A DNA stretch of 38,151 bases from Chthoniobacterales bacterium (GTDB lineage Bacteria; Verrucomicrobiota; Verrucomicrobiia; Chthoniobacterales; JACTMZ01). Positions 1-38,151 of the stretch are shown here, piece after piece. Made by a program: the position numbers and the translations under genes. Below the pieces are notes generated by a model, which did no database searches, was not told where the DNA came from, and worked only from the letters and a program-made list of their open reading frames with translations. The DNA lies in assembly GCA_018883245.1 (NCBI GenBank), contig VEQL01000025.1:1-38151 (forward strand), in the 5' to 3' direction. Numbering within the stretch: position 1 is the first letter of the stretch; each line of letters opens with the position of its first letter.

Positions 1-1156
1 AGGCCACGCTATAGCCCTGACCGCCGTGCCATGTGGTCTTCCAGCGCCAGGTCGGATTGTGCTGCTCATCGACAAACGGCCCGCGCCAGGTTTCCCCGTC
101 TGCCGACAGCCACGTCGTGGATTGCGGACGATTCGCGGTCAGACTCACTCCCGCGGTCGCCAGCAACTCTCCGTGCGGCGTGATCGAAAGCCCCGCCTCG
201 CGCACATCCCCGCCCTCCCACGCGAGGAGATCCGCAGATTCCCAGGTCTGGCCCTCGTCGCGTGAGCGGATGACCCGCAGCTTGCCGCTGACGTCAAACT
301 CGTGAATCCGGCCTTCACGGAAGCAGCAAAACCATTGATCCTTGAAACGGATCAGGCCGGTAAAACCATTGTGCGGAGCCTGGTCCCAGATTTTCCGCAC
401 CTCGAGCAGTTGCAGCGATCCGTCGGCCGAGCGCGGACTGTTCGAGGCGAAACGGTCGTCGTGGGCGACGCCGATGGAATCCAAGGCGGCCCGACCGTCG
501 TCGGACGGGGTTCCCGCGCGGGAGGCATACTTCATGAACAAGGCGCCGGAATCATCGGCGAACCGGAATCCTGCAGGCGTGGATACGGGAAGGCACATAT
601 CATGCACCGCCTTGGTCTGCGAATCGTAGCGCAGAAATCTGGCGACCGAACCATCCCACGTGAGCACCAGCCTGTCGCCCGCATGCAGCGGCGAAAAATG
701 CCAGTTCACGGCCGGCTCGAGCCCCGTGACGGCAAGCGTGATGTTTCCGCTCAGGCCAGAGTCGGCGGCAGTGTAGTTGATCGTGCCGGCCAGCGCCCGA
801 TCGTCGGCGTCGATGACCCCGAACGTGAAGGCCTCATGCTGCCCGGTGCCGGTGGTCTGCTTGGAAAATGCATTCGCCGGCAGTTCGATGAACACGACCA
901 GCGGTTCTTCGGGTGTGCCAGCCAGCTTGAAATCCTTCCTCCGGGAAACATAGGTGGCCGACCCCGGCCAGGTGGCGGCGGAACTGAAGGCCAGCACCCC
1001 ATCTTCGATCGTCCACTTCAAGCCGGTGTCGGTCGAGGTGGTGGACCAATTATCCATCAGATTCCCCGTCGAAAAATCGTCGAAAACTTCTGCCTGCGCG
1101 AGGCCTCCGATGAGTAACCCGAGTGCCACAATGACTGTCTTGGTTGTTTTTTTCAT
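1..1156 (-). CDS. Secreted sialidase-like (BNR/Asp-box) protein, 3' end outside window
   Basis: The frame is open from the ATG at 1156 to the window edge (385 codons, C-terminus missing). The N-terminus is a signal peptide (MKKTTKTVIVALGLLIGG, cleavage near AQA-EV). Residues about 25-220 look like a beta-sandwich of the LamG/concanavalin type (starting FDDFSTGNLMDNW), and a beta-propeller begins near 240. Two Asp-boxes, SRDEGQTW near residue 295 and SADGETW near 353, are the hallmark of sialidase-type propellers. The protein probably acts outside the cytoplasm on a terminal sugar of a glycan, but Asp-boxes also occur in non-sialidases and the catalytic residues cannot be judged from this part. 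It lies 139 bases downstream of the GH110-like gene on the same strand, so it is probably cotranscribed with it. No clear ribosome binding site was seen. Confidence 0.75.
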   Translation of the reverse strand, partial: MKKTTKTVIVALGLLIGGLAQAEVFDDFSTGNLMDNWSTTSTDTGLKWTIEDGVLAFSSAATWPGSATYVSRRKDFKLAGTPEEPLVVFIELPANAFSKQTTGTGQHEAFTFGVIDADDRALAGTINYTAADSGLSGNITLAVTGLEPAVNWHFSPLHAGDRLVLTWDGSVARFLRYDSQTKAVHDMCLPVSTPAGFRFADDSGALFMKYASRAGTPSDDGRAALDSIGVAHDDRFASNSPRSADGSLQLLEVRKIWDQAPHNGFTGLIRFKDQWFCCFREGRIHEFDVSGKLRVIRSRDEGQTWESADLLAWEGGDVREAGLSITPHGELLATAGVSLTANRPQSTTWLSADGETWRGPFVDEQHNPTWRWKTTWHGGQGYSVA

Positions 1157-1295
1157 GTTGCTAAAAAGGTTGCTTTTGGCGACAGGCCCCTGAAAGAGCC
1201 ATTGAGCCGGACCGGAGGGCGGGAAAAAGGGGGTTGATGTTTTCATCAGTGTGATGGCACAAGGAAGAGGATGGGTAGAATTTTCAGCAATGTGG

Positions 1296-3362
1296 TTATG
1301 GGACGTGGATCTTTCCGTTCCATGGTCCGGCAACATGCAGGCCCTTGAAGAACGGCGGCGCTTCCTCGACACGGTTTCCGGTGAGGGTGACCTCATCGCT
1401 GGCGGAAATAAAGATGCCGTAAAACGGCTCGCGCAGCACGGGTATCAGCTCCCCCGGCACGGGCGGGGCGAATTTTTGCTCGATCACTCCTGGCCGGGTC
1501 AGGTCGAGGAAGCACAGCTTTTCAGGCGTAGCTTGGAAGGGCCGGACGATCACGTTGTCGGCGACGGTCACGCCACGGCTGTTGCCGATGAAGATGGGCA
1601 GGCCCTGGGTGTCGATGATCCGGTTGCCCCGGATCTCGATGTCTTCGTAGAGGATTTGAGGAGTCAGGTGGAGAAAGGCTTCCTGGTGGAACGGCGGCAG
1701 GCAGGGCGACAGCGAGATCGCGCCCCATGCCGCCCAGATCACTCCATCGGCAAAATCAAAGCCGAAGACGCTCGGCCCGCAGTTGGTGAAGGTATTGCCG
1801 AGAATTTTTGTGTGGCTGGGAAGGCCGCCTTCGAGAAATTCCGTCACTCCGGTGGCCAGCGACAGGCCTCCAAAGCTGATGTTTTCGAATCGGCTTCCTT
1901 CGACAATCGAGTCGGGGGCTTTGAGCAAAATGCCGCGGTTGCATCCTTCATGCATGTGAAGATTGGTGATGCGGGTGCCGCGTCCGGTGTATTCTTGGGA
2001 GATGGCCATGTCGAGGACTGCAAGTTCCACCGGGCTGTCGAGGGTGACCGCGCAGAATTCGGGTTTGATCACGTCGCGGATCGGCGTGCCGAACTCTTGT
2101 TTGTAGCGCTCCTGCATCCGCTCGTAGAGTTTGAGCCCTTCGGCTTTGTCAAATGCCTCCCATGCGGTCACCTTAGCCGTGGCCAGCGGCTTCATGTCGG
2201 GAGCCTGGCGGAGGATCAACTCGGTGCCGATGTCATAATCGCGGCCATGGATGCTGGCCAGGACACAGCGGCCATCGGGAAGGACATCCACCACCACGTT
2301 GATGAAGCCGTGGATGTTGATGCCGTCGTCGTGGGTTCGCGCGATCTCACAGTCTGTCAGCATCGGCCCTTTGTGCTGATTGAAGGAATGGAAGCCGTCG
2401 GCCGCGCCGACACCGATGCGGGTGGAACCCGGGCGCGGGATGATTTTCATCCGCGTGTAGGTGTTTCCGCCCGGTGCCCGATCGCCTTTTTCCCAGACAC
2501 AGAAGGAGCCGGATGAAAAGACGGTCAAATCCGTAAAGTGCATGCCGCCACAGTTGAGGATCACCACTCCGCCGCTGTTGTTTTTGTCGTGAACCGAAAG
2601 ACGGTCGCCGATCTCAACAGCACCCGCTGCATTCCCGCGATAGATCCACGCCGCCTTGCCGGGCGGCAGATCGGGGTCATCCATCGCATTGAGCTTCTCG
2701 GGATAAGGCATCACGCCGCCGTCGCGGCGCATGTGCCATTGGCGGCCGACGCCGGCCGATTTGCTGGAAAACCCTTTTTCGACATCGACGATGATCTTGT
2801 CGTTTCCGGCAGAGAATCCATCGGGAATGATCTGCGAGACGACTCCCTGGATGAACGGCGCCCTGATCATGTCCATGGTGAGACCACTCACTGTGATGTT
2901 CCTGCAAGTGTCAAACACCGCGGCCGATGAGGGTTGTTCGCCGGAGGTCCAGATGGTGGCTCCGGTGGCATCGATGCGCATGTTCTCCGCGCCGGTCACC
3001 GTGAGCACGCTGCGGTGTCCGCCTTGCCCCGGCACCATCCACTCGGTGTAATCGCCTGGGGGGATGCGGAAATGTGGCGCCTTCGCCGCGATCGCCGCAT
3101 TGAGGTCCTGCTGCACTTTGCGCGCCGCGTCGGAGGCGGCCTGGCGTTCGGCATCAGTCCAGTTCAAAACCCGCTGGAGATGCGCGTCGCTGTGGTGATC
3201 CGGCACGCTCTCAGCTTGTTCGCCTGCTTTGGGCTGTTCCGGATTGTTGTTGCAACCCGACATGACGGATGCGCCTGCCGCAATGAGAGATAAAATCACG
3301 CACACGCTTCGGCGTCCCGGGCAGCCAGCATCGCGGTTCATCCCGACATTGGTTGTTCTCAT
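1296..3362 (-). CDS. GH110-like right-handed beta-helix lipoprotein
   Basis: 688 residues from the ATG at 3362; MNRDAG at 3341 is an alternative start. A longer reading to 3551 would run into the upstream AraC gene and across the operator, so it is rejected. The N-terminus has a hydrophobic stretch ending VMSGC, a lipobox-like site with Cys37, so it is probably a lipoprotein. The body is a parallel beta-helix with repeated N-x-I/V-T turns (CRNITVSG, SRGVTVADN, DEVTLTGN). The segment LTMDMIRAPFIQG, the motif ADGFHSF near 321 and HDDGINIHG near 344-352 match in order the conserved blocks of GH110 alpha-1,3-galactosidases (TADATHF and DDAINVHG types), including the three aspartates thought to be catalytic. 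Release of alpha-linked galactose is therefore likely, though the true substrate is unknown. It is preceded by operator copy A. Confidence 0.72.
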   Translation of the reverse strand: MRTTNVGMNRDAGCPGRRSVCVILSLIAAGASVMSGCNNNPEQPKAGEQAESVPDHHSDAHLQRVLNWTDAERQAASDAARKVQQDLNAAIAAKAPHFRIPPGDYTEWMVPGQGGHRSVLTVTGAENMRIDATGATIWTSGEQPSSAAVFDTCRNITVSGLTMDMIRAPFIQGVVSQIIPDGFSAGNDKIIVDVEKGFSSKSAGVGRQWHMRRDGGVMPYPEKLNAMDDPDLPPGKAAWIYRGNAAGAVEIGDRLSVHDKNNSGGVVILNCGGMHFTDLTVFSSGSFCVWEKGDRAPGGNTYTRMKIIPRPGSTRIGVGAADGFHSFNQHKGPMLTDCEIARTHDDGINIHGFINVVVDVLPDGRCVLASIHGRDYDIGTELILRQAPDMKPLATAKVTAWEAFDKAEGLKLYERMQERYKQEFGTPIRDVIKPEFCAVTLDSPVELAVLDMAISQEYTGRGTRITNLHMHEGCNRGILLKAPDSIVEGSRFENISFGGLSLATGVTEFLEGGLPSHTKILGNTFTNCGPSVFGFDFADGVIWAAWGAISLSPCLPPFHQEAFLHLTPQILYEDIEIRGNRIIDTQGLPIFIGNSRGVTVADNVIVRPFQATPEKLCFLDLTRPGVIEQKFAPPVPGELIPVLREPFYGIFISASDEVTLTGNRVEEAPPFFKGLHVAGPWNGKIHVP

Positions 3363-3404
3363 TATTTTTATGAACTGTCCGGATACTACGAATGCAAACC
3401 GCCC

Positions 3405-3445
3405 CATTCCTACGGAAGATTTGTGCTGTTCCGGGTCGTTTTGTG
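3405..3445 (-). promoter_or_regulatory. Tandem AraC-type operator, copy A
   Basis: Reading the minus strand, two similar half-sites lie head to tail with 20-base spacing: CACAAAACGACCCGGAACAG (3445-3426), then CACAAA-N4-CC-GTAGGAA (from 3425). The second half-site has the same core as copies at 5051 and 7463. The gene start is at 3362, with a possible -10 region TAGTAT near 3388-3383. AraC/XylS regulators usually bind such tandem repeats next to the -35 region. The regulator gene directly upstream (3455-4354) is the obvious candidate partner; that link is inference. Confidence 0.65.
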
Positions 3446-3454
3446 AGGCGGATC

Positions 3455-4354
3455 TCAGCGTGATGCGCCATCCGGAGCACCGGAGCGACGACAGTTGAGC
3501 TTGCGGTAGGCACCGGGGCTCATGCCATAGCTTTTGCGAAAGACCTTGCACAATCGGCTGGTGTCGCCATAGCCGTGGTCGCAGGCGATTTCCTCCAGGG
3601 TTTTGCCGGTGAGGCGCAGATCCTGCTCGATCCTGTGGATGCGGAACTGGGTGATGAACGCCGCGGGACTGTCGCCGGTCTTATCTTTGAAAATCCGGGT
3701 AAAATGCGAGCGGGTGAGATCGAAGTAAGCGGCCAGTTCCTCGATCGATGGCGGCGCGGCGGGATTTTTGTTCAGAACGGCGAGCACCCGGTTCTGCCAA
3801 ATATGGCTCTCCTTGGGCGAGGCAGCGGGTTCCCTCAGTTCGCGTTCGGCCGCGCACATCCAGTCGAAGATGTGGGCCTCCTCCTCGTAGCTGTCGGCAA
3901 ACACCCCGTTTTGCGTGAGCCGGATCAGATCCGCGCTCTTGGTGATAAGAGGATGCCGCTCGTCGAGCTCGATCACGCCGCAATGCTGCTCGAGAGCCGC
4001 GGCGATGCGGCTGACGGTGTGGGGATGTTGGAACGTTAGGTAGAAAAAGTTCCACCCGGGGGAATCCGGTGGAAGCTTGTAAACATGCGCGGAAGGGATC
4101 ACCGCGAAAAAGGCGCGACCCTTTTCCATGCGGTGCTGCTTATTGGCGCGGGTGAAAAGCCCGCATCCGCTAAACGTGTATTGGAAGAGCAGTTGGGGAT
4201 GCTCCGGAGGCCGGTTGCGCTTCAGGCCGTCCCAATCATAATCCTCGCCCTTCATCAGCCGCCCGGCTCCGAAAAAAAGCCGTGGCTGCCCCCGGTAGGG
4301 GCTGGGCATCCGCCGCTTGACGGATAAGAGCCGGGTCAATTCCTGTTCGAGCAT
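3455..4354 (-). CDS. AraC/XylS-family transcriptional regulator
   Basis: 299 residues. The N-terminal half (about 20-170) resembles the cupin-like sugar-sensing domain of AraC proteins. The C-terminal 100 residues carry two helix-turn-helix units: IEELAAYFDLTRSHFTRIFK, then LEEIACDHGYGDTSRLCKVF, followed by the family signature YGMSPGAYRK. It probably senses a sugar released by the neighbouring glycosidases and activates the genes that carry the tandem repeat found at 3405, 5031 and 7443. It lies 92 bases upstream of the GH110-like gene on the same strand and back to back with the GH78-like gene. No strong ribosome binding site precedes the ATG; the region 4355-4400 contains a short dyad at 4378-4394. 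Confidence 0.92.
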   Translation of the reverse strand: MLEQELTRLLSVKRRMPSPYRGQPRLFFGAGRLMKGEDYDWDGLKRNRPPEHPQLLFQYTFSGCGLFTRANKQHRMEKGRAFFAVIPSAHVYKLPPDSPGWNFFYLTFQHPHTVSRIAAALEQHCGVIELDERHPLITKSADLIRLTQNGVFADSYEEEAHIFDWMCAAERELREPAASPKESHIWQNRVLAVLNKNPAAPPSIEELAAYFDLTRSHFTRIFKDKTGDSPAAFITQFRIHRIEQDLRLTGKTLEEIACDHGYGDTSRLCKVFRKSYGMSPGAYRKLNCRRSGAPDGASR

Positions 4355-4480
4355 GGGAGACGCGCCGATTGTTATTCATCGGAGGAATTCCGATAAGGTC
4401 AAAGAACATTTCCCCTTCTGGCAGGACAATCAAAAACCGGCCGGTGGCATTCGCATCGGAAACCTGGCGATCGTTGCGCC

Positions 4481-4740
4481 TCAGCCGCCGAGCAGGAACA
4501 CATCGATCCCGGGGACGTTCTCCAGCGTGCCGGCCACGACCCAATCATTGGTCACCACCGTCAAATGATCCCGCCGGACCAACAGGCAGGCCAATTCACG
4601 GGTGGTGGTGCCGGTGTCCAGCAATATGGTATCACCGTTCTGTGGACCTTCTTGCGCGCGCAAATGGGTTGTTGAATCCTCATCCGCCTCTCTTCCGCAT
4701 AGAACGTCTCAGCCTTGGTGACAACCATGGCGGATTGCCG
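4481..4740 (-). pseudogene. Relic of a DeoR-family repressor (sensor domain)
   Basis: Two overlapping minus-strand frames together give a broken DeoR C-terminal domain. One frame (about 4740-4630) reads KAETFYAEERRMRIQQPI, resembling the linker entering the DeoR sensor domain. The other (4663-4481) reads NGDTILLDTGTTTRELACL, then LTVVTNDWVVAGTLENV and LLGG, which are the phosphosugar-binding blocks (D-x-GTTT, VTN, GG) of DeoR proteins. The frames switch near 4640, a stop follows LLGG, and a third frame below 4480 (RRNDRQVSDANATGRF) may be the faded continuation. The helix-turn-helix part is absent. The gene is dead; it points to a lost regulator of this locus. Confidence 0.65.
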
Positions 4741-4809
4741 ACATGGTTGCCGGATGGCAAGACGCAATATCCGTGCCGCCTTCGTTTCAAGACCAAAAGG
4801 GCGCGGCAA

Positions 4810-4833
4810 TGAGTAGAGTAGCTACTCTACTCA
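4810..4833. promoter_or_regulatory. Perfect 24-base palindrome, orphan operator or hairpin
   Basis: TGAGTAGAGTAG is followed immediately by its exact reverse complement, with no spacer. On the plus strand it is followed by AACCGG and a run of T, which also gives it the look of an intrinsic terminator. It lies between the DeoR relic and an AraC tail relic, so neither flanking gene is intact. A perfect operator for a dimeric repressor (LacI, GntR or DeoR type) is equally possible. Confidence 0.5.
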
Positions 4834-4850
4834 ACCGGCTTTTTTTGTGG

Positions 4851-4895
4851 CGCTACGGCATGAACCCCGGTGCCTACAGGCGCGCAGCGGCATGA
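4851..4895 (+). pseudogene. C-terminal scrap of a second AraC regulator
   Basis: The plus strand reads RYGMNPGAYRRAAA and a stop. This matches the conserved end of AraC-family proteins and is nearly the same as YGMSPGAYRK in the neighbouring intact regulator, which lies on the other strand. Nothing AraC-like is visible upstream of it, where the 24-base palindrome and T-run lie. It is best explained as the surviving end of a deleted regulator that once pointed towards the GH78-like gene. Confidence 0.6.
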
Positions 4896-4932
4896 ACCGG
4901 AGGCCCGCCGCCCCTTGCCTGCACGGCGGGAA

Positions 4933-5031
4933 ATGACTTCACCGAAGTCCACTCAAACGACATTGTCCCTGGCCGCCGCCCTGCTGTCCAGTTTGAGTGC
5001 GGGGGAGGGGAAGGCCATCCCGGTCCCATGA
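4933..5031 (+). pseudogene. Orphan signal-peptide ORF (32 residues)
   Basis: MTSPKSTQTTLSLAAALLSS, followed by LSAGEGKAIPVP and a stop, has the charge, hydrophobic core and small-residue end of a Sec signal peptide, and ends where a mature protein should begin. GCGGG lies just before the ATG. The stop codon abuts operator copy B. It is probably the 5' scrap of a secreted enzyme whose body was lost; a genuine small exported peptide cannot be excluded. Confidence 0.35.
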
Positions 5032-5071
5032 GGAAAAAAACCGCAGACAGCACAAATCGCCCGTAGGAATG
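5031..5071 (+). promoter_or_regulatory. Tandem AraC-type operator, copy B
   Basis: Half-site 1 at 5031-5050 (AGGAAAAAAACCGCAGACAG) is degenerate. Half-site 2 from 5051 is CACAAA-N4-CC-GTAGGAA, identical to copy A apart from the N positions. A likely -10 region, CGGCTAGCGTT, follows at 5082-5092 and resembles CGGCTAGGATG behind copy C. It precedes the GH78-like gene. Confidence 0.65.
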
Positions 5072-5235
5072 CGGGGCATCTTCGGCTAGCGTTGGCCCCG
5101 GCTTTTGAAGCTATGGAAAAGAGCCGTTCGTTAACAATTCCCCAACAATCCCCGCAGAAAGAATCCTTTTGCTGCCCCGGCGATTCCTGCAATGCAGCCC
5201 CATCTTCCCCTGATGGGTTCAAGCGCCGCGATTTC

Positions 5236-7440
5236 ATGAAGCCTGCTTCAAAAGGGGATGAGCAAACATGGAATGCCCAGTGGGTCAGTGTGTGGGCACT
5301 GGAATTGAAGCGTTCCAACCTGTGGCTTTGCTTCCGCAAGACCGTGGTTTTGGATGCGAAGCCGGCGTCGGCCCGCGTGCGCATCGCGGCGGACTCGAAA
5401 TACTGGCTGTGGATCAACGGGGGACTGGTAGTGCATGAAGGCCAGCTCAAGCGCGGGCCGACTCCGAACGACACGTATTACGACGAGATCGACATTGCGC
5501 GGTATCTGCGGCCCGGCGAAAACACCCTGTGCGTGCTGTTGTGGTATTTCGGGAAGGAGGGATTCTGCCACAAATCCAGCGGAGTGGCGGCGATGGTTTT
5601 CGAGGGGGATCTCGATGGCCGCCCGCTGCTCAGCGACCGCACATGGAAGGTGCGGGTGCATCCGGGGTTCGGGGAGTCCGCCCCGCCGTATCCCAATATC
5701 CGGCTGCCGGAATCCAACATCCATTTTGATGCCCGGCTCGACATGCCCGGCTGGAACGCTTGCGGTTTCGATGATTCGGCATGGGACAATGCCTCCGAGT
5801 TGGGCCGCCCACCGACGCATCCTTGGAACCGGCTTGTCCGTCGCCCGGTGCCGCTCTGGCGCTTTGGCGGCCTGCTGCCTTATTCCAACGAGGCCGATTT
5901 TCCCGAAAAAAACAACTGGCTCGAAAACTCGGTGCTTCGCGCCCGGCTGCCGGGCAACCTTTCGGTTTGCCCCGCCCTGAAAATCGATGCGAAGCCCGGC
6001 CTGAAAATCTCGATCTTCACCGACAATTATCGCGGCGGCAGCGAATACAACGTGCGGGTCGATTACATCACCAAAGAAGGAATTCAGGAATTTGAAAGCC
6101 CCGCCTACCTCACCGGCCACGAGGTGATCTACGACTTTCCTTCGGGGGTCAGGGTGTTGGAGCTGAAATACCGCCACTCGCATTTTGATACGGCGGTCAC
6201 CGGCCGGTTCCAATGTTCGGATGAGTTCCTCAACTCCCTGTGGAGGAAGTCCGCCAACACGATGCTTCTCAACATGCGCGACGGCATCCAGGACCCCGAC
6301 CGCGAGCGCGCCCAATGGTGGGGGGATGTCGTCATCCTCATTGGAATGATCGTGCACTCCTGCGATGAAGCCGGACTTTCCGCCATCCGGAAGGCCGTCC
6401 ATAACCTGGTCGATTGGCAGAAGCCGGACGGCGTGCTCTACTCCCCGGTGCCGGCGGGGAACTGGTTTCTCGAACTGCCCGATCAGATGCGCGCCGCCAT
6501 CGGCAAATACGGGTTCTGGTATTATTTCCGCCATACCGGGGACCGGGAGACCATCGCCCGTGCGTATCCTGCGGTGACGCGCTATCTCGACCTGTGGAAA
6601 ATCGGGACCGACGGATTGGTCATCCGCCGCACCGGGGGATGGGACTGGGGCGACTGGGGGGAAAACAAGGACATGCCGGTGCTGATCAACGCCTGGTTTT
6701 ACATGGCGCTGGAATCGGCAAGAGACATGGCGGCGTTGCTGGGAGACGAGGCTGCGGCACTTGCCCGCCAAACGGAAATGGACGGGCTGAAGGAAAGCTT
6801 TAACCGCATTTTCTGGACAGGCCGCGAATACCGGTCGCCGGGGCATGACGGCGAACCGGACGACCGCGGCCAGGCACTGGCGATCGTCGCAGGACTCGCT
6901 CAAAAAAATTTTTTCCCTGCCCTTGGCGACCTCTTTTTGAGGAGGTTCGAGGCAAGTCCCTACATGGAGAAATACGTGCTGGAGGCGCTGTTTATGATGG
7001 ACCGTCCGGAGCAGGCGCTTGCGCGGATGAAGAGCCGATACCGGCCGATGGTCGAAAGCCCGTTCTGCACGCTGTGGGAATCCTGGTCGTTTGGCGACGC
7101 CAACTCGGCCAAATACGGTGGTGGAACATACAACCACGGCTGGGCGGGAGGCCCCCTCACCCTCATGGCCGAACACATCGCCGGCATCAGCCCGCTCGCT
7201 CCCGGCTTCGAACGCTTCCGCATGGCTCCCCGCATCGGATTGCTGGAACAATTCGACTGCACGGTGCCCGCGCGCGGCGGAGTCCTGGAAATGCGTCAGG
7301 AAAAATTTGCGGAGGGATACCGCCTGACCATCTCCGTTCCGGAAGGCTGCTCCGGCGAACTGCTTTTGGCCTCCCGCCCGCCGGTGGATTTGAAACCTGG
7401 AAAATCGGAATTTCTCATCGCCGGATCCGAGGGAGCGTGA
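5236..7440 (+). CDS. GH78-like alpha-L-rhamnosidase family protein
   Basis: 734 residues from the ATG at 5236. A start at 5113 (MEKSRS) is in frame, and still further upstream the reading would begin at or before the probable transcription start, so the shorter form is preferred. Residues 10-160 form a beta-sandwich typical of the substrate-binding part of bacterial rhamnosidases (FRKTVVLD, YWLWINGGLVVHEGQ, TLCVLLWYFG). A (alpha/alpha)6 barrel follows, with DPDRERAQWWGD, the counterpart of the acidic GH78 motif, and GGTYNHGWAGGP near the end, then a C-terminal beta domain. No signal peptide is visible, so it may act in the cytoplasm on imported oligosaccharides. Substrate could be rhamnose or a related deoxysugar. 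It carries operator copy B and is followed by the transporter gene with its own copy C. Confidence 0.82.
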   Translation: MKPASKGDEQTWNAQWVSVWALELKRSNLWLCFRKTVVLDAKPASARVRIAADSKYWLWINGGLVVHEGQLKRGPTPNDTYYDEIDIARYLRPGENTLCVLLWYFGKEGFCHKSSGVAAMVFEGDLDGRPLLSDRTWKVRVHPGFGESAPPYPNIRLPESNIHFDARLDMPGWNACGFDDSAWDNASELGRPPTHPWNRLVRRPVPLWRFGGLLPYSNEADFPEKNNWLENSVLRARLPGNLSVCPALKIDAKPGLKISIFTDNYRGGSEYNVRVDYITKEGIQEFESPAYLTGHEVIYDFPSGVRVLELKYRHSHFDTAVTGRFQCSDEFLNSLWRKSANTMLLNMRDGIQDPDRERAQWWGDVVILIGMIVHSCDEAGLSAIRKAVHNLVDWQKPDGVLYSPVPAGNWFLELPDQMRAAIGKYGFWYYFRHTGDRETIARAYPAVTRYLDLWKIGTDGLVIRRTGGWDWGDWGENKDMPVLINAWFYMALESARDMAALLGDEAAALARQTEMDGLKESFNRIFWTGREYRSPGHDGEPDDRGQALAIVAGLAQKNFFPALGDLFLRRFEASPYMEKYVLEALFMMDRPEQALARMKSRYRPMVESPFCTLWESWSFGDANSAKYGGGTYNHGWAGGPLTLMAEHIAGISPLAPGFERFRMAPRIGLLEQFDCTVPARGGVLEMRQEKFAEGYRLTISVPEGCSGELLLASRPPVDLKPGKSEFLIAGSEGA

Positions 7441-7442
7441 AA

Positions 7443-7482
7443 CAAAAAACAACCGTGAATAGCACAAAACACCGGTAGGAAG
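7443..7482 (+). promoter_or_regulatory. Tandem AraC-type operator, copy C
   Basis: It begins two bases after the GH78-like stop codon. Half-site 1 is CAAAAAACAACCGTGAATAG (7443-7462) and half-site 2 is CACAAAACACCGGTAGGAAG (7463-7482), so the tandem character is clearest here. A candidate -10, CGGCTAGGATG, lies near 7494. The transporter start is 155 bases further on; the leader resembles that of copy B (TGGAAGCCATCGATGAAGCCG-like), suggesting that the two promoter regions arose by duplication. Confidence 0.65.
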
Positions 7483-7637
7483 AAGCGCCTCCTGCGGCTA
7501 GGATGCTTTCTTGATTGGAAGCCATCGATGAAGCCGAACCTCCCCGACAATCCGCCTGTTGCGACTCCTCTCACGGCAAAATTTCCGATCCGCCCGGTGA
7601 TGCGGTGAAGAGCTGATAGATAAACGGCATTTGAACC

Positions 7638-8993
7638 ATGAAACCCACCGGAAAAATCTGGAAACACCTCGGGCTGGGCGCAGGCGGCGCCGTTGAAAAC
7701 TCGTTCCAGAACGCGCCGCTCGGACTGGTCAATCCGATTTACAATGTCGGCCTCGGCGTCAGTCCGGTGCTGGTCGGCATTGCGATGGCCGTGCCGCGGT
7801 TTTGGGAACTCCTCATCGATCCGCTGATCGGCGCTGCAAGCGACCGGACCCGCAGCCGTTTCGGCCGGCGTTTGCCTTTTATCGCCTTCGGCCTGCTCGG
7901 CAGTCTGGTGTTCTTCATCGCCATGTGGTGGGCCCCGGCGGGCATGTCCAAACAGGCGCTGGGAATCTGGCTCATTGTCACGGCGTTTCTGTTTTACACC
8001 TGCTACTCGTTTTTCGCCATTCCCTACGCCGGCCTTACCATCGAGGCCAGTGTGGCCGGGCCCGACCGCATCGGCGTGATGACCGCGCGCACCGCATTCG
8101 CCAATTCCAGCCAGATCGTCATCAGTTGGATCTATTGGTTCTGCCAGCGGGAATGGTTTTCCTCGCCCGCGATCGGCATGCGCTGGGCAGGGATCGGTTT
8201 CGGCCTGCTGGTCACGCTTTGTGGCGTGGCGGTGATCGTCACCACGCTGCGCTGCGGGCTCCACCGCCACAGCAGCCATGAGGGCTCCGAGCCGGTCGAG
8301 AAGGGGATCTATCGGAAACTCCTGTCGCTGGCTCCCACGCGCCGTATCCTGACGGCATTGCTGAGCACGATGGTGGGCTTTACCCTCGTCAGCCACCTGA
8401 GTTTCTATCTGGTCGCGTTTCACGCCTGCCAAGGCGATCTCAAGCAGGCGTCGCTGGTGGTGGCGGTCAAGGCGACCGTCACCATGATCGCCGCGGTGAT
8501 CGCATGTCCGCTCATCGGCATGGCGGCCAAGCGTTTCGGTAAGGAACGGATCTTCAACATCATGCTGGCCACCGGGGTGGTCTCCAGCCTCTCGATGTGG
8601 TATCTCATCACGCCGCTCAATCCCTACCTGAGCATGATCAGCGATCTTGGCATCTACCTCTGCCTCGTCGGATTCTGGTTGCTCATGCCGGCGTATCTGG
8701 GCGACATCAGCGATTATTACGAGCGCGCGACCGGCCAGAGCTGCCAGGGCACCTTGTCCGCGCTCTACGGCAACGCGGTGAAAATCGGCGCTTCCGTGGC
8801 GCTGCTGCTCACCGGCTACATCCTCGTCGTTTGCGGCTTTGATGCCGCCATGCCGCACGAGGCGATGGGCCGTCCGCTTTTCAACATGCGCATCCTCTTC
8901 GCCGTGGTGCCGAGCATCGGCCTGGTGATCGCGTATTTCGCCATGGCCCGGTTCCGCCTGCCAAACCACGGATCACCGCCCCAAACGTCCTGA
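7638..8993 (+). CDS. GPH-family (MelB-like) sugar:cation symporter
   Basis: 451 residues with about 12 hydrophobic segments. The N-terminal region has the family blocks GIAMAVPRFWELLIDPLIGAA followed by SDRTRSRFGRRLPFI, the loop between helices 2 and 3 typical of glycoside-pentoside-hexuronide transporters. It is expected to import mono- or disaccharides or uronides with H+ or Na+ in the inner membrane. It follows the GH78-like gene on the same strand with its own operator copy C, and the wrecked sulfatase gene starts 11 bases after its stop, so transporter and sulfatase formed one transcript. Confidence 0.9.
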   Translation: MKPTGKIWKHLGLGAGGAVENSFQNAPLGLVNPIYNVGLGVSPVLVGIAMAVPRFWELLIDPLIGAASDRTRSRFGRRLPFIAFGLLGSLVFFIAMWWAPAGMSKQALGIWLIVTAFLFYTCYSFFAIPYAGLTIEASVAGPDRIGVMTARTAFANSSQIVISWIYWFCQREWFSSPAIGMRWAGIGFGLLVTLCGVAVIVTTLRCGLHRHSSHEGSEPVEKGIYRKLLSLAPTRRILTALLSTMVGFTLVSHLSFYLVAFHACQGDLKQASLVVAVKATVTMIAAVIACPLIGMAAKRFGKERIFNIMLATGVVSSLSMWYLITPLNPYLSMISDLGIYLCLVGFWLLMPAYLGDISDYYERATGQSCQGTLSALYGNAVKIGASVALLLTGYILVVCGFDAAMPHEAMGRPLFNMRILFAVVPSIGLVIAYFAMARFRLPNHGSPPQTS

Positions 8994-9004
8994 AAGCCCG
9001 CAAT

Positions 9005-9157
9005 ATGGTATCTTTCCATTCCCACATCCTGCTTGCGGCGCTGCTCACATGCCGGTTGGTGGAAACGGGCGCGGCCATCGCGGTCGGACAATCCGCCAAG
9101 CCGAATGTCCTGCTGATTTTATCCGATGACCGACGGCTCGACACAGTGGGCTGCTAG
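9005..9157 (+). pseudogene. Sulfatase, 5' fragment cut by IS1380
   Basis: The ATG at 9005 opens a signal-peptide-like stretch, then AKPNVLLILSDDRRLDTVGC, the start of a type I sulfatase: the two aspartates belong to the metal site and GC is normally followed by Tyr-Gly. Here a TAG stands at that Tyr codon, and its last bases are the target duplication of the insertion element that follows. The frame continues on the other side of the element at 10732, so fragment and continuation are one gene. It was the last gene of the operon with the GH78-like protein and transporter. Confidence 0.8.
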
Positions 9158-9170
9158 CCCGGATATTTCA
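9158..9170 (+). repeat. Left terminal inverted repeat of the IS1380 element
   Basis: CCCGGATATTTCA, directly after the CTAG target duplicate. Confidence 0.85.
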
Positions 9171-9186
9171 CGCAGGCAGCAAAAAA

Positions 9187-9256
9187 GTAGCGAAGCTCCG
9201 CAGGTAACCTGCTAATGTTGTTGGTGTTATGCAAACAACAGTTGGAGCTTCGCTAC
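9187..9256. other. 13-base-pair stem bracketing the transposase start
   Basis: GTAGCGAAGCTCC (9187-9199) and its exact reverse complement GGAGCTTCGCTAC (9244-9256) enclose 44 bases that contain the transposase ATG at 9229. A smaller dyad GCAGGT-A-ACCTGC lies in the loop. In a transcript entering from outside, this stem could hide the start region, as known for IS10 and IS50, while a transcript starting inside the element would lack the left arm. The structure is seen; the function is inferred. Confidence 0.5.
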
Positions 9257-10569
9257 GGACAGATTGTGCACCGGAACTTTTTGTTTTTCCAAGCTTTGAT
9301 CGTCGGAAAATCGAGGGAAGTTTTACCGGTGGGGACGTTTCCAGTGATGGCGGGCTGATGGCGCTGCGCTTGGCGGACAAGAAGCTGGGTTTGATCGCCG
9401 CCTTGGATGCGGTGATTGAGGATCCGCGCGAGGCCGATCAGGTGGTGCACCGGCAGCGCGATCTTTTGTCTCAGCGCATTTACGGACTGGCCTTGGGTTA
9501 CGAGGATCTCAACGACCACGACACCTTGCGCAAGGACTTGCTGTGGCAGAGTGCGGTGGAGCGCGGGCAGGAACTGGCCAGCAGTCCGACGTTGTGTCGT
9601 TTGGAACGACGCGCTGACCGGCAGACGGCTTGGGCCATGTCGAAGGTCCTGGTTGAGTTGTTCATCCAAAGCTTCCAAGAGGCTCCGTCCGAACTGATCC
9701 TGGATTTTGATGCGACCGATGACCGGGTGCACGGGCAGCAGGAGGGCCGGGCTTTTCACGGCTACTATGGCGACTGGTGTTTTTTGCCCCTTTACGTTTT
9801 TTGCGGCGAGCAACTCTTGGTCAGTTACCTGCGGCCGAGCAATCAAGATCCCGCCCGGCATGCGTGGGCTATTTTGAAGTTGTTGGTCACGCGCCTGCGC
9901 CAGGAGTGGCCGCAGGTGAAGATCATCTTCCGCGGCGACTCGGGCTTTTGCCGTTGGCGCATGCTGCGGTGGTGTGAGAAGAGCGGGGTGGATTACGTGG
10001 TGGGCTTGGCCAAGAACGAGCGCCTGCTGGCGTTACTTGAAAAGCCGATGGCGCAAGCAGCGGCCGCCTTCGAGCAAACCAAGGAAAAGCAACGGCACTT
10101 CGTGCGCTTGGCGTATGCGGCCAAGAGCTGGGATCGGGCGCGCTCGGTCGTCGCCAAAGCCGAGCACACCGAGAAGGGAGCCAACCCGCGCTTTATCCTC
10201 ACCAGCTTGGAGAGCGAAGAGCAGAAGATCTACGATGAGATCTACTGCGCGCGCGGAGAGATGGAAAATCGCATCAAGGAACAACAACTCGGACTCTTCG
10301 CCGACCGCACCAGTTGCCACGGTTGGTGGGCCAACCAGTTCCGCCTGCTCTTGTCCTCGGCGGCCTATGTGCTCATGGAATACATGCGCCGCATCGCCCT
10401 GGCCGGCACCGAACTGGCCCGCGCCCAAGTCACCACCATCCGGCTCAAGCTGCTCAAGATCGGCACGGTCATCTTGCGCAACACGCGCCGCATCCGCCTG
10501 CTCTTTTCCAGCGCTTATCCCCACCAGCAACTCTTTGCCACCATGCTCGGGCGCCTCAACTCGGCCTGA
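9229..10569 (+). CDS. IS1380-family DDE transposase
   Basis: 446 residues, full length for the family. It starts with the typical IEGSFTGGDVSSDGGLMALR block (residues 28-47). The catalytic acidic residues are visible in LDFDATDD (about 158-165), FRGDSGF (234-240, Asp237) and ARGEMENRIKE (341-351, Glu346), the spacing expected of a DDE transposase with an inserted beta domain. No frameshift or internal stop was found. The start codon lies within a predicted stem-loop (9187-9256) and has no good ribosome binding site, which suggests low or controlled translation. Confidence 0.95.
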   Translation: MQTTVGASLRTDCAPELFVFPSFDRRKIEGSFTGGDVSSDGGLMALRLADKKLGLIAALDAVIEDPREADQVVHRQRDLLSQRIYGLALGYEDLNDHDTLRKDLLWQSAVERGQELASSPTLCRLERRADRQTAWAMSKVLVELFIQSFQEAPSELILDFDATDDRVHGQQEGRAFHGYYGDWCFLPLYVFCGEQLLVSYLRPSNQDPARHAWAILKLLVTRLRQEWPQVKIIFRGDSGFCRWRMLRWCEKSGVDYVVGLAKNERLLALLEKPMAQAAAAFEQTKEKQRHFVRLAYAAKSWDRARSVVAKAEHTEKGANPRFILTSLESEEQKIYDEIYCARGEMENRIKEQQLGLFADRTSCHGWWANQFRLLLSSAAYVLMEYMRRIALAGTELARAQVTTIRLKLLKIGTVILRNTRRIRLLFSSAYPHQQLFATMLGRLNSA

Positions 10570-10714
10570 CCGGTCATGGTGCTGTCCCCGGCACCGAAAA
10601 AAACAACGGGGATCAGGGGCGGTGTGCCCCAATCACGCGCCCACGGCAAAAAACACGCCAAAATCATTCCGGTGCTCAATCATCCCGGCGCAAACCGCCA
10701 AAATAATCGACCGA

Positions 10715-10727
10715 TGAAATATGCGGG
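10715..10727 (-). repeat. Right terminal inverted repeat of the IS1380 element
   Basis: Read from the outside it is CCCGCATATTTCA, followed by the second CTAG copy at 10728-10731. About 145 bases without a gene separate it from the transposase stop. Confidence 0.85.
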
Positions 10728-10731
10728 CTAG

Positions 10732-11094
10732 CGGCTCAACCCTCATGCGCAGTCGCTCGCGCTGGACCGGCGCGCCGCCGGAGGCGTCAGGTTCAATCAG
10801 GCGTATTGTTCCGTGCCGCAGTGCGCCACCTCGCGCGGATGCCGTCCGCTTGCGATCGAAGCGCACCACAACGGGATCTACTCTTTTGAAAAACGTCACG
10901 CATGGCACGACTTGTTCCGCCCGTTCTGGTGGGCGCAGTTGAAGCATCCGCAAGGCTACCGCACCGCGCTCGTCGGCAAGGAACACCTGCCTTACAAATG
11001 GCACTGGCGCCCGCTGCCCGGCCAGCGGCTTTCACGCTACATGTCCGAATTCGGAATGCACCCGCGGGAAATGATGTGGGAAGGCTCGAGCCTT
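10732..11094 (+). pseudogene. Sulfatase, continuation after the IS
   Basis: With the element and one CTAG removed, the frame runs on from the 5' fragment: LALDRRAAGGVRFNQAYCSV, then PQCATSRG and YRTALVGKEHLPYKWHW. The AYC-SVPQC-x-x-SR block is where the formylglycine cysteine sits. The consensus C-x-(P/A)-S-R reads CATSR here, so the proline is lost, and the following LLTGLYPH-type segment is degenerate. The homology fades near 11094, where an ISL3-type relic begins on the other strand; about two thirds of the enzyme is missing. The gene is certainly non-functional. Confidence 0.75.
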
Positions 11095-11218
11095 CGCAGC
11101 AAGGGCAGCGCACCTCCACTCTGCGGCTCACAGCCAGATGGACTTTGAGTTGTTCTTTGTGCTCGCTGCCGAGCACCCGGTAGCCTTTGATTCCAATTCG
11201 GTAGTACACAGGGGACAT
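11085..11218 (-). pseudogene. N-terminal relic of an ISL3-type transposase
   Basis: From the ATG at 11218 the minus strand reads MSPVYYRIGIKGYRVLGSEH and, further on, VEVRCPCCEGSS. ISL3 transposases begin with a short YHxFGIxGYR-like segment and a zinc-binding CPxCG knuckle, which matches. The reading then leaves the family at a 16-base palindrome, GAAGGCTCGAGCCTTC (11080-11095), which is also where the sulfatase homology on the plus strand ends. It marks a second, older transposon event in the same gene. Confidence 0.55.
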
Positions 11219-11241
11219 GGTGGTGGCTCCGGTGGCATCGA

Positions 11242-12084
11242 TCAGACTAGCTGGCCCCAGTGAACTCGGCGGTAGCGGTTTGGCGGCATGCCGTAGCGGG
11301 CTTTGAAGCGGGCATACAGATGGCCGACACTCTCGAAGCCCACACTCATTCCAAGCTCGATGATCGGAGTCGCGGTGCAGCGAAGCTGGCACTCGAAAGC
11401 CTGCAGTCGCACGGCGTTGACGTATTCCGTCGGAGAGACGCCAAGCCAGGCGCGGGTGGTCCGCGCCACATGCTCGGAGCCACGTCCACACAAACGCACC
11501 CATGCCGGCACTCCTTCCCGCATGGCCTCAGGCTCACGGATGCCCCGGCATGCGCGTGCCAGCCAGTCCGGTATTCCCGTCGGCAGCGTCCGGGCTCCGG
11601 CACTTACCGCGATCAGGTGCAGCAGGCTCAGCAAAAAGCGATCCAGCTCACGCGCGCTTCGCGATGCCGTGGCCAGTTCGCCGGTCCAGTCGCGCAGCCG
11701 GTCGAGTTGCGCACGCTCTAACACCCTGATCTCCGGCAGGCTGGCTTCGGACCACGGCCAAAGAGGATCGTTCTGGAAATAACGGTGCTGGATTTCGCGC
11801 AGATGTTCGGTGGAAAAGGCCAGGTTTGCAAAGCCCAGCGGCCCATGCGGCAGTTTTTCCACGCTATGCACATCGTGCGGGCGGATGAAAACCACCGAAC
11901 CCGCACCCAGATCGAGTGTCACGCCATTGACGTGATGGCGGGCCTTCCCTTGAAAAATCCAGAACACCTCCGCATAGCAATGCGTGTGCATCGAAACCCC
12001 CCAGCGACTCGTCCGCAAATCGCTTTGCAAATGAAATATCTCTCCGGGCCGGAGGTAACCGTCAAGTTTCAACACAACAATCAT
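11242..12084 (-). CDS. AraC-family regulator with cupin domain
   Basis: 280 residues. An N-terminal cupin-like domain (about 10-120) contains MHTHCYAEVFWIFQGKARHH and GSVVFIRPHDVHSV, the pattern of a metal-free or sugar-sensing cupin. The C-terminal two-HTH region includes HVARTTRAWLGVSPTEYVNA and IIELGMSVGFESVGHLYARF, followed by YGMPPNRYRR. It is divergent from the PhyH gene with 65 bases between the starts, and that gap holds a 21-base-spaced direct repeat. It therefore probably controls itself and the 12150-19857 gene series. Confidence 0.92.
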   Translation of the reverse strand: MIVVLKLDGYLRPGEIFHLQSDLRTSRWGVSMHTHCYAEVFWIFQGKARHHVNGVTLDLGAGSVVFIRPHDVHSVEKLPHGPLGFANLAFSTEHLREIQHRYFQNDPLWPWSEASLPEIRVLERAQLDRLRDWTGELATASRSARELDRFLLSLLHLIAVSAGARTLPTGIPDWLARACRGIREPEAMREGVPAWVRLCGRGSEHVARTTRAWLGVSPTEYVNAVRLQAFECQLRCTATPIIELGMSVGFESVGHLYARFKARYGMPPNRYRRVHWGQLV

Positions 12085-12121
12085 GTCAATACAGAGGAAA
12101 AAAATGTCAGATGCAGGGAAG
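12083..12121 (+). promoter_or_regulatory. Direct repeat with 21-base period between AraC and PhyH
   Basis: ATGTCAATACAGAGGAAA (12083-12100) and ATGTCAGATGCAGGGAAG (12104-12121) share ATGTCA, AT, CAG and GGAA once two single-base indels are allowed. The 21-base period equals two helical turns, as in known AraC tandem sites. The first copy overlaps the regulator's start codon, which would suit autorepression. The site is unlike the repeat of the first module. Confidence 0.45.
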
Positions 12122-12149
12122 AATTCAACCCCCGATTTGAATTAGTTTG

Positions 12150-12965
12150 ATGCCGATGAAACCACGACTCACCAAGGATCAAGTCGCCCACTACCAGCGT
12201 GAGGGCTATGTCATTCCACAGGAAACAATCTTTCCCGCGGAGAAATTTCAAAAACTCAAGGCCCACTTCGAGGCGAAGCTCGCGGCACTACCGTCCGACC
12301 AGCGGCCCGAGGGCATGGATGTGCCGCACTTCGCGGATCCGGCATTGTTCGAATGGCTTTTCGCCGATGAGGTGCTTGATCTGGTCGAGCCGATCATCGG
12401 GCCGGACATCGCGCTGTTTTCGAGCCACTTCATCTGCAAGCCCAAGGGCAACGGCAAGCGCGTGCCGTGGCACGAGGACTCGGCCTATTGGAGCACCATG
12501 CTGCCTTCCTCGATGAACGTCGTCACCGTCTGGTTGGCGATCGATCCCTCCCGCCTTGAAAACGGCTGCATGCAGGTCATCCCCCGCACCCACAACACCG
12601 GAAAAATGGGATTTTCCGACTACGACCCGACGGATATCACAAAAAACATTTTCCCCACCGAGGTGACCAAGTCCCAGCGCGACGAGTCGCAGGCCGTCGC
12701 GATTGAACTCGAACCGAACCATGCCAGCCTGCACGACGCGCGCATCATCCACGGCAGCGAGCCCAACACGTCCACGCTGCGCCGCTGCGGCTACACGATG
12801 CGCTTCATGTCCTCTGCAACGCGCCTCTCGGACTCGGCCCGCAAGTATCACCAGATCTATCTGGCCCGCGGCCGCGACCTCGCCAACCAGCGCTACGCCG
12901 ATCCGGCGCGGTCCTATGAGGACCTTGTGCAAACCCGCAACGCCCACGGCAAGAACGGTCACTGA
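12150..12965 (+). CDS. Phytanoyl-CoA dioxygenase (PhyH) family oxygenase
   Basis: 271 residues from the ATG at 12150; a second ATG two codons later is also possible. PhyH proteins are Fe(II)- and 2-oxoglutarate-dependent oxygenases. The iron ligands are visible as H108-x-D110 in WHEDSAYW and a distal histidine in DARIIHGSEPN (about 201), followed by RRCGYTMRF with the likely 2-oxoglutarate-binding arginine. There is no signal peptide, so it acts in the cytoplasm. It opens a gene series with a TIM-barrel sugar-isomerase homologue (8 bases on), two secreted glycan-active proteins and a transporter. Oxidation of a modified sugar, for example removal of an O-alkyl group, is a guess from context; no family member with a known substrate was recognised. 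Confidence 0.85.
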   Translation: MPMKPRLTKDQVAHYQREGYVIPQETIFPAEKFQKLKAHFEAKLAALPSDQRPEGMDVPHFADPALFEWLFADEVLDLVEPIIGPDIALFSSHFICKPKGNGKRVPWHEDSAYWSTMLPSSMNVVTVWLAIDPSRLENGCMQVIPRTHNTGKMGFSDYDPTDITKNIFPTEVTKSQRDESQAVAIELEPNHASLHDARIIHGSEPNTSTLRRCGYTMRFMSSATRLSDSARKYHQIYLARGRDLANQRYADPARSYEDLVQTRNAHGKNGH

Positions 12966-12973
12966 CCCCAGCC

Positions 12974-13816
12974 ATGGAAATCGTCACCGCCAAATCCAAG
13001 TGGGAGGCATGGTCCCTTCCCCTCCGGGATTTTCTCGGACGAGTGGCGCAGGACGGGTTTCAGGCAACGGAGATTTATCTCGGCGGGCTGCCGGTCTCGC
13101 CGGAGGAGTGTCGTGATTTGCATGCCGAATACGAACTTCAACTCATCGGGCAGATTGCCGTCCGGCACGGGTCGCTTGACGGCCAGATCCGCGCGCTGGA
13201 ACAGGAGTATTTGCGCGCCTTGGAATTCGGGCCGCTTAAAATCAACGCCCATCTTGGCCGCGACATACTGACGTTTGCAGACAATCTGGAGATCTTGAGA
13301 CTGGGCAGCGAATTGGCGGCGGCGCATGGCGTGCCGCTCTGCGTCGAGACGCACCGGCACCACGCCTTGTTCCATCTGCCGGAAACCCGGCGCTATGTCG
13401 AGGCGCTGCCCGAACTCCAAATTACCGCCGACCTCTCTCATTTCGTCTGCGTGCATGAATCCACGCTGGAAGACCAGCCGGAGAACCTCGCCGCCATCCT
13501 GCCGCGAGTCAGGCACATTCATGCCCGCGTGGGACATTCCGAGGGGCCACAGGTTTCCGATCCCCGCGCCCCGGAATGGCAGGCATGGACCGAACTTTTT
13601 TGCGACTGGTGGGGCCGGATGCTCGAACTCGCCCGCGAGCGGGGCGACAAGGCTTTTACCATCACACCCGAGTTCGGCCCGCCGCCTTACATGCCCTGCA
13701 CCCCGTTTGAAAACCACCCGGTGGCGGATGCATGGGAAATCAATATCTGGATGCGGAGCCTGCTGCTGGAACGCTTTGCCACGCTTCCCCACACGCGAAA
13801 AGAACATGACTGGTGA
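12974..13816 (+). CDS. Sugar phosphate isomerase/epimerase-like TIM barrel
   Basis: 280 residues of the AP endonuclease family 2 / xylose-isomerase-like fold. Metal-binding positions are suggested by CVETHRHH (Glu125), TADLSHF (Asp153), RHIHARVGH (His183 region) and TPEFGPPPY (Glu233). Proteins of this type interconvert or epimerise sugars, inositols or their keto forms in the cytoplasm. It starts 8 bases after the PhyH stop, so the two are almost certainly translated from one message and may act on the same compound. Its stop codon touches a copy of the 3' end of the next gene (13815-13893). Confidence 0.85.
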   Translation: MEIVTAKSKWEAWSLPLRDFLGRVAQDGFQATEIYLGGLPVSPEECRDLHAEYELQLIGQIAVRHGSLDGQIRALEQEYLRALEFGPLKINAHLGRDILTFADNLEILRLGSELAAAHGVPLCVETHRHHALFHLPETRRYVEALPELQITADLSHFVCVHESTLEDQPENLAAILPRVRHIHARVGHSEGPQVSDPRAPEWQAWTELFCDWWGRMLELARERGDKAFTITPEFGPPPYMPCTPFENHPVADAWEINIWMRSLLLERFATLPHTRKEHDW

Positions 13817-13893
13817 CGCGGACCTGTATTCCTTCAAGTTTGACGAAACCAAGTAAGTGACAGAATCGATGAAAAGCGATTTTTGCCCCGGAC
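13815..13893 (+). repeat. Mosaic scar: copies of a gene end and of an internal gene piece
   Basis: 13815-13875 matches 15403-15463, the last codons of the propeller gene (DADLYSFKFDETK here, DADLYSIKFEETK there), its stop and the first bases of the next gene, with 7 differences. From 13865 the sequence matches 15706-15734 inside the GH42-like gene in 28 of 29 positions. The two matches overlap in ATCGATGAAAA / ATCTATGAAAA. This looks like the remains of a tandem duplicate of the two downstream genes, mostly removed by a microhomology deletion. The rest of the gap to 13956 shows no feature. Confidence 0.8.
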
Positions 13894-13956
13894 ACCAATG
13901 ACGACGGCCTTCACCCTCACCATATTGAAACTCCCATCCTCCAACCCATCCGCTCC

Positions 13957-15444
13957 ATGAAGATAACCCTGCTCCTGCTGCTCACCGGTTTCACCAGCCT
14001 CCTTGCCCACGCCGCCGATCCGATTGACATCGGTAACCGGCGCGAGCTCTTCGTCGATCGGTTCCTCATCGATCAACTCAGCGGCGTTCGCCTCCAGATC
14101 CACACACCTCGCGATGAGGGCATCGCCTTTGCCTTCGACAAACCGTGGGAGGGGCCCTTCAGCGGCATGGTGACCATGATCCAGCTCCCGGACGGCAGTT
14201 TGCGCGCTTATTACCGTGGCAAGCCGGTCGCGAGCCGTGACGGCAGCAAGGACGAGGTGACCTGCGTCGCCGAGTCGAAGGACGGCCGCAACTGGACCAA
14301 GCCCGAACTCGACCTCTACGAGGCCAACGGCACCAAGGCCAACAACATCGTGCTGATGAACGCCAACCAATCGTGCCACAATTTCAGCCCCTTCCGCGAC
14401 ACACGCCCCGGAGTGCCCGAGACCGAGCATTTCAAGGCCTTCGGCGGAACGGTCGAGAGCGGCATCGCCGCCTGGAAATCGGCTGACGGCTATCGCTGGG
14501 AGAGAATGGCCGCCGCGCCGGTCATGTCGAGGGAGACAGTTCCCTACAAATACATATTCGACTCGCAGAACGTGCCCTTCTGGTCGGAGGCCGAGGGCAA
14601 ATACGTGGCCTACTACCGCGTCTGGGATGGCGACGGCATCCGCCGCATCGCCCGCAGCGAAAGCAGCGACTTCCTCACATGGACCCCGCCGATCCTGCTC
14701 GGGTATCGGACCCCCGATGGTCCAGCACCTGTCGAGCATATCTACACGAATCAGACGAGCCCTTATTTTCGGGCGCCGCATCTCTACGTGGCCATCGCGG
14801 CACGCTTCATGCCGGGGCGCCAGGTCCTCACTGCCGATCAGGCGAAGGCGATCAATGTGAACCCCGACTATTTCAAGGACATCTCAGACGCCATCTTCAT
14901 GACGACCCGCCCGGCTGAAGGCGCCGATCATCTCGCCGTCTACGACCGCACCTTTCCCGAAGGCTTCATCCGCGGCGGCATCGGCGCGAAGAACTGGGTT
15001 TCGCGGTCGAACTATCCCGCGCTGAATGTCGTTCCCACCGGCCCGGCCGAGGTGTCGGTCTATGTGAACCAGGATTATGCCCAGCCAACCGCCCACCTGC
15101 GCCGTTATTCGCTGCGGGTCGATGGATTCGCCTCGCTCCACTGTGGCTATGGCGGCGGATATGCGATCACAAAGCCGATCGTCTTCGCCGGGCGGGAGCT
15201 GACCCTGAACTTCTCTACCTCGGCCGCCGGCGGCGTGAAAGTGGCGATCGAGGAACCCGACGGCAAGCCGATCCCGGGCTTTACCGTCGAGGATTGCCAG
15301 ATGCAGATCGGCAACGAGATCGATCGCAAGGTGACTTGGAAATCCGGAACCGACGTCAGCGCTCTCGCCGGAAAGCCGGTGCGGCTGCGCTTCGTGATGA
15401 AGGACGCAGACCTGTATTCCATCAAGTTTGAGGAAACCAAGTAA
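13957..15444 (+). CDS. Secreted GH32/43-like five-bladed propeller protein
   Basis: 495 residues with a clear signal peptide (MKITLLLLLTGFTSLLAHA-AD). The mature start IDIGNRRELFVDRFLIDQL is characteristic of a Verrucomicrobia/Planctomycetes family usually labelled GH32-like or hypothetical. The middle (about 60-400) has propeller-like motifs (GSLRAYYRGKP, VAESKDGRNWTKPELDLYE, SPYFRAPHLYVAI). The last 100 residues form a beta-sandwich (LTLNFSTSAAGGVKVAIEEP, then LRFVMKDADLYSIKF). A role in binding or cleaving a plant or algal polysaccharide outside the cytoplasm is likely; activity is unproven. Fragments of paralogues lie at 13815, 19824 and 32344. It shares its direction and short gaps with the GH42-like gene. 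Confidence 0.72.
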   Translation: MKITLLLLLTGFTSLLAHAADPIDIGNRRELFVDRFLIDQLSGVRLQIHTPRDEGIAFAFDKPWEGPFSGMVTMIQLPDGSLRAYYRGKPVASRDGSKDEVTCVAESKDGRNWTKPELDLYEANGTKANNIVLMNANQSCHNFSPFRDTRPGVPETEHFKAFGGTVESGIAAWKSADGYRWERMAAAPVMSRETVPYKYIFDSQNVPFWSEAEGKYVAYYRVWDGDGIRRIARSESSDFLTWTPPILLGYRTPDGPAPVEHIYTNQTSPYFRAPHLYVAIAARFMPGRQVLTADQAKAINVNPDYFKDISDAIFMTTRPAEGADHLAVYDRTFPEGFIRGGIGAKNWVSRSNYPALNVVPTGPAEVSVYVNQDYAQPTAHLRRYSLRVDGFASLHCGYGGGYAITKPIVFAGRELTLNFSTSAAGGVKVAIEEPDGKPIPGFTVEDCQMQIGNEIDRKVTWKSGTDVSALAGKPVRLRFVMKDADLYSIKFEETK

Positions 15445-15456
15445 CTGACACCATCT

Positions 15457-17574
15457 ATGAAAACCATCCCACTGATTCTATCACTGCTGGCCGGATCCAT
15501 GCCCGTTGCCATCACCGCCTCGGAAGCCCCCCAACCCAAGGAACTGCCGCCGATTCCGGAGGTGATTTTCGGGGTCAATCAACTGAACGTCGGCCCGCCT
15601 GGATCGGCGATGAAGAGCTGGCCGCTGACCGATGCCGATGCGGAATGGCTCAAGAGCCTTGGCTGCAACACGATCCGTTTTCCGGTGTATCCCGGCGAAG
15701 TCGGCATCGATGAAAAGCGATTTTTGACCCGGACTCCGGATGGGAAATTCGACCCTGCGGCACTGGGAAAGCCCGATTGGCGAAGCCTCGACGAGCTGAT
15801 GGATTGGATGATCCGTCACCAGTTCACGCCCAACGTCTGCCCGTCGCCCGAATTGCATACGGCGGACTGGACATCCAAGACATGGATGTCTCTGCATGTG
15901 CCCGAAAATGCCGAACGGGCGGTTTGGTTCACCAAGCTCATCATGGATCATCTGACCGAAAAATACGGCGACCGCATTCTTTACGGCTGGTATGAGGATT
16001 GGTGGTGGAACTCCTACAAACACGAGGATAGCCCGCGTTTTCCCGAGGCATTCCGCCAGAAGCTCGCGGAGATGTATGATGGAAAGATCGCCTCGCTGAA
16101 TGCCGCGTGGGAGTCCACATACGGCAGCTTTTCGGAAGTCGAAGTGCCCGCGCTGATGAGCCGTGGCCCGGAGAGCTACAATCGTGGGGTTGTGGCTCCA
16201 GCCGCAATAAACAGTCGCCGGACATTCGACCTGCGCAAGGCCATGGATCTGATGCATCGCGAGGCGCTCACCGAACTCCGTGATTATCTGCACAAAAAGG
16301 CACCGGGTGCCTTGTGGACCGGTCCCTGCCTGCTCAATCAACTCGGCGGGCTCGCAGACATCCGCACCGTATCCGTTCCGCGCTGCAACGCCACGATGCG
16401 CACCGCAGCGATCACCAGCGACTTATTGTCCGGCGATCTCTACAGCGACACCCTGGAATATTATTCCCACTACCGGACGTATTCCAAATTTGCGGCAGCC
16501 GAAGACAAAAAGCTGCTCATTGCCGAGGTTCCGGCCATCAAGCCCCGCTCGTTCGAACTCGTCGCCGATGTCGGCGGTCCCTCCGCAGGCGCACTGGCCT
16601 GGTGCGGGAAGTGGGACCTCTGGGGGCTGATCAAAGACGATGGAACCCGCCGCGAAGAAAATGGCAAAGCCTGGCGTAAGTTATACGACACCTATCAGTC
16701 CAACCGCAGTCGCTACGCCAAATACCAGCCCGGTTCGATCCATGTCTATTTTCCCGAAGAGACCCTGTCCTACTCCATCTCGGACCTGAATTTCATCGAT
16801 GCGTTCATGCACATCAGCGATCACATGAAGCCCGAGGAGTTGGAGCTGGTTTTGACCGATGAGCTTTCGTCCCTGCCGGCGGGAACCCCGATTTATGTGC
16901 TCGAGCGCACCCTGCCGCTTGCCGCGATCCAGGAGTTGGAGCGCCGCGGGGATGACGTCGTCACATTGCATCACTGGTTCATGGATGAAAACGGTCGGAA
17001 ACATCCGCGGAAAGCTGCCGGTGGAGACGTCTTCAAGCGGCTCCAAAGCCTGCCCGGCGGCGAGAAGCTGCTGGATGTGTTCCAGCGGGTGGAGGAGCGC
17101 GCGAACTGCGCGTCCTTTACCTTCGACGGGGCGCGCATCTCGTCGTCATCCGCCCTGGCGGAAGCCAATGCCGTGCTGCCCGATCGTCCGAACCGGCTCG
17201 AAAACCTCATCAACGGAGACACCGTTTCAGGCATCACTTTCAGCGACCGGGAACAGGACGAGTCATTCACGATCCAGCTCGGCAAAGAACGTCGGCTCTA
17301 TGGTGCGTTTGTGGACTTTTTCCCCGGAGACGGACAGTTCAACGCCGCCTCCCGCATGCCGGAGGGTGTGACCATTTCCATCTCCGATGATGGCAAGGAC
17401 TTCAAGCAAGTCGCCGTGATTTCAGGAAAGGACATGCGGACGCGAAGCCGCTGCCGGTTTGACCCGGTGAAGGCATCCTGGGTGCGGTTCGATTTTGGCA
17501 GGAACCGGAGCGGATCGGGTTTGCGCCTCGTCAATGCCGGCGTTCTCGGCGAGCAGGAAAAACATCAGCCATGA
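15457..17574 (+). CDS. Secreted GH42-like glycosidase with discoidin-type domain
   Basis: 705 residues with a signal peptide (MKTIPLILSLLAGSMPVAIT, cleavage near ASEA). Residues 35-400 form a TIM barrel: LKSLGCNTIRFPVYPGE near strand 1, ILYGWYEDWWWN with candidate acid/base Glu180, SLNAAWESTYGSF (a GH42 hallmark after the acid/base region) and KKLLIAEVPA with candidate nucleophile Glu357. A flavodoxin-like trimerisation-type segment follows (about 410-520), and about 560-700 resembles an F5/8 type C domain (LENLINGDTVSGITFSDREQ, then VTISISDDGKDFKQVAVISG), which binds carbohydrate. Beta-galactosidase or a related exo-activity is likely but the family is broad. It starts 12 bases after the propeller gene and overlaps the transporter by four bases. 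Confidence 0.78.
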   Translation: MKTIPLILSLLAGSMPVAITASEAPQPKELPPIPEVIFGVNQLNVGPPGSAMKSWPLTDADAEWLKSLGCNTIRFPVYPGEVGIDEKRFLTRTPDGKFDPAALGKPDWRSLDELMDWMIRHQFTPNVCPSPELHTADWTSKTWMSLHVPENAERAVWFTKLIMDHLTEKYGDRILYGWYEDWWWNSYKHEDSPRFPEAFRQKLAEMYDGKIASLNAAWESTYGSFSEVEVPALMSRGPESYNRGVVAPAAINSRRTFDLRKAMDLMHREALTELRDYLHKKAPGALWTGPCLLNQLGGLADIRTVSVPRCNATMRTAAITSDLLSGDLYSDTLEYYSHYRTYSKFAAAEDKKLLIAEVPAIKPRSFELVADVGGPSAGALAWCGKWDLWGLIKDDGTRREENGKAWRKLYDTYQSNRSRYAKYQPGSIHVYFPEETLSYSISDLNFIDAFMHISDHMKPEELELVLTDELSSLPAGTPIYVLERTLPLAAIQELERRGDDVVTLHHWFMDENGRKHPRKAAGGDVFKRLQSLPGGEKLLDVFQRVEERANCASFTFDGARISSSSALAEANAVLPDRPNRLENLINGDTVSGITFSDREQDESFTIQLGKERRLYGAFVDFFPGDGQFNAASRMPEGVTISISDDGKDFKQVAVISGKDMRTRSRCRFDPVKASWVRFDFGRNRSGSGLRLVNAGVLGEQEKHQP

Positions 17575-18959
17575 GCCATGCACCGGCCGCCCACAAGTCA
17601 CTCAGGGAATCCCTTCCTCTGCGTGAGAAAATCGCCTATGGCCTAGGCGGAGGATCAGAAATCCTGATGGCCAACGTCATCCTCAAGCTGGCCCTCCCGG
17701 TCTATCACCTAGGGCTTGGCGTAAGCGCGTCGGTGATCGGCATGATTCTCATGGGATCGAAGATCTTTGACGCGGTGAGCGACCCGGTGATGGGATCCAT
17801 TTCGGACAATTCCCGTTTGCGATGGGGACGTCGGAAACCGTTTGTGCTGCTGGGCGCCGCGTTCACCGCGCTGTTTTGCGCCGTCATGTGGCGGATGCCA
17901 GACGGACTGGATGCGCATGCGCTGGCAGTGTATTTCTCGGTGGCCGCCATTTTTTACTACGCCGCCTACACGGTTTTTTACGTGCCCTACAACGCGCTCG
18001 GTTATGAGATGACCGACAACTATGACGAGCGCACGCGCGTCATGACCTTCAAGTGGGGAATCGGTGCCACGATCAGCCTCCTGATTATTCCTGCGGTGTT
18101 GCCGCTTTGCTATTGGATCCATCCCGACAACGCTGCGGCGGGGGCGCGCTGGGTCGGACCGGTCGTTGGCGTGCTTATTCTCGCTCTGGCCGTGCCCGCC
18201 GCACTGCTTCCCCGTGAACGGAAGGCCGCGCCCGCCGGCATTCCGTTTTTCCGCGCCTTGGCGTTCACCCTGCGGAATCGCAGCATGCTCCTGTTGTGCG
18301 GCATAATCGTGTGCAGTCTGGTCGGCATGCTGCTTCTGGTTTCGTGGATGCTTTTTCTCAACATGGCCTATCTGCAAGGGATGAACCAGAAGGCCTCCGC
18401 GCAGATGGTCTTCTGGGGCGACCTAATTTTTTCCGTGCTGAATGTCGGATTCGTTTTTGTGTGCGGTTGGCTGGCAACCCGCTTTGACAAGCGCACGATC
18501 CTGATCGCCGGATTGGCATGGATTAGTGTTGGCATTCTTCTCAGCTATTTTTATTTCACACCGGCGCTGCCGTATCTGCAGCTCCTCTGGACGTTATTTC
18601 TAGCGCCGGGAATGGCGGCGGTCTGGGTGCTGAGCAACTCGTGCATTGCCGATGTCTGCGACGAGGATGAATTGCGGACGGGGGCCCGGCGGGAGGGATT
18701 TTACGGAGCAGTCTATTCGTTCAGCATGAAGGCCGGAGCGGGCGTTGGTCTCGGCCTCGCGGGGGTCCTTCTCGACGCGCTCGGCTTCGACAAGGCACTC
18801 ACCGAACAAGCCCCGCAGACCGTCAGCGCCCTGCGCCTGGCCTTCGCAGGACTCCCCGCACTCTGCTTCGCTCTGGCCACGGCTCTGGCAATGCTCTACC
18901 CGATCACCCGCCAACGCCACCATGAGATTCAACAAAGCCTGCTCAAACAAAATGGATAA
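17571..18959 (+). CDS. GPH-family sugar transporter
   Basis: 462 residues with about 12 membrane helices. The signature region is LMGSKIFDAVSDPVMGSISD followed by NSRLRWGRRKPFVL, as in MelB-type glycoside/uronide symporters. It is a paralogue of the 7638 transporter, not a copy. The ATG overlaps the stop of the GH42-like gene (ATGA), showing translational coupling, so it probably imports the products of that enzyme. Confidence 0.9.
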   Translation: MSHAPAAHKSLRESLPLREKIAYGLGGGSEILMANVILKLALPVYHLGLGVSASVIGMILMGSKIFDAVSDPVMGSISDNSRLRWGRRKPFVLLGAAFTALFCAVMWRMPDGLDAHALAVYFSVAAIFYYAAYTVFYVPYNALGYEMTDNYDERTRVMTFKWGIGATISLLIIPAVLPLCYWIHPDNAAAGARWVGPVVGVLILALAVPAALLPRERKAAPAGIPFFRALAFTLRNRSMLLLCGIIVCSLVGMLLLVSWMLFLNMAYLQGMNQKASAQMVFWGDLIFSVLNVGFVFVCGWLATRFDKRTILIAGLAWISVGILLSYFYFTPALPYLQLLWTLFLAPGMAAVWVLSNSCIADVCDEDELRTGARREGFYGAVYSFSMKAGAGVGLGLAGVLLDALGFDKALTEQAPQTVSALRLAFAGLPALCFALATALAMLYPITRQRHHEIQQSLLKQNG

Positions 18960-19857
18960 ACACCACGCAACCAAGGCCGCTTGCACGTGGCGGACTTTCA
19001 TTTCACTCTCCATCGTTGGCGCGATGACCACTACGGTGTTCGCAGATATTGATTACATAGAACGCTCCGGAAAGGACTGGATTGCGGCGACCCGGGTTCC
19101 CGGAGAATTCGCGAGTGTTGCACCCAGTGTGAACGAACCCGCCCGCATTTTTACCGCCAAGGCGAGCGGGGGCGTGGAAGGGAGGGATCTTCCGGGTCTT
19201 GCCGTCGCCTTCCAATCCGCCGCCGGACATTACCTCGACTTGGCTGCCAGAAAAAATGGTGGTGCCGGGAACAACGATCTCTACGCCGTCAATTCTGATG
19301 GCGGGATTGTATGGCTCTGCTACAGCGACGGATGGCAGGAGGTGCCACTGTTAAGCGGAGATTATGTGGCCGTGACCGAGGCCACTGCTGGTGACTTTGC
19401 CTTGGCGCTGCTGCGGGACGGCGGGATCGATGTAATCGCTTGGAGTGACGGTTGGAAGGCCCGGCGCGCGGGGACAAATTTCCGCGCGGTGGATTTTGAG
19501 CAACCGATGGTCGATATCACAACCCATGACGGGCGGTATTTTGCAATCAGTGGGTCCGGGGATTTGTATGAAATCTCCGCGGACAGTAGTGGCATCCCGG
19601 AGGGCATACAGAAGGTTCTTGAAGGGAATTTCCTCTCAGTGGCCGCAAACACCTCCGGCGCTGCGGAACTATGGCTAGGCGACACCAAAGGCGGCCTGTT
19701 TATCGCATCCTGCCAGGACGATGCCTGGCGCGCCGTCCGCGCTGTGGACAGCACCGTCATCTACCGGAATCTCCATACCGACATACACCGCAAGGACGGA
19801 CAGCTCTGGGCAGTTGCAGCTGGGGCATCGCAGCACCTCCATCCGCCAAACCCGTGA
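18952..19857 (+). CDS. Secreted protein of unknown function, 3' end probably rearranged
   Basis: 301 residues starting at an ATG that overlaps the transporter stop by eight bases. The first 32 residues form a signal peptide (FISLSIVGAMTTTVFA-D). I do not recognise the family. Repeating units of about 35-45 residues such as GGIVWLCYSDGWQEVPLLSG, GGIDVIAWSDGWKARRAG and DGRYFAISGSGDLYEIS suggest a beta-propeller. The last residues (AAGASQHLHPPNP) are read out of frame over the start of a different, propeller-family fragment beginning near 19824, so the natural C-terminus seems to have been replaced by a deletion junction. Confidence 0.6.
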   Translation: MDKHHATKAACTWRTFISLSIVGAMTTTVFADIDYIERSGKDWIAATRVPGEFASVAPSVNEPARIFTAKASGGVEGRDLPGLAVAFQSAAGHYLDLAARKNGGAGNNDLYAVNSDGGIVWLCYSDGWQEVPLLSGDYVAVTEATAGDFALALLRDGGIDVIAWSDGWKARRAGTNFRAVDFEQPMVDITTHDGRYFAISGSGDLYEISADSSGIPEGIQKVLEGNFLSVAANTSGAAELWLGDTKGGLFIASCQDDAWRAVRAVDSTVIYRNLHTDIHRKDGQLWAVAAGASQHLHPPNP

Positions 19858-19949
19858 ATATCGGCAGCCGCCGCGGGTTGTTCTTGGACGATCTCATGGT
19901 GGACCGCCTCGAAGGCCACGCACAACGGGTCTACATCAAAGTTCAGTGA
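19824..19949 (+). pseudogene. N-terminal fragment of a GH32/43-like propeller paralogue
   Basis: The frame GIAAPPSAKPVNIGSRRGLF, continuing LDDLMVDRLEGHAQRV, aligns with the mature start of the intact gene at 13957 (ADPIDIGNRRELFVDRFLID). It stops at 19947-19949 after about 40 codons. The block 19900-19932 is 32/33 identical to 32348-32380, part of another relic of the same family. It overlaps the end of the preceding gene in a different frame. Confidence 0.7.
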
Positions 19950-19971
19950 CCGAATAGTGCCACTGAAACAA

Positions 19972-19992
19972 CTGCCGTGTGGAAGACGGCAG
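19972..19992. other. Seven-base-pair hairpin near the IS200-type relic
   Basis: CTGCCGT (19972-19978) pairs with ACGGCAG (19986-19992) across a 7-base loop. It lies 17 bases beyond the transposase relic on its 3' side, where IS200/IS605 elements carry a subterminal hairpin for TnpA. It could equally be a weak terminator; there is no T-run. Confidence 0.3.
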
Positions 19993-20008
19993 GTTTGCCT
20001 TCGGCGGC

Positions 20009-20160
20009 ATATCGTCAATCAGAAGTTGACCATCATCGTGGACAGGCTCTCCTTCCTGCTCGGCGATGTAAGTTTTTATCATTACGTCGGTGATGTTGAC
20101 CGAGCTTACCGCCAAGTATCCCCTGCCCCAGAGATGTTTCCCCTGGCCGTTGCGGAGAGG
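20009..20160 (-). pseudogene. C-terminal relic of an IS200/IS605-type TnpA
   Basis: The minus strand reads NGQGKHLWGRGYLAVSS, then VNITDVMIKTYIAEQEGEP. TnpA proteins of the Y1 (HUH) family end with LWxxGYFVxxxG..TDExIxxYIxxQ; the last tyrosine region is the catalytic-tyrosine helix. The histidine-motif half is not visible upstream on this strand, where the frame meets a stop near 20180. The element is dead. Confidence 0.6.
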
Positions 20161-20295
20161 CGCCCTGCCCGTTTTCACTCAAAGCACGCGGATGCGGAAA
20201 TTCGTCGGTTCGATCCCTTGTCATTGGAATTGGCGAAAATGTTAATTTGGCCTGCGGCTCGGGCAGTTGTTGATCAGCGGGCCGGCGGGTAGGTT

Positions 20296-20833
20296 TTGCC
20301 AATATGCCGTTGTCAAAGCGCGTTGCGGGAGCAATGCACCCCAGTTCTATGTTTCACCGGCCATGCTTCGGGATTCCGTTATGCTTGGTTCCAACGCGGA
20401 GTCACGCTCGTCGAGGTGCTCGTCGTCGTGGCTGTTATCGCCCTATTGGCGGCTTTGCTGTTTCCGCTTGGTGCGCGAATGATGAAGTCTTCGGACATAG
20501 CCAGCGGTGTGGCGTCCAAGGCGGAGACAATCTTGCGGCCACGAATCATGTGCCCGGCACTGCCAGCAAGCCCTTTCTGCGGCGGGCACTTGGAAGCAGT
20601 CCAGCCGCGCCGGGCATCAAGCTTCCACGTATCGCCACACCGTGCCAGCAATCGGCTGTCATGGATCTCGATGCACAGCTGAAATTCATTGCCGGCACCC
20701 CGGTTGGGCCGGCCTTGCAACTTCTTCCGAACCCCCTGTATGGCGAGTGTCCGTGGCGCTTTATTTCGAGTGGCACGTGGAAACGCTTCCGGTCGGAGCC
20801 AACCACTACTCCGACAAATGTGGATAGTAGCGC
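20296..20833 (+). pseudogene. Decayed type IV pilin-like (pseudopilin) gene
   Basis: The frame from 20296 contains RGVTLVEVLVVVAVIALLAA followed by LLFPLGARMM, a textbook prepilin cleavage site and hydrophobic N-terminal helix as found in the many xcpT/PulG-like genes of Verrucomicrobia. After about residue 60 the sequence becomes unlike a pilin, and better fits appear in the other two frames (QSAVMDLDAQLKFIAGTP, GANHYSDKCG), so frameshifts are likely. It may be the remnant of a gene for a secreted or surface pseudopilin. The stretch 20160-20295 before it shows nothing else. Confidence 0.5.
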
Positions 20834-20905
20834 TTGCCTGCCTCTCCCGCCTCAGCCGTAAATGCCAATTTCACTGCACAGACGTTCTCCGACGACCAAC
20901 TTAAA

Positions 20906-23900
20906 GTGAAAACCGTTTTTTTTGTCTTACTCGCACTCTTTGTCGCGGGGGCGTGTCTTGCTGCGGACGAAAAAACAAACCTGCACTCGCCCTACCGACC
21001 GGGAGTAAATTCCGCGCCGCAACCGGTGAGCGAGGGAAAACTTCTCCGCCCGATGCGCTACCAGCCGGTCGATGGCGGGTTTTCCATCGCCAACGGGGAG
21101 GAAAGGTTCAACCGTCCGCTTTACATCGGGCATGACGGAGCTCGGCTGGATGCAGGGGACCGCCCGGAGTTCGCTCTTTATCTTCCGGGCAAGGGCGGGG
21201 TGTTGCGGTTGGGGCTGAGCGCGGGGGACAAGGCCCTCTGGTTGCAGGATGCGCGATCCGTCACAGCCACTTATGTGGAGGGGCGCATGGTCTATCGGAT
21301 TTCGGACCCCCTGCTGGGGAGCGGATCTGTGCAAGTCGTGGCGGTGCCGGCGGCCGGAGTTCCCGGTGGCGCCGTGTTTCAGATTCTGCGGGAGGGCGGG
21401 GAGGAGGGAGTCGATTTGTTGTGGGGCTTCGGCGGTGCTACGGGGGTCGTCGATTTTCGGGGAGATATCGGCTATACGGACATCGCCTCGCATTTCCAGC
21501 TCCGGCCCGGGGATTGTGACGGGACAATACTGGCGGGCGACGAGAAACAATTCGTTTTGAAGCGCGGGAAGACGGAGGTTTCTGCAGCGTTTTCCGCGCC
21601 GGCGATTTTCCGGCCGGCGGACGCCGCTTTATGGGACAAGCCCGCTGATTTGAAGAATTCCCAAGGGGCGGAACAAATTGTGGCAGTCGGAGAACTTCCG
21701 ATGAAGCCAGGCAAACCGATTTACCTGCTGCTCGCGAAAGGCGGTTCTTTGACGACCCGCGGAGAGGAGCTCGAAAGCCTTTTTCAGGAAAGTGTCGCCG
21801 CGAAGCAAACCGTGGCAGGGACGGTAACCGTCCGCACTCCGGACCCTTACGTCAATGCTCTCGTCCCGGCCCTGAATATTGCGGGGGACGCCCTGTGGGA
21901 TGGGCAAGGGCGTTTTGCCCACGGGAATGTCGCTTGGAGAAGGAGCTACTTTGGCTGGCTGCCGGCTTATGCGGGAGATGCCTTGGGGCGGCATGACCGG
22001 ACGCGCGAGCACACGCGCTTCGCGATCGCGCGGCAGTTGGCAGACCCCACGGAGAAAACGCCCGCGATGAGCTTCAAAAGCGACGGCTACTTCTATGAGG
22101 ACTACGGCCGGATCTACAATTGGAACCCATCGGTGGCGGATGTGCTCATCCGGCATTTGGACTGGACCGGCGATCTGGAGTTCGCCCGTGAGATTTGGCC
22201 TGCTTTGAAAAAGCACCTCGCCCGTGAAAAGCGACTGTTCGGCCGGGACGGACTTTACGATGCCGTGGTGGCGATCTGGGCCAGCGACGCACTTTCATAC
22301 AACGGAGGCGGAGTGACCCACACTTCGGCCTACAACTTTTTCCACAACAAAGCGGCGGCACAAATCGCTGCGGCGATCGGCGAGGACCCTGTTCCCTACG
22401 AGGAAGAATCGCGGCGCATTGCCGAAGCGATGCAGGAGCGCCTCTGGCTTCCCGAGTCGGGACGGTATGCGGAATACCGCGATACGGCTGGCCTGCAAAG
22501 GGCGCATACCGCCGCCGCACTCTGGACGGTTTATCATACCATCGATTCGGAGGTTCCCGATGCCTTCCAAGCTTGGATGGTGGCAGGTTCCCTCCGCACG
22601 GATTTTCCTCAGATTGCGGTAGAGGGACCCGGCGTTCCAGAAGGCGACTGGCGAATTACCTCGACGAGCATGTGGATGCCTTACGTCTGGTCGGTGAACG
22701 TTGTGGCCTCCGGGGAAATCTACCTCGCCGCGCTGGCTGCGTGGGAGGCGGGTCGCAGGGATTTGGCGTGGAGCTTGTTCATGGGCACTACGATCGAGGG
22801 CATGTTCCGTGGCATTTGCCCGGGTAACGTGGGAATGACCCTCAGCTTCGATGCCTACAATGGGGAAAAAATCCGTGATTTCGGCTTTATCGGAAACCTG
22901 AGTCGCACGGTCACCGAGGGACTTTTCGGTATCCGGCCGAATCTGCTGCAGGGGGAAGTGACATTGCGCCCCGGTTGGCCGGAAGATTGGGATTTTGCGG
23001 ACTTCAAACATCCCTCGGTCGCGTTCGAATTCAAAAGAGAAGGTCAGACGGACACTTATCGAATTCGGTCTTCGTTCGGTCGACCTGTCAAAGTCCACCT
23101 TGTGGTGCCCGCACGCGGGGATGGCGTCACCGCGCAGATCGATGGAAAGAAGGTCGCTGTCCAGAACGAGCCAGATGCGATCGGAATGCCGATGGCCCGC
23201 ATCGAGGTTCCGGAGTCCGTCGCCGGCGGGGAGATTGTTCTCACGTGGAGTGCCAAAGCGCCGTCTGTTTCCAGGGACGGCAGTGTGTGGCCGGATCCCT
23301 CCGGACCGCGTGTGCCGCCCCAAGCCATCGTTGCCAATGGAGAGGAATTCTGCGTGTCGACCGGCGACGCAACGCTTTTGCAAATCAAAGACCCACAGCA
23401 GGCGCTTGCCGATGTCTACCGCTGGAGCAAAGGTTTCACGGCGACGGTCGCGGGGCCACCCGGTCATCGGACCATTTTTGCCGAGGTGAACCAAGGCCAG
23501 TGGACTTGGTGGATGCCGGTGGAGTTCGAAATCCGTCCTGCTTTGGACATTGTGACGGAAGCCGACGGGCGCATGGTCCCACGCGATGAGAGCGGTGCGT
23601 TGCGTTTCCGCATCCGCAACAACACTTCCGGAAAAATCAAGACAACCGCGGCGCTTGCCACCGTCGATTGGAAAGGCAACCACGAGGTGGACATTCCGGG
23701 CGGGGGCGGGCTTTCCGAGGAGATTATCATCCCGGCAGGAAAGGCGCTGCCCGGCAGTCAGCCCGTCTCGGTGACAATCGCCGGGCGGACTGTCGAGGGG
23801 ACTGTCGCGAACTGGGGGATTGCGGCCGAGGCCGACCGCTTCCGCATGATCCCCCTCCAGGGGATTTTCAACGCGCGTGTCACCGGGATGTTTGAAGATG

Positions 23901-24640
23901 GCAAATATGTCCGGAAAGATTTTCCGGCCGCCACCATGGAGAAGTTCGACCTCGCGGCACCCACGCCGGATGTGCCTGGGATCACGCTGTCCATTCCGAC
24001 TTCCGGGCTGGGCGGTTGGTGTCATCCCGATGCCTGGAAAAAATTCCAGGAAGTCGGGGGCTTGAATGACAAGGGACTGAGGGACAAGGCGACTTCGCAG
24101 GGCGGGGTTTTCCGGTTGGCCAGCGGCGTTCCCTTCCAGATCCCGACGGGGAAGGACGCGCCGAACATCGCACTCACCAGCCAATGGGATGCCTACCCCG
24201 CGGAAATCACCATTCCGCTAAGCGGGACGGCCTCCCATGCCTATTTCCTCATGGCCGGTTCCACCTGGCACATGCAGAGCCGGTTTGAGAACGGGGCAAT
24301 TATTGTCCAATACGCCGATGGGACAGAGACGCGCCTCGCGCTACGGAACCCGGAAACATGGTGGCCGGTGCACCGGGACTATTTTGTCGATGACTTCGCT
24401 TTCAAAATCGACGCACCACGTCCCCCGAGAATCAGGCTCGACACCGGAGAGGAGTATTTTGGTGCCACCCATTATGCCGGCGGCGCGCTTTCCCAGATCG
24501 AGTCTCATCTGATTTCCGGTGGCGCGGCCACTGTTCTGGATTTGCCGCTGGATCCCTCACGCGAATTGAAGTCCCTCACGCTGCGTGCCACGGCGAACGA
24601 GGTGGTCGTCGGGCTCATGGCCCTCACACTTGCCGAGTGA
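20906..24640 (+). CDS. Large secreted DUF4450 glycoside hydrolase-like protein
   Basis: 1244 residues from a GTG at 20906, which gives a clean signal peptide (KTVFFVLLALFVAGACLA-AD). An in-frame start at 20834 would put 24 polar residues in front of it. Residues about 45-290 match DUF4450 (MRYQPVDGGFSIANGEERFN, RPEFALYLPGKGGVLRLGL). Residues about 300-760 form an (alpha/alpha)6 barrel like GH78/GH95-type enzymes (WNPSVADVLIRHLDWTGDLE, FGIRPNLLQGEVTLRPGWPE at the end). About 770-1244 are beta-rich modules of unknown role. It probably cuts a polysaccharide in the periplasm or outside. The 5' neighbours are relics, and the next gene is convergent, so it seems to stand alone. Confidence 0.75.
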   Translation: MKTVFFVLLALFVAGACLAADEKTNLHSPYRPGVNSAPQPVSEGKLLRPMRYQPVDGGFSIANGEERFNRPLYIGHDGARLDAGDRPEFALYLPGKGGVLRLGLSAGDKALWLQDARSVTATYVEGRMVYRISDPLLGSGSVQVVAVPAAGVPGGAVFQILREGGEEGVDLLWGFGGATGVVDFRGDIGYTDIASHFQLRPGDCDGTILAGDEKQFVLKRGKTEVSAAFSAPAIFRPADAALWDKPADLKNSQGAEQIVAVGELPMKPGKPIYLLLAKGGSLTTRGEELESLFQESVAAKQTVAGTVTVRTPDPYVNALVPALNIAGDALWDGQGRFAHGNVAWRRSYFGWLPAYAGDALGRHDRTREHTRFAIARQLADPTEKTPAMSFKSDGYFYEDYGRIYNWNPSVADVLIRHLDWTGDLEFAREIWPALKKHLAREKRLFGRDGLYDAVVAIWASDALSYNGGGVTHTSAYNFFHNKAAAQIAAAIGEDPVPYEEESRRIAEAMQERLWLPESGRYAEYRDTAGLQRAHTAAALWTVYHTIDSEVPDAFQAWMVAGSLRTDFPQIAVEGPGVPEGDWRITSTSMWMPYVWSVNVVASGEIYLAALAAWEAGRRDLAWSLFMGTTIEGMFRGICPGNVGMTLSFDAYNGEKIRDFGFIGNLSRTVTEGLFGIRPNLLQGEVTLRPGWPEDWDFADFKHPSVAFEFKREGQTDTYRIRSSFGRPVKVHLVVPARGDGVTAQIDGKKVAVQNEPDAIGMPMARIEVPESVAGGEIVLTWSAKAPSVSRDGSVWPDPSGPRVPPQAIVANGEEFCVSTGDATLLQIKDPQQALADVYRWSKGFTATVAGPPGHRTIFAEVNQGQWTWWMPVEFEIRPALDIVTEADGRMVPRDESGALRFRIRNNTSGKIKTTAALATVDWKGNHEVDIPGGGGLSEEIIIPAGKALPGSQPVSVTIAGRTVEGTVANWGIAAEADRFRMIPLQGIFNARVTGMFEDGKYVRKDFPAATMEKFDLAAPTPDVPGITLSIPTSGLGGWCHPDAWKKFQEVGGLNDKGLRDKATSQGGVFRLASGVPFQIPTGKDAPNIALTSQWDAYPAEITIPLSGTASHAYFLMAGSTWHMQSRFENGAIIVQYADGTETRLALRNPETWWPVHRDYFVDDFAFKIDAPRPPRIRLDTGEEYFGATHYAGGALSQIESHLISGGAATVLDLPLDPSRELKSLTLRATANEVVVGLMALTLAE

Positions 24641-24715
24641 TGGAGGGCCCGCTTCACCACTCCGGCAAAATCTTGTCCGGCACCATGGAGCGCTACTTCC
24701 GAAAATTGAGCAGGA

Positions 24716-25495
24716 TCAAGTGTATCTGCGCCAGACGTCCGCCGAGACGCCCTTCTCTCTTTTGAATACTCGGCAAAAATCCTCGACGCTTTGAAAACCG
24801 CACTCCCGCGCCACCTGAACGAGCTTGTCATCGGTGTTCGCCAGAATCTCGCTGGCGCGCTCGATCTGGATTTGCTTCATGAGCCGGCGCGGGGAAACTC
24901 CGCGAAGTTTTTTGCAGATCAAACGCAAGTTGGCTCCGCTCATGTGGACGGCTTCTGCCACCTCTTCGACCAACGGATTGCGCGCGAGGTGGATGGAATA
25001 CCAAGCCATGGCCCGCTCAAGCCGGTCCTCATCGCGCTGATGGTAAGGCAGGGAGGCTTGGAGTTTCTGGTCCTTGAGCACCATGAGGGAGAGCGTGAGC
25101 AGTGCGCGCTCGCAATGCATGGCGCTGAATTGGTTGGGCCGGCGGAAGTGCACCTCCAGACTTTTGGCCAAATCGATGACTTCGCCGCATTCTTTCGGGG
25201 TAAGCTTCACCGCGATAAAGTCGCGGGTTCCGAGCGCTTGTTTCACGGGCGGGGGAACACTCGAGAAGTGAAACGCCGCGCGAAGGCACTGCTTGCCATC
25301 GCCTCGCCATCCGTAGCTCGTTTTCGCTTTGAGGAGCCAAAGTGTCCGTTGCCGCAGGATGGGTTTCTCCATGTTCGAAAAAAAAGGCGCTGCCGCCCCC
25401 CGCGTCACCGCATAAAACTCCCAGTTCATGCGCGAGAAGAGAGGAACCGGGGATGTTGTGAAATTTCTTCGGCCAATGGCCACATACCGGAGCAT
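24716..25495 (-). CDS. AraC-family transcriptional regulator
   Basis: 259 residues from the ATG at 25495 (MLRYVAIGRRNF); AAAGGAGG at 25519-25512 lies upstream, rather far (16 bases). A longer reading to 25549 would cross this site. The N-terminus (RMNWEFYAVTRGAAAP) is an AraC sensor domain. The C-terminus has both HTH units: VEEVAEAVHMSGANLRLICK and LVQVARECGFQSVEDFCRVF. It is divergent from the SLC45-like transporter with 119 bases between the starts, so that gene and the following ones are its likely targets. Confidence 0.9.
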   Translation of the reverse strand: MLRYVAIGRRNFTTSPVPLFSRMNWEFYAVTRGAAAPFFSNMEKPILRQRTLWLLKAKTSYGWRGDGKQCLRAAFHFSSVPPPVKQALGTRDFIAVKLTPKECGEVIDLAKSLEVHFRRPNQFSAMHCERALLTLSLMVLKDQKLQASLPYHQRDEDRLERAMAWYSIHLARNPLVEEVAEAVHMSGANLRLICKKLRGVSPRRLMKQIQIERASEILANTDDKLVQVARECGFQSVEDFCRVFKREKGVSADVWRRYT

Positions 25496-25614
25496 CCCAC
25501 CCGTATAGACCTGCCTCCTTTGTATCGTCAACCGGGTTGCGCCCGCCACGCAGACCGGCCAAAGGACGACTGGCTGCCTTTCCGTCGTGCCGCCGCGGAG
25601 GATCCGTCAAAGCC

Positions 25615-26982
25615 GTGAATTTCCTCCGGCGTCAAAACCCGGTCGGCCCCGGGAAAACCTGGAAGGTCGGCACGCTGACCTACACGGCCGGCGGTCTGGT
25701 CGTGCTCTTTTTCTGGCTCCTCCTCGGGGATTTTGCGTGGAGCATCAAGCAGCGCGCGGTGGATCCCGTTGCGCAGCTGCTGCTCAAAAAACACGAGGCT
25801 ACCGACATTCTTGTTGGCATTTTGGTCGGGTCCGTTCCCTCCGCTCTGGGCATGCTGCTTGGACCGGTGGTCGGGGTGCTCTCCGACCGGCATCGCGGGC
25901 GGCGGGGACGAAGGATTCCGTTCCTGTTGCTACCGACACCCTTTGCGGCCCTGTCGATGGCGGGGGTGGCGTTCACACCTTTGATCGGACGATGGCTGAA
26001 TACAGCACTCGGAGAGCATTCGCCCGGTGAAAACGCCTGCGTCGTCTTGGTCTTCGCCGTTTTCTGGGTCATTTTCGAGTTCGCCACCACCATCGCCAAT
26101 GCGGTTTTCACCGCGCTGATCAACGACGTCGTTCCGCAGCAGTTGCTGGGCCGTTTCTTCGGGTTGTTTCGCGCTATCAGCCTGCTCGCCGGCATTCTCT
26201 TCAATCTCGTGTTGATGGGAAAAGCCGAGTCCCACTACATGGAAATTTTTCTGGGCCTGGGACTTTTCTACGGGATCGGCTTCACTGTCATGTGCCTCAA
26301 GGTCACAGAGGGTGACTACCCGCCGCCGCCTGAACGCGCGCCCAATCCCTGGCGGGGCATTTTGCAATACCTCAGGGAGTCTTTCACCCATCCCTACTAT
26401 CTCTGGGTTTTTTTGGCGATGGCGCTGGCTATCCTTTCTTTCGGCCCGGTGAACTCCTTCAGCGTGTTTTACGCCCGCAGCATCGGAGTCGGTATGGATG
26501 ATTACGGAAGGTATCTGGCCATCACCTACTTGGTGTCGCTGGTCATTTCGTATACGCTTGGATCATTGGCCGACCGCTTCCATCCCTTGCGCATGGCGAT
26601 CGGTGCCATGGTCGGGTATGCACTCGTGGCCCTCTATGGCTGGATTTTCGCGCGAAGCCAGGGGACTTTCGCCGTCCTGTTCATTCTGCACGGAGTGCTC
26701 TCCGGCATCTATCTCACGGGAGCCGCATCGCTGGGCCAGAGGCTTTTTCCAAAAGCGCAGTTTGCTCAATTCGCGTCTGCGGCCGGCATCCTGGCCTCGG
26801 TGTGCTACATGATATTGCCTCCGGCGGTCGGGCTGGTTCTTGAAATGACCGGACACCAATATCATCTCACCTTCCTGATGGGCGGTCTGCTGGCGATTAT
26901 CTCCGTCGCGGTTTTGTTGGTGGTCTACCGGAAGTTCCTCGCGCTCGGCGGAGACGCCGACTACGAGGCGCCAACCCCTTGA
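25615..26982 (+). CDS. MFS sugar transporter, SLC45/GPH-like
   Basis: 455 residues from a GTG at 25615, with GGAGG at 25597-25601 supporting this start. About 12 membrane helices. The loop LSDRHRGRRGRRIPFLL between helices 2 and 3 has the D-R-x-GRR-P pattern of sucrose/maltose-type (SLC45) and GPH carriers. It is distinct from the two GPH transporters at 7638 and 17571. It probably imports a disaccharide produced by the DUF4450 or DUF5703 enzymes; this is inferred from position. Confidence 0.88.
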   Translation: MNFLRRQNPVGPGKTWKVGTLTYTAGGLVVLFFWLLLGDFAWSIKQRAVDPVAQLLLKKHEATDILVGILVGSVPSALGMLLGPVVGVLSDRHRGRRGRRIPFLLLPTPFAALSMAGVAFTPLIGRWLNTALGEHSPGENACVVLVFAVFWVIFEFATTIANAVFTALINDVVPQQLLGRFFGLFRAISLLAGILFNLVLMGKAESHYMEIFLGLGLFYGIGFTVMCLKVTEGDYPPPPERAPNPWRGILQYLRESFTHPYYLWVFLAMALAILSFGPVNSFSVFYARSIGVGMDDYGRYLAITYLVSLVISYTLGSLADRFHPLRMAIGAMVGYALVALYGWIFARSQGTFAVLFILHGVLSGIYLTGAASLGQRLFPKAQFAQFASAAGILASVCYMILPPAVGLVLEMTGHQYHLTFLMGGLLAIISVAVLLVVYRKFLALGGDADYEAPTP

Positions 26983-27111
26983 GAGTGAACCGTCGCCGAT
27001 GGAGTGCGAAATTGTTAATTGTCTTTTCGGTGCGGTGGATTGATTTGCGGCATCAGTGCGCGGATCTTTGGCAGGCCCGCTAAAGGAGCGGCCAACGCAC
27101 TCTCCGTCGAT

Positions 27112-28527
27112 ATGCCCCTCACCTTTCTGCATAAAGGAGCCCTGACCCGCGCCGGACTCATCCTCGCCGCGCCATTCCTGCTCAAGGCCCGCTCCTTGGC
27201 TGCCGAACCGGAAAAAAATCCGGCTCCCCATGATGGCAATCCCCTGCTGTTCCAAGTCACCGACCGCCGTCCGAATTTGATCGAGGCGCCATTGGTCAAA
27301 CCTTGGAAAACTGTTCCGCTCAACGAACCTCATGGTGGATCGTGGGTTGTCACCGGCGATCTCGACGGGGATGGCGAAATCGAACTCGTCAGTGCCCGCG
27401 ATTTGAGCTGGTGGACCGGACCTCACGACAAAGGCGGGACGCCGGTTCATCATGCCTGTTCCGTGGCTGTGCAGAAGCTTGACGGGACTTTGCTCTGGAC
27501 TTGGGGCGAACCGGGAAAAGGAGAGAGGCAGGCCAAAAATGACGTGCCTTGCCAGGTCTACGATTGGAACGGGGACGGCAAAAACGAGGTTGTCGTCATC
27601 GGGTCGAAGGAACTCATGATTTTCGAGGGGGCCACCGGAAAACTGCTGCACTCATTTCCCATTCCGGCTTTTGCGAGTGACTGTGTCATCGCGGCGGATC
27701 TCACCGGAGATGGAAAGGCCGATGACTTCATCCTCAAGGACCGCTACTTCCAAATGTGGGGCATGCGTTCGGATGGAAAGATCCTCTGGGAATCTCCACG
27801 CACGGCTTTGATCGAGGGGCCTTTCCATCTCGGCCATCGCCCAACCTCAGTGGATGTCAACGGCGATGGGGCGAACGAGATTTTTGCCGGATTCTTCATG
27901 CTCAACCCCGATGGAACCCGGCTCTGGGATGCGGTTGGAACCAATCAGAAAAAAGTCATCGGTTGCCACATGGACGGAAGCGCGATCATTCGCACGGGCA
28001 GCCATCCCGATGACGTCCGCCTTGCTTTCACGTATTGCAGCGGAAGCGGAATAGGGTTGGTGGATGGTGCCGGCCAAATCCGCGCGGAGGTTACCGGCCC
28101 GCATTACGAATCGGTCAAAAGCGGGAACATTTTCCCCGGACGTCCCGCCCCCCATTTAGGAGTCGATATCGATCGTGCGCCCATGGCGATCGACCTCTTC
28201 GACGCGAATCTGGTCCTGCTCGGACGTTTGAATCTCGACTACGGAAGATTCTTCGGTCTGGTGGACTGGGACGGCGACGGCTTTGACGAACTGGCCAACG
28301 CCGACAACGGGGGCATCTACAACCACGAAGGCAAAAAAATCGCGGGGTTGGACTTGGGCGGAGACAAGGGTCGCTTTATCCAGGTTGCAGACCTAGACGG
28401 GGATGGCATCAGGGATTTGCTGGTGGTCGGTTCACGCATGGACAAAGTGTATTTGTTCAAAAACCATCACGGGGCCCCGGGCAAGGATGTCCTCCTTGGG
28501 ACCGGAAAAAATTTCACCCACTACTAA
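27112..28527 (+). CDS. Secreted FG-GAP/VCBS repeat (calcium-binding propeller) protein
   Basis: 471 residues from the ATG at 27112, which gives a hydrophobic leader (RAGLILAAPFLLKARSLA-A). AAAGGAG at 27082 is too far upstream to decide the start. At least five calcium-loop motifs of the D-x-D/N-G-D-G type are visible: GDLDGDGEIELV, YDWNGDGKNEVVV, ADLTGDGKADDF, VDVNGDGANEIF, VDWDGDGFDELA and ADLDGDGIRDLLVV. They are spaced 50-100 residues apart as in seven- or eight-bladed FG-GAP propellers. Such proteins bind glycans or act as lyases (rhamnogalacturonan lyases have this fold), but no catalytic site is recognised. The 28553 gene follows after 25 bases. Confidence 0.72.
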   Translation: MPLTFLHKGALTRAGLILAAPFLLKARSLAAEPEKNPAPHDGNPLLFQVTDRRPNLIEAPLVKPWKTVPLNEPHGGSWVVTGDLDGDGEIELVSARDLSWWTGPHDKGGTPVHHACSVAVQKLDGTLLWTWGEPGKGERQAKNDVPCQVYDWNGDGKNEVVVIGSKELMIFEGATGKLLHSFPIPAFASDCVIAADLTGDGKADDFILKDRYFQMWGMRSDGKILWESPRTALIEGPFHLGHRPTSVDVNGDGANEIFAGFFMLNPDGTRLWDAVGTNQKKVIGCHMDGSAIIRTGSHPDDVRLAFTYCSGSGIGLVDGAGQIRAEVTGPHYESVKSGNIFPGRPAPHLGVDIDRAPMAIDLFDANLVLLGRLNLDYGRFFGLVDWDGDGFDELANADNGGIYNHEGKKIAGLDLGGDKGRFIQVADLDGDGIRDLLVVGSRMDKVYLFKNHHGAPGKDVLLGTGKNFTHY

Positions 28528-28552
28528 AGTAAGGCCCCCGAATGTGAAGCTT

Positions 28553-29203
28553 ATGAAACCACCTGTCCTTCGACCTCTCTTCCTCCTGATCCTTGCCGCA
28601 CCGCTTCGTGCGGACGTCACGGTTTCCACGATGGCCGACATGCCGGCGGAGAATGTGGCCATCGCCGTTGGCACGGAGGAGAGCACGATGGCGGTCAACA
28701 CACGGAATATGTCGAATACAGGGGGAGAGTATAAGGGAGTGGCCCAGTCTTTCCGCTGGAATCACGATGGCAAACTCACGGGCATCGGATTTTATCTGCA
28801 TCCCGACCAGTCCAACTATCCCTGGCGATCTCACGAAACCCAAAGCTATGTGCTCACCATTCATGCAGGAGACGGCCCGTCGCTGGCGGCAGCTTCCCAC
28901 GAACCCGTGGAGACACTTCACTTCACCATCCCGGGATCACAGATCAGCAATACCGGATCCAAATGGCTCTACTTGGAACTACGCGGAGTCGATCTGAAAA
29001 AGAACCAGTGGTATGGATTTCAAATCGGTCCGGACCTTGGAGCCACCGGAACCAACCGTCTGTTTTTCCAAATCTCCAACACTGACTACGAAGGCAATTC
29101 CCAAGCGCTCAATTTGGCCGAAACGCCAATACCCGCCGAGATCTCCTACTCCAATAATATGGGCCAAATAAAGGATCTCACCTTTTTCATGACCGCGGAA
29201 TGA
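28553..29203 (+). CDS. Small secreted beta-sandwich protein, function unknown
   Basis: 216 residues from the ATG at 28553; a GTG three codons upstream is possible. The N-terminus is a short signal peptide (PVLRPLFLLILAAPLRA-D). The body is rich in beta strands (GEYKGVAQSFRWNHDGKLTG, then YVLTIHAGDG and KNQWYGFQIG), with a pattern reminiscent of carbohydrate-binding or PEP-associated sandwich domains, but I do not recognise the family. It is 25 bases from the FG-GAP gene and likely cotranscribed. Confidence 0.6.
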   Translation: MKPPVLRPLFLLILAAPLRADVTVSTMADMPAENVAIAVGTEESTMAVNTRNMSNTGGEYKGVAQSFRWNHDGKLTGIGFYLHPDQSNYPWRSHETQSYVLTIHAGDGPSLAAASHEPVETLHFTIPGSQISNTGSKWLYLELRGVDLKKNQWYGFQIGPDLGATGTNRLFFQISNTDYEGNSQALNLAETPIPAEISYSNNMGQIKDLTFFMTAE

Positions 29204-29270
29204 CTTTCAGGACCCTTGTCCTGCATGCTCCCGGATTGCACGATCGCAGAGCAAGCGCCCAAACAACAAA

Positions 29271-29378
29271 GATCTGGCAGCTGAGGTTTTCGTCGCAGAC
29301 ATCCGCGATGCCTTGCAGATATCGGATGTTGCCGTGCCCGGATGGGCCTCGATCGTGCATCTGGCCGCGCTGGCCGGA
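29271..29378 (+). pseudogene. Possible scrap of a sugar-nucleotide epimerase
   Basis: The frame DLAAEVFVADIRDALQISD, followed by GWASIVHLAALAG, resembles the segment of extended SDR epimerases (G-D-I-R-D ... VHLAA-x-AG) that lines the NAD site. Only about 35 codons remain, ending exactly where the trpA relic begins. The match is short and could be chance. Confidence 0.3.
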
Positions 29379-29520
29379 GCAGGCGGCGATGGTCGCCACG
29401 GCTGCGGACGGCGGGATCGTCGGCTCCGCCATCGTCAAACAGGTGGAATTGAATTTGGAAAACCCGGCGCAGGCCGTCAAAGAATTCACGGCTCCGCTGA
29501 TTGCGGCGGTAAAGAAATGA
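29374..29520 (+). pseudogene. trpA: 3' relic of trpA (tryptophan synthase alpha chain)
   Basis: The frame PEQAAMVATAADGGIVGSAI, then VKQVELNLENPAQAVKEF and APLIAAVKK ending at a TGA, reproduces the last blade of TrpA: ISTPEQ, ADGVIVGSAIVK and the final amphipathic helix. The rest of the gene is absent. The TGA overlaps the ATG of the next gene (ATGA). The fragment seems to have been brought in by a rearrangement, and may now supply upstream sequence for translation of the DUF5703 gene. Confidence 0.65.
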
Positions 29521-31955
29521 ACCCACGCACGCGACATCTCACACACCTGCTGCCTCTTGTCATCGGCCTGCCGTGGCCGGTTCTCTGCGGAGCACAGCCT
29601 GCGGCTTTTCCCCCCGCACAATACAACGTGGTGTGGGACAGCCAGAGCGTGAATTCCTCGGAGTCGATGCCATGCGGTGGCGGAGACATCGGACTGAATG
29701 TGTGGGTCGAAAACGGCGACATTCTTTTCTACATCCAGCGCAGCGGCAGCCTGGCTGAGACCAACGAATACCTCAAACTCGGCCGCGTGCGGCTGCGGCT
29801 CGATCCGAATCCCTTCGCGGCGCAAAACCTCGGCTTCCGCCAGGAACTCAAACTGCGCGAGGGCTTCGTCGAGATCCATGGCAGCGCACCGGACGTGGAT
29901 GGTGAAGCGCTCGCGGCCACCGTGCGAATCTGGGTGGAGGTGCACCGCCCGGTAATCCATCTCGAAGTGGATGCCAGCCGTGAAATCAATGCCACCGCCA
30001 GTTATGAAAACTGGCGGCTTGAGGACGAGATGATCCCCAACAACAGCCGGCGGCGCTCGTTTTTCTGTCTGGCCGACTATCCCGGGAAGGTGAAGCTCAC
30101 CCGCGATCATGTGGCGCATGCCGATGGTGGCGTGATGTTCCACCATCGCAATCCCGGCGAGAACACGATCGTGGAAATGTTGCTCCGCCAGCAGGGACTT
30201 GAGGCATTCAGCAATGAAATCACCAATGACCTCCGCCACCGCACCTTCGGCGGCATCATGGTGGGCGAGGGATTTCAAGCAGCCGGCGAGGAGGATGGCA
30301 AATACCAGACCGCCGCCTTCCGAGCGTGGAAACTCCGTTCGGAACAACCCGCGCGCCGTCATCACCTGCGTGTCGTCACGCACATCGCCCAGACCGAGAC
30401 GCTGGAGGCCTGGAAAGATGGCCTGCTCGCCACCGCAGCCGCGTCCGCCGGCGATCCCTCCGAGGCGCGGGCCAGGACTCGGGCATGGTGGGCCGCTTTC
30501 TGGGACCGCAGTTGGCTCGTCATCCAGCCCTCCAAGCAGGATCCGTCCGACAGGGCCTGGCGCGTGGGCCGCAACTATGCGCTGTTCCGCTATCAACTCG
30601 GCTGCAACGCCTTTGGCGAATACCCCACCAAGTTCAACGGTGGAAACTTCACCTACGATGCCAATCTCGTTGGCGGCAAGGCCGCCACCTTCGGTCCGGA
30701 CTGGCGCGACTGGGGCGGCGGCGTGTTCACCGCTCAAAACCAGCGGTTGCTTCATTGGCCGATGCTCAAGGCCGGTGACTTCGACGCCATCCTCCCGCAG
30801 TTCGAACTCTACCGCAAGGCGCTGCCCGGCGCGCGGGCCCGCGTGCGCGCTCACTTCGGCCACGACGGCGCGGTCTATAGCGAATACATCGGCGTGCCGG
30901 GACTGGCACTGGGATCCGGCTACGGCTGGGAAAGCGGCAAACGCAAGCGCGGCACCGAGGTCCCATTCGGCGATCCGCGCGCCGACGCCAGCCGCGGCTA
31001 CAACGACTTCGTTGAAAAAGGCGTGATGGCCAACGACGCGATCTCCTACCACTGGGAATCACAGTTGGAACATGCGTGGATGATGCTCGAATACCACCGC
31101 TTCAGCGGTGCGGACATTTCCCAATACATGCCATTCATCGAAGAGGCCGTGATCTTTTTCGACGAACATTATCGCAAGCGCGAAAAAATGCGCTCCGGCC
31201 GCGAACTCGACGCCGACAACCGCCTCGTGATCCACCCCTCGACCGCCTGCGAATCCTACCGCGGCGCGAAGAACCCCGCTGACGTCATCGCCGGCTTGCA
31301 GGCCTGCCTCGAGGCCATGCTGCGCCTCGATCCATCGCTGCTCAAGCTGCGCGATGCGAATTACTACCGCGCTTTGCTCAAAACCCTGCCGCCCTTCAGC
31401 TACGGTGAGGTCAAAGGCGAGCGCATCTTCAAGCCGGCCAACAGCTGGAAACGCTACCAAAACGTGGAATGCCCGCAGTTCTATCCACTCTTCCCGTTCG
31501 ACCGCTTCAATCTGTTGGGAAGAGACCGCGATCACCTCGGAATTTTCCGCAGCACTTGGAAGCACGGCGAATTTCCCAAGGACAACATAATCAGTTGGCA
31601 CCAGGACGGCATCTTCTTCGCCCGCATGGGACTGACCGCCGAGGCCGCGGACTTCAACGCGCGCAAGCTCGATGACAGCCCGCGCCGTTTCCCCACCTTC
31701 TGGGGACCCGGCCACGACTGGGTGCCCGATCACAACTGGGGCGGCAGCGGCATGATCGGCCTGCAGGAAATGCTCATGCAGACCATAGGGGACGAGATCC
31801 GCCTGCTGCCCGCATGGCCGGCGGAGTGGGATGTCGATTTCAAACTCCACGCACCACGCCAGACCACCGTCGAAGGGCGGGTGCGCTCCGGCAAACTCAT
31901 CGACGTGAAAGTCACGCCCGAGTCCCGCCGCAGGGATCTGGTGATCGGCGGCTGA
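29517..31955 (+). CDS. Secreted DUF5703 / GH95-like glycoside hydrolase
   Basis: 812 residues from the ATG at 29517, with a signal peptide (LLPLVIGLPWPVLCGA-QP). Residues about 30-290 match DUF5703 (YNVVWDSQSVNSSESMPCGG, GDIGLNVWVENGDILFYI), a beta-sandwich that precedes an (alpha/alpha)6 barrel. The barrel (about 310-720) contains FGEYPTKFNGGNFTYD and NRLVIHPSTACESYRGA; GH95-like proteins have acidic and asparagine residues in these loops. A short beta domain ends the protein. It probably removes fucose- or galactose-like residues from a polysaccharide. A longer reading frame to 29313 crosses the trpA and epimerase relics and is not used. Confidence 0.8.
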   Translation: MNPRTRHLTHLLPLVIGLPWPVLCGAQPAAFPPAQYNVVWDSQSVNSSESMPCGGGDIGLNVWVENGDILFYIQRSGSLAETNEYLKLGRVRLRLDPNPFAAQNLGFRQELKLREGFVEIHGSAPDVDGEALAATVRIWVEVHRPVIHLEVDASREINATASYENWRLEDEMIPNNSRRRSFFCLADYPGKVKLTRDHVAHADGGVMFHHRNPGENTIVEMLLRQQGLEAFSNEITNDLRHRTFGGIMVGEGFQAAGEEDGKYQTAAFRAWKLRSEQPARRHHLRVVTHIAQTETLEAWKDGLLATAAASAGDPSEARARTRAWWAAFWDRSWLVIQPSKQDPSDRAWRVGRNYALFRYQLGCNAFGEYPTKFNGGNFTYDANLVGGKAATFGPDWRDWGGGVFTAQNQRLLHWPMLKAGDFDAILPQFELYRKALPGARARVRAHFGHDGAVYSEYIGVPGLALGSGYGWESGKRKRGTEVPFGDPRADASRGYNDFVEKGVMANDAISYHWESQLEHAWMMLEYHRFSGADISQYMPFIEEAVIFFDEHYRKREKMRSGRELDADNRLVIHPSTACESYRGAKNPADVIAGLQACLEAMLRLDPSLLKLRDANYYRALLKTLPPFSYGEVKGERIFKPANSWKRYQNVECPQFYPLFPFDRFNLLGRDRDHLGIFRSTWKHGEFPKDNIISWHQDGIFFARMGLTAEAADFNARKLDDSPRRFPTFWGPGHDWVPDHNWGGSGMIGLQEMLMQTIGDEIRLLPAWPAEWDVDFKLHAPRQTTVEGRVRSGKLIDVKVTPESRRRDLVIGG

Positions 31956-31958
31956 AAC

Positions 31959-31980
31959 GGTTGGATCTACCGATCCAGCC
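31959..31980. terminator. Possible two-way terminator hairpin
   Basis: A nine-pair stem with one G-T pair (GGTTGGATC / GATCCAGCC, loop TACC) lies four bases after the DUF5703 stop and overlaps the stop of the convergent gene. A T-run is missing on the plus strand and weak on the minus strand. Confidence 0.35.
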
Positions 31981-32326
31981 AGTCCCCGCCGGTGATTCTG
32001 CGGCTTTCAGCCACCGCGCCGAGCCATTCCCAGAACCCATGCCTCGCGTTGCGAACCATCCAGCAGCGTTGCCAGCACGCGGACGCGGGGTATTCCGCTC
32101 CTTCAAAGGCATCGAGCGCTTCCATCAACTCCGCGGACACTTGATAGATATCGCCGATGATTTCACCCGCCTTATCATCGAGAACAAGCCCCGGATACCA
32201 GTCGATCTGATAGAGCCTTCCTCTCGCCGTGGCCGGCGCCACAAACTCCGCGCCCGCCATGCGGAAGTGGTTCGATCCGCCGCGGCGCACCGTGCCATAA
32301 GACAAAGGCCTCGTCAGCGAGCGCAA
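31967..32326 (-). CDS. Gamma-glutamylcyclotransferase-like (AIG2/GGCT) protein
   Basis: About 119 residues. The family start YGTVRRGGSNHFRMAGAEFV is clear (Y-G-T-x-R-x-G holds the substrate loop). YQIDWYPGLVLDDKAGEIIG and ALDAFEGAEYP contain the catalytic-glutamate region typical of the fold. It may act on gamma-glutamyl peptides or amines. The start is uncertain: no ATG lies in this frame upstream of the YGT motif, only TTG at 32326. An ATG at 32330 reads MIALADEAFV in another frame, which would join the motif after one frameshift. The 5' end also abuts a relic on the other strand, so the gene may be damaged. Confidence 0.6.
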   Translation of the reverse strand: MRSLTRPLSYGTVRRGGSNHFRMAGAEFVAPATARGRLYQIDWYPGLVLDDKAGEIIGDIYQVSAELMEALDAFEGAEYPASACWQRCWMVRNARHGFWEWLGAVAESRRITGGDWLDR

Positions 32327-32343
32327 TCATCTCAACTCTGCGG

Positions 32344-32690
32344 CTTGTGGACGGCCTCGAAGGCCACGCACAACGGGTCTTCCACAAACCGGTGCCGCGC
32401 GAGGTGGTGATCCGATTCGATCAGCCGTGGGATGGAAACACCTGCGGTGAAGGCGTCATCTTCAAAGACGGAGCCCTCTACCAGCACTCGCTCGGCGCAG
32501 TTTTATAGCAATGTTATCCGCCCCTACCACCGTGCCCCCCATATCTATCCCGGGATGCCCGGTATGTATGACGATCGCGGGACGTCCGCAGAGCCCTTCC
32601 CCCCGCTTTGGACTTTCTGCCGGATGTCGAACTCCGCCGGAAACAGGTCAAAGTTCTTTGTAGATAGCATTGACCTTCGGCTTTGACCAC
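32344..32690 (+). pseudogene. Internally deleted paralogue of the GH32/43-like propeller gene
   Basis: Part one (32344-32508) reads LVDGLEGHAQRVFHKPVP, then VVIRFDQPWDGNTCGEGVIF and KDGALY, aligning with residues about 30-75 of the intact protein (IDQLSGVRLQIHTP, FDKPWEGPFSGMV). After a frame change near 32495, part two reads FYSNVIRPYHRAPHIYPG, aligning with YTNQTSPYFRAPHLY, about residue 260. A further frame gives LPDVELRRKQ. So the middle is gone and at least two frameshifts follow. The stretch 32690-32783 holds nothing recognised. Confidence 0.7.
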
Positions 32691-32783
32691 GAGCCAGGCG
32701 CCTGAAAAATACCTAAACGCGCAAGACCCTGTTTCTAAACAGCGTGAAGGAAAAGGACGTAAATGGAATGTGCCGATGGCGGC

Positions 32784-32812
32784 TTGCACCTCCAGGCTAG
32801 GCGGCATAGGGT
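32784..32812 (+). promoter_or_regulatory. Candidate sigma-70-type promoter of the desaturase gene
   Basis: TTGCAC (32784-32789), a 17-base spacer and TAGGGT (32807-32812) lie 36 bases before the ATG at 32849. The -10 match is weak. Confidence 0.3.
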
Positions 32813-32848
32813 ATTTCCGCGCCATTTGGGTGCGCCCACAACTTCACC

Positions 32849-33976
32849 ATGCAGATACCTCTCTTTACACGCATCCCATGGGATCGCGTCAACTGGACCA
32901 CCAGCATCTTTCTTGCGGTCATCAACACCCTGGCCCTGACCGCCGTTCCTCTTTACCTTTGGCATTACGGGTTGGACTGGTTTCAGGTCGCACTTTTCCT
33001 GTTTTTCTACATCGCGACCGGGCTGAGCATCACCCTCGGCTACCACCGCCTCTTCTCGCATCTCTCTTTCAGAGCCAGAACACCGGTAAAATTCGCCACC
33101 TTGGTTTTTGGCGCGTGCGCCTTCGAGAACTCCGCCCTGGACTGGTCGTCCGACCATCGCAAGCACCACAAACACGTGGACCACGAAGACGACCCTTACG
33201 ATATCTCGAAGGGCTTCATGTGGGCGCACATCGGCTGGCTGCTTTTCAAACTCGGCCCGGAGCAACCGATGGATAACGTCAATGACCTCAAGCGCGATCC
33301 TCTGGTAATGTGGCAGCATCGGTGGTGCATTCCCATGGCCTTTGCAATGGGCTTCGGACTCCCCGCTCTCGCCGGCTACCTCTGGAACGGGCCCGCCGGA
33401 GCTTTGGGGGGATTTCTCCTTGCCGGCGTCTTCCGCGTGTTCGCCGTGCAGCACTGCACATTCTTCATCAATTCGCTTTGCCACACGATCGGCAAGCAGC
33501 CGTATTCCACAAAATGCAGCGCGCGCGACAGTGCCATCATGGCGCTTTTCACGTTTGGCGAGGGTTACCACAACTTCCACCACGAGTTTCAGCACGATTA
33601 CCGCAACGGCGTGAAGTCCACCAATTTCGATCCGACGAAGTGGTCGATATGGCTGCTTGAAAAAGTCGGGCTGGTGAGCGATCTGCGTCGCGTCCCGGAG
33701 GAAAAGATCCTGCTGGCGGAAATGAAGGAGACGCGCCGCCGAGCCGACCTTCAATTTGACGACAAGAATGCCGTTGCAACCGTTTTCGGCCACCAGGTGC
33801 AGGAGACCCTTCACCATCTCAGCGAGCGTCTCGCGGCAAATTATGCGGCACTCGAGAAAGCCATGACCGAACAAGCCGAGGTTTCTCGAAAAGCGATCGA
33901 AAGCTGGCGCAAAGAAACCCGCGAGTTTGCCGCGCTGCTGGCGGACCTCGATCGACGACTGCCGGATCCGGCCTAA
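32849..33976 (+). CDS. Acyl-lipid/acyl-CoA delta-9-type fatty acid desaturase
   Basis: 375 residues. The three histidine boxes of membrane di-iron desaturases are all present: HRLFSH (66-71), HRKHHKH (103-109) and GEGYHNFHH (about 238-245), with HCTFF (about 202) between. Four membrane segments lie around them. It introduces a cis double bond into fatty-acyl chains, adjusting membrane fluidity. The C-terminus (about 290-370) has a charged, coiled-coil-like extension (HHLSERLAANYAALEKAM, then IESWRKETREFAALLADLDR) beyond the usual end of the domain. The stop overlaps the convergent gene by four bases. Confidence 0.93.
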   Translation: MQIPLFTRIPWDRVNWTTSIFLAVINTLALTAVPLYLWHYGLDWFQVALFLFFYIATGLSITLGYHRLFSHLSFRARTPVKFATLVFGACAFENSALDWSSDHRKHHKHVDHEDDPYDISKGFMWAHIGWLLFKLGPEQPMDNVNDLKRDPLVMWQHRWCIPMAFAMGFGLPALAGYLWNGPAGALGGFLLAGVFRVFAVQHCTFFINSLCHTIGKQPYSTKCSARDSAIMALFTFGEGYHNFHHEFQHDYRNGVKSTNFDPTKWSIWLLEKVGLVSDLRRVPEEKILLAEMKETRRRADLQFDDKNAVATVFGHQVQETLHHLSERLAANYAALEKAMTEQAEVSRKAIESWRKETREFAALLADLDRRLPDPA

Positions 33977-35349
33977 ATTTCAACCACCTGCCCGGGAGGA
34001 GGCACCAAGACCTCCGTGTTCGGGCAAACTCTCGGGATCTCCCGCGCGAACCAAGCCACCGCCGGCGGGTCACCGTGCACGAGGATGATCTTCTTCGGTT
34101 GCACGCGCCGGGCGTAATCCAGAAGATGTTCGCGCGTCGCGTGGGCGCTCAGGGTGAACTCGTCGACTTTGCACCTCCGCCTCACCGGACGCCGACGCGC
34201 ATCGAGCACCACGTCCGCCCCCTCGGGAGCGGATCGCAGCAAGCCTGCAGGGGACTTCGGGTCGGAGAACCCCACGAACATGCAATGCGCGGAAGGATTT
34301 TCGAGGATCCGCGGAGCAAGGGTATTGGACAGCGTATTTTCGGTCATCATGCCGCTCGACACCGCATAAACCGTTCGGGGAATTACCGGAAGCTGGGAGA
34401 TGTCCTGCCCACCCACGACTTCCATCGGCAGGCATGCTGCCAATTTGAGATCCCCATGCTGCCGCGGGGAACTTCCCCGCAGTCGGTCCGTCGCAGCTGT
34501 GATCTTCGCGCCGAGGCCGCCCACATAAAGCCCGAATCCGCCACGCAAAGCGCCTGTCTTTTTGCCCTCGTAAAGCAGCGCCAGCAACTCCTGGGTCTTG
34601 CCGAGGGCGAACACCGGAATGAGCACCGGCGCCCCCGCATCGAGGGCAGATTGCAGCGTCGCCAAGAAGCGCTGCTCCTCGCTCTTGCGCGTGAAACCTT
34701 GCGGAACCGGGCTGTCTCCGCGCGTCGTCTCCATGATGAGAACGTCGATGTTCTCCTCGGGAAACTTGGCCCCGCGCATGAGAGTCTGGTCCTCGAAGTT
34801 CACATCCCCTGTGTAGAACACCCGCCTCCCCTCCGCCCTGATCAGCACGCCGACAGAGCCGAGGATGTGCCCCGCGTCGAAAAACTCGCATGTGAGCCCC
34901 CTGGAGTCCGGACCCGCGCGCTCCCCCGCAACATCGAAACGCGCCGAGAGCGGCACAATGCGCCAGTCATCAACCAGACGCTCGACTTCGCGGTGCGAGA
35001 AGAGCGGGTAATCCACAACCCCGGATTCTTCGCGCTGCCGCATCATGACATTGACGGAGTTGTGGAGCATCACGTCGGAAAGCGCGGCGGTTGCCTCCGT
35101 CATGAAAACCGGTTTCCCGGGCGCCTGGCGCATGGCAAGCGGCACACAGCCCACGTGATCCTGATGGGCGTGCGTGAGCACCAGCGCGTCGAAACCTTTT
35201 CCGCCCAAAAGCCGGAAATCCGGCGTGGCGGCGGCGCCCATTTCGCGGGGATGCATTCCGGCGTCGAGCAAAACGCGCGATCCCTCTGCTTCGATCAGGT
35301 AGCAATTCGCGCCGATTTCTTCGGCGCGCGTGAGGTTGGTGAATTTCAT
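33973..35349 (-). CDS. Metallo-beta-lactamase / beta-CASP RNase-like protein
   Basis: 458 residues from the ATG at 35349, which overlaps the stop of the preceding gene. A metallo-beta-lactamase fold is shown by LTHAHQDH (59-66), DAGHILGS and YTGDVNFEDQ, supplying the metal ligands. It is followed by a beta-CASP insert (FALGKTQELLALLYEGKKTG, SSGMMTENTLSNTLAP) and a final FTLSAHATREHLLDY / ILVHGDP block typical of the CPSF/RNase-J-like exonucleases of the YSH1 type. It probably processes RNA in the cytoplasm. It is the last gene of the recN operon. Confidence 0.88.
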   Translation of the reverse strand: MKFTNLTRAEEIGANCYLIEAEGSRVLLDAGMHPREMGAAATPDFRLLGGKGFDALVLTHAHQDHVGCVPLAMRQAPGKPVFMTEATAALSDVMLHNSVNVMMRQREESGVVDYPLFSHREVERLVDDWRIVPLSARFDVAGERAGPDSRGLTCEFFDAGHILGSVGVLIRAEGRRVFYTGDVNFEDQTLMRGAKFPEENIDVLIMETTRGDSPVPQGFTRKSEEQRFLATLQSALDAGAPVLIPVFALGKTQELLALLYEGKKTGALRGGFGLYVGGLGAKITAATDRLRGSSPRQHGDLKLAACLPMEVVGGQDISQLPVIPRTVYAVSSGMMTENTLSNTLAPRILENPSAHCMFVGFSDPKSPAGLLRSAPEGADVVLDARRRPVRRRCKVDEFTLSAHATREHLLDYARRVQPKKIILVHGDPPAVAWFAREIPRVCPNTEVLVPPPGQVVEI

Positions 35350-36497
35350 GGCTTGCGCGGACTCGACGTTCCTCCCAGCGCACGACTCGTCCACCCGGCG
35401 AATAATCCGAGCATCATGGTGATGACACTCGGGACCAGCGGCAAGCTTACGCGAGCACCGGAGAACAATCCGAGCGAAAGGAGGAGAAAAAACATGAGCC
35501 CGAAAATCATGGCGAAGATTCCGGCGCGGCGCGTGCGAAGCGATGCAAAGCGTGCCAGTAGCGTCCCCGCGAGCGCCACTGCAGGCACAAACCACCAGCC
35601 CGGCAGCAGGAACATCTGGCCGTGCCGCACGGCCTCCCACGACGAGCCCCACATCTCCACCGACGTGGCCGGCGCCCTGCCCTCGCCTGATACGCGCATA
35701 ACGTCGCTGGTGGCTCGTGCCAAAACCAAAAGAAATCCCTTGAACGGAGACGTGCCGCCCTCGCGTTCGAATCTTTCGGACGCCACAAGCAACTCATTCA
35801 TCGTGATGACACGCGGCGCTTCCGGATAAAACCATCCGCCCCCGGAGTGGTCGATGCCGAGCGCACCCCTCGGGCCTATCACGCTATCCGCCGAGACTGT
35901 TATCGCGTCCGTCCGCAAGCTCTGCGCCGAAGCCCAAGCGAGAACAAGAAACGAGGGCACGGTGTTTTCTCCGCTGCGGGCGACAATCTGGATTCGCATG
36001 GGGCCGGCCTTTGCCGCGGGAGGCGACAAGAAGCCGCGGGGAGAAACTCCGTGTTTTTTCGCCGTGAGGCCGCGGATCTCCGGCCAACCTGCTGCCGGCT
36101 CGCCAGCCAGCGGTGTCCAACCTTCTCCCGGGGCCTCGTTTTCCGGATAGCCGGCAAAAACTCTCAGCCCCCTCGCCGCCTCGAGCATGCGGCGCGGATC
36201 GCCCGGCAAACTCACCACTCCTGCTGCAGCCGCCCCGAGCTTGGACGCAGCCCGCGCAAAGAGAGCCCCGTCGAGCATGCCCAGGCCGTCGGTGCCCGCG
36301 AGTTTGGCCGCCTCATCGTCAAAGAGCACGATCGCCAACGGCGGAAGGCCGGCAGTGTGCAAACTGTCATTCGCTGACAACCACGCGACAAAAGGTCTTT
36401 CCGCCGCGTTGAAAGTTCCCCGCCACCATTCGTGCTGCAGCCAAGCGGCAGCCCCCGCCAATAGCACGCCAATGACAACGAAAGTTTTCGCGCTCAT
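35346..36497 (-). CDS. Membrane protein of unknown function, CHASE2-like arrangement
   Basis: 383 residues. One N-terminal membrane helix (TFVVIGVLLAGAAAWL), an extracytoplasmic region of about 250 residues, then three helices at the C-terminus (FLLPGWWFVPAVALAGTLLA, IFAMIFGLMFFLLLSLGLF, VPSVITMMLGLFAGW). The region contains LAIVLFDDEAAKLAGTDGL and FYPEAPRVITMNELL, reminiscent of CHASE2 sensor domains, but no kinase or cyclase follows. Both ends overlap neighbours by four bases (ATGA), so it is translationally coupled with the glycosyltransferase and the metallo-beta-lactamase gene. Confidence 0.7.
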   Translation of the reverse strand: MSAKTFVVIGVLLAGAAAWLQHEWWRGTFNAAERPFVAWLSANDSLHTAGLPPLAIVLFDDEAAKLAGTDGLGMLDGALFARAASKLGAAAAGVVSLPGDPRRMLEAARGLRVFAGYPENEAPGEGWTPLAGEPAAGWPEIRGLTAKKHGVSPRGFLSPPAAKAGPMRIQIVARSGENTVPSFLVLAWASAQSLRTDAITVSADSVIGPRGALGIDHSGGGWFYPEAPRVITMNELLVASERFEREGGTSPFKGFLLVLARATSDVMRVSGEGRAPATSVEMWGSSWEAVRHGQMFLLPGWWFVPAVALAGTLLARFASLRTRRAGIFAMIFGLMFFLLLSLGLFSGARVSLPLVPSVITMMLGLFAGWTSRALGGTSSPRKP

Positions 36498-37681
36498 CTT
36501 AAGGCCTCCGCGCGCACCTTCTCGTAGCAGGCAACAAGTTCCGTGATATGCCGCTCCGGACGGAACCGGGCGTCCCAGACCTCGAACGCGCGCCTGCCCA
36601 TCGAACGCAAACGCGCGGGATCATCGAGCAACCCGAGCACTGTGTCGCGAAAGACCGCACGCTCCCCGAAAGGCACAATCACTCCGGTTTCCCCGTCCGC
36701 CAGCCATTCGCGTATTCCGGGCGTGTCAAAAGCCACGACCGGCTTTCCGTGCGCCATGGCGGCAAGACCATCGAGCCCGAGAGGCTCATTCCAAAGAACC
36801 GGCATAATGACCATGGATGATTCGCGGTAAAGCAGGCTCCATTGCGCGGGTGTGGGTTCGCCGACGATGCGCACGCGCTCGCCGAGTCCGCGCCTCCGCA
36901 CATGCGCCTCGAGCAGGTCTTTTTCCCCTCCTCCGCCCGCGAAAACAAGCTGAACATCGCGCGGGAGTTGCCGCAGCATGCGCACGACCATCCACACCCC
37001 CTTGTGTCCGAGCAAACCGCCGACGTGCAAAATGGACCGAACCATTCCTCCCGGCGACGCGCCGCGGGACGGCGGTGCGGGCGCGCACGGCGGGAGGCTC
37101 ACAATGCGCTCCGCGGGAATTCCATTGGCAACCAACTGATTGCGCAAGGCACTGCTCATAACTTGGAGAGCATTGACGTTGCGCAACGCTCCCAAACTTC
37201 GACTCACGGCGCGGTAGCGGAGGAAATCAACCACGGGATTCCCCGAGCCGCACCCGTTGACGAAATGCGAAAGACAGCAAGCACGGCCGTGGACACGGTT
37301 ACAGTGCCGCGGCGGATGATCGAGGGTCAGGCGCCGTCCGGAGCAATAAAAGTCGTGGTTGTGCACGAAACGCACCGTGGGACATCGCGCAGCGAGCCAA
37401 CCATCCAAGAACGTGTTGCCCACGCCGTGCAACTGGATGATATGCGGGGAGAAATCCTCGATAATGGCTTCAAGCCGCAGGGCACTGCGCTCGTGCGGAA
37501 GGGAACGCCCGTCCAGATCGTCGAAAATATAACCGGTGCCATCGAACTTGCCGCCTTCGCGGCCATGCACGAGCGCCACCTCATGCCCGGCACCTCCCAA
37601 ACGTCGAGCTGTGTCGATGACCAGCCTGTTCATGCCGCCACCGAGCGGCACGGCAGAGCGGTTGAAAAAGAGCACGCGCAT
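36494..37681 (-). CDS. GT4-like glycosyltransferase
   Basis: 395 residues with a GT-B fold. The N-terminal Rossmann half begins RVLFFNRSAVPLGGGMNRLV (glycine-rich loop) and the C-terminal half has ILHVGGLLGHKGVWMVV and EPLGLDGLAAMAHGKPVVAF, the nucleotide-sugar motif of family GT4. The usual E-x7-E pair appears as E-x7-A, since the second glutamate (LEAMA in the consensus) is Ala here. It probably adds a sugar to a cell-surface glycan or lipid; the acceptor is unknown. The start is three bases after the recN stop. Confidence 0.88.
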   Translation of the reverse strand: MRVLFFNRSAVPLGGGMNRLVIDTARRLGGAGHEVALVHGREGGKFDGTGYIFDDLDGRSLPHERSALRLEAIIEDFSPHIIQLHGVGNTFLDGWLAARCPTVRFVHNHDFYCSGRRLTLDHPPRHCNRVHGRACCLSHFVNGCGSGNPVVDFLRYRAVSRSLGALRNVNALQVMSSALRNQLVANGIPAERIVSLPPCAPAPPSRGASPGGMVRSILHVGGLLGHKGVWMVVRMLRQLPRDVQLVFAGGGGEKDLLEAHVRRRGLGERVRIVGEPTPAQWSLLYRESSMVIMPVLWNEPLGLDGLAAMAHGKPVVAFDTPGIREWLADGETGVIVPFGERAVFRDTVLGLLDDPARLRSMGRRAFEVWDARFRPERHITELVACYEKVRAEALR

Positions 37682-37684
37682 CGG

Positions 37685-38151
37685 TTAGTCGTTGTCTGCA
37701 AGCAAACTTTTCGCGTGCTCGATCGCCGACTTGCTGTCCTGTCCACCCAGCATGCGCGCCAATTCGGCTACGCGTTGCTTGCCGTCCAGCTCTGTGACCG
37801 ACGTGATGGTGCGCTGTCCGTCGAATTGCTTGGCCACGGCGAATTGACGGTGAGCCGACGCGGCGACCTGCGGCAAATGGGTGATGCAAAGGACTTGATG
37901 AGCGCCGGCCAGCGCGCGCATTTTGCGGCCGACTTTCACCGCAACCTCCCCGCCGACATTGGCGTCGATCTCGTCGAAAACGAGGAGCGGAACGCCATCT
38001 TGTCCGGCCAGCACCGTCTTGAGGGCGAGCATCACCCGGGAAATTTCGCCGCTGGAAGCAATGGCTCGCAGCGGCTTTGGCGGCTCCCCCGGATTCGGGG
38101 CGAATTCGAATTCCGCCAACTCGGCCCCCGTAGGACGCCGCGCGGGAAACA
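37685..38151 (-). CDS. recN: RecN DNA repair protein, C-terminal part
   Basis: The frame is open to the window edge (155 codons; N-terminus outside). The reading AEFEFAPNPGEPPKPLRAI, then ASSGEISRVMLALK, PLLVFDEIDANVGGEVAVKV and VLCITHLPQVAASAH is the C-terminal ATPase lobe of RecN, an SMC-like protein that handles DNA double-strand breaks. FDEIDANVGG is the Walker B/D-loop and THLPQVAA the switch region. The ABC signature reads SSGE where SGGE is usual. It heads an operon with the glycosyltransferase gene. Confidence 0.93.
   Translation of the reverse strand, partial: FPARRPTGAELAEFEFAPNPGEPPKPLRAIASSGEISRVMLALKTVLAGQDGVPLLVFDEIDANVGGEVAVKVGRKMRALAGAHQVLCITHLPQVAASAHRQFAVAKQFDGQRTITSVTELDGKQRVAELARMLGGQDSKSAIEHAKSLLADND

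Follow-up and report, generated by a model that had tools for sequence, protein, structure and literature searches.

Tandem half-sites before glycan genes of a Chthoniobacterales bacterium are probable operators of a small AraC/XylS-type regulon

Three copies of a tandem direct repeat (copies A, B and C) were located in a 38,151-nt stretch of DNA from a Chthoniobacterales bacterium, referred to here as the window. We estimate a probability of about 85% that these copies are operators of a small glycan-utilisation regulon that is read, with activation, by the AraC/XylS-family protein encoded at 3455-4354. It is very probable that this neighbouring regulator uses the copies as its switch sites, because they occur at no other place in the genome and lie before related genes where the regulator is shared; it is from this co-occurrence that we infer binding. 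The features are listed in Table 1.

Table 1. Coordinates, sequences and supporting evidence for the features of the window.
Feature	Position	Strand	Sequence	Basis or remark
Second gene behind copy A, cut by contig edge	1..1246	-		collinear with MAG L017:12965-14767; open frame
Right-handed beta-helix protein, GH110-like, signal-like N-terminus	1296..3362	-		Pfam Beta_helix; first gene behind copy A
-10-like hexamer, promoter A	3383..3388	-	TAGTAT	18 bp after TAGGAA
Copy A, proximal half-site	3407..3425	-	CACAAATCTTCCGTAGGAA	pattern and profile scans; overlaps expected -35 position
Copy A, distal half-site	3426..3445	-	CACAAAACGACCCGGAACAG	alignment of sites, shift-20 self-match
Copy A in gene direction, distal / proximal			CACAAAACGACCCGGAACAG / CACAAATCTTCCGTAGGAAT
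AraC/XylS-family regulator, proposed reader of the sites	3455..4354	-		HTH_18 E 4.6e-22
Copy B, distal half-site, degenerate, A-rich	5031..5050	+		alignment of sites, shift-20 self-match
Copy B, proximal half-site	5051..5069	+	CACAAATCGCCCGTAGGAA	pattern and profile scans
Copy B in gene direction, distal / proximal			AGGAAAAAAACCGCAGACAG / CACAAATCGCCCGTAGGAAT
-10-like hexamer, promoter B	5087..5092	+	TAGCGT	17 bp after TAGGAA
GH78-type alpha-L-rhamnosidase	5113..7440	+		Bac_rhamnosid6H E 2.6e-26; ORF 5092-7440
Copy C, distal half-site	7443..7462	+	CAAAAAACAACCGTGAATAG	alignment of sites, shift-20 self-match
Copy C, proximal half-site	7463..7481	+	CACAAAACACCGGTAGGAA	pattern and profile scans
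Copy C in gene direction, distal / proximal			CAAAAAACAACCGTGAATAG / CACAAAACACCGGTAGGAAG
-10-like hexamer, promoter C	7499..7504	+	TAGGAT	17 bp after TAGGAA
GH4 leader and first-codon remnant	7509..7607	+		local alignment to L063 GH4 start
GPH/MFS_2-type sugar symporter behind copy C	7638..8993	+		MFS_2 E 1.3e-45; gph E 2.9e-33
Sulfatase N-terminal remnant, downstream of transporter	9098..9156	+		79.7% to L063 7944-8002

The original prediction placed a half-site at 3425 on the minus strand and at 5051 and 7463 on the plus strand, and exact matches to its pattern, CACAAANNNNCSGTAGGAA (CACAAA-N4-C[CG]GTAGGAA), were found at all three positions. No fourth match was present in the window with up to 2 mismatches allowed, and three copies were never reached in dinucleotide shuffles of the window (0/100; mean matches 0.07). 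In the bacterium's own genome (G000; 2.9 Mb, 84 contigs) the window copies were the only matches at 0 mismatches, no match was found genome-wide at 1 mismatch, and the five matches at 2 mismatches were at the level of a reversed-pattern control. A sequence-only profile built from eight sites (R2) likewise returned exactly three matches in G000 at E<=5, all about 37 bits. The random genome-wide spread that would speak against a regulon was therefore absent.

To describe the repeat, the proximal 18 bp was compared with the DNA upstream of it at ten sites from three genomes, comprising the three window copies and seven sites from relatives. The best self-match was at a shift of 20 with 46% mean identity, and the runner-up was a shift of 16 with 39%. 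The related half-site proposed 20 bases upstream is thus real, being strong at A, fair at C and weak at B, where it is degenerate and A-rich with the conserved ACC kept. The ten sites therefore have two tandem direct half-sites about two helical turns apart, the arrangement expected of an AraC/XylS-type operator. As read from the aligned sequences, the half-site consensus is about CACAAA-N4-CC-GTARRA, 18-20 bp in length with a period of 20, giving a full site of ~40 bp. With a tandem pair at this period, two protomers, one per half-site, would bind the same DNA face in a head-to-tail arrangement.

A TAnnnT hexamer was detected downstream of the repeat, with A2 and T6 at a single offset in 9/9 sites (one-base slip allowed) and in no more than six at any other offset. 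In sigma-70 -10 hexamers these two positions are the ones most strongly kept. The operator is thus fixed at or overlapping the -35 of a sigma-70-like promoter whose -10 was assigned by sequence, and the putative -35/-10 region belongs to the conserved unit. This bears on the earlier claim that copies B and C share A-rich upstream and CGGCTAG downstream sequence. The CGGCTAG is best taken as part of the -10-like hexamer, and because A2 and T6 are fixed at one offset in all nine sites it is read as part of the core promoter. Sharing of the upstream flank was not borne out (score 7 versus a shuffle mean of 6.9), and the downstream flank score of 14 equalled the shuffle maximum of 14. The idea that GTAGGAA serves the organism generally as a -35 element was considered and rejected. 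GTAGGAA-N17/18-TAnnnT occurred five times genome-wide versus five times in the control and hence does not mark promoters in general; three of the five matches were copies A, B and C.

AraC/XylS activators usually have tandem sites against the -35 and a poor -35 hexamer, and the sequence arrangement here suggests activation rather than repression. Some AraC-type proteins repress, and as the proximal half-site covers the -35 position the same regulator could act on the same sites mainly as a repressor, occupying the -35 region and leaving it only on release by an inducer. We regard this as very unlikely, as the -35 hexamer TAGGAA is poor compared to TTGACA, the tandem sites lie in the same orientation upstream of and against the -35 as at activated AraC/XylS promoters, and the same geometry was taken as activator sites in Caldicellulosiruptor (PMC8579813). 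As a class II AraC-type activator, the protein would occupy the proximal half-site over the -35 and substitute for the poor -35 element. The protein would respond to a sugar that originates from the substrate glycan, with activation at A of the GH110-like gene and the gene behind it, at B of the GH78 rhamnosidase and at C of the GPH-transporter operon.

The proposed regulator contains the double helix-turn-helix of AraC/XylS proteins, a C-terminal domain that spans about 100 residues in this family, with matches at residues 207-285 (HTH_18 E 4.6e-22, HTH_AraC E 6.2e-12). Its predicted structure (pLDDT 75) consists of an N-terminal beta-rich domain and a C-terminal all-helical double-HTH domain. 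Foldseek matches of the model were BgaR, AraC, ToxT and MarA, and its C-terminal domain resembled the structures of MarA, GadX and AdpA. In sugar-responsive AraC/XylS regulators the N-terminal sensing/dimerisation domain is cupin-like. The N-terminal half of the 3455-4354 protein had no Pfam match, and its moderate-confidence model superposed on the arm domains of BgaR and AraC. The best superposition of this domain was on BgaR, a lactose-sensing AraC-type protein (PDB 6nwo; TM by target length 0.76), which at 14% identity is too far in sequence for its ligand to be transferred. The HTH residues RSHFTRIFK and SRLCKVFRK were nearly unchanged across the three orthologues and differed in 34-35% identical relatives without sites. 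No site was found in the region upstream of the regulator gene itself, so autoregulation through the motif is not indicated.

Scanning of the genome and related genomes with matrices placed the sites in G000, the Akkermansiaceae MAG ZE-15may19-223 (the MAG; L017 or G213, CANLKN010000021.1) and G084, a genome of another family within the order. A matrix made only from the L017 and G084 sites ranked the window copies as its top three (A 38.4, C 30.7, B 28.1; next 10.7). Reciprocally, a matrix made from copies A-C only placed the three L017 sites on top (34.9, 33.4 and 30.9; next 9.5), scored the fourth MAG site at 31.4 and ranked the G084 site first at 29.3. R2 recovered the four MAG cluster sites and an untrained, unlinked fifth (C31:32955-32987, 33.3 bits), which lies before a GH4 gene; the GPH transporter next in line is orthologous to the one behind copy C. 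A weak MAG match at C7:37342 fell within an open frame and was regarded as a chance match. In ten congeners without the AraC gene R2 found nothing above 14.3 bits, and single 1-mismatch pattern matches in each of G001, G004 and G005 were at the level of the reversed control. A longer model (R1) run over 213 genomes of the order gave 56-60 bits in G000, 61 bits in G084 and at most 18.6 bits in all others. Because the profile searches applied a first-look filter, they may have overlooked weak sites elsewhere.

Conservation next to orthologues of the target genes was seen in both the MAG and G084, which have also kept the AraC gene (86% and 59% identity, respectively) linked to sites. The ten congeners searched had no orthologue of the regulator (one 31% relative in G002), and a phylum-wide search of 388 genomes at E<=1e-55 found it in its own genome only. 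Sites in the MAG precede a GH106 rhamnosidase (7249), the GH110-like orthologue (10810), a GH116-like gene (15157) and, at L030:13055, a second GH110-like paralogue. All four R2 matches in the 4.7 Mb of G084 fell on the contig that carries the AraC orthologue, C32; three lie ahead of cluster genes with the strands in agreement, and the remaining one is located at the start of the GH78 orthologue. The best G084 site sits between the AraC and GH110-like orthologues, and the three weaker sites are before a prepilin-type gene, a PEP-CTERM-type gene and the GH78 orthologue (12.5 bits, E 0.67). No GH78 gene was found in the MAG, so the weak G084 site is the one instance of conservation at copy B. 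In the genomes searched, the sites occurred at target genes only and were inherited together with the regulator.

The genome contains other AraC genes, one of them in the window (11242-12084), and binding by the 3455-4354 protein is something that we infer; the sites could thus belong to the regulon and be read by another regulator such as one of these. We consider this improbable, given that the 3455-4354 orthologue alone was linked to sites in all three genomes and that this gene and the sites were co-present or co-absent in the genomes searched. Orthologues of the 11242-12084 gene are unlinked in the MAG (C28, C179), and G084 has only a 32% relative. The 3455-4354 protein is therefore retained as the proposed reader.

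Behind copy A, the product of the first gene belongs to the beta-helix fold family (Pfam Beta_helix), and its assignment to GH110 is weak. In a profile search its top three PDB matches were GH110 enzymes (E 0.016, 0.29 and 0.31), a single-sequence search gave no match to a GH110 enzyme, and the structure model was unusable (pLDDT 29). Orthologues 72-80% identical stand behind sites in both other genomes. The 1-1246 region was 79% identical by blastn to L017 14211-10775, and its MAG counterpart (L017:12965-14767) had no Pfam match. The GH78-like gene proposed behind copy B was confirmed by its Bac_rhamnosid6H domain; its start is likely the ATG at 5113, and the G084 orthologue is 80% identical.

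The transporter proposed behind copy C was also confirmed (MFS_2), and it has ~90% DNA identity to the transporter gene behind the unlinked MAG site. The 100 bases between copy C and the transporter aligned to the start of the MAG GH4 gene (score 34, shuffle maximum 19 in 1000 shuffles) and the bases ahead of the transporter aligned with the 3' end of the same gene, indicating that a GH4 gene was lost behind copy C. A wrecked sulfatase had been proposed further downstream; the remnant matches L063 and is followed by a transposase ORF (9229-10569; DDE_Tnp_1_4 E 1.7e-167). The sulfatase in the MAG appears to be broken as well. By these alignments, the gene set at copy C is refined, and copy C is the putative promoter of a former GH4-transporter-sulfatase operon from which GH4 has since been deleted. 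The enzymes behind the sites (GH78, GH106, GH4, GH110-like and GH116-like) suggest a glycan containing galactose and rhamnose, the substrate being a guess, and the inducer is perhaps a galactose- or rhamnose-containing oligosaccharide, which is a guess as well.

The history of the copies was evaluated by comparing their flanks. The upstream flank of copy A matched that of the first MAG site (score 34, shuffle maximum 13), its downstream flank matched that of the second (score 50, shuffle maximum 14), and the MAG has kept the GH106 gene between these two sites. Copy A thus looks like the junction of two MAG sites produced by crossover, or the MAG gene may have been inserted at a site. Common descent links several of the sites (A with Z1 and Z2, C with Z5, and Z3 with G1), which lowers the count of independent promoter contexts from ten to about five or six. 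This kinship, the junction at copy A and the CGGCTAG common to B and C would fit three duplicates of one promoter block with no common regulatory role. The upstream flank of copy B had no detectable relation to that of A or C, beyond the core and -10 all three copies lack a common upstream flank and are only marginally similar downstream, and the core has been kept across genomes despite AraC proteins that are 59% identical. The flank comparison indicates that the window copies are not one duplicated block and rules them out as plain duplicates, making such an origin hardly credible compared to shared operators of a regulon.

The layout has relatives among known systems. Tandem operators with periods of 21 (XylS), 21 (MekR) and 22 (MtlR, with poly-A at the first repeat) have been described (PMC4514859; counted from the printed consensus). 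The XylS operator at Pm, TGCA-N6-GGNTA-N6-TGCA-N6-GGNTA (PMC4514859), likewise has, directly ahead of the promoter, tandem direct two-box half-sites spaced by about two helical turns, but differs in half-site sequence, in its period of 21 versus 20 for CACAAA-N4-CC-GTARRA, and in serving an aromatic-acid regulon in a pseudomonad rather than glycan genes in Verrucomicrobiota. MtlR of Pseudomonas fluorescens, a sugar-related AraC-type activator, reads tandem repeats adjoining the -35 at PmtlE (AGTGC-N5-AGTAT-N7-AGTGC-N5-AGGAT; PMC4514859), and the poly-A tract at its first repeat resembles the A-rich distal half-sites of B and C; its period of 22, its sequence and its mannitol transport genes differ. 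In Caldicellulosiruptor bescii, predicted AraC-family carbohydrate regulators were assigned regulons by comparative genomics, with tandem repeats read as activation (PMC8579813). These regulons also concern polysaccharide degradation and have tandem repeats upstream of the promoter, but belong to another phylum, involve two-component systems in part and have other motifs and enzymes.

In the part of the open literature that was searched, no description of this motif or regulon was found, nor of a glycan-gene AraC motif in Verrucomicrobiota. The regulon is new for these genes and the kind of switch is standard and well known. Together, the conserved operator model and the extra unlinked member in a relative make a small AraC-type regulon well supported. 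Verrucomicrobiota carry very large sets of glycan enzymes, and an operator motif gives a direct clue to which of them share one substrate. A well-defined motif allows a regulon to be listed by genome scan, and here it tied the GH4-transporter operon to the cluster without prior knowledge. A further reading, which we offer as doubtful, is that this is an undescribed, partly unlinked AraC-type regulon of Verrucomicrobiales whose operators serve as junctions for the gain and loss of enzyme genes. If true, recombination at these operators could bring about turnover in the gene content of the regulon.

Behind copy C, a predicted operator of the window, a GH4 gene persists as a remnant, and its counterpart in the Akkermansiaceae MAG ZE-15may19-223 is an intact GH4 gene (L063:5037-6461) at the equivalent operon position. 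Further sulfatase-like words were detected in window frames downstream of the transposase ORF, and the MAG sulfatase at the equivalent place appears to be broken too. The fragment lying between the AraC gene and copy B resembles the terminal part of a DeoR-type sensor domain and is apparently a pseudogene piece. The additional AraC-family gene has two MAG orthologues (79-82%), neither linked to sites.

Genes and gene fragments in the window
Feature	Position	Strand	Remarks
Fragment reading ...GDTILLDTGTTTRELACLLVRRDHLTVVTNDWVVAGTLENVPGIDVFLLGG*	4482-4680	-	between AraC gene and copy B
GH4 gene start, remnant	7509-7607		between copy C and transporter
Sulfatase N-terminal remnant	9098-9156
Transposase ORF (DDE_Tnp_1_4)	9229-10569		after sulfatase remnant
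Additional AraC-family gene	11242-12084	-	cupin-type sensing domain

A third, truncated GH110-like gene copy was observed in the MAG (L017 14670-15110) immediately upstream of site 3, the site before a GH116-like gene, and the promoter at this site was similar to that of the GH110-like gene of G084, a genome from another family of the same order. G084 also carries two divergent sites (L019 4462 and 5433 (-)), preceding a PEP-CTERM-type gene and a prepilin-type gene, that have the variant half-site CACNTTTTGACTGTA in common; one of the two sites may contain a small palindrome, TTTTGACTGTAGTCAAAA.

Comparison of window 3383-3460 with L017 7228-7290 and 10789-10860 showed that in copy A an upstream flank like that of one MAG site is joined to a downstream flank like that of another. 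A GH106 rhamnosidase gene sits between those two MAG sites, as if recombination at the putative operators had led to the loss or gain of this gene.
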